DNA of 64,000 nucleotides, taken from assembly GCA_017405305.1 (NCBI GenBank), contig JAFRAT010000011.1, positions 1 to 64,000 on the forward strand, in the 5' to 3' direction. The notes beneath the pieces are model-generated. The model was given only the letters and a program-made list of their open reading frames with translations. It made no database searches and was not told the origin of the DNA. Both the position numbers and the translations under genes were made by a program. The DNA comes from Aeriscardovia sp. GTDB taxonomy: Bacteria; Actinomycetota; Actinomycetes; Actinomycetales; Bifidobacteriaceae. Numbering within the stretch: position 1 is the stretch's first letter; every line of letters begins with the position of its first letter. Shown here piece after piece: positions 1 through 64,000 of the stretch.

Positions 1-1
1 C

Positions 2-139
2 CGTGTTCTTTTGGAGGGCATCAACCGGTTCCCGGGTTTCGCTCCGGAGATCCAGGGGGTGTATTTCAAGCAGGAGGAGGGGCGGACGAACGCGTATGGT
101 TACGTGTATGATCCGGCCCGGGCAGCGGAGGAGGATTGA
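2..139 (+). CDS. 3' end of an unidentified protein-coding gene (partial)
   Basis: An open frame enters from the left edge and stops with TGA at 137-139, giving 45 C-terminal residues that end in DPARAAEED. The peptide is acidic at its end, has no membrane segment and contains aromatic stretches such as GVYFKQEEGRTNAYGYVYD. I do not recognise the family. A good rho-independent terminator 27 bases downstream supports a real gene end here. The start and function lie outside the window. Confidence 0.6.
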   Translation, partial: RVLLEGINRFPGFAPEIQGVYFKQEEGRTNAYGYVYDPARAAEED

Positions 140-165
140 GGGGGCGACCCCCCATCGCGAAACAC

Positions 166-205
166 GGAGCCAGCGCAGTTATCCGCGCTGGCTCCTCTTG
201 TTGTT
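166..205 (+). terminator. Rho-independent terminator after the first gene
   Basis: GGAGCCAGCGC (166-176) pairs perfectly with GCGCTGGCTCC (185-195), leaving an 8-base loop. A T-rich stretch (tcttgttgttct) follows. It lies between the leftmost plus-strand gene and the end of the convergent MATE gene. Confidence 0.8.
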
Positions 206-281
206 CTGGCGGCTGTCGGAAGGTATGCCAGCGGGCATCGTCGGAATATGCCACGCATCGGTTGCATATCCGCCGGTCGCA

Positions 282-1730
282 TCACGCATCGGCGGCGTCC
301 TCCTCATCCTGCGCGTTGCGCATCGCGGCGGCCCGCTCCAGTTTCGTGGTGGTGACCGCCGCTCCCGGCCGCAGTTCCTTCATCACGTGTCGCTGCAAGG
401 GCAGCGTCATGAGGAAGGTGCACAAGTCGGAGATCGGCTGGGCGGCCACCAGTCCGAAGAAGCCGAGGTGCCGCGGCAGGATCAGCAGCGCCGGCACGAG
501 GAAGATGCCCTGCCGTCCTAGTCCGACGATGGAAGCGATGGCCGTGTGCCCCAGCGTCTGCTGCATCATGTTCGAGCAGATGATGTAGGCGTACAGCGGG
601 AAGGTCAACGATTGCCAGCGGAGCACCGCGACGCCGTAGCGGACGACCGTGGGGTCGTCGCGGAACACCTGTATAAGCTGCGGGGCCCAGATAGACTGCA
701 GAACGGCCACGCTGACGAGCAGCACGACCGATGCTCGCACGATAAGCCAGTAGCCACGCTTGACGCGGTCGAAATGGCCAGAACCGTAGTTGTAGCCGCA
801 CACGGGCTGGTAGCCGCGGCCGAAGCCGATCTCCGCCGACGCTGTCAGCAGCAGGACGCGGTTGACGATGGTGATGGCGGAAATGGCTGCGTTGCCGAAA
901 GGGTCAGCGGACAGGTTGAAAACGTCCGTGGCGGCCGCGCCCATGACATTGCGCACGAAGTTGGGCAGGCCCCCGGCGAGGATTTCGCGTAGCACGGCTG
1001 ACGACAGCGAAAACTGGCTCCACGTCAGCGGCACGCCTGAACGGGAGCGGAACAGGCCCAGCAGCAGGAAGAAGGACAGCGACTCGCAGATGGCTGTCGC
1101 CAGGCCTGCGCCGAACATGCCCAGATGCAGCGCGAAGATGAACACTGGTTCCAGGCCGATGTTGACGATGGCGCCTGCGCCGATGCCGATCATGGACTCC
1201 TTCGCCCGACCCTGGAAACGCAGGACGGGGTCGAAGACGTAGCTGGAGCAGTACAGCGGCGCGACCCATAGCAGCGGCGTTAAGTATTTGATGGCGAGCG
1301 GCTCAATGGTAGGCGTGGAGCCGAGCGCGCGCGCCAGCGGATGGAGCAGCAGCAGTCCGGCGGCTCCGAGAACGACGGAGATGGCGAACGCCGCGAAGAA
1401 CGCCGTGGTGACGAGCTTCTTCGCCAGCGTCATGTTCTTCTTGCCCAGCAGGACGGCGATCTTGTTGCCGGCGCCTGCGCCGAACAGCAGGCCGAACGCT
1501 TGAATGGCAACCATGACCGGCATAGCCACGCCCGAGGCAGCCGAGGCCGCGGTGCCGAGCCTGCCTACGTAGAAGGTGTCGGTGAGGTTATAAGCCACGC
1601 CGATGACGTTGGCGATGACGGCGGGGACGGACATGCGCGTGATGAGCGGTCCGAGGGGAGCGGTCGTCATCTCGACGAAGGCGGCGTCGGTTTTGGTGTT
1701 TCCAGTGGTCGTGCTGGCTTTGTCAGCCAT
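282..1730 (-). CDS. MATE family multidrug/metabolite exporter (first copy)
   Basis: This is a polytopic inner-membrane exporter of the MATE family, expected to use Na+ or H+ to extrude cationic compounds; the substrate is unknown. The protein is 482 residues, normal for the family, with about twelve hydrophobic helices. Family-typical stretches include NLTDTFYVG near residue 50, GAGAGNKIAVLLGKKN in the first half, and the repeat-bundle motif GYQPVCGYNYGSG in the second half. I chose the ATG at 1730 because AAGGA sits just upstream; a longer frame to 1778 would overlap the upstream gene by 56 bases instead of 8. It is probably translationally coupled to the next MATE gene (1723-3129), to which it is clearly similar, so the pair looks like a tandem duplication. 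A heterodimeric arrangement is possible but not shown. Confidence 0.9.
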   Translation of the reverse strand: MADKASTTTGNTKTDAAFVEMTTAPLGPLITRMSVPAVIANVIGVAYNLTDTFYVGRLGTAASAASGVAMPVMVAIQAFGLLFGAGAGNKIAVLLGKKNMTLAKKLVTTAFFAAFAISVVLGAAGLLLLHPLARALGSTPTIEPLAIKYLTPLLWVAPLYCSSYVFDPVLRFQGRAKESMIGIGAGAIVNIGLEPVFIFALHLGMFGAGLATAICESLSFFLLLGLFRSRSGVPLTWSQFSLSSAVLREILAGGLPNFVRNVMGAAATDVFNLSADPFGNAAISAITIVNRVLLLTASAEIGFGRGYQPVCGYNYGSGHFDRVKRGYWLIVRASVVLLVSVAVLQSIWAPQLIQVFRDDPTVVRYGVAVLRWQSLTFPLYAYIICSNMMQQTLGHTAIASIVGLGRQGIFLVPALLILPRHLGFFGLVAAQPISDLCTFLMTLPLQRHVMKELRPGAAVTTTKLERAAAMRNAQDEEDAADA

Positions 1731-3129
1731 GGTTTTCCTTCGGTTTTCTTTCGAGTTTTCCGCCGAGTCCTTTGTCAAGCCGGCGCAGGATGTAGCTCTG
1801 GTACGGGAGCGCTAGCAGCAGCGCGAGGATATCCGCCAGAGGCTGGGCCACCATCACCCCGGTGAAGCCGAGGAAATGCGGCAGGATCAGCAGGATGGGG
1901 ATAAGAAAGATGCCGCGCCTGCCGGACCCCACGAAACTGGAGATGAACGTGTACCCCAGCGTCTGCGAGAGCATGTTGAAGGTGACGATTACGGTAGTGA
2001 AGGGCAGCGTCAGCGACTGCCAGCGCAGCGCGGGCACGCCGTAGGCCACGACAGCGGGGTTGCTCTGGAACGCGCGGACGATAGGCGCAGCCCAGATGGA
2101 CTGCGCGATGGCAATGGCGCCCAGCACTACGAACGACGCGCGGATGACCAGCCAGTAGCCCTTAGTAACCCTCTTGTAGTTCTTCGCCCCGTAGTTGTAG
2201 CCGCACACGGGCTGGTAGCCTTGGCCGAAGCCGCCGCGGATAGAATTCGACACCGTCACGATGCGGTTGACGATGGTCATGGCCGCAATGGCCGCGTCGC
2301 CGTACGGGTTGGCGGCCAGATCGAGGACGTCCATGCCCAGTGCGCGCATCCAGTTGCGCAGCAGACTCGGCAGGCCGCCGGCGATGATCTGGTGGAACAC
2401 CTCGCTGTCGAGGCGGTAGCGGGACAGGCGGATAGGCACCACGCTGTGGCGGCGGTACAGGCCCAGCAGCAGGCAGAAAGAGATGACCTGGCATACGGCG
2501 GTCGCGGATCCCGCGCCGACCATACCCCAATGCAGCGCGAAGATGAACACTGGTTCCAGGCCGATATTGCTGATGGCGCCCGAGGCCAGGCCGATCATGG
2601 ACTCCTTCGCTAGTCCCTGGAAGCGCAGCAGCGCGTTAAGCACGTACGTGGCGCAGTTGAGCGGCGCGACGATGAGCAGCGGCAGCATATAGGCGATGGC
2701 CAGTGGCGCGATGGTCCTTGTGGAACCGAGGACGACAGCCAGCGGGTCGCGCAGGCAGATGGCTACAGCGGCGATGATAGCGGCGACGAACAGTGTGGTG
2801 AAAAAGCCATTAGAGGCGAGCCGTTCCGCGAAGTCCTGGTTCTTCTTGCCCAGCGCGACGGACATCCGGTTGGCCGAACCCATGCCGAACATCAGACCGA
2901 TGGACTTGAGGATGACAGTCAGGGGCATGACCACGCCTGCGGCGGCCACAGCGGCCGTGCCGACGCAACCCACGTAGAAGGTATCGGTGAGGTTGTAGGT
3001 AACGGTGACGATGTTGGCCACGGTGGACGGCACGGCGAGGCGGACGATGGTGCGCCCCAGCGGGGCCTGGGTCATCTCGTAGAACCGTGCGTCGGCGTCG
3101 TCCGCCCGCGATGCCGTTTTCCGTGCCAT
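1723..3129 (-). CDS. MATE family exporter (second copy)
   Basis: A second MATE transporter of 468 residues, promoter-proximal to the first copy. It shares NLTDTFYVG near the N-terminus, a FQGLAKESMIG loop in the middle and GYQPVCGYNYGAK in the second half. The reading frame is open far upstream to 3447, but that extension is Arg-rich and not transporter-like. The ATG at 3129 has AAGGAGGA directly upstream and gives the family-typical N-terminus that includes FYEMTQAPLG. Its stop overlaps the start of the downstream MATE gene. DNA upstream (3286-4623) holds decayed relatives of the same family, so this locus has been an expanding and contracting MATE array. Confidence 0.9.
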   Translation of the reverse strand: MARKTASRADDADARFYEMTQAPLGRTIVRLAVPSTVANIVTVTYNLTDTFYVGCVGTAAVAAAGVVMPLTVILKSIGLMFGMGSANRMSVALGKKNQDFAERLASNGFFTTLFVAAIIAAVAICLRDPLAVVLGSTRTIAPLAIAYMLPLLIVAPLNCATYVLNALLRFQGLAKESMIGLASGAISNIGLEPVFIFALHWGMVGAGSATAVCQVISFCLLLGLYRRHSVVPIRLSRYRLDSEVFHQIIAGGLPSLLRNWMRALGMDVLDLAANPYGDAAIAAMTIVNRIVTVSNSIRGGFGQGYQPVCGYNYGAKNYKRVTKGYWLVIRASFVVLGAIAIAQSIWAAPIVRAFQSNPAVVAYGVPALRWQSLTLPFTTVIVTFNMLSQTLGYTFISSFVGSGRRGIFLIPILLILPHFLGFTGVMVAQPLADILALLLALPYQSYILRRLDKGLGGKLERKPKENHG

Positions 3130-3285
3130 CGGCCGTCCTCCTTGCTCTCTGCGCGACGCGCTCGACCGCCACTTCGCGGTTTCCGTTCGTCCGCCTCTGC
3201 GCCACCGCGTTCCGGCGCTCACTGGCTGCATTGCCGGTTCCGCCTGTTCGCGCGCCGCGCGAATCCTCCAAACTCTACACCGCCG

Positions 3286-4110
3286 TCCCGTCGTCGCCGT
3301 CCGCTTTCCTGCGTCGTGGCGGTTTCTTTCCCGCCTCCGTGCGCTTTGTCCCGCGCACGATATGTCCCCATAGCGACGGATCCAGCAGAGTGGCGCACAC
3401 GTCGGAGATGAGTCGTGCCAGCGTGATTCCGAGGAGGCCAAACACATGCGGCGGCATCAGCGCCGGCATGAGGGAAGATGTCCTGCTGTCCCAGGTCAAG
3501 CCGAGATGATGGCCGTGGCGTCTGCCATGGCCTCTGTCACGGAAGTGTAGAGGGAGGGGCATGGCGGGAGACTGAAGTTCCGTCATATGTACGGCCGGCG
3601 GGCTGTACGTCACTATCCGCGGTTCGCGCAGGGAGAGGCAGATGAGCCGCAGGACGAAGATTTCCCGCAGTACGCACGCAGGCACGAGGAGCAGGGCGTG
3701 GCGTTTACCCCGGGCCGGTCCTTGGACCATGTGCCGGTAGTTGCTTCTTGCCCTGTGGCTAACCTCGCGCGCAGGCTGGCAGCCCTGCGGACCCCACCTT
3801 ATGCTGACGTTCACGATGCGGCCGGGCGATTGTCATGGCCGCGATGACCGCGAAGCCAGAGGGATTGAAGCCCGTCAGGCACGTCGGTGGTGCCGGACAG
3901 CATGAAATCGCGGGAGAAGCTCGGCACGCCTGTGCTGAACAGGTCGTGGGGGATCTCCTCGTCCGGCCGGAAGGCGTCCCAGCGGAATTGGACCACCGAG
4001 TTCCAGGCGAACAGCGCGACGTTAAGGCCCAGGCCTGGCAGATGCCCGGTGCCATCAAGGAGATAATGGGGTTCGTCGATCAGACCTTGGAAGAGCAAGG
4101 TACGGGTTGA
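3286..4110 (-). pseudogene. Decayed MATE exporter, middle-to-C-terminal part
   Basis: Reading on the minus strand, successive frames recreate MATE segments in the correct order. FQGLIDEPHYLLDGTGHLPG (near 4095) corresponds to FQGLAKESMIGLASGAISN of the intact neighbour. STGVPSFSRDFM (near 3930) matches AGGLPSLLRNWM, and AVIAAMTI (near 3850) matches AAIAAMTIVNR. WGPQGCQPA (near 3780) stands for FGQGYQPVCG. The C-terminal part (3300-3520) reads SLMPALMPPHVFGLLGITLA, like PILLILPHFLGFTGVMVAQ. Frame changes and lost codons separate these pieces, so no functional product is possible. It has its own copy of the YQPV region, distinct from the remnant at 4262-4623. Confidence 0.75.
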
Positions 4111-4261
4111 TGACGGCGCCCGCGCAGGCATATCTCGGCCCTTCCGACCAGCTCCACGACGAAGTGGGCCGATGAACCCGGACCGAGATGCAGCGCTCGG
4201 CCATTCGCCTGTCCTTCCTGCCTATGGCAACAGATAGTTGTTTGGCAGCTCCCCATGCCGA

Positions 4262-4623
4262 GGAATACGCTACAGACGCCTATCGCCATCATGAGGCGCG
4301 CGAGACGCGGCGCGAAGATCTCCTGCGGCGCGGAAACGCTTAGCAGCAGGATCGCGGAGGTCCTCGCGACCATCCAGCAACTCTTGCGCATCCGGTGGTA
4401 CAGGCGCGCTCCGTATTTGTAAGCCGCATACGGGTTGATAGCTCTGGCCAATACCTAGGCTGCACGCTGCTGGTGTGGGGATGCGGCCCAATCCGTCATG
4501 CCGAGCAGTCCGGCGCAAAAGGTGTCGGTGAGGTTGCCGACGGCGGCGGGGACCGTCATCCTCGCGATGACCTCCCTGAAGGCCCGCGGCCATTTCACCG
4601 AATTCGTTGTCCACGGTCGCCAT
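4262..4623 (-). pseudogene. Second decayed MATE remnant (N-terminus joined to the YQPV region)
   Basis: From an ATG at 4623 the frame begins like a MATE N-terminus and then shifts. The shifted frame contains VIARMTVPAAVGNLTDTF, matching IVRLAVPSTVANIVTVTYNLTDTF with a small deletion. About 50 bases later the sequence jumps to GIGQSYQPVCG and WMVARTSAILLLSV, which correspond to residues about 300 further on in an intact MATE. The internal ~0.8 kb has therefore been deleted. Because the neighbouring remnant (3286-4110) carries another YQPV region, at least two separate MATE copies have decayed here. The division between the two remnants is my inference. Confidence 0.7.
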
Positions 4624-4783
4624 GCCATCGCTTCTTTCTCAAAGGCCATGACTGCAGTTCGCCGCGACGGCGTTGGAAAACGGTGGTGTGGTGTGAAAGT
4701 CGTTCCGCGGGCCGGCTTCGTTTCTGGCGGAAGGAGGTAGCATCGAGAAGTCATCGCAGAGACGAGCGCAAAGGAAGGCATCC

Positions 4784-5419
4784 ATGAGCACACCGGGACC
4801 GGACAAGTCCGAACGCCAGGCGCGCAAGGAATACGTGCACGATCGCACGCGGCTCGTCATCAAAGCCTGTCTCATCGGCCTCGTCGTGGCCTTGGTCCTA
4901 GGCTTGCTGGGCCTGTTCGACGTGTGGGGCCGCCTGTTCCCAGACGTCGACGACACCGCCGCCGGCAATTTCGGCGTCTCCGCTCCGTGCGCGCCCGCCA
5001 ATGCCGTGGCCATTGACCCCAGCAACATCACGGTCGCGGTCCTCAACGGCACAGAAAAGTCCGGCCTGGCCGACGCCGTCAGCGAAGCGCTCGACTACCG
5101 TGGCTTCAACATCAAGGGCATCGGCGACGCGGCGCATGAGTACAAGCACACCACTATCGTTGCGGGCGTCAATGGCCTAGCGGCAGCCTATTCGCTGCGC
5201 GCCCAGTTCACCGGCGCCGTCCTCGAGATGAGCACCTCCACCGACAAGGTCGTCACCGTCATCATCGGCGACGACTTCTACGACCTCAAGCCCGCAGACT
5301 CCGTTACCATCAAGGATGGCCAGAAGCTGGTGTCTTTCAAGGGCTGCGTTGCGCCAAACGATATTAAGAACCCGCTGAAGGCCGGCACTATCGGCACTCT
5401 GGAGAACAACGTGGTGTAA
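4784..5419 (+). CDS. LytR_C domain membrane protein
   Basis: A 211-residue protein with a short basic cytoplasmic N-terminus, one membrane helix (about residues 25-47, ACLIGLVVALVLGLLGLF) and an extracellular domain. The domain carries the LytR/CpsA C-terminal signature ITVAVLNGTEKSGLADAVSEAL near residues 86-107. LytR_C proteins occur alone in actinobacteria and are linked to envelope assembly; the catalytic LCP domain is absent. The start is supported by AAGGAAGG seven bases upstream. It is divergent from the decayed MATE region and precedes the urease island. Exact function is unknown. Confidence 0.85.
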   Translation: MSTPGPDKSERQARKEYVHDRTRLVIKACLIGLVVALVLGLLGLFDVWGRLFPDVDDTAAGNFGVSAPCAPANAVAIDPSNITVAVLNGTEKSGLADAVSEALDYRGFNIKGIGDAAHEYKHTTIVAGVNGLAAAYSLRAQFTGAVLEMSTSTDKVVTVIIGDDFYDLKPADSVTIKDGQKLVSFKGCVAPNDIKNPLKAGTIGTLENNVV

Positions 5420-5484
5420 GGCTGCCGGCCGTCGCGACAAGGTCGTCGGCATCCTGTCTCTAGCAGCCGACGTCATCTAAGGCA

Positions 5485-5887
5485 ATGCCTGAGTCCAGAT
5501 CGACGGCATGGAAGGCAGACGGCCGGGTTTCAACGCCGGCGGTTCACTTTCGCGCTTTCACTATTCCTCCTTTGCCGTCCCGCCGCCGCGAGTGTCCGCG
5601 TTCGGTCGCAGACCCGCGCAACGCCACCGTCGTCGGCGCGGCCAGCGGCATCCCGTTGACGGTCGTGGGCGTATGCCTGCTCGCTATCATTAGCGGCGCC
5701 GGCATGTACGTCGGGCGACCCGCTCTTTATCGGCTTGTCGCTGCGCTATTCGTTCCAGACGTTATACCTCGAGCGCGATGAGGAACGTCGATGCCTTTCT
5801 CTAGCCTTCGGCGGAGCGCTCGCCGCCGGCCTCCTCTACCAGGGCGTGAGTTGGCGAGGCAATCTGAGCGTGCGCTCGTTGCGGTAA
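5485..5887 (+). pseudogene. Possible decayed small membrane protein gene
   Basis: The 620 bases between the LytR_C gene and ureI contain no intact gene. One frame reads a hydrophobic segment, IPLTVVGVCLLAIISGAGMYV. About one base later the text continues sensibly in a different frame (GDPLFIGLSLRYSFQTLYL, then FGGALAAGLLYQGVSWRGN) up to a TAA at 5885-5887. A single frameshift near 5708 would join them into a small two-helix membrane protein. I do not recognise the family; an ordinary untranslated spacer is the alternative. Confidence 0.35.
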
Positions 5888-5913
5888 GGCGATTAGAGTA
5901 AGTTATTCAAATC

Positions 5914-5938
5914 CTCAGGTTTCTTTTTCCCTGAGAAA
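5914..5938. promoter_or_regulatory. Inverted repeat upstream of the urea channel gene
   Basis: In an AT-rich pocket, CTCAGG (5914-5919) is mirrored by CCTGAG (5930-5935), and overlapping TTTCT (5920-5924) is mirrored by AGAAA (5934-5938). It lies about 50 bases upstream of the putative -35 of ureI. It could be an operator for a nitrogen- or pH-responsive regulator, or a weak terminator hairpin for the decayed ORF before it. The assignment is tentative. Confidence 0.3.
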
Positions 5939-5984
5939 TGCTGTAGACTAGTCGAGTCTTTAGAAAGTTATGTGATTTTAAGGT

Positions 5985-6013
5985 TTGACGGTGTCCATCG
6001 CCAGCCCTTTTGA
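5985..6013 (+). promoter_or_regulatory. Candidate promoter of the urea channel gene
   Basis: TTGACG (5985-5990) matches five of six -35 consensus bases. After a 17-base spacer, TTTGAT (6008-6013) matches four of six -10 bases. Transcription would start near 6020, just ahead of the AAAAGGAGG ribosome binding site at 6025-6033. The TTG inside this -35 is an in-frame possible start codon, which I reject in favour of the ATG at 6042. Confidence 0.35.
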
Positions 6014-6041
6014 TCGCTTGCTACAAAAGGAGGCTCAGCGC

Positions 6042-6572
6042 ATGGGCGGCGTTATTCTGCTTTACGTCGGCATGGTTCTGATGAGCAACGGCCTGTATGG
6101 TCTGCAGAAGATCAGCGACAAGTCCAACGTCATCATGAACCTGTTCACCGGCGGCCTGTCCCTGATTCTGAATATCATCTGCCTGGGTTACGGCATCTGC
6201 ACCGGCCAGAAGGCGACCTTCTTCTACGGAAGCGCCACCGGCCTGCTCTTCGCCTTCACCTACCTTATGGTCGCACTCAACAAGATCTTCGATCTCGACC
6301 AGCGCCTCTACGGCTGGTACAGCCTGTTCGTCGCCGTCAACTCCATCCCGGCCGGCATCCTCTGCTTCTGCAACTTCGGTGGCAACTACTGGTACGGCCT
6401 CATCTGGTGGCTCTGGGGTATCCTCTGGCTGACCGGCTTCATCGAGTGCACGCTCGGCAAGTCCCTCGGCAAGTTCACCGGCTGGCTTGGTGTCCTCGAA
6501 GGCATCTTCACCGCGTGGATTCCGGGCTTCCTCATGCTGTGCGGCGTATGGCCGGCACAGGGCTGGTTCTGA
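6042..6572 (+). CDS. ureI: AmiS/UreI family urea (amide) channel
   Basis: An inner-membrane channel of 176 residues with six hydrophobic helices, expected to let urea enter the cytoplasm for the urease encoded downstream. Family features include the N-terminal MGGVILLYVGMVLMSNGLYG, the aromatic-rich IWWLWGILWLTGFIE segment in helix 5 with its acidic residue, and a C-terminal amphipathic end at GWF. The start ATG has AAAAGGAGG eight bases upstream; the longer frame from 5985 would begin inside the promoter. A strong hairpin follows, so it may be a monocistronic unit. In Helicobacter UreI is proton-gated; whether this one is gated cannot be seen. AmiS-type short-chain amide transport is the alternative, but the urease context favours urea. 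Confidence 0.88.
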   Translation: MGGVILLYVGMVLMSNGLYGLQKISDKSNVIMNLFTGGLSLILNIICLGYGICTGQKATFFYGSATGLLFAFTYLMVALNKIFDLDQRLYGWYSLFVAVNSIPAGILCFCNFGGNYWYGLIWWLWGILWLTGFIECTLGKSLGKFTGWLGVLEGIFTAWIPGFLMLCGVWPAQGWF

Positions 6573-6605
6573 TCCATGCCTCGTCAGTGAAACTGACTGG
6601 ATTTG

Positions 6606-6636
6606 AAACGCCGTGGCGCTCAGCGCCATGGCGTTT
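6606..6636 (+). terminator. Strong hairpin between ureI and amt
   Basis: AAACGCC (6606-6612) pairs with GGCGTTT (6630-6636) and the stem continues inward with one G-T pair to a TCA loop, about 15 base pairs in all. There is no long T-run, only cgttacgtt. It probably ends or attenuates ureI transcripts before amt. Confidence 0.65.
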
Positions 6637-6698
6637 CGTTACGTTATAAAAGAACAATATCCTCTGAAAATCGCTTGACTTCAAAGGAGTAGGAGATT

Positions 6699-7970
6699 TT
6701 GGAACCCATCGTCAATTCGGCCACGGACCTCAGCAACGTGACCTACATGTTCTTGTGCACCATTCTGGTGTTCTTCATGACGCCGGGCCTGGCGTTTTTC
6801 TACGGCGGCCTTGTACGCAAGAAGAATTCCCTGGCCATCATGTGGAAGGTCTTTTCCGCGATCGGCGTTGTAGGCCTGCTGTGGATCTTCGGCGGCTTCA
6901 GCCTCGTATTCGGCAAGGACTGCGGCGGCTTCATCGGTGATCCGGCACAGTTCTTCGCGTTCCGTAACGTGCTCTTCGACATCGACAAGCAGTACGGCGC
7001 CACGATCCCGCTGCTCATGTTCTTCATGTACCAGCTCATGTTCGCCATCATCACCCTGCCGCTGATGACCGGCGCCACTGCCGGCCGCCTCAACTTCGGC
7101 GGCTGGATCGGCTTCCTCATCTGCTGGATGATCCTGGTCTACTTCCCGGTCGCCCACTGGATCTGGGGCGGCGGCTGGCTCGCCAAGCTCGGTTTCGTCG
7201 ACTTCGCCGGTGGTACCGTCATCCACATCACGTCCGCGTTCTCCGGTCTCATGGCTATCATCTACTTCGGTCGCCGTCCTGACTACGACGAATGCCAAGC
7301 TCCGCACGCGTCCAACCTCGGCCTCGTCGCCATCGGCTCCGCGATCCTCATGTTCGGCTGGTTCGGCTTCAACGCCGGCGGCACCGGCTCTTCCAACAAC
7401 ACTGCCGCCCTTGCCTTCGCCAACACAGGCACCGCCATGATCTGCGCCATGGTCCTGTGGTGCATCATCGACTACTTCGTCTCCGGCCGCCACTGGTCCT
7501 TCGAACAGCTGATGACCGGCCCAATCGCCGGCGCGGCCGCCGTCACCCCAGCCTCCGGCTACATCACTCCGGTGGGCGCCATCATCATCGGCTTCGCCGC
7601 CGCCATCGTGTGCTACTTCTGCGTGTACCTGTCTAACAAGGTCTGGCATCTCGACGATACTCTGGGCGTCTGGGGTGTCCATGGCATGGGCGGCTTCATC
7701 GGCACGCTCTTCATCGGCATCCTTGCCGATCCGCGTGTCAACGGCATCGCCGCCGGCGGCCGCCAGTTCCTCATTCAGTTGCTCGGCGCGGTTGTCGTCG
7801 GCGCGTACTCCATGGTCGTCACCTGGATCATCCTGGTCATTCTCGACCATATCTTCAACATCCGCACCACCAAGCAGCAGATGGAAGAGGGTCTCGATCC
7901 GGATCTCCTCAAGGAGAACTACTTCGGCACCGACACCGACGCCGCTGAAGCCGCCGCCGTCGCGCAGTGA
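6699..7970 (+). CDS. amt: Amt family ammonium transporter
   Basis: An 11-helix ammonium channel of 423 residues. The pore twin histidines are visible: His176 in GGTVIHITSAFSG and His328 in GVWGVHGMGGFIG. The N-terminal helix has TPGLAFFYGGLVRKKN, and the C-terminal tail ends in an Ala-rich acidic stretch. The start is TTG at 6699, preceded by AAAGGAG; no ATG lies at the correct position. No glnK/PII gene accompanies it, so the usual PII gating partner is elsewhere or missing. Placed between the urea channel and ureA, it could recapture ammonium lost after ureolysis or release it. It is separated from ureABC by a terminator, so it is probably regulated independently. Confidence 0.93.
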   Translation: MEPIVNSATDLSNVTYMFLCTILVFFMTPGLAFFYGGLVRKKNSLAIMWKVFSAIGVVGLLWIFGGFSLVFGKDCGGFIGDPAQFFAFRNVLFDIDKQYGATIPLLMFFMYQLMFAIITLPLMTGATAGRLNFGGWIGFLICWMILVYFPVAHWIWGGGWLAKLGFVDFAGGTVIHITSAFSGLMAIIYFGRRPDYDECQAPHASNLGLVAIGSAILMFGWFGFNAGGTGSSNNTAALAFANTGTAMICAMVLWCIIDYFVSGRHWSFEQLMTGPIAGAAAVTPASGYITPVGAIIIGFAAAIVCYFCVYLSNKVWHLDDTLGVWGVHGMGGFIGTLFIGILADPRVNGIAAGGRQFLIQLLGAVVVGAYSMVVTWIILVILDHIFNIRTTKQQMEEGLDPDLLKENYFGTDTDAAEAAAVAQ

Positions 7971-8058
7971 CATTCCGGCAGCGATGTTCAGGAGATTCCG
8001 TGCAGGGTCCGGCCGTTCCCGCGTCCGGCTCTAACGAAATCCTTTTCCAGTGTTAAAA

Positions 8059-8110
8059 AGCCGCCGTTTCATCGGGTTCCCATATGCTTCCGATGAAACG
8101 GCGGCTCTCT
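8059..8110 (+). terminator. Rho-independent terminator after amt
   Basis: A perfect 17-base-pair stem (8059-8075 with 8090-8106) with a 14-base loop, preceded by an A-run and followed by ctctttg. It separates amt from ureA. Confidence 0.88.
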
Positions 8111-8162
8111 TTGTAACAGCGCATGTGCCGCGCGAAAGCTCCGGTTATATTCCTGGCATGTT

Positions 8163-8194
8163 TGTTGATGCTTCATATCAACATCTCAACATCT
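8163..8194. promoter_or_regulatory. Palindrome plus tandem repeat at the ureABC promoter
   Basis: TGTTGAT (8163-8169) and ATCAACA (8177-8183) form a perfect 7-7-7 inverted repeat. Its right arm runs into two head-to-tail copies of CAACATCT (8179-8186 and 8187-8194). The block abuts the -35 region of the ureA promoter, a usual position for an operator or activator site. The regulator is unknown. The sequence does not look like the NikR consensus I know. Confidence 0.55.
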
Positions 8195-8223
8195 GACTTT
8201 CTGGACCTACTGATCTGTATAAT
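8193..8223 (+). promoter_or_regulatory. Candidate ureABC promoter
   Basis: A perfect TATAAT lies at 8218-8223. Upstream, CTGACT at 8193-8198 matches four of six -35 bases with a 19-base spacer. The weak, widely spaced -35 next to the repeats suggests activator dependence. Transcription would start about 15 bases before the ureA start codon. Confidence 0.5.
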
Positions 8224-8244
8224 GTTTATTGAAAGGAGGAAATC

Positions 8245-8547
8245 ATGCATTTAACTACTCGTGAAGAAGAGAAAATGTTGGTTTCCGTTGCTGCCATGGT
8301 CGCGCAGCAGCGCAAGGATCGCGGTCTCAAGATGAACCATCCTGAGGCAGTCGCGCTCATCACCAATGCCGTCATCGAGGCCGCTCGTGATGGCAAGGAC
8401 TGGAACGAGGCCGTTGCTATCGGCAACAGCACCCTCACCCGTGACGACGTCATGGAAGGCGTTCCGGAAATGATCCCGATGATCCAGGTTGAGGCTACGT
8501 TCACCGATGGAACGAAGCTCGTCACCCTGCATAATCCGATTCAGTGA
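8245..8547 (+). CDS. ureA: Urease subunit gamma
   Basis: The smallest structural subunit of nickel urease (urea + H2O to ammonia and carbamate), 100 residues, exactly the family length. Recognisable segments are [27 protein letters not shown] and the C-terminal [26 protein letters not shown] precedes the ATG. It is first in the ureABC operon behind a TATAAT promoter. Its stop codon overlaps a GTG that opens the ureB frame, so coupled translation is possible. Confidence 0.97.
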
Positions 8548-8558
8548 TTGGGGGAAAC

Positions 8559-8948
8559 ATGGTTCCTGGAGAAATTCATTTCGCTGATGGCAATATCCTC
8601 TGCGACGCCAATTACCCGGCGATTTCCGTGAAGGTCAAGAACACCGGCGACCGTGCCGTGCAGGTCGGCTCCTACTTCCACTTCTACGAGGCCAATTCCG
8701 CGCTCCAGTTCGACCGCGACCTCGCGTGGGGTAAGCACCTTGACATCCCATCCGGCACCGCTGTCCGCTTCGAGCCTGGTGACGAGAAGACCGTCCAGCT
8801 CGCTGACTACGGCGGAAAACGCCGCGTCTTCGGCTTCAACAATAAGGCCGACTGCTATCTCGACGGTTTCGCAGCTCCTGAAACCGATTCGGAAACCTAC
8901 ACCGCGACCCGCAAGGCCAACCTCGCCGCCGCGCACAAAAACAAGTGA
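8559..8948 (+). CDS. ureB: Urease subunit beta
   Basis: A 129-residue structural subunit that packs with UreA and UreC into the (abc)3 trimer. The family core [26 protein letters not shown] and FGFNNK motif are present, followed by a basic C-terminal extension ([13 protein letters not shown]-like). The chosen ATG yields MVPGEIHF, matching the usual UreB N-terminus, with a GGGGGAA site upstream. An in-frame GTG at 8544 that overlaps the ureA stop is the alternative start. Confidence 0.96.
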
Positions 8949-8990
8949 TTTCCGGAGTATTTCCGAGAAGTACGAAGAAGGATAAATCCT

Positions 8991-10712
8991 ATGAGCTTTG
9001 AAATGGATCGTAAGACCTATGCTCAGATGTTTGGTCCGACCACCGGCGATTCCATCCGCCTGGGTGACACCAACCTCTACGCCAAGGTCGAGAAGGATAT
9101 GACAGTCTACGGTCAGGAAGCCATCTTCGGCGGCGGCAAGGTCCTCCGCGACGGCATGGGCTGCTCCGCGACCGCTATGCGCAGCAAGGATCCGCGGGTC
9201 GCTGACGAGGTCATCACCAACGCCCTCATCATCGACTACACCGGCATCTACAAAGCTGATATCGGCATCCGCGACGGCAAGATCTTCGCCATCGGCAAGG
9301 CCGGCAACCCGGACAACATGGACAACGTCAACATCGTCGTTGGCGCGAGCACCGAGGCGATGAACGCTGACGGCAAGATTGTCACCGCCGGCGGCATCGA
9401 CACCCACGTCCACTACATCACGCCGGAACTCGACGTCATGGCCCTGGACAACGGCATCACCACCCTCTTCGGCGGCGGCACCGGCAACTCCAACGGCACC
9501 CTCTCCGCGACCACCACCCCGGGCAAGTACAACATCCACGAGATGCTGCGCTCCTTCGAGGGCATCCCGGTCAACTTCGGCATCTACGCCAAGGCTGGCG
9601 GCGTGATCCCGGACACCACCGGCGAGCAAATCGAGGCCGGCGCTGCTGGCATCAAGATCCACGAGGACTGGGGCGCGACCGCTTCCAACATCGACCACTC
9701 CCTCGAGGCCGCTGACCAGTACGATGTCCAGATCGCTGTCCACACCGACTCCCTCAACGAAGGCGGCTACGTGGACAACACGCTCAACGCCATCAAGGGC
9801 CGCACCATCCACGCCTTCCACACCGAGGGCGCCGGCGGCGGCCACGCTCCGGACATCATGGTCGTCGCTGGTCAGAAGAACTTCCTGACTTCTTCCACCA
9901 ACCCGACCGACCCGTACTGCAAGAACACCGTCGCCGAGCTCTTCGACATGACCATGGTGTGCCACTCCCTGAACCCGGAAGTCCCGGAGGACGTGTCCTT
10001 CGCCGAGTCCCGCGTTCGCAAGCAGACCATTGCCGCCGAGGACATCCTGCAGGATATGGGCGCCATCTCCATGATGACCTCCGACGCCATGGCCATGGGC
10101 CGCGTCGGCGAGACCATCATGCGCACCTGGCAGATGGCCGACAAGATGAAGCTCCAGCGCGGTCCGCTCAAGGGCGACTCCGAGTTCGATGACAACAACC
10201 GTATCAAGCGTTACGTCGCTAAGTACACCATCAACCCGGCTATCACCGTCGGCATCTCCGACTACATCGGTTCCATCGAGGTCGGCAAGTACGCCGATCT
10301 GGTCATCTGGGATCCGGCGTTCTTCGGCGCCAAGCCGGACACCGTCATCGTCAACGGCTTCGTCGTGTACGCGAACATGGGCGACGCAGGCTCCTCCCTG
10401 CCGACCCCGGAGCCGATGAAGATGTCCCCGCTCTTCGGCATGAAGGGCAAGGCTCTCGGCATGAACTTCAAGACCTTCGTCTCCACTTATGCCTATGAGC
10501 ACGGCATCAAGGAGGAGCTGGGCCTCGACCGCATCGTGCTGCCGGTGCACAACACCCGCGACCTGATGAAGTCTGACATGAAGTTCAACGACTACGCTCC
10601 GTCCACCATCGCCATCGATCCGCAGAACTTCACCGTTACCATCGACGGCGAAACGATCGATTGCGATCCGGTCGATGAAATCGCTCTGACCCAGCGTTAT
10701 TATCTGTACTGA
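8991..10712 (+). CDS. ureC: Urease catalytic subunit alpha
   Basis: The catalytic subunit of urease, 573 residues, an amidohydrolase-fold TIM barrel with a dinuclear nickel centre in the cytoplasm. All active-site residues can be placed: His139 and His141 (GGIDTHVHY), the carbamylated Lys222 ([11 protein letters not shown]), His251 (AVHTDSLNE), His277 ([11 protein letters not shown]), flap Cys324 and catalytic His325 (MVCHSL), and Asp365 ([10 protein letters not shown]). Each is offset by +5 from the Klebsiella numbering, so no insertion or deletion disturbs the core. The second flap histidine of MVCHHL is serine here. The start has GAAGGA upstream and lies 42 bases after ureB. A catalytically competent enzyme is expected. 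Confidence 0.98.
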
Positions 10713-10803
10713 TTCCGGCCTTTCCGGCTGAAGCAGTCGCGGTAATAAAAGGACGCGTCGCTGTCGAAGGCGGCGCGCCCACTAGTGAAAGCGAGAAGTG
10801 AAG

Positions 10804-11271
10804 ATGCAAATTGTCGAACGCCTCCTCGGCAACGTGGAGACCTGGCCCGACGCCGGCAACTACCACATCGAGACCGTGTACTTGGACAATGAGGATCTGG
10901 CCAAGCCAATCCAGCGCTTGGAGTCCGATCATGGCAACGAATTCGGTCTGCGCCTCGACCGCAAGGAGCTGCCGATTAAGTCCGGCGACATCATCGCGCA
11001 CTACACGAACGACGAAGGCGAGGACACCCTGGTGGTCGTCCACACGCACTCGCAGGAAATGATCGTCATCACGCCGAGCGACATCGACCAGATGGGCACC
11101 ATCGCGCATCTACTGGGAAACACCCACAAGCCGGTCAAGGTCGAGCACGGCCAGATCATCCTCGAGCGCGACCCTGTCGTCGAGAAAATCCTGGCCCACA
11201 ACGACATCAAATTCGAGCTCAAGAACATCACGCTCACCGAGCCTCTTGAGCATGTGGACCTGAGGTACTGA
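10804..11271 (+). CDS. ureE: Urease accessory nickel metallochaperone UreE
   Basis: A 155-residue UreE that delivers Ni2+ to the UreDFG-apourease complex. The peptide-binding N-terminal domain (MQIVERLLGNVETWP) and the metal-binding C-terminal domain with HLLGNTHKPVKVEHGQII are evident. The C-terminus ends at EHVDLRY, without the poly-His tail some UreE proteins have, so storage of many nickel ions is not expected. The frame opens with GTG at 10798, but the ATG at 10804 gives the family-like N-terminus. It lies 91 bases after ureC and 15 bases before ureF. Confidence 0.93.
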   Translation: MQIVERLLGNVETWPDAGNYHIETVYLDNEDLAKPIQRLESDHGNEFGLRLDRKELPIKSGDIIAHYTNDEGEDTLVVVHTHSQEMIVITPSDIDQMGTIAHLLGNTHKPVKVEHGQIILERDPVVEKILAHNDIKFELKNITLTEPLEHVDLRY

Positions 11272-11286
11272 GAAAGGTCGGGCGAC

Positions 11287-12027
11287 ATGAGCACCAGCGC
11301 TGACAGCGAAAAGGAATACCGCGACATCCGGAGGATCCTGGAGGTCTTTCAGATCTGCGATTCCACGTTCCCGATCGGAACGTTCAACCATTCCTACGGC
11401 ATGGAGACGTATCTGCGCGACGGTATCGTCGACAGTAACGAAACCTTCGAGAAATGGCTATCCGTTTACCTGCGGACCCAGTTCAAGTGGGGCGAAGGCC
11501 TGGCGGTAAAGCTGACGCTGGAAGCGCTTGACAACAAGGAATACAGCAAGCTGTGGGAATACGACCAGCTGCTGACCCGTTCAGCAGCCGCGTTCGAAAC
11601 CCGTCGCGGCGCGCGCCTCATCGCCGTGCAGATGCTGGATCTGCTCCTGCGCCTGTACGGGGAGGACGACCGCGTCGAAGTCAAGCTGCTCCAGGAGTAC
11701 CGCCAACGTATCCGCGACGAGAAGTCCTTCGGCAGCCAGTCCATCGCCTTCGCGCTTTTCATGCACATGATGGGCGAAGGCGTGCGCGAGTCCGTCTGCT
11801 ACTACTCCTACAGCATCGTCACCACGATGGTCCAGAACGCCGTCCGTGCCATTCCACTGGGACAGAAGGCAGGCCAGAAGATCCTGCATGACATCTTCGA
11901 CGACATCATCACGTTATCGAAGCAGATCGAAGGCTTGGACGAGTCCTATCTCGGCGCGTCCGTGCCGGGCATCGAGCTTGCGCAGATCCGCCACGAGACC
12001 ACCGTGTTCCGTCTGTTCATGTCGTGA
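11287..12027 (+). CDS. ureF: Urease accessory protein UreF
   Basis: A 246-residue all-helical accessory protein that, with UreD and UreG, forms the GTP-dependent activation complex for urease. The hallmark is CDSTFPIGTFNHSYGMETYL near residues 23-42. A C-terminal region, AVRAIPLGQKAGQKIL, is also characteristic. The N-terminus is acidic and slightly extended. Spacing to ureE is 15 bases, so both are on one mRNA. Confidence 0.95.
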   Translation: MSTSADSEKEYRDIRRILEVFQICDSTFPIGTFNHSYGMETYLRDGIVDSNETFEKWLSVYLRTQFKWGEGLAVKLTLEALDNKEYSKLWEYDQLLTRSAAAFETRRGARLIAVQMLDLLLRLYGEDDRVEVKLLQEYRQRIRDEKSFGSQSIAFALFMHMMGEGVRESVCYYSYSIVTTMVQNAVRAIPLGQKAGQKILHDIFDDIITLSKQIEGLDESYLGASVPGIELAQIRHETTVFRLFMS

Positions 12028-12084
12028 CGTTTCCCGTGAAACAGCCCGTGAAGCAACAGCATTTTTCATCAAAGGAGATTCATC

Positions 12085-12699
12085 ATGAGCGCTAGCCCAG
12101 TCATCATCGGCGTCGGCGGACCGGTCGGTTCCGGCAAGACCAAGCTTCTCGAAGACCTCTGCAAGGACATGGCGAAGGACTTCTCCATCGGTGTCATCAC
12201 CAATGACATCTACACCAAGATCGACGCGGAGTACATGCGTAAGAACTCCGTGCTCGAAGACGAGCGCATCATCGGCATCGAGACCGGCGGCTGTCCCCAC
12301 ACGGCCATCCGCGAGGACGTCTCCATGAACGAGGCGGGCGTCGAGGAACTCGAGAAGCGCTACCCGGATCTGGACCTCATCTTCATCGAGTCCGGCGGCG
12401 ACAACCTCGCGGCCACCTTCAGCCCGGAGCTGGTGGACTTCTCCATCTATATCATCGGCGTGCCGGAAGGCGAGAAGATCCCGCGCAAGGCCGGCCAGGG
12501 CATGATCAAATCCGATATGTTCATCATCAATAAGACCGACCTGGCCCCGTACGTGGGCGCCGATCTGGACCGCATGCGCTCCGACACCGAAAAATTCCGC
12601 AAGCCAGGCAGCTTCTGCTTCACCAACCTTATGACCGGCGAAGGCATCGACTTCGTCGAGCATTGGATTAAGCACGACTGCCTCCTGCTGGACGACTGA
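12085..12699 (+). CDS. ureG: Urease accessory GTPase UreG
   Basis: A SIMIBI-class GTPase of 204 residues that couples GTP hydrolysis to nickel transfer into urease. The P-loop GGPVGSGKT lies at residues 11-19, the nickel-binding CPH motif at 70-72 ([15 protein letters not shown]), a switch region is at [17 protein letters not shown], and the guanine-recognition NKTDL is in the last third. The ATG follows AAAGGAG. It is embedded between ureF and ureD with short gaps. Confidence 0.97.
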
Positions 12700-12740
12700 G
12701 ACAGACACAGATGACCGATACGAGCAAGGCCAGGTGAGCG

Positions 12741-13592
12741 ATGAAGATTTTCCACGACAAGTACGACGGTTACACCGAGCTGAGTTTCTCCGAAAGGGGC
12801 GGGGAAACCGTCGCCGACGCCTGCATCGCCCGCGGCCAGGCTCGTATCTCCGCGAAGCTGCATCTCAATGGCGAAGACACGCCCTGCTACTTCCTCATCA
12901 CCATGGGCGGCGGCCTGACCGAGGGCGAGACCTACGAAACGAAGCTCAACGCCCGCGCCGGCACCCATGCCGTGGTGACCACCCAGGCTCCGGCTTACGT
13001 CTTTAAATGCATCAACGGCGAGACGACCCGGAGCAACTTCGACGTGAAGGTCGGCCAGGACGCGGCTCTCGAGTACCTGCCGGACGACGTCATCCCGTAC
13101 GGGCGGTCGAGGTACGTGCAGACAAGCGACATCCACGTCGCCAAGGGCGGCTCGCTGATGTACACCGACGGCATCACCGCCGGCTGGTCGCCCAACGGCA
13201 AGGACTTCCAGTACTACTTTGCGCACATGATTTCCCGCATCTACTACGCCGGGCGGCTGGTGTACAACGACAACCTCATCCTCGACCCGCACGCCTACGA
13301 CATGGCGGGCCTGGGGCTCTTCGACGGTTCCCGCAACTACAGCAGCTTCGTCGTGGTCGACGAGAAGATCGACAACGCCTTCGTGCAGGAACTGCAGGAG
13401 ATGGGCAAGGGATTCGAGGACGCTGTCATCGGCGTCACCCGTCTGGAAGGCCCGGCCCTGGTCGTGCGCGTGCTGGGCGACAGCCTCAACGGCAACAAGG
13501 CCATCCTCGGCAGGTACATCGATTTCGTGCGCGGCAAGCTCTATGGCCTGCCGCACCTGGATATGCGCAAGGACGTGTCCTTCAAGGGCTGA
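12741..13592 (+). CDS. ureD: Urease accessory protein UreD (UreH)
   Basis: A 283-residue scaffold protein that binds apourease and receives nickel through the UreFG complex. Diagnostic stretches are the YFLITMGGGLTEGETYETKL region near residue 50, TTQAPAYVFKC, and LEYLPDDVIPYGRSRYVQ. It is the last gene of the accessory set. The gene order ureABCEFGD is the common one. A strong hairpin (13662-13694) follows 70 bases downstream, separating it from the nickel importer. Confidence 0.95.
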   Translation: MKIFHDKYDGYTELSFSERGGETVADACIARGQARISAKLHLNGEDTPCYFLITMGGGLTEGETYETKLNARAGTHAVVTTQAPAYVFKCINGETTRSNFDVKVGQDAALEYLPDDVIPYGRSRYVQTSDIHVAKGGSLMYTDGITAGWSPNGKDFQYYFAHMISRIYYAGRLVYNDNLILDPHAYDMAGLGLFDGSRNYSSFVVVDEKIDNAFVQELQEMGKGFEDAVIGVTRLEGPALVVRVLGDSLNGNKAILGRYIDFVRGKLYGLPHLDMRKDVSFKG

Positions 13593-13886
13593 TCAGAACC
13601 CTGGACATCCCTTCTTGGTGCGGCTGACGACGAGCCAACAGCCCACAACAGCCGCATCCCCGCGTAGGAAGCCTCTTTACGGGGCTTCCTACGCACGAAG
13701 GCCGCCGGCAGAGGTCGGATCGGCGAAGCAGTGGCAGCAATGGTTCCGAAGACAGGACGCCCGCGGCGAGGAAACCAGGGGGCGTCCCGTCGCCGCCGGT
13801 GGGCAAAGAGGTCGGGCGGCGGGGCCAGCGCTGCGGCATCGAAGAAAGCGAAGCGCGGCGGGCGACGCTGCCTGTCGTCATCAGAA
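13593..13886 (+). other. 294-base structured leader before the nickel/cobalt importer
   Basis: No gene is visible between ureD and the true cbiM start, although the cbiM frame stays open to 13731. It holds one strong hairpin (13662-13694), then a GC-rich tract with G-runs near 13780 and 13815. No clear Shine-Dalgarno sequence precedes the cbiM ATG (ctgtcgtcatcagaa). A metal-responsive RNA is a reasonable suspicion for a leader in this position. I could not match it to a cobalamin or NiCo riboswitch consensus by eye. Confidence 0.4.
13662..13694 (+). terminator. Hairpin between ureD and cbiM
   Basis: GCGTAGGAAGCC (13662-13673) pairs perfectly with GGCTTCCTACGC (13683-13694) around a 9-base loop. 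No T-run follows (acgaaggcc), so it may be an attenuator or mRNA-processing element rather than a simple terminator. Confidence 0.6.
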
Positions 13887-15122
13887 ATGCATATTCCAGA
13901 GAACTATCTGAGTCCCCAGACCTGCGCGGCCATGATCGGCGTCATGGCGCCCGTATGGGGCGTATCCATCGCCAAAGTCAAAAAACAGATCCGGAAGAAC
14001 CGGTCGCTGGTCACTCAAATGGGCATCGGCGCCTCGTTCGCCTTCCTGGTCATGATGTTTAATGTCCCGGTGCCAGGCGGCACGACCGCGCACGCGGTGG
14101 GGTCGGCGCTCCTGGCTGTCCTTCTCGGGCCGTATGCCGCCTGTTTGTCGGTGACGATGGCCCTGATACTGCAGGCGCTGCTCTTCGGCGACGGCGGCGT
14201 GCTGTGCATCGGGGCGAACGCGTTCAACATGGCGTTCGTGATTTCGTTCCTCGGCTACGGGATCTTCGTGTTGTGCAAGAAACTGTGGAAGAAGAAAGGG
14301 GACACGGTCGGCGCGTTCCTCGGCGGCTACATCGGCATCGTCGTGGCCGCATTGTGCTGCGGCGTCGAACTGGGCCTGCAGCCGCTGCTCTTCAGGAACG
14401 CCGCAGGGGATCCGATGTACTGCCCGTACCCGCTGTACATCTCCGTGCCGGCCATGGTGGGCGCGCATCTGATCATCGGCTTCATCGAAGGCGGCATCAC
14501 CGTTGCCGTATACTCGTACATCAAGAAAGTCGCGCCGCAGACCATCTACAACCCCACGGGCGAGCTGGTCGCCGCAGGCGCGCAGGCGCAGGGACGCCGG
14601 ACGTGGCGCACGGTCATGTGGTGGATCATCGGCGTGGCCGTGGTCCTCAGCCCGATCGGCCTGCTGGCTTCGGGCGACGCCTGGGGCGAGTGGGGCAGCG
14701 ACGAGCTGCTTGGCTGGCTGAGGAAGTACCACCTCAAAGCCGTTCTTCCGCAGTCGTTCACGCGCAAACAGGAGTACCACGCGGCCTTCAGCGACTACAC
14801 CATCCCGGGGCTGGACTCGGGCTGGCAGGCCGCCATCGGCTACATTCTCTGCGCCATCACCGCGATCCTCGTCTTCGTCATCGTCACGCGCGTCATCAGC
14901 GCGCTCATCAACCGCGGCAAGAGCGCGGAAGCCGTCATGGCCGGATCCAGCAATAGCATCGGCGATGCTGGCATGGCCAGCGCTGCTGCGGCCGGCAGAG
15001 CGCTGGCCGCGGAGACGAACGACGTTCCGGCGGACGCGACAGACATCTCCTGCAGTTTCCTGGCGTCAGGGGACATGGCATCCGGAACCGCTGACAATGC
15101 TTCGGAGAACCATGAGCGCTAG
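13887..15122 (+). CDS. cbiM: ECF-type nickel/cobalt transporter substrate-binding membrane subunit (CbiM/NikM with fused PDGLE region)
   Basis: A 411-residue membrane S-component of a cobalt/nickel energy-coupling-factor importer. The family requires the N-terminus Met-His for metal binding, and the ATG at 13887 gives MHIPENYLSP with His2; the second ligand His69 lies in GGTTAHAVGSAL. Residues about 1-240 are the CbiM domain. The C-terminal part has a soluble loop and a last helix with FSDYTIPGL, resembling the PDGLE (CbiN/NikN-like) domain, so it is probably a NikMN fusion; no separate cbiN gene is present. The open frame to 13731 is Arg/Gly-rich and rejected. Directly after the urease genes, nickel is the likely substrate. 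Confidence 0.9.
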   Translation: MHIPENYLSPQTCAAMIGVMAPVWGVSIAKVKKQIRKNRSLVTQMGIGASFAFLVMMFNVPVPGGTTAHAVGSALLAVLLGPYAACLSVTMALILQALLFGDGGVLCIGANAFNMAFVISFLGYGIFVLCKKLWKKKGDTVGAFLGGYIGIVVAALCCGVELGLQPLLFRNAAGDPMYCPYPLYISVPAMVGAHLIIGFIEGGITVAVYSYIKKVAPQTIYNPTGELVAAGAQAQGRRTWRTVMWWIIGVAVVLSPIGLLASGDAWGEWGSDELLGWLRKYHLKAVLPQSFTRKQEYHAAFSDYTIPGLDSGWQAAIGYILCAITAILVFVIVTRVISALINRGKSAEAVMAGSSNSIGDAGMASAAAAGRALAAETNDVPADATDISCSFLASGDMASGTADNASENHER

Positions 15123-15933
15123 GCAGAGCACAGAAACGAACGCCGCTGCGCTGCCGGACTGGCTGGCGCGATCGGAGGAGTACGTTCCGGGCAGTGTCAA
15201 AAGCAGTGGCCTGCTGCGTAGCGAGAAGACCATCGAAAAACTGCTCGCGCGCCTCCAGAGCGGAAGCGGCACTTCCATGAAACACGCCCTGCACCCGGTG
15301 ACGTACCTGGTCAGCTTCGTCTTCGCGCTGTTCGCGCTGTCCTACACGAGCCTGGCGTACGTGGTCTGGGCCATCGGCATCGCCGAAGCCGCCGTCCTGG
15401 TCCAGCTCGACGGCGCGACTCTAGCGAAGATCCTCAAACGATCCTTCTGGCTGCTGCTCGTCGACGCCCTCGTCTATGTCCCGTCAGTCTTCCTGGGCGC
15501 GTTCAACTGGCTGTTCCTCGTCAAGATGTTCCTCATCCTCGTAGGCAGCGTCACCTACGCGACAAGCACGTCCGTGTTCGACTTCATCACGGCCCTCAAA
15601 CAGCTGCACATGCCGAACTTCTTCATCTTCCAATTCGACGTGTTCGTCAAGCACCTGCACGTGCTCGGCGCCCAGCTGCTGCAAATGCTCCACGCCGTCG
15701 ACTGCCGGACCGTAGGCGACTCGCGGTCGCAGCGCAAGCTTTGGAGCGTGATCGTGGGCAACCTCTACCTGCAGATGGTCGAACTAGGCAAGCAGCTGTA
15801 CGATGCGCTCGAAGCGCGCGCGTTCGCCGGCACATACACGTACATGGTCCACAAAATGAAAAGCGTTGATTTCGCGCTGATCGCCGGCGAAGTCCTGGCG
15901 CTCGCCGGCGTGATCGCGCTACAGACGCGCTAA
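15112..15933 (+). CDS. cbiQ: ECF transporter transmembrane T-component (CbiQ/NikQ)
   Basis: A 273-residue membrane coupling subunit linking the metal-binding CbiM to the ATPase CbiO. After a soluble N-terminus (about 60 residues) come hydrophobic helices such as LVSFVFALFALSYTSLAYVVWAIG and a C-terminal cytoplasmic coupling region with LYDALEARAF, which resembles the Ala-Arg-Gly coupling motif of EcfT proteins. The ATG at 15112 overlaps the end of cbiM by 11 bases, so translation is coupled; the frame itself opens further upstream but would overlap cbiM by 150 bases. CbiO follows nine bases later. Confidence 0.88.
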   Translation: MSARQSTETNAAALPDWLARSEEYVPGSVKSSGLLRSEKTIEKLLARLQSGSGTSMKHALHPVTYLVSFVFALFALSYTSLAYVVWAIGIAEAAVLVQLDGATLAKILKRSFWLLLVDALVYVPSVFLGAFNWLFLVKMFLILVGSVTYATSTSVFDFITALKQLHMPNFFIFQFDVFVKHLHVLGAQLLQMLHAVDCRTVGDSRSQRKLWSVIVGNLYLQMVELGKQLYDALEARAFAGTYTYMVHKMKSVDFALIAGEVLALAGVIALQTR

Positions 15934-15942
15934 GGAGACGCC

Positions 15943-16665
15943 ATGGCACTCTTTTCCATCCAGCACCTGAGCTTCGGCTACCAGGACAAGCAGGTCCTCG
16001 ACGACATCGGCTTCGACATCGAGACGGGCGAGTTCATCTGCTTCATGGGCCCCAACGGCGGCGGCAAATCCACGCTGCTGCAGATGATGCTCGGCTTCCT
16101 CGAACCGCGCTCCGGATCCATCGCCTACCGCAGGCGGCCCGTGCCGCAGTGGCTGGCCGATCCGAAACTCAAACGCGAATACCACCAGCAAGTCGGCATC
16201 CTTTTCCAAAACGTCGACGTGCAGCTGTTCAACTCCACCGTGTACGACGAAATCGCTTTCGGGCCGCGGCAGATGGGCCTGAGCGACGAGGAGATCGACC
16301 GGCGCGTCCAAGACTGCCTCGGCATCTTCGGACTGCAGGGGCTGGCCGAAAACGTGCCGTACCACCTGTCGGGCGGGGAGAAGCGCGAAGTGGCGCTCGC
16401 CAGCGTTCTCGCCCTCAACCCCGACGTCGTCCTGCTCGACGAGCCGCTCGTGGGCCTGACGAGCAACAACCGCGCCAAGCTGCTGGACGTGTTCGACCAG
16501 CTCCACCGCCTCGGCAAGACCATCGTGATGATCACCCACTACTTCGACCAGGTCAAGGACCTCGCCGACGCGTACGTGATCTTCGGCGGCGGGCAGGCCG
16601 TCAAAAAGACGCGCGCCGAAGTATTCGCCGACGCGGATCTGCTGCGCTCCGTGCGCGAGTACTGA
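15943..16665 (+). CDS. cbiO: ECF transporter ATP-binding subunit (CbiO/NikO)
   Basis: A 240-residue ABC ATPase that powers nickel/cobalt import. Walker A GPNGGGKST is near residue 30, the Q-loop is in VGILFQNVDVQLFNSTVYDEIAFGP, the signature is LSGGEKREVALA, and Walker B with the catalytic Glu is VVLLDEPLVGL. The VQLF-type segment after the Q-loop is typical of ECF ATPases. AAGGAG precedes the ATG. A single ATPase implies a homodimer, as in CbiMNQO. A terminator follows 25 bases after the stop. Confidence 0.95.
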   Translation: MALFSIQHLSFGYQDKQVLDDIGFDIETGEFICFMGPNGGGKSTLLQMMLGFLEPRSGSIAYRRRPVPQWLADPKLKREYHQQVGILFQNVDVQLFNSTVYDEIAFGPRQMGLSDEEIDRRVQDCLGIFGLQGLAENVPYHLSGGEKREVALASVLALNPDVVLLDEPLVGLTSNNRAKLLDVFDQLHRLGKTIVMITHYFDQVKDLADAYVIFGGGQAVKKTRAEVFADADLLRSVREY

Positions 16666-16690
16666 GAAGGCGCGCGCCATGAACATGCGA

Positions 16691-16726
16691 AGAGGGTCGC
16701 TCCCATGCCGGGAGCGACCCTCTTTC
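16691..16726. terminator. Bidirectional terminator between cbiO and the DsbA-like gene
   Basis: A perfect 14-base-pair stem (16691-16704 with 16710-16723) with a five-base loop, flanked by A on the left and TTCT on the right. It serves the convergent cbiO (+) and the gene ending at 16763 (-). Confidence 0.88.
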
Positions 16727-16762
16727 TGTCAGCGCTAGGCAAACGCCCAACGCTGTTCGCCG

Positions 16763-17737
16763 TCACTCGTTGGCGGCGGAACCGGTGGCAGACGCGCTCG
16801 TCGGGAACAGCGGCGCGTCGGTGCCGTTGAGTTCGGGCTTGACGGAGGCATTGCCCACGTTCTGCTTGGACAAGCCGATGGCCTTGAGCAGAGCAGTCTC
16901 CGGGCTGCCGGTCTGGCTCCAAGCGTCGTCGAAAAGCCAGTAGTGCCCGTTGATCTGGAACGTTGGGGTCGTCATCTCGCCCTTGTACTCGCCGGACGGG
17001 TGCTGCAGGTCCGTGCGGGTGACGGTGTAGGCGGATTCGGCGTTGACCCAGGCCGTGTACGTGCCCTTGACGGAGGCTTCAGCCATGGCAGTCGGCACGC
17101 CGGCCGCGGTCTCCTCCTGCTGGGCTATCATCGCGTCGGAGACCGGCTTGTAGTTCTCCGCTTCCTCCGGCTGGTACGGCTTCTCGAAGAAAGCTTTGAC
17201 CACGGCAAGGAACTGGGACGGATCGTTCTGCGCGATATAAACGGCGGCGGCCGCGCTGCGGGTCGAGTACTGGTCGGTCGAGCTGCGGTCGAGGAAGGCG
17301 TCCGGATGCATCTCCAGGTTGATCTGGCCGGCCTTGACCATCGCGATGAGCGTGGAGTCGATCTGGCGATCGACGTCGCCGCAGGCCGGGCAGATGAAGT
17401 CGGTGTACAGCTGAATGGTCGGAACGCCTTTGACCGGCTTGTCAATGCCGTTCTTCGACATCACGAAGCCGCCGGTCTTGGTGGCATAGCTGGGCTTGAC
17501 CTTCACGGCTTCGACTGCGGCGAGCGCGCTGGCGCTGCTGGTAGCGGCGCTGGACGAGCCGGACGTGCTCTGGGGGCGATTGGCTTTCCATATGAAGAAG
17601 CCGCCCAAGCAAAGCACAACGACGAGCACGACGACGACGATCACGCCCAGCCTCGTCTGGTTCTTGCGGTCGCGCGCGGCCCGTTCGCGGGCTGCCTCTT
17701 CCAGCTTTTCCTTTTGTTCGCGGTTGACTTGTGCCAT
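16763..17737 (-). CDS. Membrane-anchored DsbA/thioredoxin-fold protein
   Basis: A 324-residue protein with a charged cytoplasmic N-terminus, one membrane helix at about 30-50, a Ser/Ala-rich linker and an extracellular thioredoxin fold. The redox motif CPAC is at residues 116-119 (TDFICPACGDVD), and the cis-Pro region is TTPTFQINGHYW. It resembles the DsbA-like/DSBA oxidoreductases that introduce or rearrange disulfides in exported proteins of actinobacteria. The start has GAGGAAAGG upstream. It lies downstream of the Ser/Thr kinase gene on the same strand with about 150 bases between, so co-transcription is possible. Confidence 0.88.
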   Translation of the reverse strand: MAQVNREQKEKLEEAARERAARDRKNQTRLGVIVVVVLVVVLCLGGFFIWKANRPQSTSGSSSAATSSASALAAVEAVKVKPSYATKTGGFVMSKNGIDKPVKGVPTIQLYTDFICPACGDVDRQIDSTLIAMVKAGQINLEMHPDAFLDRSSTDQYSTRSAAAAVYIAQNDPSQFLAVVKAFFEKPYQPEEAENYKPVSDAMIAQQEETAAGVPTAMAEASVKGTYTAWVNAESAYTVTRTDLQHPSGEYKGEMTTPTFQINGHYWLFDDAWSQTGSPETALLKAIGLSKQNVGNASVKPELNGTDAPLFPTSASATGSAANE

Positions 17738-17883
17738 ATACCTTTCCTCTGTCGTTCAGGAACAAGACGACGAAACGAGAACACCATACGAGAGCAGTGA
17801 CACTACATCTGCACGGGCGTCAGTCTAATAGCAGCGGAATACAACTTTCTGGACGCGATATCCATGATCGCTGAAGGTATTTT

Positions 17884-20352
17884 TCAGAAAACGGCGAGCG
17901 GCGACCAGTCAATGGCCGGCAGCGTGGCGAAAATCATCACCGCGGCGGCCAGGAACGCGACAAGCAGCAGGAGCAGGGCGATGCCTAGGCGTGCGCTCGC
18001 CGGATGGTCGAGCAGATCCTCGTCCTCGGCGTTGTCGGCGTTGTCTCGGATGTGCGCGACGCCCCGGCGCAGGGATGTCCAGGCGGCGTCGAAGCCCAGG
18101 CGCGCCTGCGGGGAGCCGAGGTTCGTCTGGCTCAGCAGCAGCCAGGCGATGAGTCCGAAGCCGGCTGTCAGCAGTCCGCTGGAGGAGCGGGGCGTGCCTC
18201 CGAGGAACGCGAGGCGCACGGCTGTCAGCCCGATGACGTGGCCGGTGATCTGGCCCAGATCGATGGGCAGGAACGCGAAGCAGTCGGACAGCAGCAGGCA
18301 CAGCAGCCAGACCAGTATGCCGGGGATGAGCCGGATCGCCGCCCGGACGAGATGGAACGGGCCGAGGAAGACAGCCATGAGCGCATCGGAGCCGCGCGCT
18401 CCGCCGTGCCGCTGCTCGCGTTTGCGCTGGGCAAGGACGCCGTAGCCGTAGACGGCTGCGATCCATAGGACGAAGAGGCCGACGGCTGCGCCCCAGACAG
18501 GCAGTCCGGCGCATAGGACGGTCAACGGGATGGCGAAGAACCAGGCCAGCGCGCGCCCGTGAGGGACGGCGGCCTGTTTCCCGGCCCGCTGGCGGGAGAA
18601 ACCGCGCGCGTCGGGTCGGCCGACCGGTTCGTCGAAGGATTCGTCGAAAAGGCCGGATCCGTCGCCGCGGACGATGCCATTGTCGTGAACGGCGCTGCTA
18701 TCGAGATTGCCGAACGCGTTACCGCGGTTCCCGGCGATGGTGTTCGCGCGCAGGATGCCGCTGGCGCGGGACGACGTGTCCGCGGCTGCGTAGGGATCGA
18801 AGTCGGCGACGGTCGCGGCGCGGGGCCGCTGGCGCGGGCGCGCAGGCCGGCTGTCGGGGTTCGACGCGCTGATGCGAGGCTCGCGCAGCAGCATCGTCTG
18901 GCCGCCGGTGTCCATGCCAGCGAAGGGGCTGGACCCGTCCGAGCCTGGCACGGCGAAGCGCTCGCCGCCGGCCTCGTCCGAGCCGTTGTAGGGCTCCTTA
19001 AACTCCGGCATCGCCTCCAGGCCGCCGGCCGAAGTCTCCTCGGGGTCGGCGCCGCGGGCCGCCTGGAAGCCATGCGCGAGATCGCGGACGAGAGCCCGCG
19101 CCTCTCCATGGCTGTGCCGGCCGGGAACAGCGTGCCGCGGCCCGAAAGCGGAGGCAGTGCCAGTGCCGAAGCCGTCCGGTTCCCCCAGCAGGGCGGTTTC
19201 CTCCGCATCGGCGCCGCCGGCATCGGCGATGACGGTCGTCGTCGGCACCGCGTTCGACTCATGGCTCCAATTCCTGCGCGGATTGCCCACTCCAGATGTT
19301 TTCTCCGTGTCGTTCCCCTTCGCGTCGGCCACGCCGAAGCGCGCGTCAAAAGGGCGCATCGCCCCTGGATCGGTCATGCTCTGCTGATTTCCCCGGATCT
19401 GCTGGCCGTCCGCCTGCCGACTGTACGCCTGTTGCCCTGAAAGCGGCTGACCGAAACCGGCGTTCAGCGCGCCGCCGCCCGGAAACATGTTCCCGCCGGA
19501 CCGGCGCCCGGCGTCCTGGATGGCCTGCAGCAGCAGGCCAACCGGCAGCCGGCGCGAACGGTCGGGGTCCAGCGCCGACACGAACGCCGACGCCAGCGAC
19601 GGCGGCAGTCCCCGCACGTCAGCCACGCCGGCTTCCTCGCGCTGCAGGACCGTCATCAGCGGTCTGGAACCAAAGACCGGCCGCCCCGTGGCGGCGAACG
19701 CCAACGCCGACACCAACGACCACCAGTCCGTCTCCTCGTCCGGCTCAGCACCTTCCACCACCTCCGGAGCGATGAAGCCCGGCGTGCCCATCACCAGCCC
19801 CGTGCGCGTCACATGACTTTCGCCCACGCCCATGGCGATGCCGAAATCGACGAGCACCGGTCCGGTCGAGGACACCATGACATTCGTAGGCTTGATGTCC
19901 CGATGGATGATCCCCGCCCGATGCACGGCGTCGACCGCGGAGACGAGCTTCTCCGCCAATAACTCCAGGTACTCGCCCTCATAAGGGCCATTGCGGCGCA
20001 CATCCTCGCGCAGGTTCTCGCCGTCGATGAGCTCCGTGACGATGAACGCCAGCGCGTCATCCAGCTCCATGTCCACGATGGCGGCAACGCCCGGATGCCG
20101 GATCCTGCTCAAAGCCATGGCTTCGCGGCGTAGGCGCTCGCGGGCGGCGGTTTCGTCGCGCTGCGCGTCAGGGGCGAGCGGCGCGTCCTCCGAGAGCGAA
20201 TCGCGCAGGATTTTCATGGCGAAGCGGTTGCCGATTTGGTCCTCGACGGTCCAGACGGTGCCCATGGCCCCGCCGCCCAGCTGCGAGACGAGCATGTAGC
20301 CGCCGATTATCTGGCCCGGTCGGAGGTCGAACGCGGAAAGGGAATCGGTCAT
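17884..20352 (-). CDS. Ser/Thr protein kinase with C-terminal membrane domain
   Basis: An 822-residue eukaryotic-type kinase. The kinase domain spans about 15-270: glycine loop QLGGGAMGTVW, catalytic Lys47 (FAMKILRD), HRDIKPTN at 150-157 and DFG at 169-171, all intact. It is followed by about 300 residues of low-complexity, probably disordered linker and then several hydrophobic helices (from about residue 600), ending with a helix near the C-terminus. It has no PASTA repeats, so it differs from PknB at 49-51 kb and would sense a different signal. The stop of the upstream membrane protein gene is six bases from its start, so the two are likely one operon. Confidence 0.9.
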   Translation of the reverse strand: MTDSLSAFDLRPGQIIGGYMLVSQLGGGAMGTVWTVEDQIGNRFAMKILRDSLSEDAPLAPDAQRDETAARERLRREAMALSRIRHPGVAAIVDMELDDALAFIVTELIDGENLREDVRRNGPYEGEYLELLAEKLVSAVDAVHRAGIIHRDIKPTNVMVSSTGPVLVDFGIAMGVGESHVTRTGLVMGTPGFIAPEVVEGAEPDEETDWWSLVSALAFAATGRPVFGSRPLMTVLQREEAGVADVRGLPPSLASAFVSALDPDRSRRLPVGLLLQAIQDAGRRSGGNMFPGGGALNAGFGQPLSGQQAYSRQADGQQIRGNQQSMTDPGAMRPFDARFGVADAKGNDTEKTSGVGNPRRNWSHESNAVPTTTVIADAGGADAEETALLGEPDGFGTGTASAFGPRHAVPGRHSHGEARALVRDLAHGFQAARGADPEETSAGGLEAMPEFKEPYNGSDEAGGERFAVPGSDGSSPFAGMDTGGQTMLLREPRISASNPDSRPARPRQRPRAATVADFDPYAAADTSSRASGILRANTIAGNRGNAFGNLDSSAVHDNGIVRGDGSGLFDESFDEPVGRPDARGFSRQRAGKQAAVPHGRALAWFFAIPLTVLCAGLPVWGAAVGLFVLWIAAVYGYGVLAQRKREQRHGGARGSDALMAVFLGPFHLVRAAIRLIPGILVWLLCLLLSDCFAFLPIDLGQITGHVIGLTAVRLAFLGGTPRSSSGLLTAGFGLIAWLLLSQTNLGSPQARLGFDAAWTSLRRGVAHIRDNADNAEDEDLLDHPASARLGIALLLLLVAFLAAAVMIFATLPAIDWSPLAVF

Positions 20353-20358
20353 GGCAGC

Positions 20359-22614
20359 TCAATCCATGAAGAGGAACCAGTCGGCGACGTACGTGTACGC
20401 CTGCGGGTTCTGCGTCAGCAGGCTGCCGTAGCGGCCCACGGTGAAAACGGCGAAGAACTGCACGAGGAAGACGTACGCCAGCAACGCGCAGACGATGCCG
20501 GCGAGCAGCCGGTCGCGGTGCGCCAGTTCGCCGCCAGCGGCCATTTCGTCGGCGGGGGTCAGAGCATACAAGGCGATGGCCGTCATGAGGATGATGAGGT
20601 AGCCGAAGTCGTTCATGTAGCGTTCGGTGAAACCGCACATGTAGGAGTCCAGGAACAGGACCGCGAGCACGGCGGCCGCGCCTGTGAGGCAAACGCCAGC
20701 GAGCATCATGCGGGTGCCGGCCGTCCCGCGCGCGCCGGCGGGTTTGAGGATCGCCTCCACGGAGCTCCGGCGCCGGCGGGAGAAGATCCACGGCAGCGCG
20801 AAGACGAGCAGCGCGAAGGGCGCGAGGAAGGTGAACAGGCCGCCTTCGGACGGTTCGGACGGGTGCCAGGAGAAGAACGGCATCGTCGTGCAGTTGACGA
20901 ACGGAAACTGCATATTGAGGTTCATTGGCTGGAAGAGGAAGTACCACATGACTGACAGGGTGCCCAGGAACGTCCTCTTGGCGTGGACCATGTCGAAACC
21001 GGTGAGGTTGTAGTTCGCGCCGAAGCTGAAGAGGCTGCCGAAGCGCGTCTTGTTGTACAGCATCAGCGGCAGGAAGACGAGGGCGAACGGGATAATGGCG
21101 CTGATCGTGGCGCGCAGGCCGCGACGGCTGAAGAGCGTGCGATCGTGGAATACGGCGTCCCAGAAGATCGGGACGGCCAGCAGCGCGGAGAACAGGTACT
21201 GCGGCCGCGAGCCGAAGTCCAAAGCGATGAGCGCGCTGCCTGCGAAGATCCATCCGGCGGACACGTGGACAGGTTTTCCGGCCTTGGCGGGTTCGCCGCC
21301 GCGCGCAGGCCTGGCGGAGTCCTCCGGCTGGCGCAGGGACATGAGCCAGCACCACAGGCCGCCGAGCGTGAGCATGTAGCTGCAGGACTCGGGGACGCTG
21401 TAGAAGCTTGCGGTGAAGACGTGGTAGAGGATGCCGCTGCCCATGCCCATCATGAGCACGGCGGCGAGCACGGCGGCCGGACTGGCCTGCTGGAACCAGA
21501 GCTCGGCAACTCGGACCATCAGCAACGTGGCGAACACCGCGCCCACGAGGCTGCAAATAAGCACCGAGACGGCCGACGGCAGCATCTGGCCCGTCATCAG
21601 CTGGTAAGGCACGAAAAAAAGGACGGCTGGCACGACGCCGAAGTAGCAGTAGTACCTGCCGTGGTAGAAGGCGTGGTCCCAGAACACCTTGCCGCCATGC
21701 TCGACGATGGGGACGCGCGCCGCGTAGTCGTACGGGTTCTTCATTGCCGCGAGCTGGCGCGGCACGGGCAGGTCGAGCCACGTCCGGCCGTGGACGAGCG
21801 CGTCGGCGAGGCTGCCGTACTGGTTGTAGTCGAACCATTCTTCGAAGCCCGCGCCGAAGTGCAGGCCGACATATTCGGTGACGCTGCCGGAGACGCCCCA
21901 GATGAAGCCGTAGTACGCCAGGATGAGCAGCGTGGCGATCGCCAGGACACTGACCTGGAACGCGGAGCGGGTTTCGAGCCGCACGCGCCACAGCGGCGAC
22001 CCCGGTCCGAGGAAAGCCAGCAGCAGGACGAGGGTGAGCAGCACAGCGATGCGCAGGCCGTTGCAGCTGTAGGGCACGCGCGGGTTGATTTGCACTGCGG
22101 AGAAGGGGATGACGGCGTTCTGCGGCGCCTGGAAGAGGACGCGCAGATGCGAGCAGATGCCGCCGGCGTTGATGTATTCCGAGCGACTGTACCGCGGGAA
22201 CAGGCCGACCCAGGTGCCCGTGTGGTGCTGGGTGAGGTCGTGGCCGTAGAAGTCGGCCAGCTGGTAGTTGACGGAAACGTCGAGGACCCCGGCCGGCGCG
22301 TCGGAGTTCACGAAGCGCAGGAAGCGGATGAGCTGCCCGTCCTTGCTGGCGATGTCGATGGACTCGGTCTTCGGATTGGTCACTTTTAGGCCGCCGGGAA
22401 TGCGCTCGAGTCCGGTGAGGGACATTTCGCTGCTAGGAACGGTCTGCGTCCGCGCTCCAAGGGTCTGCCAGGTGGGTAGGTTGAATAGGCCGACCTCGAG
22501 GAAGGCTGCCGCGAGGATTCCGATGACCAGGATCTTCCACCGCTGATGGAGGAAGGAACGCCAACCCAGGCACTCCATCCGTTCGTCGTGTTGTTCCTTG
22601 CCTGTGCGCACCAT
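20359..22614 (-). CDS. Polytopic membrane protein of unknown function, glycosyltransferase-like topology
   Basis: About 750 residues with an N-terminal membrane helix (about 25-45), an extracytoplasmic beta-rich region of some 150 residues with NYQLADFYGHDL, and then roughly ten further helices. The architecture resembles large membrane glycosyltransferase or polymer-assembly proteins of actinobacteria, but I see no catalytic motif I can name, so no reaction is claimed. The start is uncertain: ATG at 22614 and 22578 and a GTG at 22629 are possible, none with a strong ribosome site. It immediately precedes the membrane Ser/Thr kinase gene, which may modify or regulate it. Confidence 0.75.
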   Translation of the reverse strand: MVRTGKEQHDERMECLGWRSFLHQRWKILVIGILAAAFLEVGLFNLPTWQTLGARTQTVPSSEMSLTGLERIPGGLKVTNPKTESIDIASKDGQLIRFLRFVNSDAPAGVLDVSVNYQLADFYGHDLTQHHTGTWVGLFPRYSRSEYINAGGICSHLRVLFQAPQNAVIPFSAVQINPRVPYSCNGLRIAVLLTLVLLLAFLGPGSPLWRVRLETRSAFQVSVLAIATLLILAYYGFIWGVSGSVTEYVGLHFGAGFEEWFDYNQYGSLADALVHGRTWLDLPVPRQLAAMKNPYDYAARVPIVEHGGKVFWDHAFYHGRYYCYFGVVPAVLFFVPYQLMTGQMLPSAVSVLICSLVGAVFATLLMVRVAELWFQQASPAAVLAAVLMMGMGSGILYHVFTASFYSVPESCSYMLTLGGLWCWLMSLRQPEDSARPARGGEPAKAGKPVHVSAGWIFAGSALIALDFGSRPQYLFSALLAVPIFWDAVFHDRTLFSRRGLRATISAIIPFALVFLPLMLYNKTRFGSLFSFGANYNLTGFDMVHAKRTFLGTLSVMWYFLFQPMNLNMQFPFVNCTTMPFFSWHPSEPSEGGLFTFLAPFALLVFALPWIFSRRRRSSVEAILKPAGARGTAGTRMMLAGVCLTGAAAVLAVLFLDSYMCGFTERYMNDFGYLIILMTAIALYALTPADEMAAGGELAHRDRLLAGIVCALLAYVFLVQFFAVFTVGRYGSLLTQNPQAYTYVADWFLFMD

Positions 22615-22782
22615 CCCACTATAAAGCACGGCGGGAAAGCATTCCCTGGACGCCGCAGCGGCGAAACGGCGGCATGATAGAATGACGGAAACTCGAAGGC
22701 AAGTGTTTCGTTTCTGAGTGTTTCGTCAAATTTCTCACTCGGATCGTTCGGCATGCGCCTGTCGATGAAAGGAAAGCACATC

Positions 22783-23913
<1,131 letters not shown>

Positions 23914-23974
23914 AGCCCGCCACGCCCTCCGTGGCGCTGGATCCCGAGGCTGTTCTCCCGGCGGGGGGCGGCTT

Positions 23975-24000
23975 TGGCGGCGCTGGCGCCAGCGCCGCCA
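23975..24000. terminator. 26-base perfect palindrome downstream of msmK
   Basis: Positions 23975-24000 form a perfect self-complementary GC-rich sequence centred on GGCGCC, preceded by TTT. It lies 60 bases after the msmK stop in a 361-base spacer (23914-24274) that has no gene. It may act as a terminator or barrier. It could also be a dimeric protein site. Confidence 0.5.
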
Positions 24001-24065
24001 CGATCCCCGCGCTTGCCTGTCAGGGCCCGCGCACCATCGCGGCTGCTCGCCGGGCCGCCCTGAGT

Positions 24066-24103
24066 CGCCTATGTGGGCACATCGTCCGCTTTGCCCATAG
24101 GCG
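24066..24103. terminator. Hairpin in the msmK-rlmB intergenic region
   Basis: CGCCTAT (24066-24072) pairs with ATAGGCG (24097-24103), and GGGC (24075-24078) with GCCC (24093-24096), around a 14-base loop with a two-base bulge. It sits between convergent genes. No T-run is seen. Confidence 0.45.
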
Positions 24104-24274
24104 GGAGCCATTGATGCCCTCAAGAAGGATTCCGCGCGAGAGGGCCGAACAAAAAGCACGCTGCCTTGCTGATGCGCCTCCCCTATATCGAACCGATGGC
24201 CGTCACCGCGCGCAAAACCCGCTCCGCGCGGCCGAACGGAGTCGTGCAGAGCGAGTTCTCGCATGCAGTCTTTC

Positions 24275-25267
24275 TCAGCTGTTGTTTTTCGCCTCGTGAC
24301 GGGCGCGGGTGGTGGCGTACAGCGAGATGCCTGCTGCCACGGACGCGTTCAGCGATTCGACCTGTGCGGAAATCGGAATGCCGGCGATGACATCGCACTT
24401 CTCGTACGTCAGATGGTTGATGCCTTTGCCTTCGGAGCCGAGCACGATGACGAGCGGGTCCGACTCGAAGCCGGTCTTGCCTACGGCCGCGACGCCGCCG
24501 CCGTCCAGTCCGATGGCGTAGTAGCCACGCTTATGCATCTCGTCGAGCGTGCGGTTGAGGTTGGTGACGCGCGCGACCGGCAGATGGGCCGCCGCTCCGG
24601 CGGACACCTTCCACGCGCCGGCCGTCATGGACGCTGCGCGGCGCTCCGGCAGAATGATGCCGTCTGCGCCGAACGCGGCCGCGGAACGGATGACCGCGCC
24701 GAGGTTCTGCGCGTCGGTCACGCCGTCGAGGGCGATGAACAGCGGCGCCGTGCCCAGTGCCTTGCTTTGGTTCTCGGCCTTGTCCATCAGCTGGGAGAGG
24801 TCGGCGTACTGGTACGGCTTGATTTTCAGCACGATGCCCTGGTGGTTACGCGAACGCGCGATCCGGTCGATCTCCAGACGGTCGGCTTCGAGGATGCTCA
24901 GGCCTTCCTGGCTGGCGATGCGGATGGCATTACGCGTGCGATCGTCCTGCTCCAGGCGTGTGGCGATGTACAGTTCGCTGGCTGGCACTCTGGCGCGAAG
25001 CGCTTCGACGACGGCATTGCGTCCGATGACGATCTCGTCGGTCTTGGTTACGCGCCTGTCGGCGCGGCGCTGGGCAGCCAGACGCGGGCTGGCGGCCTGC
25101 CGCTTCTCGTGGGCAACCTTGGCCTTGTGCGCTTTGTGATACACGCGGTCCTCGGCCTTCGGGGTCGGGCCGTGGCCGCGCAGCGATTTGCGGTGGCGGC
25201 CGCCAGAGCCGATGACATGCTTTCCCACGCCGTTCACGGAGCGCGATTCCTCGTTTGAAGTGGTCAT
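24275..25267 (-). CDS. rlmB: SpoU/TrmH-family rRNA 2'-O-methyltransferase (RlmB-like)
   Basis: A 330-residue SPOUT methyltransferase, expected to methylate the 2'-OH of a guanosine in 23S rRNA (G2251 in the E. coli RlmB case). The basic N-terminus (about 75 residues, rich in Lys/Arg) is longer than usual and probably unstructured. The L30e-like substrate-binding domain starts at EIVIGRNAVVEAL. SPOUT motifs are DGVTDAQNLGAVIRSAAAFG, VIVLGSEGKGI and VESLNASVAAGISLY, which form the knotted SAM site. In bifidobacteria it neighbours trpS, as here (55 bases downstream of it). The precise rRNA position is inferred from the family. Confidence 0.9.
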   Translation of the reverse strand: MTTSNEESRSVNGVGKHVIGSGGRHRKSLRGHGPTPKAEDRVYHKAHKAKVAHEKRQAASPRLAAQRRADRRVTKTDEIVIGRNAVVEALRARVPASELYIATRLEQDDRTRNAIRIASQEGLSILEADRLEIDRIARSRNHQGIVLKIKPYQYADLSQLMDKAENQSKALGTAPLFIALDGVTDAQNLGAVIRSAAAFGADGIILPERRAASMTAGAWKVSAGAAAHLPVARVTNLNRTLDEMHKRGYYAIGLDGGGVAAVGKTGFESDPLVIVLGSEGKGINHLTYEKCDVIAGIPISAQVESLNASVAAGISLYATTRARHEAKNNS

Positions 25268-25321
25268 GGTCCTTTATTGTCTCATTGCCGGTCGATGATG
25301 CCGGCTTGGCGGATTCCGCTC

Positions 25322-26428
25322 TCAGTACTTCATGCCCATCGCGGCGCGGACTTCGTCGAGGGTCTGGTCGGCGATCTCGTTGGCCTGGCGGTTGCCGTCG
25401 CGCAGCACGTCACGGATGGAGTCCATGTCCTGGGCCAGCTCTTCGCGGCGGGCGCGGAACGGGGCGAGGAAGTCGTTGACGGATTCGGTGACGTACTTTT
25501 TCAGCGCACCAGCGCCGGCGTCGCCGATTTCCGCGGCGATCTCGGCTGGACCGCGGCCGGTGACGAGGCCCGCGGTGGTCAGCAGCGCGGAGACCTGCGG
25601 GCGATTGACCGGGTCGAAGGTGATGCGGCGCTCGGAGTCGGTCGGGGACTTCTTGATGAGTTTGGCGGTCTCCTCGGCCGTGGCGGACAGTTTGATGGCG
25701 TTGCCGTAGGACTTGCTCATCTTACGGCCGTCGAGTCCCGGGATCTCCGGCGCATCGGATAGGATAGCGCTCGGCTCGCGGAACACGCGGTTCTTCTTGG
25801 CGTAGCGGTCGTTGAAGCGGCGGGCGATAGCGCGCGTGATTTCGATGTGCGGCAGATTATCCTTGCCGATGGGCACAACATTCGCTCTGCAGAACAGGAT
25901 GTCGCACGCCTGGTGGACCGGATAGGTGAGCAGCAGGCCGGTCAGCGAATGCCCGGAGGCCTCCATTTCGGCCTTGACGGTCGGGTTGCGCAGCAGCTCC
26001 GCCTCGGTCACCAGGGACAGGAACGGCAGCATGAGCTGGTTCTCCGCCGGCACCGCGGAGTGCGTGAAGATCATGGTCTTCTTCGGATCAATGCCCGCGG
26101 CCATGTAGTCGAGCACCATGTTGAGCACGTTGTCCTGTATGTGCTCGGTGGTGTCGCGGTCGGTGATGACCTGGTAGTCCGCGATGATGATGTTCGTGTC
26201 GACGCCGAGATCCTGCATGGCCACGCGCTCGCGGATGGAGCCGAAGTAGTGGCCCAGGTGCAGGCGGCCGGTAGGCCGGTCGCCGGTGAGCATGCGGAAC
26301 TTGCCCGGGTTCGCCTCGAGGGCGGCGAGCGTCTTGTCGGACCGCTCCTTGGCGGCGAGAAAGCTGGCGCTCATTTCGTTGCCTGTGGCGGTGCGCTGGC
26401 CTGTCTTCCGGTCGTCTGCGTTTTCCAT
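25322..26428 (-). CDS. trpS: Tryptophanyl-tRNA synthetase
   Basis: A class I aminoacyl-tRNA synthetase of 368 residues charging tRNA-Trp. The HIGH-like motif is in GDRPTGRLHLGHYFGSI, and the KMSKS motif is intact at GRKMSKSYGNAIKL. The TrpRS-specific DYQVITDRD segment and the C-terminal helical anticodon domain are present. The ATG at 26428 follows GAAGGAGAA; the frame opens further up at 26485, but that extension is not conserved-looking. Transcription is divergent from the DUF3073 gene. Confidence 0.96.
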   Translation of the reverse strand: MENADDRKTGQRTATGNEMSASFLAAKERSDKTLAALEANPGKFRMLTGDRPTGRLHLGHYFGSIRERVAMQDLGVDTNIIIADYQVITDRDTTEHIQDNVLNMVLDYMAAGIDPKKTMIFTHSAVPAENQLMLPFLSLVTEAELLRNPTVKAEMEASGHSLTGLLLTYPVHQACDILFCRANVVPIGKDNLPHIEITRAIARRFNDRYAKKNRVFREPSAILSDAPEIPGLDGRKMSKSYGNAIKLSATAEETAKLIKKSPTDSERRITFDPVNRPQVSALLTTAGLVTGRGPAEIAAEIGDAGAGALKKYVTESVNDFLAPFRARREELAQDMDSIRDVLRDGNRQANEIADQTLDEVRAAMGMKY

Positions 26429-26643
26429 GGTTCTCCTTCGGCATCCAGGGTGTTCCGCGGCTTCGGTCGGAAGGTGCTCGAACATGGCTGAAAGCCTTAA
26501 AAATAGCGGATTTGTCGCTTTCGTATTGCTCTCATCGTAAAAGACGAAGACGACATGGAAGTGGTGGTATTCTCAAAATCGGTGTGAAAGAAGCAATTGA
26601 TACCGCTGCCCGCAGGGCGGCCATGACTGGCGAAGGAGGTTGC

Positions 26644-26991
26644 ATGGGCCGCGGACGTCAGAAAGCGAAGCAGACTCGCATCGCTCGTAAGCTCAAATAC
26701 CTCACGACTGACACGAACTACGACGAGCTGCAGGAAGAGCTGTCGCGCCAGGATTCCTCGGATCAGGCATCGGATCAGTTCCGCGAGCTGGACCGGAAGT
26801 TCCAGGAAAAACGCGAGATGGACGAGTACGCCCAGTGGGCGGCCGAAGCTGCCGCTAAGGCCAAGAAGGAGGACAGCGACGAGAAGCCGAAGGCCAAGGC
26901 GTCACCAGCGTCCGCCTTCGCTGCGATGCAGCGGATGATGGCGGCGGCGTCGAAAATCTCCGCGAAGAAGGCCGGTTCCGAGCGGGGTTGA
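26644..26991 (+). CDS. DUF3073 family protein
   Basis: A 115-residue basic-to-acidic protein conserved in actinobacteria. The invariant N-terminus MGRGRQKAKQTRIARKLKY is present, followed by a predicted helix rich in Glu/Lys. The function is unknown; the basic start suggests nucleic-acid binding. The ATG at 26644 has GAAGGAGG upstream; the open frame from 26512 is an extension without support. It is divergent from trpS and convergent with tgt. Confidence 0.9.
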   Translation: MGRGRQKAKQTRIARKLKYLTTDTNYDELQEELSRQDSSDQASDQFRELDRKFQEKREMDEYAQWAAEAAAKAKKEDSDEKPKAKASPASAFAAMQRMMAAASKISAKKAGSERG

Positions 26992-27102
26992 GGGCTGCCG
27001 CGTAGGATCGGTTCTGGCACTGGGCAGCGAACCCGGCGGAACACCCTTCCCGATGGCATTGGCTGCCTCCGGGTTTTGCGCGTCCGTCGAGCGTCCGATC
27101 GC

Positions 27103-28386
27103 TCAGCCGCGGGAGCCGTTGGCGTAGTAGCGGTGCAGCGTGGCGTCGCGGAACTCGTCGAAATAGCCGCCGTCGATGGAGGCGCGGATGTCGTCGAGGA
27201 GGCTGACGAAAAAACGCTCGTTGTGGATGGTGGCCAGCGTCGCGCCGTTCATTTCGTGGCACTTGAGCAGATGGTGGACGTAGGCGCGCGAGTAGTGCGT
27301 GCAGGTGTAGCAGTCGCAGTCCTCTTCGAGCGGGCCGAAGTCGGTCCGGAACGCCGCACGCATGACGTTGTAGCGTCCATCCCGCGTGTAGATGGCGCCG
27401 TTGCGGCCTGTGCGCGCCGGAGCGACGCAGTCGAAAGTGTCGCCGCCGTTCTCCACTCCGGCGAAGATATCGTCCACAGCGGCGATGCCCAGCACGTGGC
27501 GCGGCTTGTCGTCCGGCAGCTCGTCGCAGATCCAGGCGCAGATTTCGCCCATGATGCGTTTCTCGAACGCGCCGCCCAAACCAAAGCCATCGAAGTCGAG
27601 GCCGGCGACCTCGCTGGCCGCGCGCCGTCGCAGGTCCTCGTAGTTGGCGCCCTGCACGACGCCGAACAGCGCCTGGTACGGCTTGCCGCTGCGCGCTTCC
27701 GTGAGCCGCCGGTGCTCGGCAACGCAGCGTTTGGCCCAGCGGAAGGTGCGCTCGACGGAATCGACCTGGTAGCGGCGCGTGTTCATGAGCGTGGTCAGTT
27801 CGTCGAAGGCGAACATGATGTCCGCACCGAGCTTGTGCTGGATATCCATGGAAATCTCCGCGGAGAAGCGGCGCATCGAGCCGTTGAGCGGGGACTTGAA
27901 AGTGACGCCGTCCTCGTCGACGAAAGCGTGGCGTGTCTTGCCGTCGGCGATGACGTCATCGGATTTGAGGCCGGTGACGTCCATGGCGAGGGTCTTCTTG
28001 AAACCGGCGCCCAGGGACAGCACTTGGAAGCCGCCGGAATCCGTGAAGGTCGGGCCGTCCCAGTTCATGAACTTGCCGAGGCCGCCGGCCGCGTCGACAA
28101 GGTCCTCGCCGGGCCGTTCGAACAGGTGGAAAGCGTTGGAGAGCATGCACTGGGCACCGAGGTCCTTGATCTGCTCCGGTAGGACGGCCTTCATGGTCGC
28201 CTGTGTGGCGACCGGCACGAACGCCGGGGTGCGGATCTCGCCGTGGGGCGTGTGGATGACGCCGGTCCTGCCATGGCGTCGGCCGCCGATGCCGAGGCCC
28301 GTGGGGGAATTCGGCAGTTCGGTGACGATATCGAATCCGAACGCGCCGCGACCCAGCGGGACGGCTCGTGATGCTGGTGAAATCAT
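27103..28386 (-). CDS. tgt: tRNA-guanine transglycosylase (queuosine insertion)
   Basis: A 427-residue enzyme that exchanges guanine 34 in the wobble position of GUN-anticodon tRNAs for a queuosine precursor. The TIM-barrel start (FVPVATQATMKAV) and the motif TFTDSGGFQVLSLG carrying a catalytic Asp are intact. The C-terminal zinc site CDCYTCTHYSRAYVHH is complete. Queuosine biosynthesis genes (queA, queD/C/E) are not in the window, so the base may be salvaged or made elsewhere. GluQRS at 61.7 kb would modify the same nucleoside in tRNA-Asp. The N-terminus is about 30 residues longer than in E. coli. Confidence 0.95.
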   Translation of the reverse strand: MISPASRAVPLGRGAFGFDIVTELPNSPTGLGIGGRRHGRTGVIHTPHGEIRTPAFVPVATQATMKAVLPEQIKDLGAQCMLSNAFHLFERPGEDLVDAAGGLGKFMNWDGPTFTDSGGFQVLSLGAGFKKTLAMDVTGLKSDDVIADGKTRHAFVDEDGVTFKSPLNGSMRRFSAEISMDIQHKLGADIMFAFDELTTLMNTRRYQVDSVERTFRWAKRCVAEHRRLTEARSGKPYQALFGVVQGANYEDLRRRAASEVAGLDFDGFGLGGAFEKRIMGEICAWICDELPDDKPRHVLGIAAVDDIFAGVENGGDTFDCVAPARTGRNGAIYTRDGRYNVMRAAFRTDFGPLEEDCDCYTCTHYSRAYVHHLLKCHEMNGATLATIHNERFFVSLLDDIRASIDGGYFDEFRDATLHRYYANGSRG

Positions 28387-28590
28387 GGTTCCACTTTAAC
28401 GGGACGCATTTACCCCGCGCCGGGCCCCGCACCCTCCTGACAGCAAACTTCCAGGATTCGAGCAGGATTGGTGTGTTTACTCGAAACCAAAGAACGACAG
28501 CGTCCGGCCCGCTGGTTTCTCCACGGACCTTCCGGTAACGCCGAACGAGTAACCTCGGAGGGAAAGCGGACTAACAAGGAAGAAGGACAG

Positions 28591-30513
28591 ATGGCTCAGC
28601 ATGACGATTCCAACAAGCCACTCGGCTCTGACAGTACCGGAAGCCGCCCGGCCTCCGGTGGGCAGGTCGATTCGGCGGTGGACGCCTCTGCTATTTCCGC
28701 CGGGGCTGCTGACAAGGCCACTGGCGCGACGAACGCGAATGCCGCTGCTGTGGATGCCGTCGACGCTGGCGAGGCCGGTACCGGTAAGATCGACGCGCCC
28801 GCGGCCGATCGGAACGTCGACGCCATAAGCACCGGCGTCGGAAACGCTGACGCGCCCACGACGCCGTTGAAGTCGGTCGCGTCGGAACCGGAGCCGTCCT
28901 CCCCGCGCGGCAAGCAGGAGACGCGGCCATCGGGAGCAGCGTCGCAGCCGACATCCACGCAAACGACGTCCTCTTGGACGACGTCGTGGTCCGGCGGGAA
29001 CGACGCGACGGCCGCGTCCATGCCGGACCAGTACGCCTTCTACCAGTACGGTCAGAACTACGGGCAGCCGCAGTACGGCCAGAGCTACGCTTCGGGAACC
29101 GGATCCGCCATGGGTCCGAACGCCGATGCCGGTGCGGGCGCTGGAACCGGAGCAACCGCCGATGCCGGTGCGGGCGGCGCCATTCCTCCAGTGAGCGGTC
29201 CAGGCATGCCTGGCAACGGACAAGGCGCCGGCCGTCCCGGCGGCTGGAACAACGGCCAAGGCCGTTCGTCCGCGGCGTCGCGCCCCTGGGTCATCTCCAT
29301 CATCACAGCCGTGCTGACGGCAGTCATCGTCATCGCGCTGGGCTATGTGCTCGTAGGCACTGGTCTGGTGTTTTTGCCGCAGAGCGCCTCGACGTCCTCG
29401 CTGGCGTCCTCTTCCGGCGGTTCCGGCACGGTGAAAGTCAACGGCGAGCAAGCCCCTGACTGGACCGCCGTCAACAAGAAGGTGTCGGCCTCGGTCGTGT
29501 CCATCACCGTCCAGCTCAACAACGGCATCGCCAAGGGGTCCGGCGCGATTCTCGACACGAACGGTGACATCGTCACGAACGACCACGTCATCGAGGATGC
29601 CACCGCCATCGAAGTCACCCTCAACAACGGCAATATGTACAACGCCAAGGTCGTGGGCACCGATCCGACGACCGACCTGGCTGTCATCAAGCTGGAGAAC
29701 GCGCCGACCGGCCTGCAGCCGGTGACCTTCGCCAACTCCAGCGACCTGGCTGTCGGCGAACGCGTCATGTCGATTGGCAATCCTCTGGGTTATGAAAACA
29801 CCGCGACGACGGGTATCGTGTCCGCTCTGAACAGGCCGGTCGAGGTTTCCGACGAGACGGAGAAGAATATCGTCACCAACGCCGTCCAGATTTCAGCGGC
29901 TATCAATCCGGGCAACTCCGGCGGCCCGACCTTCGACGCGGCCGGCCAGGTGATCGGCATCAACTCGTCCATCGCTACGATGGCGTCGGCGGATTCCAGT
30001 TCCGGCTCGCAGTCCGGTTCCATTGGCATCGGCTTCGCCATCCCGTCGAACCTCGTCAAGAAGATCGCCGACGAGATTATGAGAAACGGCAAGGCCACGC
30101 ACGCCGAGATGGGCATCACCATCACGACGGGCGCCGCCGAAGCCAATGGCGCGACGCGCATGGGAGCCAAGGTGATGTCCGTCACGCCGGGCGCTCCGGG
30201 CGCAGACGCCGGCCTGCGCAAGGGCGACCTCATCATCGGTTTCAACGGCAATACGGTGACAAGCGTGTATTCGCTGCTGGGCTATGTCCGGGCGGCGTCG
30301 GTGGGCGAGACCGTCAAGCTCACCATTATCCGGGACGGCAAAGTGCTTGACCTCAACTGCGTGCTCAACAAAGTGGAATCGCTGGCGCAGCTGAAGGCCA
30401 ATGCCAATACCGGAAACTCCGACGGCTCAGGAAATTCAGGCAACGGCTCTGGTTCGGGCAACGGCGGCGGGCTCGACGGCTTCGGTCTTCTCGATCCGTT
30501 CGGCCTCTTCTGA
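28591..30513 (+). CDS. HtrA/DegP-type membrane-anchored serine protease with PDZ domain
   Basis: A 640-residue S1C protease for quality control of exported proteins. Residues 1-230 are an Ala/Gly/Ser/Gln-rich cytoplasmic region with repeats such as QYGQ and GAGAG; a membrane helix spans about 233-262. The protease domain follows with the catalytic triad His332 (TNDHVIE), Asp362 (TTDLAVI) and Ser443 (NPGNSGGP). A PDZ domain occupies about 520-610 and the tail is Gly/Asn/Ser-rich. The ATG at 28591 follows GAAGGA. The long low-complexity N-terminus is typical of actinobacterial HtrA/PepD proteins. Convergent or divergent coupling to its neighbours is not evident. Confidence 0.93.
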   Translation: MAQHDDSNKPLGSDSTGSRPASGGQVDSAVDASAISAGAADKATGATNANAAAVDAVDAGEAGTGKIDAPAADRNVDAISTGVGNADAPTTPLKSVASEPEPSSPRGKQETRPSGAASQPTSTQTTSSWTTSWSGGNDATAASMPDQYAFYQYGQNYGQPQYGQSYASGTGSAMGPNADAGAGAGTGATADAGAGGAIPPVSGPGMPGNGQGAGRPGGWNNGQGRSSAASRPWVISIITAVLTAVIVIALGYVLVGTGLVFLPQSASTSSLASSSGGSGTVKVNGEQAPDWTAVNKKVSASVVSITVQLNNGIAKGSGAILDTNGDIVTNDHVIEDATAIEVTLNNGNMYNAKVVGTDPTTDLAVIKLENAPTGLQPVTFANSSDLAVGERVMSIGNPLGYENTATTGIVSALNRPVEVSDETEKNIVTNAVQISAAINPGNSGGPTFDAAGQVIGINSSIATMASADSSSGSQSGSIGIGFAIPSNLVKKIADEIMRNGKATHAEMGITITTGAAEANGATRMGAKVMSVTPGAPGADAGLRKGDLIIGFNGNTVTSVYSLLGYVRAASVGETVKLTIIRDGKVLDLNCVLNKVESLAQLKANANTGNSDGSGNSGNGSGSGNGGGLDGFGLLDPFGLF

Positions 30514-30659
30514 TGTCGGCGGCCTGAGGGGAGGGGCGGAAAAGCCTCCGCTGTCGGCAGGTCTTGGCGACTGGTCGACGGTTCCGTTCCGTTCCTCCGG
30601 CCGTCTGTCCGCTTGGTGCGCCGGTTCGGCCCGTACCCTCGGGCCGGTACTCTGGAGAC

Positions 30660-32126
30660 ATGGAACAGAACGAGAGGGAAACGAATCTCCGTCCGCTGCG
30701 CGTCGCTGTGGTGGGCGCTGGCCCCGCCGGAGTGTACGCGTCGGACATCCTGCTGCGGCAGCTCGCCGAGAAAGGCCCGGAACTGGGCATCGGCGAGGAC
30801 GCGAGCATCGATCTCTTCGAGAAGCTTCCGGCGCCTTTCGGTCTTGTGCGCTACGGCGTCGCGCCGGATCACCCGGCCATTAAATGGATCATGAGCGCGC
30901 TGGAGAAGACCATCGACAACCCTCGCATGCGCCTGTTCTGCGGCGTCGAAGTCGGCAAGGCCGTCGCGCTTGACGATTTGCTGCGCCGCTATGACGCGGT
31001 CCTATTCGCCACCGGCGCCATGGACGACCGCCGGCCCGCAATTCCTGGAGCGGACCTGCCGCAGGTCGTGGGCGCCGCGGAATTCGTCAAATGGTACGAC
31101 GGTTACCCGGGCGCCTCGGCTCCTGGCCTGTCGGCGGCATCCGTGGCGGTCATCGGCGGCGGCAACGTGGCGATGGACGTGTCCCGTCTGCTCGTCAAGA
31201 ACCCGGACGATCTGCTGTCCACCGACATCCCTGATGCCGTGCTCGCGGGCCTGAAGGCCAACCGGCTCACCGATTTGCACCTGTTCGTGCGCCGCGGCCC
31301 AGCCCAGGCGAAGTTTTCCGTCCAGGAGCTGCGCGAGCTCGAGAAACTGCGGGGCGTGCGCCTGATGGTCGACGCCGCCGACTTCGACCTCGACGAGGCC
31401 ACCCGCGCCGTCGCCGGCAAGGATAAACTGACGCGCCAGATGCTCGAGGAGCTGGAAGCCATCAAGGTCCTGGCTGACGACATGGATGTGAAATCCGCGG
31501 CCGTCGGCCACGACGTAGACATCAACGGCGATCCGGCTTCGCGCCGCTACCATTTCCACTTCTTCGCCCGTCCCCTCGCCGTGCTGGCCGACGGGATGGG
31601 CGCTGTGAGCGGACTGCGCGTCGAACGCACGACCGTGTCCGCCGACGGCGCGATGAGCGGCACCGGCAGCACGCGGGATACTCCCGTGCAGGCCGTGTAC
31701 CACGCCATCGGCTATCTGCCGGCCCATGCGGCGGGCGCGCCTTACGACGAGGAGACGTCGACTCTGCGCAACCGCGGCGGACGCGTATTCACCGATGCAG
31801 GCGAACCGATGCCGCGCGTCTACGTCACCGGCTGGGCCAAGCGCGGGCCGGTGGGCCTCATCGGCTCCACCAAGGCCGACGCCACCGAGACCATCGCCAA
31901 CCTGCTGCAGGACTGCGCCGCCGCGCCGCGCGCCGGGCGTGCCGACATCGACGCAGACCAGGACTCCATCGTAAAGCTGCTGCGCGCGCGAGGCGTGGCG
32001 TTCACCGGTCTCGACGGCTGGAAGCGGCTTGATGCCTACGAACGCCGTCAAGGTGAGTCCTCTGGCCGTGAGCGCGTCAAGGTCGTCGACGCGGAGCGGA
32101 TGCGGCGGATCAGCGCCGGCTGGTGA
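30660..32126 (+). CDS. fprA: NADPH-ferredoxin reductase, FprA/adrenodoxin-reductase type
   Basis: A 488-residue flavoenzyme transferring electrons between NADP(H) and ferredoxin. The FAD-binding motif VAVVGAGPAGVYASD is at about residues 14-28, followed by the family signature LPAPFGLVRYGVAPDHP. The NADP site is VAVIGGGNVAMDVSRLL, and the C-terminal FAD contact is YVTGWAKRGPVGLIGSTKADA, which is specific to this class. The ATG at 30660 is preceded by GGAG; the frame opens earlier but without homology. Its ferredoxin partner is not in the window. Confidence 0.95.
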   Translation: MEQNERETNLRPLRVAVVGAGPAGVYASDILLRQLAEKGPELGIGEDASIDLFEKLPAPFGLVRYGVAPDHPAIKWIMSALEKTIDNPRMRLFCGVEVGKAVALDDLLRRYDAVLFATGAMDDRRPAIPGADLPQVVGAAEFVKWYDGYPGASAPGLSAASVAVIGGGNVAMDVSRLLVKNPDDLLSTDIPDAVLAGLKANRLTDLHLFVRRGPAQAKFSVQELRELEKLRGVRLMVDAADFDLDEATRAVAGKDKLTRQMLEELEAIKVLADDMDVKSAAVGHDVDINGDPASRRYHFHFFARPLAVLADGMGAVSGLRVERTTVSADGAMSGTGSTRDTPVQAVYHAIGYLPAHAAGAPYDEETSTLRNRGGRVFTDAGEPMPRVYVTGWAKRGPVGLIGSTKADATETIANLLQDCAAAPRAGRADIDADQDSIVKLLRARGVAFTGLDGWKRLDAYERRQGESSGRERVKVVDAERMRRISAGW

Positions 32127-32290
32127 GAGACTGGCGCGCGATCAGCGCGTGGCATTGACTTGGAGTTCGGCGCTGCGGCCGTCATGGCCCGGGCGGTCGT
32201 CGGATGGTTCCGGATCGGCGCGGTCGCGCCGGTTTCGGATGGAACCGGTTCGGCGCGCAACGGGCTCTCGTGTCGACGGCGCAGATCTGC

Positions 32291-32296
32291 TATAAT
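32291..32296 (+). promoter_or_regulatory. -10 box of the tRNA-Gly promoter
   Basis: A perfect TATAAT lies 26 bases before the mature tRNA end. No convincing -35 is seen upstream, which is common for strong tRNA promoters in high-GC genomes. Confidence 0.55.
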
Positions 32297-32321
32297 GCAA
32301 GAGCATGATTTCCGAGCAATC

Positions 32322-32392
32322 GCGGACGTAGTTCATCGGTAGAACGGGAGCTTCCCAAGCTCCAGAGGCGGGTTCGATTCCCGTCGTCCGCT
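32322..32392 (+). tRNA. tRNA-Gly (anticodon CCC)
   Basis: A complete cloverleaf: acceptor GCGGACG with CGTCCGC, D-arm GTTC-ATCGGTA-GAAC, anticodon stem GGAGC/GCTCC with loop TTCCCAA (anticodon CCC), and a T-arm with GGTTCGATTCC. The discriminator base is T, as expected for glycine tRNAs. CCA is not encoded. It is 71 bases long. A pyrimidine-rich tract follows (ttctttcttcttctg), consistent with termination. Confidence 0.96.
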
Positions 32393-32447
32393 CTTCTTTC
32401 TTCTTCTGTTTGCTCGCGAACCGGTCGATTCCGATGCTGGCCGCTGT

Positions 32448-32458
32448 CCCCCCCCCCC
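32448..32458 (+). repeat. Homopolymeric C tract (11 C) in the leader of the RAMA protein gene
   Basis: Eleven consecutive C bases end 15 bases before the ATG at 32474. It is by far the longest mononucleotide run in the window. It lies between tRNA-Gly and the candidate nuclease gene, where slippage would change promoter or leader spacing. No good Shine-Dalgarno site is seen between tract and start. Confidence 0.8.
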
Positions 32459-32473
32459 AGTTAGAGTAGCCGC

Positions 32474-33631
32474 ATGAGCGAACGAGACGTAGCTGTTGAT
32501 GTGTCTGTCATCAGCGATGCTATTGATAAGATCGGGAATAGGCTTCGTACGCAAAGGGAAGCCGCCGACAACGAAGAAACGACGAAAACGGCTTTCATCC
32601 TTCCGTTCCTGCGTGATGTGCTTGGTTATAACGTCGAGGATCCGTTTGAGGTGAAGCCGGAGTACACGGCTGATATCGGTGGCAGCAAGGGCGAGAAGGT
32701 TGACTACGCTATTTGCAATGACGATTCGGAGCATACTCCGCGCATCCTGATCGAATGCAAAAAACTGGGCGCTGATTTAACGCAGGAAAACACCAAACAG
32801 CTGTGGCGGTATTTCGGCACGTTGCCCGATGCTCATTTCGGTATTTTGACCAACGGCCAGCTCTGGCAGTTCTATACCGATATGGACAACGACAACATGA
32901 TGGACAACGAGCCGTATGCCGTTCTCAACGTTCTCAGTCCCGACTCCGACGCCATCGTTTTACTGCAGGACATAACGAAAAAGGGATTCAATTCCGGTAA
33001 AGCGCGCGAGGATGCCGAACGCTACCGCAAGATGAAGCGGATTCGTGAGCGCATCGACAAAGAATTCTTGGAACCGTCTCGTGATTTCGTGCTGCTTCTT
33101 ACCAAGGAGCTGGTGAAAGGCAAGTTCACACACAAGGTCGAGGCCAAATACAGGCTGCTCGTCGAGGATGCGTTGAAGGAATACATCAACCAGCGCATCA
33201 AAAACCGGTTGGAGAAGGCGGCAATGGATGAGGAAGGCTCCGATTCCCAGCAGCGTGGCGCAGGGGAGAGCGACGATGCCGCGGCGGTGGGAACAGGAAC
33301 CGCGGAACCGGGGGAGGCGGAACAAGAACAGCCGAAGAGGAAGCGTCGCGATTCATCGGTAAAGATACAGGATCTGGTGAATGCTGGTTTGCTTCATGAC
33401 GGCGATAAATTGATTTGCGCTACCGTGCGCGGCCAGTACCAGGACGTGGTTGCCACGATTCGCGGCGATGGAGGGATCGAAATCGAGGGACAGCCGTACT
33501 ACTCGCCTAGCAAGGCGGAGGCGATCGTTAGGGGCCACTCCCGCGATGGTTGGACATTCTGGAGGTTGCCCGATGGCAGGACGCTGGCGGAGGTGCGCGC
33601 TGCCATGGACCAGGATGCGGTCCATGGTTGA
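32474..33631 (+). CDS. PD-(D/E)XK-like (HsdR N-terminal) nuclease domain protein with C-terminal RAMA domain
   Basis: A 385-residue protein. Residues about 10-170 resemble the N-terminal nuclease domain of type I restriction HsdR subunits: an acidic Asp78 in KVDYAI, then ILIECKKLG with Glu94 and Lys96 (E-x-K), and QLWRYF with Gln109 in the QxxxY-like position. A helical region (175-250) and an acidic linker follow. Residues about 295-378 match the RAMA (restriction-system adenine-methylase-associated) pattern: IQDLVNAGLLHDGDKL, YYSPSKAEAIVRG, DGWTFWRL and LAEVR. No methylase, specificity or helicase gene accompanies it. It may be a standalone DNA-modification-sensing nuclease or a defence accessory; no activity is proven. 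Codon use is less GC-biased than in its neighbours, suggesting acquisition beside the tRNA. Confidence 0.75.
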   Translation: MSERDVAVDVSVISDAIDKIGNRLRTQREAADNEETTKTAFILPFLRDVLGYNVEDPFEVKPEYTADIGGSKGEKVDYAICNDDSEHTPRILIECKKLGADLTQENTKQLWRYFGTLPDAHFGILTNGQLWQFYTDMDNDNMMDNEPYAVLNVLSPDSDAIVLLQDITKKGFNSGKAREDAERYRKMKRIRERIDKEFLEPSRDFVLLLTKELVKGKFTHKVEAKYRLLVEDALKEYINQRIKNRLEKAAMDEEGSDSQQRGAGESDDAAAVGTGTAEPGEAEQEQPKRKRRDSSVKIQDLVNAGLLHDGDKLICATVRGQYQDVVATIRGDGGIEIEGQPYYSPSKAEAIVRGHSRDGWTFWRLPDGRTLAEVRAAMDQDAVHG

Positions 33632-33836
33632 ACACGGCGGATCCCGTCCGTCGACCGAGGACCTTCGGCCATAGGCATCCGGGAACGCGTTGTCGCGGCC
33701 GCCTCCGGAAAACCGGCCGTAGAGGTCTCGGCTTCTTTTCCCGCAGGTCCGCTCCGATTGCTTTCGCCGCGTGTCGTCGGATAAGCTGGGATAGCCGCCG
33801 CCTGCGCGGTTCCGGCGGCTCAACGAGGAGAATCCC

Positions 33837-34475
33837 ATGGAAAACCAGACTGCGGAAAACCAAGCTGTGGAAAAATCCGTTCCGGCCGTGAAACTGTCCT
33901 ACGAGGACGCTTGGAAGCTGCTGACCGAATACACGAAGGGCGCTGCGTTGCGCGTCCACGCGCGTCAGGTGCAGTCCTGCATGGCGTGGTTTGGCGAACA
34001 TTTCGGCGGCGATCCGGAGGTATGGGGCGTAGCCGGCATGTTGCACGACCTCGACTACGAGATGTACCCGGATCAGCATTGCGCGATGTCGAAGCGGATC
34101 ATGGAGGAGCGCGGTGTCGACCCGATGTACGTCCATGCCATGCTTTGCCACGAGCCAAAACTGACGGGCGAAGAGCCGAGTACCCTGCTCGAGAAAACGC
34201 TCTACACCGTCGACGAGCTCAGCGGCCTCATCAACGCCGCCTGCCTGATGTACCCGTCGAAGTCGATCTTCGACGCGAACGTCAGGTCCATCAAGAAGAA
34301 GTTCAAAAATAAAAAGTTCGCCGCGAAAATCGACCGCGGGCACATTTCCGACGGCTGCGAGCGCATGGGCTGGGACTTGTCCGACGTCATTGACGGCTGC
34401 ATCCGGGGTATGCAGGCCAACGCGGAGCAGTGCGGCCTCGTCGGCGATCACAGGGAAGGCGATCGGCAAGAGTGA
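33837..34475 (+). CDS. HD-domain phosphohydrolase-like protein
   Basis: A 212-residue cytoplasmic protein with an HD-superfamily metal site: His41 (RVHARQV), then His70-Asp71 (GMLHDLDYE) and a later His-rich helix, MYVHAMLCHEPKL. It resembles predicted hydrolases of the HDIG type found across Firmicutes and actinobacteria, probably acting on a nucleotide or small phosphate ester; the substrate is unknown. AGGAG is well placed before the ATG. The C-terminus has Lys-rich KKKFKNKKFAAK. Confidence 0.85.
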   Translation: MENQTAENQAVEKSVPAVKLSYEDAWKLLTEYTKGAALRVHARQVQSCMAWFGEHFGGDPEVWGVAGMLHDLDYEMYPDQHCAMSKRIMEERGVDPMYVHAMLCHEPKLTGEEPSTLLEKTLYTVDELSGLINAACLMYPSKSIFDANVRSIKKKFKNKKFAAKIDRGHISDGCERMGWDLSDVIDGCIRGMQANAEQCGLVGDHREGDRQE

Positions 34476-34655
34476 CGAGCGTGCGGTGCGGCTCCTGGCA
34501 GGCGCTTTTCCTGAGGGAACGATGCCGCTCCGATTCCGCGATGGGCGAGCGCCCGCCTATGTTTTTCCGATGTCTGCGGGAGTAGAGTGGGGCGCGACGG
34601 TCGTCAGCAGAGCAGTTCGGCGTGGAAAACCGACAGCGGCTCGTGAACGAAAGGC

Positions 34656-34919
34656 ATGAATATGAAAAACGTCTGTGGAACAGCGTGCGGCGGAAACTCG
34701 AAGATGATGCTTGCCTGTAATCTCGCGCTGGTTGGCGTCCACTTGGGCGTCGCGGCGGCAGGTCTGGCCGCTGGCAAGGAGAAGGTCATGCGCCGCGGTC
34801 TGACGATGGCCGCCGTGTTCGCCTGCGGCGCGGCGTGCGCGGCTTTCATGGACGGCGGAACCTATCATGATGATCCTGCTATCGCTCCGGCCGAATCCGA
34901 CGCGGTTTCCGCCGAGTGA
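34656..34919 (+). CDS. Small hypothetical membrane protein
   Basis: An 87-residue ORF beginning MNMKNVCGTACGGN, with two hydrophobic stretches (LACNLALVGVHLGVAAAGLAA and LTMAAVFACGAACAAFM) and an acidic tail. AAAGG is eight bases upstream of the ATG. Cysteine content (five Cys) is unusual for the region. I do not recognise a family. It lies in a gap between the HD protein and the FemABX gene and may be real because no better frame exists there. Confidence 0.5.
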   Translation: MNMKNVCGTACGGNSKMMLACNLALVGVHLGVAAAGLAAGKEKVMRRGLTMAAVFACGAACAAFMDGGTYHDDPAIAPAESDAVSAE

Positions 34920-35001
34920 CCAGTCGTCCTGGTACGGCGCCGGTGGTGTGATGAGCGGCGTCATGGCGACGTGAGGGTGGGGTCCGGCGCTCGAAGCGCT
35001 T

Positions 35002-36009
35002 TCAACCCCTGATCTTCTTAGCGGCGGTCAAGGCCTTGTAGAAGGTTTTGCGGATTGGTATATCGCGGTCCGGCGCGACCGGCGTGATCTCCTTGGTGAA
35101 TTTGGTCTTGAATTCGTTGAGGCCCTTGAGGCTTGGCGCGAAATCGTCGCCGATGCCCATGAGATCGTACTCGGTGATGCCCTGCCTGCCCAGCTCGCAG
35201 CATTCGCTGTAGAGCAGCTTGTCGGTGATGTGCAGACGCATGGCGTCCGAACGCATGGCGGCGTAGTAGCGTACGGCGTGCGTGCCGTTGACGGTGACGA
35301 TGGACCAGGCGTTGACAACGCCGTCGATGCGGGCGGCGAAAACGCGGACATGGTCCGGCGCGAGCGCGCGGATCATGTCCGCGTAGTCGGACATCGGAGC
35401 CGGCGCGAAGCCGTCGCGCTTGCCGGTCTCGACCATCACGTCGTAGTAGTCGGCGAAGGACTCTGTGGCCTGCTCTGTCTCGTCGGCGCACTCGGCCGGG
35501 CATTCGCGCAAGGCCTTGCGCACGTCGCGGCGGCCGCGGCTCTTCATGCGCGCGAGAATCCCGTCGTCGCCGCCGGTCACGTCGATGACGACGGTCTGGT
35601 CGTACGGCACGATGGACAGCGTGGCGCAGCTTTGAGGCAGCTCGTTCCACAGGCTGATGCGCAGGAACACGACGCGCTTGTCATGCTCCTTGACGAACGC
35701 GGCGAGCGCGTCAGCCGCTTCGGACTCCTCTTGCTCGGTCGGCTTGGCGATCCAGGCCGGGCCATGCGCGGAACGCAGATAATGGTAGCCATGCGTCTCG
35801 AAATCAATGAACGTGGCGAAGGCGACGGTCGTGCCGTCCTCTTGGATGAGCAGGCAGCCGCCCTTGTCCTGGCGCCACGGGGAACGCCCGCTGATGCCGG
35901 CCTGATAGCGAACCCATTCCGCCGTCTGCTCGATCGGCAGCATAACGTTCGCCCGCGCCGCCGCGGCGTCGAAGTCCTTGCGGGTGGTCTCCGTGATAGT
36001 GATCATCAT
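35002..36009 (-). CDS. FemABX-family aminoacyltransferase (peptidoglycan cross-bridge)
   Basis: A 335-residue protein with the double GNAT fold of FemX/MurM-type enzymes, which transfer amino acids from aminoacyl-tRNA to lipid II or nascent peptidoglycan bridges. Recognisable are the N-terminal PIEQTAEWVRYQ, the central KSRGRRDVRKALR basic loop, and the C-terminal YDLMGIGDDFAPSLKGLNEFKTKF, the FemAB signature region (GLYRFKxxF-like). The amino acid added is not predictable. The start ATG pair follows AGAAAGG. It is 15 bases downstream of the zinc-ribbon membrane protein gene on the same strand, so likely co-transcribed. Confidence 0.88.
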   Translation of the reverse strand: MMITITETTRKDFDAAAARANVMLPIEQTAEWVRYQAGISGRSPWRQDKGGCLLIQEDGTTVAFATFIDFETHGYHYLRSAHGPAWIAKPTEQEESEAADALAAFVKEHDKRVVFLRISLWNELPQSCATLSIVPYDQTVVIDVTGGDDGILARMKSRGRRDVRKALRECPAECADETEQATESFADYYDVMVETGKRDGFAPAPMSDYADMIRALAPDHVRVFAARIDGVVNAWSIVTVNGTHAVRYYAAMRSDAMRLHITDKLLYSECCELGRQGITEYDLMGIGDDFAPSLKGLNEFKTKFTKEITPVAPDRDIPIRKTFYKALTAAKKIRG

Positions 36010-36024
36010 TGCCTTTCTGCTGGT

Positions 36025-38223
36025 TCAGTCCTGAGCCGGTCCTGGGACATAGGATGTGACGATTTTATCGACGAGTTCGCCCCCAACGCTTTTGCTGGCA
36101 GCCGGATATTGGATCTCCAGGAAATAGCTGCGGCCGTTGGCGACGGAGTAGACATACGCGTCATCATAGTAGATGGTCCCGTTGGCCTCGTAGCTGACCA
36201 CGCAGCGCGCGCCCTGCTGGTAGACGTAGCCATCGGAATGGCCGGAACCCCTCTGCTCGTCCGCGCACACGCTGGCGGCGGTCTGGCCGGCAGTGGTCGA
36301 CTGGCCCCACGCGCTGACGCTCATGGCCCTGTTCGGATCCATGAAAACAGCGCCGCTGGCCGTCGAATTGACCGGTAGACCGCGACGGGCCACGCCGCCG
36401 ACGGTGCCAGCGCCGATGGACTCGCTCTGCGCGAAACTCTGCGGCAAGTCGACGGAGAAGCCGTAGCCGCTGTTGGCATACTGCTGGGAGGCCTGCGAGA
36501 CAAGACCGGCATCGAGAACCGGCGCCGGCTTCGTCCCAGCGGACTTGGCAGCTGGTCTGGCGCTCGCCGAAGTGCCGGAGGACGGTTTCGAGCTGTTGGA
36601 GGCGGATTCCGAGCGGAAATGTCCAAGGACGAGGCTGAGAGCCACGACGACGAGGAACGCCACCACGAGCGTGATGACGATGCGGCGCTTCTCACGCGGC
36701 GTGCGCTGCTGGGCGATGTCTTTCGCCGCCGTGACCGTATCGGGACGGGAGAAGAAGTTCTTGGCGCGATCGCTCAGCGGCGTCGGCTCCGCGACGGTTT
36801 TGACGGCGGAGGATTTTGTGGACGCGGCGGCGTGCGCGGACGCGTTCGCGGAGGTGCCGGCCGATCGGGCGCAGCGAGCGGCCGGCACCTGGGATGCGGC
36901 TTTCTTCTGCTCCGCGCGTTCGTCGGCGGCGATGACGCCGGTGCGGAAGAAACGCTTCGCCGCTTCGAGATGCTGGTTTGGTTTCTTCGCGGGACGCGGT
37001 TTCGCGACCGTTTTCCGCGTCGCGGCAGCGGCGGACCGTTGGTCGGACACGGTCTGGCCGCTGGTCTTGTCGGCTGTATGCTGCGCTGAGGCGGATTGCG
37101 CGGCGGCTGCGGTCGGCTTCGGAATGTCGATTGTGCCGGCCGCGCTGGTTTTACCGGCAGCGGTGCCGGCGGACAGGGGAGCATGACGAATTGCTGTGGC
37201 CGAAGACGTTCTGGTCGACGCTGGCGCAGTGGTCGCCGGCGAAGTGGCTGAGGATTCCGGCAAGACGGTTCCGGCAGCCTGCGGGGTTTCCCCGATTGCC
37301 GGAGCGGGCTCGTTCTCCGACGCAACGGCCCTGGACTCCTTGTTCCCCGAGATGTCCGGCAGGTTGGGGATGGCGAGATCGTCGTCCAGGAACAGCGGCA
37401 TGGAGTCCAACGCCGGCTTAGTGAACGCCGTTTCCAGCGGGGAGACGGGCAGTTCGACCGCTAGGTCCGAACTGCCCGGATCATGCTCGGCGTGGTCGGT
37501 GGCCGACGTCTGCCGCGCGGATGGTTCCGCGGCGGCGTTCGATGCAGAAGTCGTGGTTGGCAGGGGCGTTGCCGCTGGTGGGGCTGCCGTTGCTTCACTG
37601 CTTGTCTGGGGATGGTGCTCCGGCGCGATGGACGGGGGAATATCGACCGGTCGCGGCGTGGCTGCGGCTTGCGCGCTGCGCCGTCGCAGGCTTGGTGCCG
37701 CGACCGCCGCGGAGGTTGCGGCGGAAGTCGCGCCAGGGGTCGCCGTTTCGGTCCTGTTCGTCGCTGACAGCGTCGTCGTCATGCTCGACGCTGGCGGTTT
37801 CGGCGTGATGGAGGCCGGCTGCGGCTTGGGCGCCGCCGCGCGCTTCGTGACCGTCATCATCGTGGTGGACGGCGCGATGGCCGGGTTCTCCTCGGTCTGT
37901 TCCTCGACGAAATCCTCGGACGGCGAGCCGCCCGTGAAAGCGTCATCCGGGTTCTGCTCGTCGGTGTACGCGACGGTTTCCTGCGTTGCTGGCTCTTGCG
38001 CGGCTTGCCCCTTGGCCGATTCCTCGATGGTCTGCTGCTGCACGGCGATAGGCATGGTCTCCATGGCTTCGAACTGGGCGACGCCCGTTGGCAGCGGCGG
38101 CATTTCGCCGGGCTTCGTCGGCGGTGCGAGCAGCGGCCATCCGCAGATGGAGCAGAAACGGCTGCCTGGCGCGTTCTCCGCACCGCAGTTGAGGCAGGTG
38201 ATGGCGGCGTGATTATCACCCAT
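36025..38223 (-). CDS. Zinc-ribbon membrane protein with long disordered linker
   Basis: A 732-residue protein in four parts: an N-terminal zinc ribbon (CLNCGAENAPGSRFCSICGW), about 450 residues of Ala/Thr/Pro/Ser-rich disordered sequence, a membrane helix (RIVITLVVAFLVVVALSLVLG), and an extracellular C-terminal domain of about 160 residues with NSGYGFSVDLPQSF and SYFLEIQYPA. The external domain resembles secreted lipoprotein-like domains of unknown role. The ATG at 38223 follows AAGGAG. It shares a transcript with the FemABX gene, which points to a cell-wall-related job, but that is inference. Confidence 0.8.
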   Translation of the reverse strand: MGDNHAAITCLNCGAENAPGSRFCSICGWPLLAPPTKPGEMPPLPTGVAQFEAMETMPIAVQQQTIEESAKGQAAQEPATQETVAYTDEQNPDDAFTGGSPSEDFVEEQTEENPAIAPSTTMMTVTKRAAAPKPQPASITPKPPASSMTTTLSATNRTETATPGATSAATSAAVAAPSLRRRSAQAAATPRPVDIPPSIAPEHHPQTSSEATAAPPAATPLPTTTSASNAAAEPSARQTSATDHAEHDPGSSDLAVELPVSPLETAFTKPALDSMPLFLDDDLAIPNLPDISGNKESRAVASENEPAPAIGETPQAAGTVLPESSATSPATTAPASTRTSSATAIRHAPLSAGTAAGKTSAAGTIDIPKPTAAAAQSASAQHTADKTSGQTVSDQRSAAAATRKTVAKPRPAKKPNQHLEAAKRFFRTGVIAADERAEQKKAASQVPAARCARSAGTSANASAHAAASTKSSAVKTVAEPTPLSDRAKNFFSRPDTVTAAKDIAQQRTPREKRRIVITLVVAFLVVVALSLVLGHFRSESASNSSKPSSGTSASARPAAKSAGTKPAPVLDAGLVSQASQQYANSGYGFSVDLPQSFAQSESIGAGTVGGVARRGLPVNSTASGAVFMDPNRAMSVSAWGQSTTAGQTAASVCADEQRGSGHSDGYVYQQGARCVVSYEANGTIYYDDAYVYSVANGRSYFLEIQYPAASKSVGGELVDKIVTSYVPGPAQD

Positions 38224-38409
38224 GACGAGGCTCCTTACGATGTCAACTCAACGTTTCGAATATAACGGTTTCCCGGTGTCGGAAGGGACCGTTGCCGCGT
38301 TTCCTTGCGGGACTGTCACGGCGGGCGCCGAACCGCTTCGCGCGCTCGCGTTTTTCACAGGCTTGCGATGGCCGCGGGCATCGGCCGCGCCGGCTCATGG
38401 ACTGGTGGT

Positions 38410-39140
38410 ATGCGAATGACGGGAGAGGGTGCTGCCGCGGAACAGAGCGATCCGGTGCGCCGCGCGATTCGTTCGGTCCTGCGTCAGATTTTCGGCTTCG
38501 ACGGGTTCCGCCCCGGTCAGGAGGAACCCATCGACGCCATTGTCCGTGCCCGCCATGCGCCGCTGACCAGGATGCGTTCGTCGCGGGCGGCCAGCGCCTC
38601 ATCGTGGCCGCCAGCGCCTTCGGCATGGGCCTTGGCAAGCCGGACGTGCCGCCGCAGTTGGCGCGCCAGATCATCGACTAGTTCGTTTCACGTGGAACAG
38701 TGACGATCTCGGCCAGCCGTTTCCCCATGCTGCAGCCCGGCCCCGGTTCGAGGGCGATTTCGGGCCGGACTTCTCGCTGTCGGTCAGATTCGTGGGACAG
38801 CCCCGCACCAGCTGGTGCGCGATCGTCGTTCGGAGCCTCGTGCGCGACGAGCTTGGGCGGCGGTTTGGCCGCTGGCGCGGACATCGGCGCGGTGCCTATC
38901 CGGATGGTCTTGACTGCGATCATGGGTTCTCTTCTCCGGCCGCGAGCGATCCGCCCGGCCGTTGCCAAGGAGGAGAACCGTCTGGCGTTCCGGGTCTTCT
39001 CCACCAGCACGCTCCAGGAGATGGCAGCCTTCCAGCCGACGTCGCTCGACGGGCTGATGGACGTCTGGGGCGTGGACGGAGCGAAGGACAAGCGGTACGG
39101 ACGGCGGTTCCTGGACGTGATTGTGGGCGAGATGGATTGA
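38410..39140 (+). pseudogene. recQ: Collapsed recQ (ATP-dependent DNA helicase) pseudogene
   Basis: Three pieces of RecQ are recognisable in order but in different frames. RQIFGFDGFRPGQEEPIDAI (from about 38480) is the N-terminal RecQ motif 0. QRLIVAASAFGMGLGKPDV (near 38600-38660) matches the motif V region TSAFGMGIDKPDV. AFRVFSTSTLQEMAAFQPTSLDG and VDGAKDKRYGRRFLDVI (about 38985-39120) form the HRDC domain. Motif I (GxGKS) and DExH are missing; about 1.8 kb of gene has shrunk to 0.7 kb. It cannot encode a helicase. The spacer 38224-38409 holds nothing else I can name. Confidence 0.85.
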
Positions 39141-39339
39141 GCAAGCCGCCTGGACCGAGCAAAGCGCCGGCGTCGCGTGGCTTCACCGGAACCGGACGCG
39201 CCGCTTTCCCGGCGGCGTTTTCCACAGGCATATTTTGCGCTTCCAGCGGGCCTGCCGTGCGATAATGGGCCGCGGTTCGGCTGACTGCGTCCCACGGTTC
39301 CGCAGCCGCAGTCAGCAGTCGCTCGTCGAAGGAGATGCC

Positions 39340-40038
39340 ATGTCCGAAAACACTCGCACGACGCTCGTTTTGGGCGCCACCGGACGAACCGGGTCCCTGG
39401 CTGTCGCTGACCTGCTCGCAGAAGGCCGCGGCGTGGTCGCCTACGCGCGCCGACCCGAAGCCGTGGAACCGGCGGACGGCTTGACCGTCGTCGGAGGCCA
39501 GCTTGACGATGTCGCCGCCATGACGGCCGCGGCCGCCGGCTGCGATTCGATCCTTGTCGCTCTCGGCATGAGAGGCATGGACTTCAGCGCGTCGGAGGTC
39601 ATGGCGGGCAAGCCCGCTCCGGAAGGCCGCACCCCGGTCATCATGATGGCGATGCCGTCGATAATCGCCGCCGCGAAGGCGAACGGTATCCGTCGCGTCG
39701 TCGTGTTGTCGGCATTGGGCGTGGGCGCGACCATTGACAACTCCGTCTTCACCGCCGAGCAGATGGCGGGCACGCCGCTCGCCCCGGTCTACTGCGACCA
39801 CGAGAACGGCGAATCGCTGCTGCGCGCCAGCGGTCTCGACTGGACCACCGTACATCCGGGCTTCCTGACCGACGGCCCGGCCACCGCGCGTCCTGTGGTG
39901 TTCGACGCGGCGAGCGGCCGGAAACTGACAGGCTTTGCCGCCACTAGCCGCGCTGACCTGGCTGCGGTCCTCGTGCGCAGCTTGGATGACCCGGATGCCG
40001 TCTGCAAACAACTGGTGATGATGTCTGAAGCGGAGTGA
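39340..40038 (+). CDS. NAD(P)-binding atypical SDR (NmrA-like) protein
   Basis: A 232-residue Rossmann-fold protein. The nucleotide-binding motif GATGRTGSLAVADLL is at residues 12-26, followed by AYARRPEAVE and a valine-rich strand VVVLSALGVGATIDN. It lacks the YxxxK pair of classical short-chain dehydrogenases, matching the atypical NmrA/SDR5-type group, which act as oxidoreductases, epimerases or redox sensors. The function is not predictable. The ATG at 39340 follows GAAGGAG. A long perfect hairpin ends the transcript. Confidence 0.87.
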   Translation: MSENTRTTLVLGATGRTGSLAVADLLAEGRGVVAYARRPEAVEPADGLTVVGGQLDDVAAMTAAAAGCDSILVALGMRGMDFSASEVMAGKPAPEGRTPVIMMAMPSIIAAAKANGIRRVVVLSALGVGATIDNSVFTAEQMAGTPLAPVYCDHENGESLLRASGLDWTTVHPGFLTDGPATARPVVFDAASGRKLTGFAATSRADLAAVLVRSLDDPDAVCKQLVMMSEAE

Positions 40039-40081
40039 CGGCAGGCGCTGTCGCAGCGTGGCAATCTCGCTGAGAACAAAA

Positions 40082-40124
40082 GTTGGGGGTTGTGGAAAAC
40101 CAACGGTTTTCCACAACCCCCAAC
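40082..40124. terminator. Very strong bidirectional terminator hairpin (20 bp)
   Basis: Arms 40082-40101 and 40105-40124 are perfectly complementary over 20 bases with a three-base AAC loop. Four A bases lie on the left. It separates the plus-strand NmrA-like gene from the minus-strand permease. Confidence 0.88.
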
Positions 40125-40227
40125 CGCATCGCAGGGACAGGATCGTCGCTGCCGACGAAGCGGCGGTCCTGCGCTGCGCTCATGCGCGGCGCGGAGACAT
40201 CGGCCGTGCTACGCACGTGTGGTCAGG

Positions 40228-40280
40228 CGGACGCCGGGAGCGGACCGGATGTGGTCCTGACGGTCCGCTCCCGGCGTCCG
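40228..40280. terminator. Second 20-bp perfect hairpin before the permease 3' end
   Basis: Arms 40228-40247 and 40261-40280 are perfectly complementary over 20 bases around a 13-base loop. It is 55 bases beyond the permease stop on the minus strand, so probably its terminator or an mRNA 3'-stabilising stem. Nothing else is seen in the 297-base spacer apart from this hairpin and the one at 40082-40124. Confidence 0.75.
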
Positions 40281-40335
40281 CTCGATTCGACGGCGACAAA
40301 CCCTGTCCAGAGGGTCCATCACCGGGTTCGGCGGC

Positions 40336-42063
40336 TCAGTCCATGCCGGCCTGGGCCTGGGCCCGCGTCGCCTCGATGACGGCCTGTGGCACGTCGGCGA
40401 GTTTGGCGTCAGGGGCGAACGGCTTCTTGATCGGCATGCCCATCGGGTCCTGGCCGTAGGACATGACCTCGGTCGGAATGTCGGACGGAGCGTAGCCAGG
40501 CTTGCGCATGCCCTCGATCTCCCAGGTAAACGGCGCGAACTTGTTGTTCGGGTCGACCCACTTGCGGCCTTGGCGGCGCGACGCCCAGTAGATGCCGAAG
40601 GCGATGCCCAGTGTGCCCAGCGTGATGCCGATGATCGACCAGACGTAGACCTGCGGCGAGCCGACCTCCTGCGACACCTGCGCTGGCGGCCACACCGCCA
40701 TCACGATGCCGAAGAGCGATGCGGCGATGCCGACGATGCAGGTGATCCAGCCACCGACCTTGCCCCCAGGGATGACGAACGAGCGCGGACGGTTCGGCTG
40801 CTGGTATTTGAGCCGGATGTAGGCGACGAACATCACCACGTAATACAGCAGGTACAGCACGGTGAGAGCTTGGCTCAGCATGATGATGAAGGCCTCGATG
40901 TTCGGGATGAGCATGAAGAAGAACGAGAGGACCGTCATGAGGAGCGTCTGGAAGTAGACCAGACGGGCTGGCATGCCGTGCTTGTTCGTGCCCTGCAGCC
41001 ACTTCGGCAGGAAGCCGGAGCCGCCGGCCTGGCCGAGCATGATGGACGGCGCGTCGTAGCTGGTGATGGTCGAGGCGATCGTCAGCGGGATGCCGGTCCA
41101 GGCGAGCACCACGTAAATCCACGGGATGCCGATCGTGGCGCCGAGATCCCTCATCACGGTCGTCAGGCTGTAGAGGACATTGATCTGGCCTTCAGGCACC
41201 ATTATGGCGATAACGAGCGTTCCGAAGACGAAGATCGCCATCGATAGGATCATGGCGATCAGTATGGCGAGCGGGAACTCGCGTTTCGGGCGCTTGAGGT
41301 TCTTGATGTACGCGGCATTGAAGTCGACACCCGCGTAGCTGAAGAACACCGAGGCGGCCAACGCCAGCGTGCTCATGCCCTGGTACTGCGGAACCAGGCC
41401 CTTGGGGTTGAAGCTGATGGCGCACTTGTTGCCCTGCGCGAGCCAAACGATGACGAAAATCATCATGAAGGCGAGCGGGAAGATAGTGCCGATGATCACT
41501 CCCCACGAGGCGACTTTGGCAAGCACCTTGATGCCGTACGTCGAGAGGATGGCCAGTATCCAGTAGAACGCCAGCCAGCCTACGGAGATCCAGAACACGC
41601 CTGATGAACCCACGTAGGCGTACGGGTTTTCCGCGAACTTGATGGCGAAGTTATAGTTCGGGGTGAAGAACATGATCGTCGCCGCGCTGGAGGCCGGCGC
41701 GCCTGCCATGTTCAGTGCGTTCTGGAACCACAGCAGGAAGATGCAGAAGAACGCCCAGCCTCTGCCGACGCCCTCTCCCACCCAGCGGAAGATGCCGCCA
41801 CGCTGCGCCCATCCAGTGGCCAGCTCGGCCGCTACAAGAGCGGTCGGGATGAAGAACACAATGGCGCCCACAACATAGTACGTCACGGAGCTGAGTCCGT
41901 AGAACGCCATCTGGACGTCGTTGCCGATGCCGGCCATGGTAGCCACGTTGAGCATGGCCAGCGCCCACATGGACATATACACGCGCTTGTTTTTATCGGG
42001 AACAGGAGCTGGCGCGCCGCCGCTGGCGGCCGTGCTGTGGCTTCCCTGGGAATCGTTATCCAT
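40336..42063 (-). CDS. APC-family amino acid antiporter, GadC-like
   Basis: A 575-residue membrane transporter with twelve predicted helices, of the glutamate:GABA antiporter group in the APC superfamily. Features are VYMSMWALAMLNVATMAGIGND in helix 1, a helix 2 loop with AAELATGWAQRGGIFRWVGEG, and a long C-terminal cytoplasmic tail after the last helix, reminiscent of the GadC C-plug. No gadB decarboxylase is adjacent, so the exchanged pair is unknown. The ATG follows GAAGGAG. A phased repeat array lies 110-180 bases upstream. With urease it might serve acid tolerance; that is inference. Confidence 0.88.
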   Translation of the reverse strand: MDNDSQGSHSTAASGGAPAPVPDKNKRVYMSMWALAMLNVATMAGIGNDVQMAFYGLSSVTYYVVGAIVFFIPTALVAAELATGWAQRGGIFRWVGEGVGRGWAFFCIFLLWFQNALNMAGAPASSAATIMFFTPNYNFAIKFAENPYAYVGSSGVFWISVGWLAFYWILAILSTYGIKVLAKVASWGVIIGTIFPLAFMMIFVIVWLAQGNKCAISFNPKGLVPQYQGMSTLALAASVFFSYAGVDFNAAYIKNLKRPKREFPLAILIAMILSMAIFVFGTLVIAIMVPEGQINVLYSLTTVMRDLGATIGIPWIYVVLAWTGIPLTIASTITSYDAPSIMLGQAGGSGFLPKWLQGTNKHGMPARLVYFQTLLMTVLSFFFMLIPNIEAFIIMLSQALTVLYLLYYVVMFVAYIRLKYQQPNRPRSFVIPGGKVGGWITCIVGIAASLFGIVMAVWPPAQVSQEVGSPQVYVWSIIGITLGTLGIAFGIYWASRRQGRKWVDPNNKFAPFTWEIEGMRKPGYAPSDIPTEVMSYGQDPMGMPIKKPFAPDAKLADVPQAVIEATRAQAQAGMD

Positions 42064-42153
42064 TTTCGTATCACTCCTTCAAAACCGCCGAAGGGCGCGG
42101 ACGGCGATGTCCGCGGCCCATGGCGACACCCTCATGATATTGGCCGGATTCCG

Positions 42154-42232
42154 TAGGGAAACGGGCGTTTCGCGTTGGGAAGGTTCCCAGATTTCGGTGG
42201 GAATGTTCCCACTTTCGCTGGGAACGATTCCG
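42154..42232. repeat. Helically phased 21-22-bp repeat array upstream of the permease
   Basis: Three palindromic units TGGGAAGGTTCCCA (42176-42189), TGGGAATGTTCCCA (42198-42211) and TGGGAACGATTCCG (42219-42232) are spaced 22 and 21 bases apart. A degenerate fourth (TAGGGAAACGGGCG) begins near 42154. Each is followed by a conserved TTTCG in the spacer. Two-turn spacing puts all units on one DNA face, as expected for cooperative binding of a dimeric regulator. It lies between the stop of the SCP_3 gene and the permease start. The regulator is unknown. Confidence 0.75.
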
Positions 42233-42309
42233 CCTTTCGAAAAGGCGAACGGAGAGGGAAGAGAGAAAAGCGAGTGGGAAGTGCCGTTGCGCGGGGTTCG
42301 CGGCGATCC

Positions 42310-42699
42310 TTACGCCTGGATGGGCAGGAAGCGGGCGACAAGGTCGTCGCGCCCGCCGAGGGTGTCGACCTGTCCCTCGGTTTTCGCGTCCTCCCAGGAG
42401 AGCGCGCCTGTGGCGAGTGCCAGCCAGGTCGTCGGGGAGATTTCGACGACGTCGGGTGGGGTGAGGTTATGTGGGTCGGAGTCGGGGCCTGGCAGGATTT
42501 TGACGGCACCCCAGGGCGCTACGCGCACTTCGACGCTAGGGCCGGGCGCGGCTTTCTCCAACACGTGCAACGAGTAGCGCGTGGCCATTGCGATAACGTG
42601 GCGGCTCAGGCCGTCTTGGGTTCCGGCGGCGAAAGCGGCTTGACAGTCGAGGAAGCAGCGCCGGCCTTCCTCGATGTCCTGGTTGCGGATGACGGGCAT
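42310..42699 (-). CDS. SCP_3 (bacterial sterol-carrier-like) family protein
   Basis: A 129-residue cytoplasmic protein of the actinobacterial SCP_3 family. The core pattern is visible: YSLHVLEKAAPGPSVEVRVAPWGAVKI followed by TPPDVVEISPTTWLALATGALSWEDA. The fold is that of SCP2 lipid-binding proteins, but a ligand has not been shown and the role is unknown. A GGAGG site precedes the ATG. It is co-directional with the permease downstream, but separated from it by the 246-base region holding the phased array. Confidence 0.85.
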   Translation of the reverse strand: MPVIRNQDIEEGRRCFLDCQAAFAAGTQDGLSRHVIAMATRYSLHVLEKAAPGPSVEVRVAPWGAVKILPGPDSDPHNLTPPDVVEISPTTWLALATGALSWEDAKTEGQVDTLGGRDDLVARFLPIQA

Positions 42700-42774
42700 G
42701 CCTCCATGGTATCGGGCGGGGCATCAGGGCCGCGGCCGCGCGCGATCATCGGTGGATTTGGCGATCCGCACACG

Positions 42775-43690
42775 TGAGGACGCGCTGGCGGAGTCAACGA
42801 AGGCTGTCGGCTGTCTCGGAGCGGAGTGTCTTCTGGGCGTGCCGCTGCCGAACGCCGTTCTGGGTTTGGGCCAGGAGAACCACGACCTGACGGCGTTGCC
42901 GGAGAAAATCGTCTTCTGGTCCACCGGTCCCCTCCGATATCGCCATCGCGGAGTCGAGCGTCTGCCTGTCCGATGCCACGGCTATGAGCGGGATGCCGCC
43001 TGGGCCGCCGCGCGCCGCTTCAACCGCGTGTGCCATGTCCCTGCTGTCGAGGTACCGCGATTATCCGCCGCATCCCCGAGATGGGAGCACTGTCGACGAG
43101 CAGCGCCGCTGCGCCGGCGAGGGCACGGTCAAACGCATGCGCGTGGCTCGGACGGCAAGCCGCCGCCGTGTTCGTGGGGAACTGCAATGTGGCCGCCGCC
43201 GAACGCATCATCCCCGTTATCGGTCCGAGGGCGGTTGTTCCTTGCCAGCGGAGGGGTCCTGGCGATCAACATGAGGCTCGCTCTCGCTGCCGGCATGCTC
43301 GACGGTGGGGAGGGCGAAATCTGCCGACGCGTGGGATCCGGTAACTTCTTTCTCTGGTCGACGAAGTTGAAGCCCCTGCGCCCGCACTCACGGGCTGTGC
43401 GCTTTCTAAGGGTCCGACCGGAGCTCAGAGGCGCCGTCGGCCTCGTCGCGGATGGTGCCTCTGAGCCAGCGGCAAGCACGCTTACGATGCGTTCGTCCAC
43501 GATCTGCCGACCACGGATTGTTTCATGGCGTCCGGTTTCTTCCACGCCCATCGCCTTCCGCTGGCTGTCGAGAAGGCCCACTGCGATCCGGGACAATGGT
43601 CCCGTAAGGCGGTGCTCAATATTTTCGATGTCGGCTACTTCAGCACTGGCCTCGATCAAGGGCCACCTCAACCGCATCTGGTTCACTGGT
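42775..43690 (+). pseudogene. glgP: Collapsed glycogen/maltodextrin phosphorylase pseudogene
   Basis: Phosphorylase fragments appear in order, in different frames. GAECLLGVPLPNAVLGLG (about 42820-42870) corresponds to SAEFLLGRxLxNxLLxLG. VFVGNCNVAAAERIIP (43168-43215) matches VFVENYNVxxAExIIPAAD. MRLALAAGMLDGGEGEI and VGSGNFFLW (43265-43355) match [21 protein letters not shown] and VGEENFFLF. DPGQWSRKAVLNIFDVGYFS (about 43590-43650) matches the C-terminal DPxxWTRKAILNxAxMGKFSS. About 2.4 kb of gene is reduced to 0.9 kb with frameshifts, and the PLP-lysine region is absent. A 458-codon open frame across it is a by-product of high GC. Confidence 0.78.
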
Positions 43691-43779
43691 CTGCTGCTGC
43701 AGGAGCGGGCGGACCTGGTCAGGCGGCGCTTACGGCCGGAGACGGGTCTGGGCCCGCCGGGGCCGGGGATGCTGCTGAA

Positions 43780-43826
43780 ACGGAAGACGAGGCGACCCCC
43801 GCAGCGGGGGTCGCCTCGTCTTCCGT
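43780..43826. terminator. 21-22-bp perfect hairpin
   Basis: Arms 43780-43800 and 43806-43826 are perfectly complementary over 21 bases; a closing G-C pair leaves a CAG loop. On the minus strand it lies 60 bases after the stop of the small membrane protein gene. It is the longest uninterrupted stem in the window. A terminator is likely, though there is no long T-run. Confidence 0.8.
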
Positions 43827-43887
43827 CACTGGCATTGGCGCGTCCCGCCGAGCGGCGGCCGTCATCGGACGGACGTTGCGCCGGCCA

Positions 43888-44133
43888 TCACTCGGCGTCG
43901 TTGGACGCAGCGTCGCCGGATGCGTCAGCTGGCTTGTCAGTATCTTTGCCGCCCTTGGCGTCGTCGGGGTTGAGGCCGAGATCGACCGGGAAGGAGCTGT
44001 TCTCCCATGGCTCTTCCCACGGATCATACTTCGGGTTGCGCTGCTTGTAGACGTAGTAGCAGATGCCGCCCACGAGCAGGGCGCCGAAGATGTAGGCGAG
44101 GAACTTCCAGAACTTCGAGGATGACTTCTTCAT
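43888..44133 (-). CDS. Small single-helix membrane protein
   Basis: An 81-residue protein with a basic N-terminus (MKKSSSKFWK), one membrane helix (FLAYIFGALLVGGICYYVYK) and an acidic, Asp/Glu/Pro-rich external or cytoplasmic tail including DPWEEPWENS. GAAGGAG precedes the ATG. It resembles short actinobacterial membrane proteins of unknown function found near division genes. Its strong terminator supports a discrete transcript. Confidence 0.75.
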   Translation of the reverse strand: MKKSSSKFWKFLAYIFGALLVGGICYYVYKQRNPKYDPWEEPWENSSFPVDLGLNPDDAKGGKDTDKPADASGDAASNDAE

Positions 44134-44286
44134 GATGGGCTCCTTCTCGACTGCGAGTGTATCTCCCTCCTATACTATCGGTTCCACTGCGATTTCGCTG
44201 CGTGCATCAGGATTCGTCGCGCTTCCTCGTGTCCGCGAATGCGTCCGTTTTTCCCCGTCCGTCGCCTCGCGTTCTACAGTGGACGC

Positions 44287-45093
44287 ATGTCTGTGCGGCA
44301 GCGGAAACGACGGTGGGGACGGCGAAGCGGCGGCGGCCCGGCACAGGGCGGCGCTTTTGACCGGCTCAGCTGCCGGTGGAGGTCCGGCCGGCCTGTCGTG
44401 ACCGGCGCGATCACAGCCACGTGCGTCGCTGTCTGGATTGTGGAGATGGTGCTGTGCCGCGGCGGCTTCCGTGTCGCTTTCGACGTCTTCGTCGTCAATG
44501 GCGCCTTCACGCCGCTGCTGTTCCACGTCAAGCCGTGGACGGCGCTGACCATGATGTTCCTCCACGCGCCGAACCTGTGGCATCTGCTGTTCAACATGGT
44601 GGCGCTGTGGCTGGTGGGTCCGGTCGTCGAGAGGATGGTCGGCCACTGGCAGTACCTCTGCCTCTACCTGGTTTGCGGCCTCGGAGGGGACCTGGGGTTG
44701 ATGGCGTGGGCGTCGCTGCCGGTAGCGTCGGGCGAAGTCGTCTCCGCGTACGGGGCGTCGGGCGCGATCATGGGGCTGTTCGGCGCGCTGCTGGTGATGT
44801 ACAAGCGGTCCGGAATTCAGATCCGCTCGTTGGTCATCCTGGTGATTATCCTGCTGGCCGAGCCGCTGCTGTACGACGACATCGCCTGGCAGGTGCACGT
44901 CGGCGGGCTGGCCGTCGGGCTGCTGATGGCCGTGCTGCTGGCCGGCCATGTCCCGGGCTTGGCGCGCTTGACCTGGCGGAAGCGGACGGTTCTGGTCGAC
45001 GCCGTCGTGGCTGTGGCGATCGTCGTCGCGCTCGTCGCGTTGGGCTGGCGGCTGGCGTTGCCGGTCCTGGCGACTCCGGGCGTCTCGGCGTAG
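44287..45093 (+). CDS. Rhomboid family intramembrane serine protease
   Basis: A 268-residue six-helix protease. The catalytic dyad is complete: Ser158 in AYGASGAIMGL and His204 in WQVHVGGLAVG. The upstream HLLFNMVALWLVG motif with Asn103 and the L1-loop WTALTMMFLHAP are typical. It cleaves membrane-anchored substrates in the bilayer; substrates are unknown. The ATG at 44287 is my choice; the frame is open to 44239 and there is no strong ribosome site. A leaderless or weakly translated mRNA is possible. Confidence 0.88.
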   Translation: MSVRQRKRRWGRRSGGGPAQGGAFDRLSCRWRSGRPVVTGAITATCVAVWIVEMVLCRGGFRVAFDVFVVNGAFTPLLFHVKPWTALTMMFLHAPNLWHLLFNMVALWLVGPVVERMVGHWQYLCLYLVCGLGGDLGLMAWASLPVASGEVVSAYGASGAIMGLFGALLVMYKRSGIQIRSLVILVIILLAEPLLYDDIAWQVHVGGLAVGLLMAVLLAGHVPGLARLTWRKRTVLVDAVVAVAIVVALVALGWRLALPVLATPGVSA

Positions 45094-45285
45094 GAAGCGC
45101 TCCCTACTCGCGCGAGGGAGATGCCGCCGTTTTCCTGAAGGATGTCCGCGCTCCTGCTCCGTATGTTTCTTTTACTGTTTGTCGGTTTTGTAAGAGCCTT
45201 TCGCAAGATGGCTTGTTTTCCCGTCGCTCCGTGCATACTGGTGGAGCTTTTTGGTAAATTCGTCTAACAATCTCGAGGGGGAGAC

Positions 45286-46689
45286 ATGACTGACAGGGAC
45301 GCGGCGGCCGCCGGCGCGATGCCGCAGAAGACTCCGATGCCATGGGGTTTGTACGTCGTTGGAGCGTTGGGCGGTCTGCTCTTCGGCTTCGACACCGGCG
45401 TGATCTCCGGCGCCGGCCCGATCGTCCAATCCGACTGGGGCCTCGACGCCGCGCAGCTCGGCTTCATCACTGCGTCCGTGCTCATCGGCTCCATGGTCGG
45501 CGCTCTGTCCGCCGGCAGGCTCTCCGACCGTTTCGGCCGCAAGAAGCTCTTCGTCGTCTCGGCCATCGTCTTCATCGTCGGTGGCATCGGCCTCATGTTC
45601 TCCCAGAACTTCGCGGCCATGTCGATCTTCCGCATCATCCTCGGCTTCGCCATCGGCACCACATCCACGTTGACGCCGACCTACCTCGTCGAGCTCAGCG
45701 ACAAGGGGCACCGCGGTTCCATCGCGTCCATGTTCCAGCTGATGATCACGATCGGCATCGAAGTCGCGTACTTCATCAACCTCGCCTTCCTGCATTGCAA
45801 CGCCGCCGGCCTGGCCAACTGGCGCTGGATGTTCGGTTCCGAGCTCCTGCCGGCTGCCATCCTCATGATTGGCTCCATCGTGCTGCCGGAATCCCCACGT
45901 TGGCTCGTCAAGGAAGGCCGCGTCGAAGAAGCCGGCTCCGTGCTCCTCGGCCGTCTGCACCGCACCGCCGACGCCGCCAAGGCCGAGCTTGCCGACATTC
46001 AGGCCGTGCTCGCCAAGGATCCAGGCCAGGGCACCTTCAAGGAGGTCTTCAAGACCTCCGGCAAGGCCGCGCTCGTCGCCATCCTGCTGATGTTCTTCCA
46101 GCAGCTCGTCGGCATCAACGCCATCATCTATTTCACCCCGAAGATCTTCGAGTCCTCTTTCCATTTCGACGCCTCCAACGCCATCTGGATTTCCATCGGC
46201 ATCGGCGCGGTCAACGTCGTCTCCACGATCGTGGCCACCAAACTCATGGACAAGTTCGGCCGCAAGTCCTGGCTGATCTTCGGTTCCATCGTCATGTGCG
46301 TCGCGTTCGCCGTCATCATCGTCGTCGATCTCGTCTTCGGCACCAGTAGCATAGCCGCCGCCGTTATCACGATGATCTTCATCGCCATTTTCATCATCGG
46401 CTTCGCCGTGTCCTGGGGTCCGATCTGCTGGATCCTCATCAGCGAGATCTTCCCGCTGAAGGTCCGCGGCGTGGGAACCTCCATCGGCTCCGCCGCCAAC
46501 TGGATCGGTGACTTCCTCGTCTCCCAGTTCTTCACGATGATTCTGGCCGCTTGCCATAACAACATCGCCGTGCCGTTCATCATCTTCTTCTGCTTCGCGT
46601 TCCTGTCCATCTTCTTCGTCAAGTTCATGGTTCCGGAAACCCGCGGCCGTTCCCTCGAACAAATCGAGGAGGACGCCATGGGGAAGTGA
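45286..46689 (+). CDS. MFS sugar porter (D-xylose/glucose:H+ symporter type)
   Basis: A 467-residue transporter with twelve helices. Sugar-porter signatures are GGLLFGFDTGVISGA in helix 1, GRLSDRFGRKK in the loop 2-3, PESPRWLVKEGR after helix 6, QQLVGINAIIYF in helix 7 and VPETRGRSLEQIE at the C-terminus. It is therefore predicted to import a monosaccharide with protons. AGGGGGAG precedes the ATG. It is not linked to sugar-metabolism genes here. Codon use is strongly biased (GGC, ATC, TTC), suggesting high expression. A good terminator follows. Confidence 0.93.
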   Translation: MTDRDAAAAGAMPQKTPMPWGLYVVGALGGLLFGFDTGVISGAGPIVQSDWGLDAAQLGFITASVLIGSMVGALSAGRLSDRFGRKKLFVVSAIVFIVGGIGLMFSQNFAAMSIFRIILGFAIGTTSTLTPTYLVELSDKGHRGSIASMFQLMITIGIEVAYFINLAFLHCNAAGLANWRWMFGSELLPAAILMIGSIVLPESPRWLVKEGRVEEAGSVLLGRLHRTADAAKAELADIQAVLAKDPGQGTFKEVFKTSGKAALVAILLMFFQQLVGINAIIYFTPKIFESSFHFDASNAIWISIGIGAVNVVSTIVATKLMDKFGRKSWLIFGSIVMCVAFAVIIVVDLVFGTSSIAAAVITMIFIAIFIIGFAVSWGPICWILISEIFPLKVRGVGTSIGSAANWIGDFLVSQFFTMILAACHNNIAVPFIIFFCFAFLSIFFVKFMVPETRGRSLEQIEEDAMGK

Positions 46690-46720
46690 CCGCAGTGGCT
46701 TTTCAGCTTGTTGCTTTTCC

Positions 46721-46761
46721 GGGAAGGGCGCCGCCGGATTCATTCCGGCAGCGCCCTTCCC
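46721..46761 (+). terminator. Terminator after the sugar porter
   Basis: GGGAAGGGCGC (46721-46731) pairs with GCGCCCTTCCC (46751-46761); inside, GCCGGA pairs with TCCGGC after a C-A mismatch. GTTTCCGTTC follows. Confidence 0.8.
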
Positions 46762-46866
46762 GTTTCCGTTCCGAGGCTGCTGTCAGAAAGAGGATCCTAG
46801 GATGGTCCGGTACCGCAGAACTTTTTCGCGTCCGGACGGGCGTGGCCGATCGGAGGAGACGAGGAC

Positions 46867-47079
46867 ATGGGCAGCCATCGCACAGAACGGATGTCAAAAA
46901 GGGCGTTACGCCAGACCAATTGGCTCAGGCTGTGGGCTTTCTTCGTGGCCGCGCTCGCCTTTGCTTATCTCGGAGGCTACACGACGATGAGCGAGTGGCT
47001 GGCGAGCAAGCCGGTAAGCGGCGGCATCAGCGCTTTCGTCTGCTGCATCGTCTGCATCGTCCTCGCTGCCACGGCGTAG
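46867..47079 (+). CDS. Small hypothetical membrane protein
   Basis: A 70-residue ORF with a basic, hydrophilic first 22 residues, then two hydrophobic helices (LRLWAFFVAALAFAYLGGYT and ISAFVCCIVCIVLAATA) joined by a short loop, MSEWLASKPVSGG. GAGGAGACGAGG lies before the ATG. No family is recognised. It fills the space between the porter terminator and the convergent crgA gene, and the hydropathy pattern argues for a real protein. Confidence 0.55.
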   Translation: MGSHRTERMSKRALRQTNWLRLWAFFVAALAFAYLGGYTTMSEWLASKPVSGGISAFVCCIVCIVLAATA

Positions 47080-47182
47080 GGCAGTGGCGACAACATTGGA
47101 GGTCGCTTCGCCGCGGGACCGATAGCGCGTGGCAAAGCCACGGGAAGCGGACGCCCCTCCGTATGCTTTGTTGTGTCTGCGC

Positions 47183-47665
47183 TCAGTTCCACCACATCGT
47201 CATGATGAAGCCGATGAGCATAAGGCCGAAGCCGATGAGCAGATTCCAGTTGCCGATCGTCGGAATCGGGTAGCTGCCGCCGGTGAGGTAGTTCACCACA
47301 ACCCACAACAGGCCGATGACAAGCAGCGCGACGAACACCGGAACGAACCAGCGGGAGTTGGTCTTCGCGCCCTTGATGGACTTCTGGACACGCTTGTTGT
47401 TGTCGGCTTCGCGCGTCATAAGACGCTGCATGTTCTTGGGCATGTCCTTGGCGTCCGCGTCCGAGCCGAGAATCGCCGCGACCTTGTCAAGAGAGACGCC
47501 GCTCTCGTTGTCCGTGCTGGCGGCGTCGGAGCCGTCGTCATTTCCCGCGGCGGAGTCCTCGATAGCGGTCGCGACAGCGTCCGTCGGGGTTTCCGTGGCG
47601 GCGACGCGCTCTTCCACGCTGTCCGCGATGTTCTCCGCTTCGACGGTCTCGTCGTTCTGGGCCAT
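47183..47665 (-). CDS. crgA: Cell division protein CrgA
   Basis: A 160-residue member of the CrgA family, a small two-helix membrane protein that bridges FtsZ/FtsI and peptidoglycan synthesis in actinobacteria. The C-terminal CrgA domain (from about residue 95) shows SRWFVPVFVALLVIGLLWVVVNY, PIPTIGNWNLLIGF and the terminal LMLIGFIMTMWW. The first 95 residues are acidic and variable. The ATG at 47665 follows GGAGA; a frame extension to 47716 is rejected. In actinobacteria crgA lies beside the pknB cluster, as here. Confidence 0.93.
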   Translation of the reverse strand: MAQNDETVEAENIADSVEERVAATETPTDAVATAIEDSAAGNDDGSDAASTDNESGVSLDKVAAILGSDADAKDMPKNMQRLMTREADNNKRVQKSIKGAKTNSRWFVPVFVALLVIGLLWVVVNYLTGGSYPIPTIGNWNLLIGFGLMLIGFIMTMWWN

Positions 47666-47846
47666 GGGATCTCCTTCGCGTGTGCGTACAACGATAACAG
47701 TGTAATGGCACCTCATGGACTTCAGCGTCGGCCCTTTCTCGGTTTTCGCTGCGTGCCGACAGGGAAAGTTCTCCGTGGTCTGTCATAATGGACGGGAATA
47801 TCTTCAAAACGGTTGTGGATATCCTCAGTACGTTGAAGGGGATTCA

Positions 47847-49052
47847 GTGGCAAAGGGAACGCGGGTGGCATCTGACGGCGCTGTCGGGACGGCGGCCAGG
47901 AAACAGCGGATTTCCGTGGGTGACAGCGTGATCGGTATCATCGGGGAGATTCTTCTGACGGTCGCTGTGCTGTGCGGCCTCTACATCGTCTGGCAGCTGT
48001 GGTGGACAGGCGTCGTGTCGGAACAGGAACAGAACAGCCAGATCGCGTCGTCGTCCTGGGTGACGCCGGGTAGCGTGGACGGGTCGTACAAAGTTGCGCA
48101 ACCGCAGAAGGGCGATCCGCCGGTCCTGCCGGACAACGCGCCGACGGGTGCTGTGCTGGGTCAGATGTACATCCCGCGCTTCAGCCACGAGTACAAGCGC
48201 CTCATCGTGCAGGGCACGAGCCTCGAGCAGCTCAACCGTCACGGCCTGGGCCACTACCCGCAAACGCCCATGTTCGGCGCGATCGGCAACGCCGCCATCG
48301 CCGGCCACCGCGAGGGCTACGGTTCGCCGCTGGGCGACGTGCTGGAGTTCCGCAAAGGCGACGCCGTCGTCATCCGTACTCAGCAGTACTGGTACGTGTA
48401 CACGTTCCAGAGCTACCGCATCGTGCTGCCCAACGACGTCAGCGTGATTCTGCCGGTGCCGGGTCAGCCGAATGCGCGGCCCACGCAACGGCTGCTGACG
48501 ATGACGACCTGCACGCCGCGCTACGGCACGCCGACGCACCGCTGGGTGGGCGTGTTCATGTTCAAGTACTGGGCCTACGTCAAGGACGGCATCCCGGCGG
48601 AGCTGGCAACGGATGGGGCCAACGGAAGCGTGAACTTCCCGGCGAGCGCGGACAATTGGAGCGAGTACATCCCGCCGCTGCCGACGCTCGTTGAGTGGCT
48701 GGCCGCTGCGTACGTGGCCATCTTTCTCGCGGCGGCATTCGTGTGGAAGTGGCCGCAATGGCGCATCAAGGAGGAGTCTGCGTCCATGTCCCGGATGTCG
48801 CAAAAGGCGCGGGTCCAGCGCCGGAGGAGAGGTCTGAAGAAGGCGCGCAAGCAGCGGACGGTGAGCCTGTACGGCACGCTGCTCAAGCTTCAGCCGGGCG
48901 TGGCGGCCATCCGGTGGATACTGCTGTTGATACTGGTGCTGATCGGCGTCCTGGCGCTGTTCCAATGGGTGTATCCGTGGCTTTCGGAGAACGTGCCGTA
49001 TCTGCGCGAGACATCGAACTACGTGGCGGCCACGACGGCCGTGACTCCGTGA
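47847..49052 (+). CDS. Sortase, class E-type, with additional C-terminal membrane helices
   Basis: A 401-residue transpeptidase that attaches or processes surface proteins. An N-terminal helix (about 25-55) is followed by the sortase barrel with catalytic His154 (AIAGHREGYG), Cys222 (MTTCTPRYGT) and the Arg near 232 (THRWVG). The TTCTPRY motif fits class E sortases of actinobacteria. Unlike the classic form, two more hydrophobic segments lie in the last third (VEWLAAAYVAIFLAAAFVWKW and IRWILLLILVLIGVLALFQWV), with a very basic stretch between. The start is GTG at 47847 with GAAGGGG upstream. It converges with pknB. Confidence 0.88.
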   Translation: MAKGTRVASDGAVGTAARKQRISVGDSVIGIIGEILLTVAVLCGLYIVWQLWWTGVVSEQEQNSQIASSSWVTPGSVDGSYKVAQPQKGDPPVLPDNAPTGAVLGQMYIPRFSHEYKRLIVQGTSLEQLNRHGLGHYPQTPMFGAIGNAAIAGHREGYGSPLGDVLEFRKGDAVVIRTQQYWYVYTFQSYRIVLPNDVSVILPVPGQPNARPTQRLLTMTTCTPRYGTPTHRWVGVFMFKYWAYVKDGIPAELATDGANGSVNFPASADNWSEYIPPLPTLVEWLAAAYVAIFLAAAFVWKWPQWRIKEESASMSRMSQKARVQRRRRGLKKARKQRTVSLYGTLLKLQPGVAAIRWILLLILVLIGVLALFQWVYPWLSENVPYLRETSNYVAATTAVTP

Positions 49053-49058
49053 CGGGTG

Positions 49059-49100
49059 CGCGGACGCACTGAAGCCGTGCCGGGGTTCTGCGCGTCCGCG
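49059..49100. terminator. Hairpin between the sortase and pknB
   Basis: CGCGGACGC (49059-49067) pairs with GCGTCCGCG (49092-49100) around a 24-base loop. GCCTTGTTTCCGTT follows. It lies between convergent genes and may stop both transcripts. Confidence 0.55.
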
Positions 49101-49112
49101 GCCTTGTTTCCG

Positions 49113-51206
49113 TTATTGGCTGTTCGTCGTGGATGACTGGTTGCTGGCCGGCGTCTTGGCGCTGGGCGACGAGCCTGTGGAGGAGCCGCTGGCCGTCGAA
49201 CCGGCGTTCGAGGAACTGCCGGAGCCGGAGTCCGGAGTGGCCGGTCTGCTGGGGTTGTTCGGCTGCTGCGCGGTGATGGTGACTGTGGAGCCGGCGTTCA
49301 CGGTACCGCCGTTGCCGAGGTTGGTGTTGTTCGCGCCCGTCACGGAGTCGACGGTCCAGGTGTCCTGCGCATTAGAGGGGTTGACGGCGACTTTGAGGCC
49401 CAGTGCGTTCAGTGCGCTCTTGACGGTGGCAACGCTCTGGCCCGGCAGTCCGGCCGGCACGCTCGTCTGCTGCGGGCCGCTGGAAACAAGCAGCGTGATC
49501 ATTGATCCTTGCGGCACGATGCTGCCGGCGGACGGGTTCGTGCCAATGACGGCGTTGGACGGCACGGTGGAGGAGTTCTGTTGTTGGATGGTCACATTGA
49601 AGCCGGCCTTGATCAGCAGGGATTGGGCGTCGTTCTGGTTTCTGCCGGTGACGTTCGGCACGCTTGTCTCGCCGCTGGAGATGTACAGCATGACGCTGGA
49701 ACCCTCGGGTTCGGACGTTCCGGCGGCCGGGTTCGTGCGTGTCACGTGGTCTTTGGCCACAGTGGCGGAGTTCTCCACGCTGATGGAGCTGACGCTGAAC
49801 CCGGAGGCTTGCAACGCCTGTTTGGCCTGGCTCTGCGTCATGCCGGCGACGTCGGGGATGACGGACGATTCGGGGCCGGAGGAGAACCAGACGGTGATGG
49901 TCGTGCCCTTGGGCACGCTCGTGCCGCCAGCTGGGTCCTGCTTGATGAAGGTGCCTTTGGGTTTGTCGGTGTTCGGGTCCTGTTGGGCCTTGAACGTCAG
50001 GCCGGCCGCCTGGATCTTCTCCTGCGCGGTCGTCTCGCTCATGCCGGCGGTGATGGTCGGCACGGTGACGTTCCGCGTCTGGTCGACGGCGAACCACACG
50101 CCGGTGGCAACGAGAGCTGCTGCGATGATGCCTAGGATGATCCATAGCGTGGTGTGGCGCTTTTTGCGCGGTTGTTCCGGCTCCTTCTCGGCGGTGGCCG
50201 TGGGAGCGGCGGCCTGGCGTCCGAAGGCCTGCGTGGAGGCGATGGGCGCCGTCGCGGACGTCATGGGGGACATCGCTGTTGTCTCGGCGCCGCGAGCGGC
50301 CCCGAGATCCGTCAGTGGGTTGTAACCCTCGGCCGCGATCCGTCCGCCGTTCATGATGGCGAGAATGTCGTGCTTGAACTCGGCGGCGGTCGCGTAGCGG
50401 TTTTGGCGGTCCTTGGCCATGGACTTGGCGATGACGGAGTCCCAGATCTTGGGCAGGCCCGGCACGATGGCGCTGGGCGGCGTGGCCACTTGGGACACGT
50501 GCTGGTAAGCGATGGCGACGGGGGAGTCGCCGGTGAACGGCGGACGGCCCGTGAGCATCTCGTAGAGCACGCAGCCGGCGGAGTAGAGGTCGGAACGCAT
50601 GTCGACGGTCTCTCCGCGGGCCTGCTCCGGGGAAAGGTACTGGGCCGTGCCCACGACGCCTTGCGACTGCGTCATGGTGGTGGCGGAATCGTCCAGCGCG
50701 CGGGCGATGCCGAAGTCCATGACCTTGACCACGCCCTGGTCGCTGATCATGATGTTGCCCGGCTTGATATCGCGATGGATGATGCCCATGCGGTGCGAGT
50801 ACTCGAGGGCGTTGAGCACGCCGACGATGATCTGTTCGGAGTCGCGCTGGCTGAGCGCTCCGTTCTCTTTGATGATGTCGCGCAGGGTCTGGCCCTTGAC
50901 GTACTCCATGACGATGTACGGGGCCTTCTCGACCGTACCGTCGGGGTTGGCGAGGGTCTCCTCGCCGGTGTCGTAGATGGAGACGATGTTCGGGTTGTTC
51001 AACTGCGCGACGGAGTGGGCTTCGCGGTGGAAGCGGGCGAGGAACACCTGGTCGTCGGCCAGGTCAGAGCGCATGATCTTAATGGCGACTTGCCGGTCGA
51101 GCCGCGTGTCGGTTCCCAAATGCACTTCCGCCATGCCGCCATGGCCGATGGCCGGACCGACCTTGTAGCGGCCCTGGGCGAGCGTCTCGGGGATGTATTG
51201 ACTCAT
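49113..51206 (-). CDS. pknB: Ser/Thr protein kinase PknB with PASTA repeats
   Basis: A 697-residue receptor kinase that senses muropeptides/lipid II and phosphorylates division and wall-synthesis proteins. The kinase domain (1-280) is intact: GHGGMAEVHLG, Lys near 41 (QVAIKIMR), HRDIKPGN, DFGIAR and the activation loop with ATTMTQSQGVVGTAQYLSPEQ. A membrane helix (TTLWIILGIIAAALVATGVWF) is followed by four extracellular PASTA repeats, the last one degenerate, and a Ser-rich tail. Its start overlaps the pknA stop (ATGA). It is the last gene of the fhaA-to-pknB operon. Confidence 0.97.
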   Translation of the reverse strand: MSQYIPETLAQGRYKVGPAIGHGGMAEVHLGTDTRLDRQVAIKIMRSDLADDQVFLARFHREAHSVAQLNNPNIVSIYDTGEETLANPDGTVEKAPYIVMEYVKGQTLRDIIKENGALSQRDSEQIIVGVLNALEYSHRMGIIHRDIKPGNIMISDQGVVKVMDFGIARALDDSATTMTQSQGVVGTAQYLSPEQARGETVDMRSDLYSAGCVLYEMLTGRPPFTGDSPVAIAYQHVSQVATPPSAIVPGLPKIWDSVIAKSMAKDRQNRYATAAEFKHDILAIMNGGRIAAEGYNPLTDLGAARGAETTAMSPMTSATAPIASTQAFGRQAAAPTATAEKEPEQPRKKRHTTLWIILGIIAAALVATGVWFAVDQTRNVTVPTITAGMSETTAQEKIQAAGLTFKAQQDPNTDKPKGTFIKQDPAGGTSVPKGTTITVWFSSGPESSVIPDVAGMTQSQAKQALQASGFSVSSISVENSATVAKDHVTRTNPAAGTSEPEGSSVMLYISSGETSVPNVTGRNQNDAQSLLIKAGFNVTIQQQNSSTVPSNAVIGTNPSAGSIVPQGSMITLLVSSGPQQTSVPAGLPGQSVATVKSALNALGLKVAVNPSNAQDTWTVDSVTGANNTNLGNGGTVNAGSTVTITAQQPNNPSRPATPDSGSGSSSNAGSTASGSSTGSSPSAKTPASNQSSTTNSQ

Positions 51207-52195
51207 CGCGCTTGTTCCTCTCTGAAATGGTCAGTCGGCCTGTCCTGCAGCAAACGGTATCCTTCGCCGGCTTGCGAATGAATGTGGTATCTGATTCTGT
51301 GCGGGGTGCTGCGCACTCTGCGGGTCGTCCGGAGCGCTTCGGGGACGGCGGGGAAGGTTCCTGTTTCCGCGTCGAGGATCTCGCGTTCCAGCCGGCTGAA
51401 GTCGCCGGAGACCTCCAGCGCGTTCCGCGGGCGTTGGTCCGGGTTCTTTTCGAGCATCCGCATCACGTAGGCGGCGAGGCGGGGATCGACGTCGTCCGGC
51501 AGGGGCGGCACAGGGTCGTTGACTTGTGCGGCCGCGATGTCGACGGGAGTTGCGCCGGTGAACGGGCGGCGTCCCGCCAGCCCCTCGTAAGCTACGATCC
51601 CCAGGGAATAGATGTCCGACTGGGGTGTGGCCTGTCGGCCCTGCGCTTGCTCAGGCGAGATGTACTGCGCGGTGCCCACGACCATGCCGTCCTGGGTGAT
51701 CTGCGCCTGGTTGGCCGAGTAGCTGACGCCGAAATCGGTGATTTTCACCTCGCCGGACTCCGACACCATGATGTTGGCTGGCTTGACGTCGCGGTGGATG
51801 ACGCCGTGCGAATGCGCGACGTACAGTCCGCGGGCCGCCTGGATGAGGATGGGGATGAGCCGTGACGCCGGGATGCGCCCTTCCTCGCGGTAGATCTGCG
51901 CCAGCGAAGGGCTGGGCACGTACTCCATGATGAGGAAGCCGATGCCGTCGTGCTCGTAGTACTCGAAGAGCGCGGCGATGTTGGGGTGGGCAAGGTTGGC
52001 GGAGTTGTGCGCTTCCGCGCGCAGGCGCGCCAGGCGGCTGCGCGCGTTCATCAGATCAGAGCGCAGAGCCTTGATGGCCACGACGCGGCCGAGTTCGAGG
52101 TCGTACGCTTTCCAGACCTCGCCCATCCCGCCTTTGGCGATGCGCTTGTCGAGCCGGTAGCGGCGATGGATGATCTGGCCTTCAATCAGTTTCAT
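51203..52195 (-). CDS. pknA: Ser/Thr protein kinase PknA
   Basis: A 330-residue kinase with intact motifs: KGGMGEVWKAY, VAIKALRSD, HRDVKPANIM, DFGVSYS and GTAQYISPEQAQG. The protein ends after a short basic region (RVRSTPHRIRYHIHSQ) with no membrane helix or sensor domain, unlike M. tuberculosis PknA; it is probably cytoplasmic and activated by partners such as PknB. The ATG at 52195 overlaps the pbpA stop in ATGA, and its own stop overlaps pknB in ATGA. A longer frame to 52324 lies inside pbpA and is rejected. Confidence 0.95.
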   Translation of the reverse strand: MKLIEGQIIHRRYRLDKRIAKGGMGEVWKAYDLELGRVVAIKALRSDLMNARSRLARLRAEAHNSANLAHPNIAALFEYYEHDGIGFLIMEYVPSPSLAQIYREEGRIPASRLIPILIQAARGLYVAHSHGVIHRDVKPANIMVSESGEVKITDFGVSYSANQAQITQDGMVVGTAQYISPEQAQGRQATPQSDIYSLGIVAYEGLAGRRPFTGATPVDIAAAQVNDPVPPLPDDVDPRLAAYVMRMLEKNPDQRPRNALEVSGDFSRLEREILDAETGTFPAVPEALRTTRRVRSTPHRIRYHIHSQAGEGYRLLQDRPTDHFREEQAR

Positions 52196-53661
52196 TTGAG
52201 GTCCTCTTCCATCAGCTGCTCCATCATTGGACTCGTGACGCTCGCGGGCGCTCCATGCGCGTTCTCGACGAAGGCGCAGACGACGATCGACGGGTTGCTT
52301 GCAGGCGCGAAACCGGCGCTCCAATCGGTGTTTGTCTGGCTGTCGGAAGTGTTGACGCTGGAACCGATGACGGCCGCGACTTTCGCGCCGGACGACAATT
52401 CTAGACCGGCGTCTTGCGTGGAGACCAGGGATTCCATCATGGCCGTCAGGGACGCCGCTGCGGAGGCGTCCATCGGTTTGGAGAACACGGTCGGGGTGGT
52501 CTGGCTGATGAGGCTGAGGTCGGCGGAGCGGACGCTGTCGACGAGGGTCGGCTTCATGATGGTGCCGTGGTCGGCGACGGCCGAGACCATCATCGCCACT
52601 TGCAGCGGCGTGGCCCGCGTGCCACCTCGTCCAATGGCTCCCAGGGCCGCGCTGCCCGCTTCCTGCATGGTCGCGAACGAGGAAGGGACGGCCGTCATGG
52701 GGATGCCGGTGTCGTGGTTGCCGTCGATGGTGATGGTCGAGCCGAAGCCAAACTGGGCCGCTTCGTCCGCCAGGGCTTGGTATCCCAGGGTGTTGCCGAG
52801 GCTGGCGAAGGCGGTGTTCGAGGAGTAGGCGAAGGCGTTGGCCAGGCTCATCGAGCTCGTCGCGCTGTAGCCGTTCCAGTACACGCCGTTGGTGACGGTA
52901 GTGCTCGTGCCTGGGGCGATATAGACGTTGGGCGCGCTAATGGAGCTTGAGGCCGTGTACTTGCCGCTGCCGAGCGCGGCCGCGGCGGTGATGATGTCGA
53001 AGACGGCGCCGGGTTCGAAAGTCTGCTTGGTGGCGATGCTGTCGAGCGGCGACGGGTTCTCGGCGAGGAGTTTTTGGTATTCGGCCTTCGAGGCCGTTGT
53101 GTTGTGCGTGGCCAGGAGGTTCGGGTCGTAGCTGGGAGACACGACGAGCGCGAGGATGCGGCCGGTGGTCGGTTCGAGGGCGACGATGGCGCCTGTCTGG
53201 CCGGTGAGCAGTTGGCCGGCGAGCTTTTGCAGCTTGGGTTCGATGGACGTTTCGATGGTGGCGCCGCTGTTCTCCTGGCCTGTGAAAAGGGCTTGGAGGC
53301 GGTTGAGCCACTGGCTGCTGCTGTCGCCGGTGAGCAGCTGGTTCTCCGCCGCTTCGAGGCCACGGTCGGCGCGCGTCGTCACGGAGAAGAAACCGGTCAC
53401 CGGGGCGTAGAGCGAGCCATCGGTGTAGCTGCGCTGGTACTTGAAGGTGTCGGACGACTTCTCGGATTGGGCGAGGATCGTGCCGTTGGCTGCGAGGATC
53501 TGGCCGCGGGGCGCGCTCAGTTCGTGGTAGAGGGCGCGGGTGTTGCGCGGGTCGTTGTTGAGGGAGTCGGCCTGTATGATGGACCACCAGGTGGTCGAGG
53601 CGATGAGGATCGCAAAGAGCGTGATAGCGGCGATGAAAAGCTGGTGCAGCGACTTGTTCAT
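52192..53661 (-). CDS. pbpA: PbpA-type penicillin-binding protein lacking catalytic motifs
   Basis: A 489-residue class B PBP homologue with an N-terminal membrane helix (about 8-30), the pre-domain RGQILAANGTILAQ, and a transpeptidase-like fold. The position of the active serine, normally PGSTFK, reads PGAVFD (Ala219, Asp222). The KTG motif, normally VAGKTGTAE, reads VAAVIGSSV (about 428-436). Only SxN (Ser280-Ser281-Asn282, AYSSNTAFASLG) and WSAGFAP remain. The frame is intact over full length and the gene keeps ATGA coupling with ftsW and pknA, so it is probably a retained non-catalytic scaffold for the FtsW partner rather than a pseudogene. Confidence 0.9.
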   Translation of the reverse strand: MNKSLHQLFIAAITLFAILIASTTWWSIIQADSLNNDPRNTRALYHELSAPRGQILAANGTILAQSEKSSDTFKYQRSYTDGSLYAPVTGFFSVTTRADRGLEAAENQLLTGDSSSQWLNRLQALFTGQENSGATIETSIEPKLQKLAGQLLTGQTGAIVALEPTTGRILALVVSPSYDPNLLATHNTTASKAEYQKLLAENPSPLDSIATKQTFEPGAVFDIITAAAALGSGKYTASSSISAPNVYIAPGTSTTVTNGVYWNGYSATSSMSLANAFAYSSNTAFASLGNTLGYQALADEAAQFGFGSTITIDGNHDTGIPMTAVPSSFATMQEAGSAALGAIGRGGTRATPLQVAMMVSAVADHGTIMKPTLVDSVRSADLSLISQTTPTVFSKPMDASAAASLTAMMESLVSTQDAGLELSSGAKVAAVIGSSVNTSDSQTNTDWSAGFAPASNPSIVVCAFVENAHGAPASVTSPMMEQLMEEDLK

Positions 53662-55370
53662 CAGGCCTCCCTCTTGCGGTGCGATCCGTGGCCGGCGGGT
53701 TTGACGGAATCGGCTGATGCGGTGATCCTGGCTGCCGCGGCGATTGCGGCGGCGGAGCGGCGGTGGAGCCTGTCCGCAAGGAACGCCGGCAGGCGGGGGA
53801 TGTTATCTTCCTCCGGGCCGTCGCCTAGGACGAGGCCGTTCCTCTCGTCAGCGTCCATGGCCGTCCAGGTGCCGTCATTGCCGACCGTGTTGTTGCGGTC
53901 GCTGTTGGCGGCGTTGCTGACGATGAGCACCAGCATGGCGAGCAGCCAGTTGGCCACGAGGCTGGAGCCGCCGGCTGCCAGATACGGCAGGGTCAGGCCT
54001 GTCAGCGGGATCACCAGCGTGACGCCGCCGACGATGGTGAAGACCTGGAACGCCATCGAGAACGCCAGGCCGGAGGCGAGCAGCTTGCCGAAGCCGTCGG
54101 CGATGTGCATGGCTGCGACGAACGCGGTCGCGATGATGACCAAGTAGAGCAGCAGGATGGCGACGAGCAGGACGAGGCCGCCCTCCTCGCCGAGGGACGT
54201 GTAGATGAAGTCCGAATTGGCGAACGGGGTGATGGCCGGGTCGCCGAAGCCGAACCCGGTGCCCCACAGGCCGCCGGCCGCCAGACCGAAGACGCCCTGC
54301 ACCAGCTGGTAGGAACCGCCGTACGCCTTGCCGTACAAGGCCGGGGAGAACGGGTGCTCCCAGATGTCCACGCGGCTGGCGAAGGTCGGGAAGATGCGGT
54401 CCGCCGCCACCACGCCCACGATGAAGGCGGCCGCGCCGATGAGCAGCCAGCTCTTGCGGTCCGACGCCACGAAGAGCATGCCCACGAACATGGCGAAGAA
54501 CATGAGGGACGCGCCCAGGTCGTGCTGGATGACGAGGATGCCCATCGACAGGACCCAGACGACGGCCAGCGGCCCGAAATCGCGGAAACGCGGCCAGCGG
54601 ATGCCTAGGAACCGGCGCCCGCCCACAGCCAGGCGGTCACGCTGATCGAAGAGGTAGGCGGCGAAGAAGATCGCGAGGAACAGCTTGGCGAATTCCGAGG
54701 GCTGGCAGCTGAACGAGCCGATGCGGATCCAGGCCCGCGCGCCGTTGATGTCCTGTCCCAGGCCGGGGATCATAGGCGAGAGGAGGAACACGAGTCCGAA
54801 CACCATGAACACGTAGGAGACGCGGCGCAGCCGCCGGTAGTCGCGCAGGAACGTCACCAGGGCGATGCTCAGCGCCAAGGCGATGGCTAGCCAGATCATC
54901 TGCCGGATGCCGATGTCGGAAGGCGCGCCGTTCTTCGTCTGCTCGTAGTCGATGCGCGTGATCTCCGTGATGCCGATCTCCGACAGGAGCATGACGATGG
55001 GCAGGACGGCTTCGGCGCTGCGCGGCAGGCGCGCGTCGAGCACGAGGGATAGGGCGAGCGCTAGGACGAGATCGATGCCGCCGGCGATGGCGTAGCGCGG
55101 GGGCACGGTTCCGGCCACGCGCATGATCATCTGCCAGAAGGCGAGCGCGCCGATGGCGAAGGCCAGCAGGAGCAAGCTTTCGCGGCGCAGAAGACGCTGG
55201 ACCGTCGTCAGAGCCTTCGTGCTGACGGGTGCGCTGCCCTTGTCAGTGCCGTCGGGAGCGGAGGCGGGCACGGAGGGCGCGGTGATGGACGTCGTGGTCG
55301 TGCTGGGGCGGAACGAGGAGGACGGCTTGCGTTCCGGCTTGAAGGACCGGGGTGCTTGGGAGAAGGTCAT
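53661..55370 (-). CDS. ftsW: FtsW/RodA/SpoVE family peptidoglycan glycosyltransferase
   Basis: A 569-residue SEDS-family membrane protein that polymerises lipid II with its cognate class B PBP. After about 80 disordered residues come ten helices. SEDS features include INGARAWIRIGSFSCQPSEFAKLFLAIF with the essential NGARxW and QPSE elements, VIQHDLGASLMFF with the catalytic-type Asp, and LPYLAAGGSSLVANW at the end. The ATG at 55370 overlaps the pstP stop (ATGA); the track-long frame to 55685 lies in pstP and is rejected. Its usual catalytic partner PbpA is motif-deficient here. Confidence 0.95.
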   Translation of the reverse strand: MTFSQAPRSFKPERKPSSSFRPSTTTTSITAPSVPASAPDGTDKGSAPVSTKALTTVQRLLRRESLLLLAFAIGALAFWQMIMRVAGTVPPRYAIAGGIDLVLALALSLVLDARLPRSAEAVLPIVMLLSEIGITEITRIDYEQTKNGAPSDIGIRQMIWLAIALALSIALVTFLRDYRRLRRVSYVFMVFGLVFLLSPMIPGLGQDINGARAWIRIGSFSCQPSEFAKLFLAIFFAAYLFDQRDRLAVGGRRFLGIRWPRFRDFGPLAVVWVLSMGILVIQHDLGASLMFFAMFVGMLFVASDRKSWLLIGAAAFIVGVVAADRIFPTFASRVDIWEHPFSPALYGKAYGGSYQLVQGVFGLAAGGLWGTGFGFGDPAITPFANSDFIYTSLGEEGGLVLLVAILLLYLVIIATAFVAAMHIADGFGKLLASGLAFSMAFQVFTIVGGVTLVIPLTGLTLPYLAAGGSSLVANWLLAMLVLIVSNAANSDRNNTVGNDGTWTAMDADERNGLVLGDGPEEDNIPRLPAFLADRLHRRSAAAIAAAARITASADSVKPAGHGSHRKREA

Positions 55371-56983
55371 TCGGCGGCTCCCGTCGCGGCGGGCTGCGCG
55401 CTCGTTTGGCCGGAATCCTGAGTTCTGTTCTGGCCGGCCGTCGGCTTGGCGGCCTGGCGCGCCTGCTCCTCGATGGTCGTCAGATGCTGCCGGGCCTCCT
55501 GGTAGGAGTCGGCGCCGATGCCGTTGGCCAGCTGCTGGCGCCAATTGGCTGGCAGACTCGAGACAGCCACTCGGCTGCGGTCGACCTCGTGGGAGAGACG
55601 GATGCCGAAGAGATTGGTCGGAACGCCCTGGTAGATGGCCACATACCCGCCGGACTCGCTGAGGTAATACTGGGACTGCGTCCAATGCGCCGCCACTCCG
55701 CCTACGACCCCGACGGCTGCGAGGAAGAGGAGGATGCCCACGAGCACGCGCACGCGTTCGTGGCGGCGTCGGCGGTGCAGGTCGCGGTCGGCGGCTTCGC
55801 GTTGTTTGGAGATCGCCGCGATGACGATGGGGTTCGACGGATCGGTCGCCACGGAGCCGTCGCGTTTGGTGACGATGGGGATCTCGCTGGTGTCGGCGAC
55901 GGGTTCGTCCGGCTTCTCATCCTGGGGGACGGCGACCTGCTGTCCCTTCTGCAGGCGGTTGATGTCCGGCAGCTGGTCCGGGGCCTTGACGGTGTCGGTC
56001 GGCGCGGCTACAGCCACGCCCTGGGCGGCGGCTGGCTGATCGTCCAGCTCACGGTCCGACAGCAGCAGCGCGGCCTTCTGAGCAGGGGAGATGTCCTCGG
56101 CCAACGGCGGCGCGGAGACAACCGGCCGGCGGATGACGTCCGCGATGGACGCCAGCGCTCCGGCCGCGGCCCCGCCGATGAGCGGGGTCTGCAGTCCGGA
56201 GTACGGGCGCGCCGCAGAGGCGTGCAGACCGCGCTTGCCGGCGAGGGCTGCGTCGCCGATGACGGCGGTCACGTTGTCGGCGCTGCCGGCCTTGAGCGCC
56301 ATGTTGACGAGTTTCTGCACGCACTCTTCGCGGTCGGGGATGCCGCGCAGGGAGTCGGCGATGGTGTCGTCCTCCAGCGGGCCGGACAAACCGTCGGAGC
56401 ATAGGAGCCACCGGTCGCCCGGATGGGCGAGGCGCACGGAGATATCCGGATGCGGGTCGATGTCGAAGTCGCCGAGCACGCGCATGACGACGCTGCGCTG
56501 CGGATGGTTTTTCGCTTCGGCGGGCGTGATGCGGCCGGTGTCGATGAGGTGCTGGACGTAGCTGTGGTCCTTCGTTGCCCGGATGAGCTGGCCTTCGCGC
56601 AACAGGTACGCGCGCGAGTCGCCGATGTGGGCCAGCACCCAGTAGCCGCGCACGAGGCAGACAGCGTCGACGGTGGTGCCCATGCCCGAGAGCTGGCGCT
56701 CCTTCTTGGCCTTGCCGACGATGGCGTCATGCGCCGCGAGGATGGATTTTTCCAGGGTCTCCACGACGCTGTCGATGTTCTCGTGGCGCTGCCGGCCGCG
56801 TTCCAGATGGCTGAGCGTGCGGATGGCGATGGTGGACGCGGTGTCCCCGCCGGCATGGCCGCCCATGCCGTCGGCGACGGCGATGACGTGCGATCCGGCG
56901 AGGCCGGAATCCTGGTTGTTGGGGCGCACATAGCCGACGTTGCTTACGAGCGTCGAGGACAGACGGAGGTGATGCTCGGCCAT
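55367..56983 (-). CDS. pstP: PP2C-family protein phosphatase PstP
   Basis: A 538-residue metal-dependent Ser/Thr phosphatase that reverses PknA/PknB phosphorylation. PP2C motifs are SNVGYVRPNNQDSG, AVADGMGGHAGGDTAS, ANIGDSRAYLL-type (LAHIGDSRAYLLRE), DRWLLCSDGLSG and GSADNVTAVIGD, with all metal-binding Asp residues seen. A disordered linker (about 250-400) leads to a single membrane helix (VRVLVGILLFLAAVGVVGGVAAH) and an external domain of about 100 residues. A GAGGTGA site precedes the ATG, four bases after the fhaB stop. Confidence 0.95.
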   Translation of the reverse strand: MAEHHLRLSSTLVSNVGYVRPNNQDSGLAGSHVIAVADGMGGHAGGDTASTIAIRTLSHLERGRQRHENIDSVVETLEKSILAAHDAIVGKAKKERQLSGMGTTVDAVCLVRGYWVLAHIGDSRAYLLREGQLIRATKDHSYVQHLIDTGRITPAEAKNHPQRSVVMRVLGDFDIDPHPDISVRLAHPGDRWLLCSDGLSGPLEDDTIADSLRGIPDREECVQKLVNMALKAGSADNVTAVIGDAALAGKRGLHASAARPYSGLQTPLIGGAAAGALASIADVIRRPVVSAPPLAEDISPAQKAALLLSDRELDDQPAAAQGVAVAAPTDTVKAPDQLPDINRLQKGQQVAVPQDEKPDEPVADTSEIPIVTKRDGSVATDPSNPIVIAAISKQREAADRDLHRRRRHERVRVLVGILLFLAAVGVVGGVAAHWTQSQYYLSESGGYVAIYQGVPTNLFGIRLSHEVDRSRVAVSSLPANWRQQLANGIGADSYQEARQHLTTIEEQARQAAKPTAGQNRTQDSGQTSAQPAATGAAE

Positions 56984-56987
56984 GGAA

Positions 56988-57614
56988 TCACCTCAATTCG
57001 AAAGTGGTAGCCCCCAGCCGGACGGGGACCCGGGCGGCGAGCGGAACGCTGCCGATGATGCGGGATTCGTTGAGGTAGGTGCCGTTGGTGGAGCCAACGT
57101 CCTCGAGCATCCAGACACCGGTTCCGGCATCGCGGGACAGGCGGGTGTGGTGGGCCGACACGTATTCGTCGTTGAGCACGATGGTGTTGGTGGTGCTGCG
57201 CCCCAAAGTGATGGGCTGGTCGCCCAGCGGGAAGGTGGCGCCGGCGCGCGGCCCATCGATGACGATGAGCAGCGTCGGAACAACCGAGGAGGCCGCGGGC
57301 CGCTGTTGTTGTTCCTGCTCCTTCTTCTCGGTGTCGGCGACGAGGGACGCCAGGCTCGGCGACTGCGCGGTCGCGATGCTCGGGGTCGACGCCGATGGTT
57401 CCGCCGGAATGGCCGTGTCGGGAACGGGGACGGGCGCGGGCGGAGCTGGCTGCGCCACGCGACGGCCTTCGTGCCGCCGGCGCTGGCTGCGGCGGTCGCG
57501 GGCTGGCAGGAAAGCGGAGACGTCCCGGTGCAGGGAGCGGACGGCGAGCCAGACAAACAACAGAATCGCGAGGACGAAACCGTATTTCAGAATCGCGAAA
57601 GTGAGCTCTGTCAT
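56988..57614 (-). CDS. fhaB: FHA-domain membrane protein (FhaB/FipA-like)
   Basis: A 208-residue protein with an N-terminal membrane helix (AILKYGFVLAILLFVWLAV), a basic and Pro/Ala/Gln-rich linker, and a C-terminal FHA domain (about 120-205) that binds phosphothreonine. FHA residues are ITLGRSTTNTIVLNDEYVSAHHTRL with the conserved Gly-Arg, Ser-x-x-His, and the GSTNGTYLN segment. It links kinase signalling to division proteins in this conserved operon. The upstream fhaA gene ends 35 bases away. Confidence 0.95.
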   Translation of the reverse strand: MTELTFAILKYGFVLAILLFVWLAVRSLHRDVSAFLPARDRRSQRRRHEGRRVAQPAPPAPVPVPDTAIPAEPSASTPSIATAQSPSLASLVADTEKKEQEQQQRPAASSVVPTLLIVIDGPRAGATFPLGDQPITLGRSTTNTIVLNDEYVSAHHTRLSRDAGTGVWMLEDVGSTNGTYLNESRIIGSVPLAARVPVRLGATTFELR

Positions 57615-57649
57615 AGCGTCCTAACTCGTGAACGGCCTCCGCGTTGGAG

Positions 57650-58351
57650 TCAGTCCCGCGGTTCCGAAGAGGCCCAGAACAGGATGCGCGTGCGGCCGAT
57701 GGTGATGGTGTTGCCATCGAGCAGTGTAGCAGCAGGAACCAAATGGCCTTCGACGTAGGTGCCGTTGGTGGAGCCGAGGTCGCGGGCGATGACGCCGTTT
57801 TTGGTGATGTCGATCTCGAGGTGCTTGCGGGATATGCCCGGGTCGTCGATGACGATGTCGCAGTTGGAGCCGCGGCCGATGACGGTCTTCGTGGCGGTCA
57901 GCAGGTACTGGCGGCCGGAGATCTCGAGGACCGGGAAGTCTTTGGACTCGCTCTTGTCCGTCACCGGGGCCGCGTTGCCCTGGACCGACTCGCTGGTGAG
58001 CTGGAAGTCGCCTTTGCCGAGGTCGAGGTTTTCCTCGAAGATGACGACGACCGGCCCGACGAAAGCGTAGTGCTGCGTCTCGGCATACTTGGTCAGCTTG
58101 TCGGCCAGCTCGTTCGCCAGCGCTTCGGATCCCCAGGATTCGATGCGGTCGAAGTCCGGGGTGGACAGCTCGAAGCGGTATTCGTTCGGGGCGACGGTGC
58201 GGTCGCGTCCCACCGGCATGGCTTGCGCGTCGATCTCGCGCTCCAGTGCGCTCGACAGGTCCACGGGCTGCAGGTCCTTGGAGCCAAACTTGGAGAAGAC
58301 GCCGTTGACGCCGTGTTCCACGCTCTTCTCGAACCGGTTAAAGATGCCCAT
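57650..58351 (-). CDS. fhaA: FhaA: DUF3662 plus FHA domain protein
   Basis: A 233-residue cytoplasmic protein. The N-terminal DUF3662 domain starts MGIFNRFEKSVEHGVNGVFSK and includes DLSSALEREIDAQA; the C-terminal FHA domain has TVIGRGSNCDIVIDDPGISRKHLEI and LGSTNGTYVEG. It is shorter than mycobacterial FhaA because the long linker is missing. It binds phosphorylated MviN/kinase partners in relatives. GGAGGA lies just before the ATG at 58351. As the first gene of the seven-gene operon, its promoter is expected in 58352-58535. Confidence 0.95.
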   Translation of the reverse strand: MGIFNRFEKSVEHGVNGVFSKFGSKDLQPVDLSSALEREIDAQAMPVGRDRTVAPNEYRFELSTPDFDRIESWGSEALANELADKLTKYAETQHYAFVGPVVVIFEENLDLGKGDFQLTSESVQGNAAPVTDKSESKDFPVLEISGRQYLLTATKTVIGRGSNCDIVIDDPGISRKHLEIDITKNGVIARDLGSTNGTYVEGHLVPAATLLDGNTITIGRTRILFWASSEPRD

Positions 58352-58535
58352 AATTCCTCCGACTCTCATGGCACGGACTCAGTGCCGTGACTAGTTCACA
58401 CACTACCGCTGCGCTGCCGCGAAAATTCAAGAACCGCCCAACTTAACAAGATTCTTACGTATTCTGGGACCGGAACACCATCGGCCGCTCCGGGGCCAGC
58501 TGGCGGCGGGAACCACGGGCGGCCGATCAGGCACG

Positions 58536-59978
58536 TCATTCGGCGGACTCGCCGGGGACCATGGTCTCCTCCACGTCGGCAACCTGCTCGTTGTCCGCCG
58601 GCGCGCCGAGACCGTCCGGATGAGCGGCTTTCCAGGCGTTCTCCTTGGCATGCAGCTTCTTAAGCACGTACGCCTGCATCGGCACGTTCATCAGGGAGGT
58701 GCAGAGCATGGAGACCGGCTGGCTCAGGGCGATGCCGTAGAAGCCGAAGAGCTTAGGCAGGATGAGCAGCGCCGGGATGAAGAAGATGCAGTTGTTGCCC
58801 AGGCCGACGATGGACGCGATGACGGTGTGGCCCAGGTTCTGCTGCATCATGTTCGACATGACGACCCAGGCGTTGAGCCAGAAATCGGAGCAGAAGACGC
58901 GCAGCGCCAGTGTGCCGTAGTCGATGACCTGCTTGTTGTCGATGAAGATGCGGATGAGCTGCGGCGCCCAGATGTACTCGGCGACGCACACGACGATCAG
59001 CAGGATGAAGGAGGCGCGCAGCACGAGCCAATAGCCCTTGCGGACGCGGTCGAACTTCTTGGCGCCGTAGTTATAGCCGCATACCGGCTGGTAGCCCTGG
59101 CCGATGCCGACCTGGATGACGTTGCCGAGGTTGATGATGCGGCCGACGATCGTCATGGCGCTGATGGCCGCCGCGCCGTAGGCCGCCGCGATGACGTTGA
59201 GCAGGTCGGAGGAGACGGCGAAGAGGCCGTTGCGGATGAAGCTCGGAAAGCCAGTCGCCAGGATCTCCTTCCACACGCTGCCCGAGAAGGTGAACTCTCT
59301 GAAGTGGATGGCGGCGGTGGCCTTCTTGAAGTAGATGACGAGCATGACGACGAAGGAGAAGACCTGCGCGACAGCGGTGCCCAGGCCTGCGCCGAAGACG
59401 CCCAAGTGCATGGCGAACATGAAAACCGGCTCGAGAATGGCATTGAGGACGACGCCGGCAATCATGCCGATCATGGATTCGGTGGCGTAGCCCTGGAAAC
59501 GCAGTGCCGGGTTGAGGACAAAGGTGGCGCAGAAGAACGGGGCGACCCATAGCAGCGGCCTCATATAGGCGATGGCGAGCGGGTCGATGACCAGGGTGGA
59601 ACCGAGCATATGGACGACCAGGATCCGGAACGTGAGCGCCAGCGCGCCTAGGATAATGCCCAAGGCGAAAGAGCCGAAGAACGCGGTGGATGCCAGTTGC
59701 TGGGCGCGCTTGATGTTCTTCCTGCCCAGTTCGACGGACGCGCGGTTGCCGGCGCCGATGCCTAGCAGCAGGCCGAAGGCCTGGATGACGACAATGACCG
59801 GCATGACGACGCCTTCGGCGGCGGAGGCCGCGGCGCCCATGGACCCGACGTAGAAAGCGTCGATGAGACTATAGCTGACGCCGACCACGTTGGAGATGAT
59901 GGACGGGATTGCCAGATTCGTGATGACCCGGCCCAACGGGGCCTGCGTCATCTCGACGTATTTCTTGTCTGTAGCCAT
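58536..59978 (-). CDS. MATE family exporter (third intact copy)
   Basis: A 480-residue MATE transporter with the same local signatures as the copies at 0-3 kb: VEMTQAPLGRVITNLAIPSI, SLIDAFYVG (with Ser-Leu-Ile in place of NLTDTF), GIGAGNRASVELGRKN and GYQPVCGYNYGAK. Its C-terminal tail is acidic and long. The start is the ATG at 59978; the Arg-rich extension to 60095 is rejected. It stands alone and faces the divergent lipoate-ligase-like gene. The similarity to the distant tandem pair suggests an old duplication within the chromosome. Confidence 0.92.
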   Translation of the reverse strand: MATDKKYVEMTQAPLGRVITNLAIPSIISNVVGVSYSLIDAFYVGSMGAAASAAEGVVMPVIVVIQAFGLLLGIGAGNRASVELGRKNIKRAQQLASTAFFGSFALGIILGALALTFRILVVHMLGSTLVIDPLAIAYMRPLLWVAPFFCATFVLNPALRFQGYATESMIGMIAGVVLNAILEPVFMFAMHLGVFGAGLGTAVAQVFSFVVMLVIYFKKATAAIHFREFTFSGSVWKEILATGFPSFIRNGLFAVSSDLLNVIAAAYGAAAISAMTIVGRIINLGNVIQVGIGQGYQPVCGYNYGAKKFDRVRKGYWLVLRASFILLIVVCVAEYIWAPQLIRIFIDNKQVIDYGTLALRVFCSDFWLNAWVVMSNMMQQNLGHTVIASIVGLGNNCIFFIPALLILPKLFGFYGIALSQPVSMLCTSLMNVPMQAYVLKKLHAKENAWKAAHPDGLGAPADNEQVADVEETMVPGESAE

Positions 59979-60145
59979 TCGTATGCATTCTTTCTGGTGA
60001 AGGTCGGCTTGTTGTGCTGTTTTCTGGGAACGTTCCGATACTCGGCGCGCGTCCAGGCCCGCGGGAAGCCGCTTCCGCCGCGCCGCGAAAAGCATGTACG
60101 CGCCCGCCTCGGCTCCTGTCGGAGCAGAGCAAAACGCATTAAAAG

Positions 60146-60161
60146 TATAGTGTTCTCTGTG
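60146..60161 (+). promoter_or_regulatory. -10 box adjoining a possible leaderless GTG start of the ligase gene
   Basis: TATAGT (60146-60151) lies seven bases before an in-frame GTG (60159-60161) of the downstream gene, the usual distance to a transcription start. Transcription from here would give a leaderless mRNA with start GTG 12 codons before the alternative ATG at 60195. No convincing -35 is seen. Confidence 0.35.
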
Positions 60162-60194
60162 GATAATTTCGAGGTCCGCAGGAACGGCAGAAGC

Positions 60195-61655
60195 ATGCTC
60201 CGCTGTGGGCGCGCCGGCACGTTCGGCGACTCCGGCGGCGCGACTGGCCGCAAGCCTGACGGGACGTATGGCCGCGGGTCTTGCAAAGTCCCCGGCGGCA
60301 AACTGGTCAACGCCGACGTGCGGCTGGTTCCGGCCGGTTCCGGGGCATGGTCGGTGGCGTCCGTGCGGTTCGACGGCGATTTTTTCGAGGACCTGTTCAT
60401 GTCCTCAGCGACAGCCGTCGCGGGAATGCGAGTGCGCGGGGACGAGCCTGTCGATGACATCGCATCCTCGGCGGTCGAGCGTATCCGGGAACATCGCGGC
60501 GCCGCGGCGCCGCGCGGACTGAAGGACGCCGGCACCCCGGCGGCGGCCTTAGCGGCGGCGCGGGCCGTCGCCGCCGCGTTGGAACGAGCCGGAGCGCGAT
60601 CCGGCACGCAGGGACAGCAGGGCAGCGACGGGCCGGATCGCGGCGTGACCGGTCGCCCCGTGGCCAAACAGTCAGCCGCCATACGGCCGGACAGCGAACA
60701 GGCGGATGCCGCAGACGCTGCCGATCAGGCCAACAGGACCGTCGATACGCACATGCTCAAACAGGGCGTCCCTTACACGGAGATCGTGAATGAACGCGTG
60801 GTCCGTGACCGATGGCGCGCTCTGGGGCCGGTATGGCTGGTGCCCCCGCGCGGCGCCGCGCCGCTGCCGCCGTCCCGGCAGATGGCGTGCGACGAGGCGC
60901 TCGCGGAGCTGATGGCGTCCGGTCGCCTGCGCCGCCCCGTGCTGCGCTTCTGGGGGTGGCGCTCGCCAGCCGTCGTCCTGGGCGCGTTCCAGTCCGTATC
61001 CAACGAGGTCGACGTGCCGGCCGCCCGGCGGCGGGGCGTACGTGTCGTAAGGCGGGCGACCGGTGGCGGGACCATGCTGTCCCGGCCGCGGGAAACCATC
61101 ACCTGGTCGATGGTCGCGCCCGGCGCGTTCGTTGAGGGGCTGACGGTCGAACAGGCGTACGCGCTCTGTGATTCGTGGGTGTTCGAAGGCCTGCGGCATC
61201 TGGGAATCGAGGCTGTGCACGAACCGGTGAATGACATCGCCTCGCGGTGGGGGAAGATCGGCGGATCCGCGGCGAAGAGGCTGCCCGGCGGCCGAACGCG
61301 CCGCGGCGGCGCGCTGCTGCACCATTCGATGCTGTCCTACGAGGCCGACGCCCATGTGCTGGACGGCGTGCTGCGCGTCAACCGCGAGAAGTTCGTTGAC
61401 AAGGCAGTGCGTTCCTCCGGCGAACGGGTGGCGTCGATCCGGTCGTTGGCGCTTCGGTCCGCGTCGCTCCGAGGGGATGGCATGCCCCGCATCCCGTTGA
61501 AGACGGATGTGGAAAACTCGATGTTGGAGGCTCTGCGTCAGTGGGCCGCGATCGAACTGATGCCGGCGCAGCAGCGGGCTGTGGTCGCATCAGCCGCCCG
61601 TCGCCTGGACAGGGAGCAGTTCGGAACGCGGAAGTGGACATGGCGGATCGCGTGA
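60195..61655 (+). CDS. lplA: Lipoate-protein ligase A-like protein with apparently permuted domains
   Basis: A 486-residue protein. The first ~110 residues resemble the small C-terminal domain of LplA (GRGSCKVPGGKLVNADVRLV and VRFDGDFFED). A disordered Ala-rich linker follows, and then the BPL/LplA/LipB catalytic domain (from about residue 200). The catalytic domain shows PVLRFWGWRSPAVVLGAFQS, VRRATGGGTMLSRPRETITWSMV and the lysine motif KIGGSAAKRL. In E. coli LplA the order is the reverse, so this one is permuted or fused. I cannot tell whether it charges lipoate onto E2/GcvH or another carrier; those proteins are not in the window. The start could also be GTG 60159, possibly leaderless. Confidence 0.78.
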   Translation: MLRCGRAGTFGDSGGATGRKPDGTYGRGSCKVPGGKLVNADVRLVPAGSGAWSVASVRFDGDFFEDLFMSSATAVAGMRVRGDEPVDDIASSAVERIREHRGAAAPRGLKDAGTPAAALAAARAVAAALERAGARSGTQGQQGSDGPDRGVTGRPVAKQSAAIRPDSEQADAADAADQANRTVDTHMLKQGVPYTEIVNERVVRDRWRALGPVWLVPPRGAAPLPPSRQMACDEALAELMASGRLRRPVLRFWGWRSPAVVLGAFQSVSNEVDVPAARRRGVRVVRRATGGGTMLSRPRETITWSMVAPGAFVEGLTVEQAYALCDSWVFEGLRHLGIEAVHEPVNDIASRWGKIGGSAAKRLPGGRTRRGGALLHHSMLSYEADAHVLDGVLRVNREKFVDKAVRSSGERVASIRSLALRSASLRGDGMPRIPLKTDVENSMLEALRQWAAIELMPAQQRAVVASAARRLDREQFGTRKWTWRIA

Positions 61656-61675
61656 GGGACACGAAGGGCGGAAAT

Positions 61676-62830
61676 ATGACGAACACGGACATGAGGGTCG
61701 CGGATATGGCGAAACGCCCGGTCGTCGGCCGGTTCGCGCCAAGTCCGACGGGGCGGATGCACCTAGGCAACATCTTCGCGTCGCTGGCGGCGTGGCTGGC
61801 GGTGCGTTCCAACGGCCCGGACGCGCGGCTGGTGCTGCGCATCGAGGACATCGATCGGCCGCGGGCGGTGGAGGACGCCGACCGCTGGATCATGGACGAC
61901 TACTCCTGGCTGGGGTTGGATTGGGACGGCGAACCGGTGTATCAGTCGCAGCGCGGCGACGTCTATGAACGGGCTTTGCGGGCCGTCGCGTCGCGCGTCG
62001 TGGACGGCGAGCGCCTGGCGTACCCCTGCTTCTGCACGCGCCGTGAGCTGCGGGCGGCGTCGGCGCCGCAGGAGTCCGATGGGTTCGTGCTGTACCCGGG
62101 GACGTGCCGCCGTTTTGCGTCTGTTCCACGTGAAACGGTCGATGTTCCGGATCTGTCGGCGCGGCATTCGGTCCGTTTGGCGATGCCGCGGGAAGGGAAC
62201 CCATGGGGCCGTGTCGTGTTCGACGACGACGTTTATGGCCGTCAGGCGTGGAATCTGCCTCGGCAGGTGGGCGACATCGTCATCCGCCGCAGCGATGGCG
62301 TCTTCGCCTATCAGCTGGCCGTGGTGGCCGATGATCTGGCGCAAGGCGTGACGCAGGTGGTGCGTGGACGCGATTTGCTGCGCTCGACGGCGGCGCAGAT
62401 CTGGCTGCGCGAGGCCATCACCGGCTGTTTCGGGGAGGATCCGGCGCGTATTCGCGGTCGGACGGGCGTTGGTGCCGATGCTGCTGGCGGCCGGACGAGC
62501 GCGTCCGCTGGGAATGCTTCGGCTCTGGTCTCCATGGATTACGCGCATCTGCCGCTGCTGCGCACGCCGGCGGGGGCGCGCCTGGCCAAGCGTGACAAAA
62601 GCATGGAGGTAGCCACGCTTCGGGGGGCCGGTGTGCGTCCGGAACAGGTCATTGGCTACTGCGCGTGGCTGCTGGGCTTGGAGGAGGGCGCGGAACCGGA
62701 GCCGTGCGCGGCGCGGGACTGCGTGGGCGGATTCTCCTGGGACCGCGTGCGCCGCAGCCGCTGGGGTGTGGAGGACCGCGTCCTGGAGCCGCGCGCCCTC
62801 GAAGTGGACTGGTGGAGAAGCTGGCGCTGA
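61676..62830 (+). CDS. gluQ: Glutamyl-Q tRNA(Asp) synthetase
   Basis: A 384-residue GluRS-like enzyme that lacks the anticodon-binding domain and attaches glutamate to queuosine-34 of tRNA-Asp. Motifs are RFAPSPTGRMHLGNIFAS (HIGH-like), the zinc-site beginning YPCFCTRREL and YPGTCR, and the KMSKS variant LAKRDKSMEVATL. A Gly/Ala/Thr-rich insert of about 25 residues precedes the last motif. The ATG at 61676 follows GAAGGGCGG, 21 bases after the ligase gene. It works on the product of the tgt pathway encoded at 27 kb. Confidence 0.9.
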   Translation: MTNTDMRVADMAKRPVVGRFAPSPTGRMHLGNIFASLAAWLAVRSNGPDARLVLRIEDIDRPRAVEDADRWIMDDYSWLGLDWDGEPVYQSQRGDVYERALRAVASRVVDGERLAYPCFCTRRELRAASAPQESDGFVLYPGTCRRFASVPRETVDVPDLSARHSVRLAMPREGNPWGRVVFDDDVYGRQAWNLPRQVGDIVIRRSDGVFAYQLAVVADDLAQGVTQVVRGRDLLRSTAAQIWLREAITGCFGEDPARIRGRTGVGADAAGGRTSASAGNASALVSMDYAHLPLLRTPAGARLAKRDKSMEVATLRGAGVRPEQVIGYCAWLLGLEEGAEPEPCAARDCVGGFSWDRVRRSRWGVEDRVLEPRALEVDWWRSWR

Positions 62831-63019
62831 TTATGGGTGGCCGGGTCCGCCGTCTTCTGATGCGACGGGGCGTCCGCGACCTCGCGCAACGGCGTTCGCG
62901 CCCGGGTTCTGCGCTCCAGCGGCGCGGTTATGGCACGATGGAGACGTGCGAATGGTTCATGGCGCGCTGGCCTGCGGCGTCCGCCGGTTCGGCCGCGCAA
63001 GACGTGGAAGAGGGATGAC

Positions 63020-63793
63020 ATGGTGAATTATCTGGATCACAAGAACCTGGCGAATACGCGGATCGACCCCTGTCGCGCCCGGGAGATCGCCGAAGCGGTG
63101 GCTCGCTGTCGCGACCAGGTGCGAGAGGCCGAGTCCGCGGCCGGCCGGCCCGAAGGCTCCGTGCGCACGCTGGTGGCGACGAAGACGCGCGACATCGGCG
63201 AAATCATGGCTGCCATCGGCGCTGGCGTGCGCCTCATCGGCGAGAATCGTCCCCAGGAGATCCAGATCAAGGCCGAGGGCATCGCCCAAGCGTGCCGCGA
63301 GCGCGGTTTCGAGGTGGAATCCCATCTCATCGGCCAGCTGCAGAAGAACAAGATCAACAAAGTCGTGCCGTGGGTCGACGCCGTCGAGTCCGTGGATTCC
63401 GCCGAGCAGGCCCGTCAAATCGCGCAGCGCCTGGCTCCGGGCCAGACGATGAAGGTGTTCCTTGAGGTCAACGAGTCAGGCGAGGAGTCCAAGTCCGGCT
63501 GCGATCCGGCGGCGGCCTACGACGAGGCGTCCGCCATCGCCGAGATTCCGTCCCTGGAGTTGGTCGGCCTCATGACGATCGGCACTCACGTCGAGGAGGA
63601 GGCGCCGATCCGCCGTGGCTTCGCCGCGCTGCGCGAGCTGCGCGACCGCCTGCGCCACGACGGCGGCGATTCGATGGCGTCCTGCGAAGGGCTGTCGATG
63701 GGCATGACGCACGACTTCCCGCTGGCCATTGCCGAGGGCGCGACCGAGATCCGCGTGGGATCGGCCATCTTCGGCGAGCGTTTGTTCGTCTGA
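63020..63793 (+). CDS. YggS/PLPBP family pyridoxal-phosphate-binding protein
   Basis: A 257-residue TIM-barrel protein without known catalytic activity, involved in PLP homeostasis. The PLP lysine is in LVATKTRDIGEIMAAI, followed by the conserved IGENRPQEIQIKAE and HLIGQLQKNKINKV. The phosphate-binding end is GLSMGMTHDFPLAIAEGATEIRVGSAIFGER, the family signature. The ATG at 63020 is preceded by GAGGGATG; an upstream frame from 62930 is not supported. The 62831-63019 spacer holds no visible gene. Confidence 0.93.
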   Translation: MVNYLDHKNLANTRIDPCRAREIAEAVARCRDQVREAESAAGRPEGSVRTLVATKTRDIGEIMAAIGAGVRLIGENRPQEIQIKAEGIAQACRERGFEVESHLIGQLQKNKINKVVPWVDAVESVDSAEQARQIAQRLAPGQTMKVFLEVNESGEESKSGCDPAAAYDEASAIAEIPSLELVGLMTIGTHVEEEAPIRRGFAALRELRDRLRHDGGDSMASCEGLSMGMTHDFPLAIAEGATEIRVGSAIFGERLFV

Positions 63794-63886
63794 CCATTGG
63801 CGGTGGAGCGCCCGCTCCTGCGGACGTCCCGTCCCGTTTGCGGTCCGGCCCAGCGATCTTTCCGGCAGCGGCGTTAGGCTGAGGGG

Positions 63887-64000
63887 ATGAGAATTGCACG
63901 GTTTGTTCGCGGCGATGCCCGCCCTCAGTACGCGTTTGTCCAGAAAGACCAGAACGACGGCCGGGACTACCTGGTCGCGTTGAACGGCTATCCGTTCTCC
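63887..64000 (+). CDS. FAH-family hydrolase, N-terminal part (partial)
   Basis: The first 38 codons (MRIARFVRGDARPQYAFVQK onward) run off the right edge. The start MRIARF...YAFV resembles the small N-terminal domain of bacterial fumarylacetoacetate-hydrolase-like proteins. GAGGGG is directly before the ATG. The catalytic part is outside the window, so the assignment rests on the N-terminus only. Confidence 0.6.
   Translation, partial: MRIARFVRGDARPQYAFVQKDQNDGRDYLVALNGYPFS

Follow-up and report, generated by a model that had tools for sequence, protein, structure and literature searches.

The locus and its flanking genes

The analysed window covers bases 1-64000 of a 65-kb contig (C14) from the 1.1-Mb genome of a gut bacterium of the Bifidobacteriaceae, which belongs to the genus Aeriscardovia and not to Bifidobacterium itself. 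On its forward strand an open reading frame (32474-33631) encodes a protein of 385 residues, which is predicted to be a standalone nuclease combining a PD-(D/E)XK domain with a C-terminal RAMA domain. Its ATG lies 80 bases past a forward-strand tRNA-Gly (CCC; 32322-32393), and is preceded at a distance of 15 bases by a homopolymer of 11 C (32448-32458, forward strand). Behind it follows an HD-domain gene (33837-34475, forward strand), which is a flanking gene and not part of the system. The remaining neighbours, namely a SpoU methylase, a class I tRNA synthetase, TGT, an HtrA-like protease, a reductase and FemAB, are all housekeeping genes; there is no defence island in the flanks, and no integrase adjoins the nuclease gene. 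The N6_Mtase and N6_N4_Mtase profiles found no match on the 65-kb contig. Together with the housekeeping neighbourhood, this supports the earlier statement that the gene stands alone, with no linked hsdM or hsdS.

At the corresponding position in the sister species (G001; JAFNPO010000038.1), behind the same tRNA-Gly, an orthologue with 79% identity is encoded. In a third Aeriscardovia (G002) and in two genomes of the genus g13 (G182 and G183) about 40-200 bases separate the tRNA-Gly from the HD gene behind it, so that in these nuclease-free relatives the HD gene stands directly behind the tRNA. From this empty site we conclude that the nuclease gene is an insertion, in keeping with the original prediction that the tRNA-Gly marks an insertion spot. 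The GC3 of the gene is 0.66 against 0.81-0.82 in its neighbours, which agrees with the less GC-rich codon use noted before. In the spacer behind the nuclease we also observed a weak resemblance to the 3' end of the tRNA-Gly (33721-33755, forward strand; p ~0.01-0.04), which is suggestive of an attachment-site scar; in the sister genome a different spot outscores the 33721 site (reached by 2 of 629 control windows). The HD-gene homologue of the third Aeriscardovia (G002:C36, L038, 1946-2521) carries three in-frame stops (TGA, TAG and TAA), and is either a pseudogene or a product of error in the metagenome-assembled genome (MAG).

Domain architecture of the nuclease

Pfam searches recovered the RAMA domain (PF18755) at residues 281-378 (33314-33607, forward strand) with an e-value of 8.8e-18 and a score of 64.7 bits, against a curated cut-off of 35.2; the orthologue of the sister species scores 72.5 bits with the same profile. 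The N-terminal region is matched at residues ~43-140 by HSDR_N (PF04313; E 1.7e-11) and HSDR_N_2 (E 2.2e-10), and PHROG 4225, annotated as "endonuclease", spans residues 14-266 with an e-value of 4.4e-68. No model in PADLOC covers the whole protein, and Pfam gave no match to a SWI2/SNF2 motor or to a C-terminal subunit-binding domain. In the AlphaFold model residues 11-250 are confident, with a pLDDT of ~88-98 per block, and the N-terminal part of the model resembles the nuclease domains of DrdV (Z 12.4), HsdR (3h1t; Z 10.6) and BsaXI (Z 9.7). For the RAMA part the match is to MPND (7ydt; Z 5.6), over residues 310-382, which lie in a region of low pLDDT. Both the union of an HsdR-N-like nuclease with a RAMA domain and the PD-(D/E)XK fold itself, as proposed from the bare sequence, are confirmed, the RAMA domain by its profile match and the nuclease domain by profile and fold matches.

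Taken with the homologue alignment, these results delineate four segments on the forward strand. The HsdR/DrdV-like PD-(D/E)XK domain, defined by Pfam, alignment and fold match, occupies residues ~10-175 (32501-32998), and is followed by a helical middle region at residues ~174-258 (32993-33247), which is common to PHROG 4225 and evolves rapidly in residues 193-224. An acidic, low-confidence linker at residues ~259-290 (33248-33343) then leads into the RAMA domain and forms the junction of the C-terminal domain exchange described below. The active site consists of D77 (32702-32704), E94 (32753-32755), K96 (32759-32761; the E-x-K signature) and Q109 (32798-32800), and these residues are invariant in 51 of 51 aligned homologues. 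The alignment upholds the glutamate, lysine and glutamine named in the original prediction, and places the aspartate at D77 rather than at its Asp78.

The nuclease family and its exchanged C-terminal domain

The N-terminal 250-270 residues are part of a widespread family of single-gene nucleases (PHROG 4225, presumably the same as COG4748), for which we found no functional study in the literature searched; NCBI names its members type I restriction endonuclease or HsdR N-terminal domain-containing protein. Relatives of this part were detected in 13 Bifidobacteriaceae genomes outside Aeriscardovia, at 39-45% identity, as well as in 18 phage records, 46 plasmid records and 437 IMG/VR loci. The relatives in Corynebacterium phage Juicebox and Streptococcus phage IPP25 belong to the lysogeny module, with the repressor on one side and the integrase on the other. 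When the viral relatives were grouped into 29 clusters at 70% identity, no neighbour recurred in more than four clusters, the commonest being integrase, ImmA-type protease and repressor (named by eye), and this lack of a recurrent neighbour indicates that the family travels as single-gene cargo.

Family members usually end in a different domain of ~95 residues (TTxEELEG...RDTxSYFGxLLDDNNRKP), which was present in all 63 distinct viral relatives read from the best 80 viral relatives of the nuclease part; none of these 63 had a RAMA-type end, and a RAMA-only scan of IMG/VR likewise brought up no RAMA-bearing viral relative. In a typical family member this domain is modelled as five strands between two helices, with only weak matches in the PDB. 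Among the loci read, only the two Aeriscardovia species have RAMA in place of the usual tail. RAMA as such is matched in 49 of 395 genomes of the class Actinomycetes, and beyond the two Aeriscardovia proteins none of the RAMA loci read there showed a fusion to a PHROG 4225-type nuclease. Given that the rest of the family carries another C-terminal domain, the C-terminus would appear to be an exchangeable targeting module.

Adenine methylases of the host and the possible role of RAMA

Three predicted adenine methylases are encoded on other contigs of the same genome. They belong to a type I system with hsdM, hsdS and hsdR on contig C18, to a type III mod and res pair on contig C10 (L064, G000:C10:26000-40000, 5303-10272), with a 10-G tract at 5421 of that locus near the start of mod, and to an MmeI-like type IIL restriction-methylation gene on contig C11 (L065, G000:C11:188000-196000, ~2609-5450, minus strand). 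The last is split into two frames of 317 and 651 residues, broken at an 11-G tract near 4610, and is likely a phase-variable restriction gene. In the sister genome, too, there is a tract close to a methylase match (C40:568). Between hsdS and hsdR of the type I locus (L062, G000:C18:10000-27000) we noted an ORF of 290 residues (5620-6492, minus strand), which has no Pfam match and by eye resembles GIY-YIG proteins (YYLVKLEFG...IYAGQT).

A role for RAMA as a reader of N6-methyladenine has been proposed, and prokaryotic fusions join the domain to Mrr-like and GIY-YIG nucleases (PMC11037411). On this precedent the protein could be a type IV, modification-dependent nuclease that cuts incoming DNA once its RAMA domain has recognised N6-methyladenine or some other adenine modification there; the single-gene organisation suits such enzymes, and the contig's lack of an N6-type methylase match is in line with it. 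However, the two structures of RAMA with DNA that have been described, those of CcrM and MPND, display contacts to the backbone only, and the binding of MPND was unaffected by 6mA in one study, although another reported binding to 6mA DNA (PMC9963953; PMC11037411). Moreover, a general m6A-dependent nuclease would be toxic to a host with type I, type III and MmeI-like adenine methylases of its own, and a reader would have to be context-specific to spare it. These points weaken the case for the modification sensing proposed at the outset, and we regard a type IV enzyme as possible but unlikely.

The same methylases raise the alternative of a methylation-inhibited nuclease, or of a trans partner of a distant restriction-modification system, which would cut DNA devoid of the host's marks while the type I, type III or MmeI-like methylase protects the chromosome. 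The HsdR/DrdV kind of nuclease domain would fit such a partner, but the protein has neither a helicase motor nor an HsdS-binding part, and its relatives are single genes of phages and plasmids, next to which no methylase is annotated in the regions read. We therefore consider this alternative improbable.

Divergence between the two species

The nuclease genes of the two species are separated by 105.7 nonsynonymous and 22.3 synonymous changes, and a maximum-likelihood codon model (own script) gave a gene-wide omega of 1.86, with p=0.011 against a value of 1. The flanking HD, reductase and FemAB genes have values of 0.09, 0.15 and 0.06, respectively. Residues 67-245 reach an omega of 2.84 (p=0.0035), a segment picked after viewing sliding values, so that reliance should be placed on the gene-wide test. 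These estimates derive from a single pair, the two orthologues known, and the sister MAG is 7% contaminated. In that assembly the end of contig C103 (L061) and contig C42 (L039) share an overlap of 578 bases that is 95.7% identical, which indicates that it mixes two strains. The reductase, nuclease and HD genes have a dS of 0.05-0.19, and FemAB one of 0.56; the low values suggest that the former stretch may have been exchanged recently between the two Aeriscardovia species.

A gene-wide omega near or above 1, a possible attachment-site scar and the lack of an adjoining integrase could also point to a decaying remnant of a mobile element that evolves without constraint. Against this, both copies retain their full frame and active site after ~128 changes, with three small in-frame length differences, where about four nonsense changes would be expected had these changes been neutral. 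Furthermore, omega is above 1 and not merely equal to it, and the linker is conserved between the species while the nuclease and helical parts change. Decay is thus quite improbable, and the intact frame combined with an omega above 1 rather fits a functional, diversifying gene of genetic conflict. A host nuclease of DNA repair or regulation, for which its chromosomal place amid housekeeping genes might speak, is hardly credible for a gene that is missing from the third Aeriscardovia and from most Bifidobacteriaceae genomes searched, and whose relatives are typical cargo of temperate phages.

The poly-C leader

The 11-C tract before the nuclease is the longest homopolymer of the window and its only G/C run of at least 7; the sister species has 6 C at this place. 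Across the genome there are 21 G/C tracts of at least 9, five of them of at least 11, as compared to four in the sister genome and one in the third Aeriscardovia, and most of the other tracts inspected were intergenic or in doubtful frames. The 21 tracts are possible genome-wide contingency loci, or else assembly error. The original prediction spoke of a slippable poly-C leader, and the tract itself is indeed there; its action as a translational switch was rejected, because with 8 to 14 C there is always either a stop in the frame of the ATG before it is reached or a leader that ends out of frame, which excludes switching of a translated leader peptide at these lengths. The tract could affect transcription or the initiation of translation; a promoter scan found no match.

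A predicted mobile nuclease with an exchanged C-terminal domain

The protein is real, intact, mobile and fast-evolving, and it belongs to a known family of single-gene nucleases, from whose other members it differs in its RAMA tail. Its best explanation, to which we assign a probability of about 0.6, is a single-gene restriction-like nuclease that was gained by horizontal transfer, had its DNA-targeting domain exchanged and is diversifying in conflict with phages or plasmids. By this account the HsdR/DrdV-type domain would hydrolyse DNA through D77, E94, K96 and Q109, the helical middle region would link the nuclease to RAMA and perhaps take part in oligomerisation, and the C-terminal RAMA would hold or select double-stranded DNA. 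The gene would have entered between the tRNA-Gly and the HD gene in the common ancestor of both Aeriscardovia species or have passed from one to the other; positive selection would since have diversified it, which is what a conflict with phages or plasmids should bring about. Its mobile, defence-like character, foreseen in the original prediction, is supported by the empty site in relatives, the homologues in lysogeny modules and the omega above 1; from these, and from the computed fold, conserved active site and domain exchange, we infer nuclease activity, DNA targeting through RAMA and a role in defence.

A bolder version, which we find rather unlikely, holds that a single gene makes up a whole restriction system and that its DNA-reading tail is exchangeable: the common phage-borne nuclease body would have acquired RAMA as a reader, which recognises on invading DNA a specific mark or adenine modification, and would be under strong diversifying selection, possibly with phase-variable expression through the 11-C leader. 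The case is of wider use, as it concerns a large phage and plasmid family of single-gene nucleases whose annotation goes no further than "endonuclease" or "type I restriction endonuclease". The exchange for RAMA in two species, the outgroup with an empty site and the accelerated evolution make up a compact test case for the function of the family's C-terminal domain and for the proposal in the literature that bacterial RAMA reads DNA modification.

Comparison with known systems

The nuclease domain shares the PD-(D/E)XK fold with the type II enzymes DrdV, BsaXI and BpuSI and with the N-terminal nuclease of HsdR (Z ~8 to 12.4), but the Aeriscardovia protein lacks their methylase, target-recognition or helicase domains. 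The type I HsdR of the same genome has a motor and a subunit-binding domain, both of which are absent from the 385-residue protein. In having RAMA fused to a nuclease or defence protein it resembles the RAMA-Mrr-NTPase, GIY-YIG-RAMA and BREX-related DUF3780-RAMA proteins, though it differs from these in nuclease class and domain order, and has no NTPase. Its RAMA domain is akin by sequence to that at the C-terminus of CcrM and, in a part of the model with low pLDDT, by structure to that of MPND; these two are not nucleases, and their RAMA contacts DNA without base specificity. With PHROG 4225 itself it shares the active site, size, single-gene organisation and middle region up to about residue 266, while the ~95-residue C-terminal domain of that family is replaced by RAMA in the Aeriscardovia protein.

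Follow-up and report, generated by a model that had tools for sequence, protein, structure and literature searches.

In this study, we analysed a stretch of 64,000 nt from Aeriscardovia sp. (hereafter the window) and found that a run of eleven C, 15 nt before a stand-alone nuclease gene, can plausibly be proposed as a promoter-spacer contingency locus, in which the length of the tract would set transcription of the nuclease; we put the probability of this reading at about 0.5. The genome is that of a small member of the Bifidobacteriaceae (1.1 Mb, 20 contigs), near Aeriscardovia sp. RGIG6. The features on which the argument turns are the following.

32291-32296, + strand: TATAAT, probable -10 box of the tRNA-Gly gene, identical in the sister genome
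32322-32393, + strand: tRNA-Gly (CCC), by ARAGORN and Rfam (RF00005)
32434-32469, + strand: possible leader ORF of 11 codons (MLAAVPPPQLE, stop) that spans the tract and stops 4 nt short of the nuclease ATG
32437-32442, + strand: CTGGCC, weak -35 candidate, 3/6 to TTGACA, 19-nt spacer, not conserved in the sister
32448-32458, + strand: C11 homopolymer, seen in the sequence, 3 nt upstream of the -10 box
32462-32467, + strand: TAGAGT, -10 box of a putative leaderless promoter, 6 nt before the ATG, of the TAnnnT form enriched 6-7 nt before the starts of this genome
32474-33631, + strand: stand-alone nuclease gene, HSDR_N with C-terminal RAMA, 385 aa, Pfam PF04313, PF13588 and PF18755 above cut-offs

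Length of the C tract against the genomic background

The original prediction had described eleven C lying 15 bases before a start codon, and this is what the sequence holds: the tract at 32448-32458 is followed by 15 nt (AGTTAGAGTAGCCGC) and then by the ATG at 32474 of the 385-aa ORF. It had also called the tract the longest mononucleotide run in the window, which our counts bear out, since the only other C/G runs of at least 6 are three of exactly 6, and A/T runs reach no more than 7. In 64-kb sequences simulated under Markov models (200 trials per order), a C/G run of at least 11 arose in 30.5% of trials at order 0, 6% at order 1, 0.5% at orders 2 and 3 and 0% at order 4; the 5.5% obtained at order 5 comes from a model that has memorised the tract itself. 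Across 464 kb of the genome, C/G runs numbered 230, 14, 3 and 3 at lengths 5, 6, 7 and 8, then 5, 2 and 2 at lengths 9, 10 and 11, and no A/T run of at least 9 was present. This steep fall followed by a flat tail indicates that a length of eleven is not a matter of chance for this genome. Codon shuffling within the heuristically called genes predicted 94 C/G runs of 6 against 7 seen, and about 1.8 runs of at least 9 against 3 seen, so that short runs are avoided and long ones stand apart. The tract thus exceeds the background length, one of the marks of a promoter-spacer contingency locus. It is not unique, being one of 21 C/G runs of at least 9 in the genome (one of 12, four of 11, seven of 10 and nine of 9).

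The nuclease gene and its product

The gene order is an oxidoreductase gene (Pyr_redox_2; presumably FprA-like), tRNA-Gly(CCC), the nuclease gene and an HD-domain gene. By Pfam, the nuclease carries HSDR_N (PF04313, PF13588) at roughly residues 43-140 and RAMA (PF18755) at residues 281-378, which agrees with the restriction-type gene predicted originally. Its D..ExK residues are kept in an alignment of 12 Bifidobacteriaceae homologues, and together with the profile score above cut-off they place the protein in the HSDR_N family. The first part of the protein is common to all 12, while their C-terminus is different from that of the window protein, and the one homologue scanned by Pfam gave no RAMA. 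A search of PDB sequences returned a sole match, CcrM, to the RAMA part; the best-scoring PADLOC matches (PDC-S14, PtuB) likewise covered the RAMA part only and named no system.

We rejected a type I restriction enzyme, because the 385-aa protein gave no match to a helicase domain and the flanking genes include no methylase (HsdM) or specificity (HsdS) gene. Fusion of a nuclease to a putative modification reader, as in this HSDR_N-RAMA protein, is the structural mark of type IV restriction. RAMA has been suggested, although this is disputed, to read N6-methyladenine (PMC11037411), and the fusion together with this suggested function makes a methyl-dependent, type IV-like nuclease likely.

A putative leaderless promoter next to the tract

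As the original prediction had noted, no Shine-Dalgarno site is seen between the tract and the ATG at 32474, probably because the gene is leaderless. Among 310 heuristically called genes in 464 kb, whose start positions are themselves heuristic, the motif TAnnnT lay upstream of candidate starts 18 times at 6 nt and 13 times at 7 nt, against about 3 times at most other distances, with one exception of 13 at distance 33. It preceded 31 of 736 near-start ATG/GTG codons, the nuclease gene among them, against 39 of 6567 such codons deep in genes (Fisher p 1e-13). We read the peak at 6-7 nt as the mark of leaderless mRNAs, which make up 15% of transcription start sites in B. pseudolongum (PMC4782308). 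With TAGAGT 6 nt before its start codon and no Shine-Dalgarno site, the nuclease gene has the features of this class; it is probably leaderless, with transcription starting at the A of ATG 32474. The tract would then lie outside any leader and just ahead of the -10 box, filling the spacer.

The original prediction had put the tract in the leader or promoter of the gene and had its length act on -10 to -35 or Shine-Dalgarno spacing. Placement in the promoter region stands; the leader part probably falls away, as the -10 box follows the tract in a probably leaderless gene, and with it Shine-Dalgarno spacing, so that any effect would be on transcription.

The two ends of this putative spacer differ in quality: the -10 box is well supported, and the -35 candidate (CTGGCC, 3/6) is unconvincing. 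A scan for sigma-70 consensus promoters and terminators returned no promoter at 32200-32600 and no terminator after the tRNA, and an Rfam scan of 32100-33900 found the tRNA only. No conserved -35 was apparent in the 30 other leaderless candidates of the genome, so that an effect of spacer length is not assured. In those 30 candidates, GGA tends to follow TAnnnT (G in 24/30, G in 20/30 and A in 16/30 at the successive positions); the nuclease gene lacks this usual GGA after its -10 box.

The tract also runs through the possible leader ORF at 32434-32469, which is probably not translated because it has no Shine-Dalgarno site. With 6 to 15 C, this ORF would stop at one of three places relative to the first base of the nuclease ATG, 9 nt or 4 nt ahead of it or 4 nt beyond it, and an in-frame TAG at 32462-32464 stands between the tract and that ATG. 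The tract cannot act by frameshifting the nuclease.

Comparison with the sister species and with homologous loci

The sister genome, Aeriscardovia sp. RGIG6 from cattle abomasum, has 6 C at the site of the tract against 11 in the window, so that tract length differs between lineages on this one comparison. The 26 nt flanking the tract are identical at 17/26 positions; by comparison, identity is 42/43 in the sequence immediately before them and 84/90 where the coding sequence begins. The stretch around the tract therefore looks like a local hot spot of change, a pattern which fits slippage and also fits relaxed constraint. The -10 box is affected too, reading TAGAGT in the window and TGGAAT in the sister, where the key A is lost. 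In addition, the sister counterpart of ATG 32434 is in frame with the nuclease through its 6 C and gives an open frame of 435 aa, which keeps a leader-ORF form of control among the rival explanations.

The third genome of the genus lacks the nuclease, and an HD-like gene stands right behind its tRNA; this points either to insertion in the lineage of the window genome and its sister or to loss in the third genome. The HD-domain gene behind tRNA-Gly in that genome (L088, about 3440-4030, minus strand) contains several in-frame stops, which fall where the HD protein of the window has W, Y or F; it may be a decayed gene, or the stops may be assembly errors.

Among 17 homologous loci examined in the family, two carry a C10 and a C9 tract at the 5' end of the coding sequence, with the ORF split in both. 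These belong to distant HSDR_N genes (L048 and L049, in G177 and G182) of another genus with genomes of about 0.8-0.9 Mb, and one of the two keeps an internal in-frame ATG before the tract. Their positions correspond to about residue 26-31 of the window protein, and the two tracts therefore arose independently of the one in the window.

Other long tracts and mismatch repair

We examined the contexts of all 21 long tracts, with Pfam applied to 30 flanking ORFs. Four of the 21 lie at restriction-type genes, namely the window nuclease, an MmeI-type gene, a type III mod gene and a type ISP-like gene. The MmeI-type gene (L066, G000:C11:189609-195619) is divided between two reading frames at an 11-base G tract (3001-3011): one frame encodes the MmeI N-terminal and spacer domains, the other the methylase, target-recognition and C-terminal domains. 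It is a strong candidate for an intragenic phase-variable restriction-modification gene. No MmeI-type gene was found in the other two genomes of the genus, in a search that had no positive control. In the mod-type methylase gene (L074, L120:11302-16271), a 10-G tract lies in frame about 40 codons in, a type III Res gene comes after the mod gene, and across the tract the corresponding sister gene is 2 nt shorter; this pair is a candidate phasevarion. The type ISP-like protein (L069) has a 9-base tract, in frame. Two further tracts lie at the 5' ends of surface-related genes, a pilin-like (SpaA) gene (L067, tract 3001-3011) and a surface-repeat protein gene (L073, tract 3001-3010), each with its upstream start out of frame. 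For the remaining 15, no restriction or surface gene was assigned, and since Pfam was limited to 30 flanking ORFs they may hide more genes. The genome context thus favours slippage-controlled genes with restriction genes among them, in line with the original remark that these are frequent phase-variation targets. Against the 21 runs of at least 9 here, the sister MAG has 4 and the third genome one, so that the tracts are not widely kept.

Searches with positive controls in named genomes showed that MutS_V is absent from this genome and NucS is present. Mycobacterial NucS does not repair indels of 1-2 bp (PMC11551767), and we infer by analogy that this blindness may extend to the present genus. 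With MutS absent and NucS blind to such indels, slippage products should persist.

What the tract may do

If the tract is a promoter-spacer contingency locus, RNA polymerase would recognise TAGAGT and, judging from its position, start at the A of the nuclease ATG, and the C tract would occupy the DNA between the -10 box and the contact region of the sigma domain that binds the -35. Replication slippage would add or remove C, to be left unrepaired because MutS is absent, and each gain or loss would change promoter geometry and thereby the amount of nuclease, as for HPT_37 and opc/porA. This reading draws on the TAnnnT enrichment, the missing Shine-Dalgarno site, a run length outside the background, the 4 of 21 tracts at restriction-type genes, the 6 C of the sister, the tracts in 2 of 17 homologous loci, the absence of MutS_V and the layout that the locus would share with HPT_37. 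It is weakened by the failure of the sigma-70 scan to find a match, the lack of a conserved -35, the TGGAAT of the sister, the absent GGA, the few tracts in the two other genomes and the slow, clade-bound behaviour of tracts in C. acnes. The phase-variable switch first proposed is partly supported: the tract, its promoter placement, the restriction-type gene and the missing Shine-Dalgarno site are retained, and the sister adds a difference in length; the route through Shine-Dalgarno spacing is not retained.

Some of the same facts would also suit a tract that is prone to slippage and idle, having lengthened in the short space between two genes because indels go unrepaired, with nuclease expression independent of its length. 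The absence of MutS, the lack of a conserved -35 in this class of promoters, the 15 of 21 long runs without an assigned restriction or surface gene, and the finding that C. acnes tracts change slowly and in step with clades (PMC4746626) all point that way. We nevertheless consider an idle tract rather unlikely, given that the C11 run sits only 3 nt from the -10 box, that 4 of the 21 tract sites are restriction-type genes and that two distant homologues acquired tracts independently. Control through the leader ORF is more doubtful still. Here, read-through from tRNA-Gly would allow translation from ATG 32434 through the tract, whose length would set the position of the stop relative to the nuclease ATG and thereby tune reinitiation, the in-frame N-terminal extension of the sister being the ancestral state. 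The 435-aa open frame of the sister, the three stop positions offered by the three frames (+4, -4 and -9 nt from the nuclease ATG) and the lack of a terminator after the tRNA in our scan are consistent with it, but ATG 32434 has no Shine-Dalgarno site, the leader ORF is not fused to the window nuclease at any tract length, and the homologues, which begin at or close to the start of the window protein, have no extension of this kind. As for a classical intragenic frameshift switch, the pattern is seen in the MmeI-type gene and in the two distant homologues; in the window gene the in-frame TAG, and the failure of any length from 6 to 15 C to produce a fusion, exclude it, and we give it hardly any credence.

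Should tract length set nuclease transcription, slippage-controlled restriction would extend from well-studied pathogens to a reduced, host-associated relative of the bifidobacteria, and leaderless promoters would be places where a homopolymer can control expression without an untranslated leader. The MmeI-type, type III mod, pilin, surface-protein and HSDR_N-RAMA nuclease genes could be tested jointly. A far more speculative extension, which we regard as a long shot, is a coupled contingency set in which slippage switches the methylases (MmeI-type and type III Mod) and tunes a methyl-reading nuclease. In that case, cells that gain a methylation mark at random would have to hold the nuclease low, the nuclease would punish phages and plasmids bearing the marks of sibling cells, and restriction and anti-self control would be sorted by tract length within a small host-associated genome.

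Comparison with known systems

Promoter-spacer tracts are known from the opc and porA promoters of Neisseria meningitidis, where a homopolymer in the spacer between -35 and -10 sets promoter strength. Those genes encode surface proteins with ordinary leaders and their switching is proven; the tract in the window is a candidate. A promoter-spacer C tract is thus of a known kind; our literature searches turned up no report of one at a stand-alone HSDR_N-RAMA nuclease, nor any paper on phase variation in Aeriscardovia. Within the same bacterial family, the sortase-dependent pili of Bifidobacterium breve UCC2003 vary by replication slippage at G tracts, proven in one strain (PMC9187656); this resembles the window in the use of G/C tracts but concerns an intragenic frameshift in pilus genes, not the promoter of a nuclease (PMC9187656). 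For the protein, the closest known parallel is a set of endonucleases fused to winged-helix and RAMA domains, which have been proposed as 6mA-dependent type IV restriction enzymes (PMC11037411). They share with the window protein a nuclease domain joined to RAMA as a suggested methyl-adenine reader, although the RAMA fusions described there are to Mrr-type or GIY-YIG nucleases and the putative fusion in the window is to HSDR_N (PMC11037411).

The closest precedent for the tract is HPT_37 upstream of PPA1943 in Cutibacterium (Propionibacterium) acnes, also an actinobacterium, where a C tract separates the -10 from the -35 in a leaderless promoter (PMC4746626), the layout proposed for the window. 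It differs in that the gene is a putative quinone biosynthesis gene, the tract is shorter, and the transcription start was measured there and is deduced from position for the window nuclease (PMC4746626). At HPT_37, a difference of 5 versus 7 C between lineages goes with a 2-fold difference in expression (PMC4746626).
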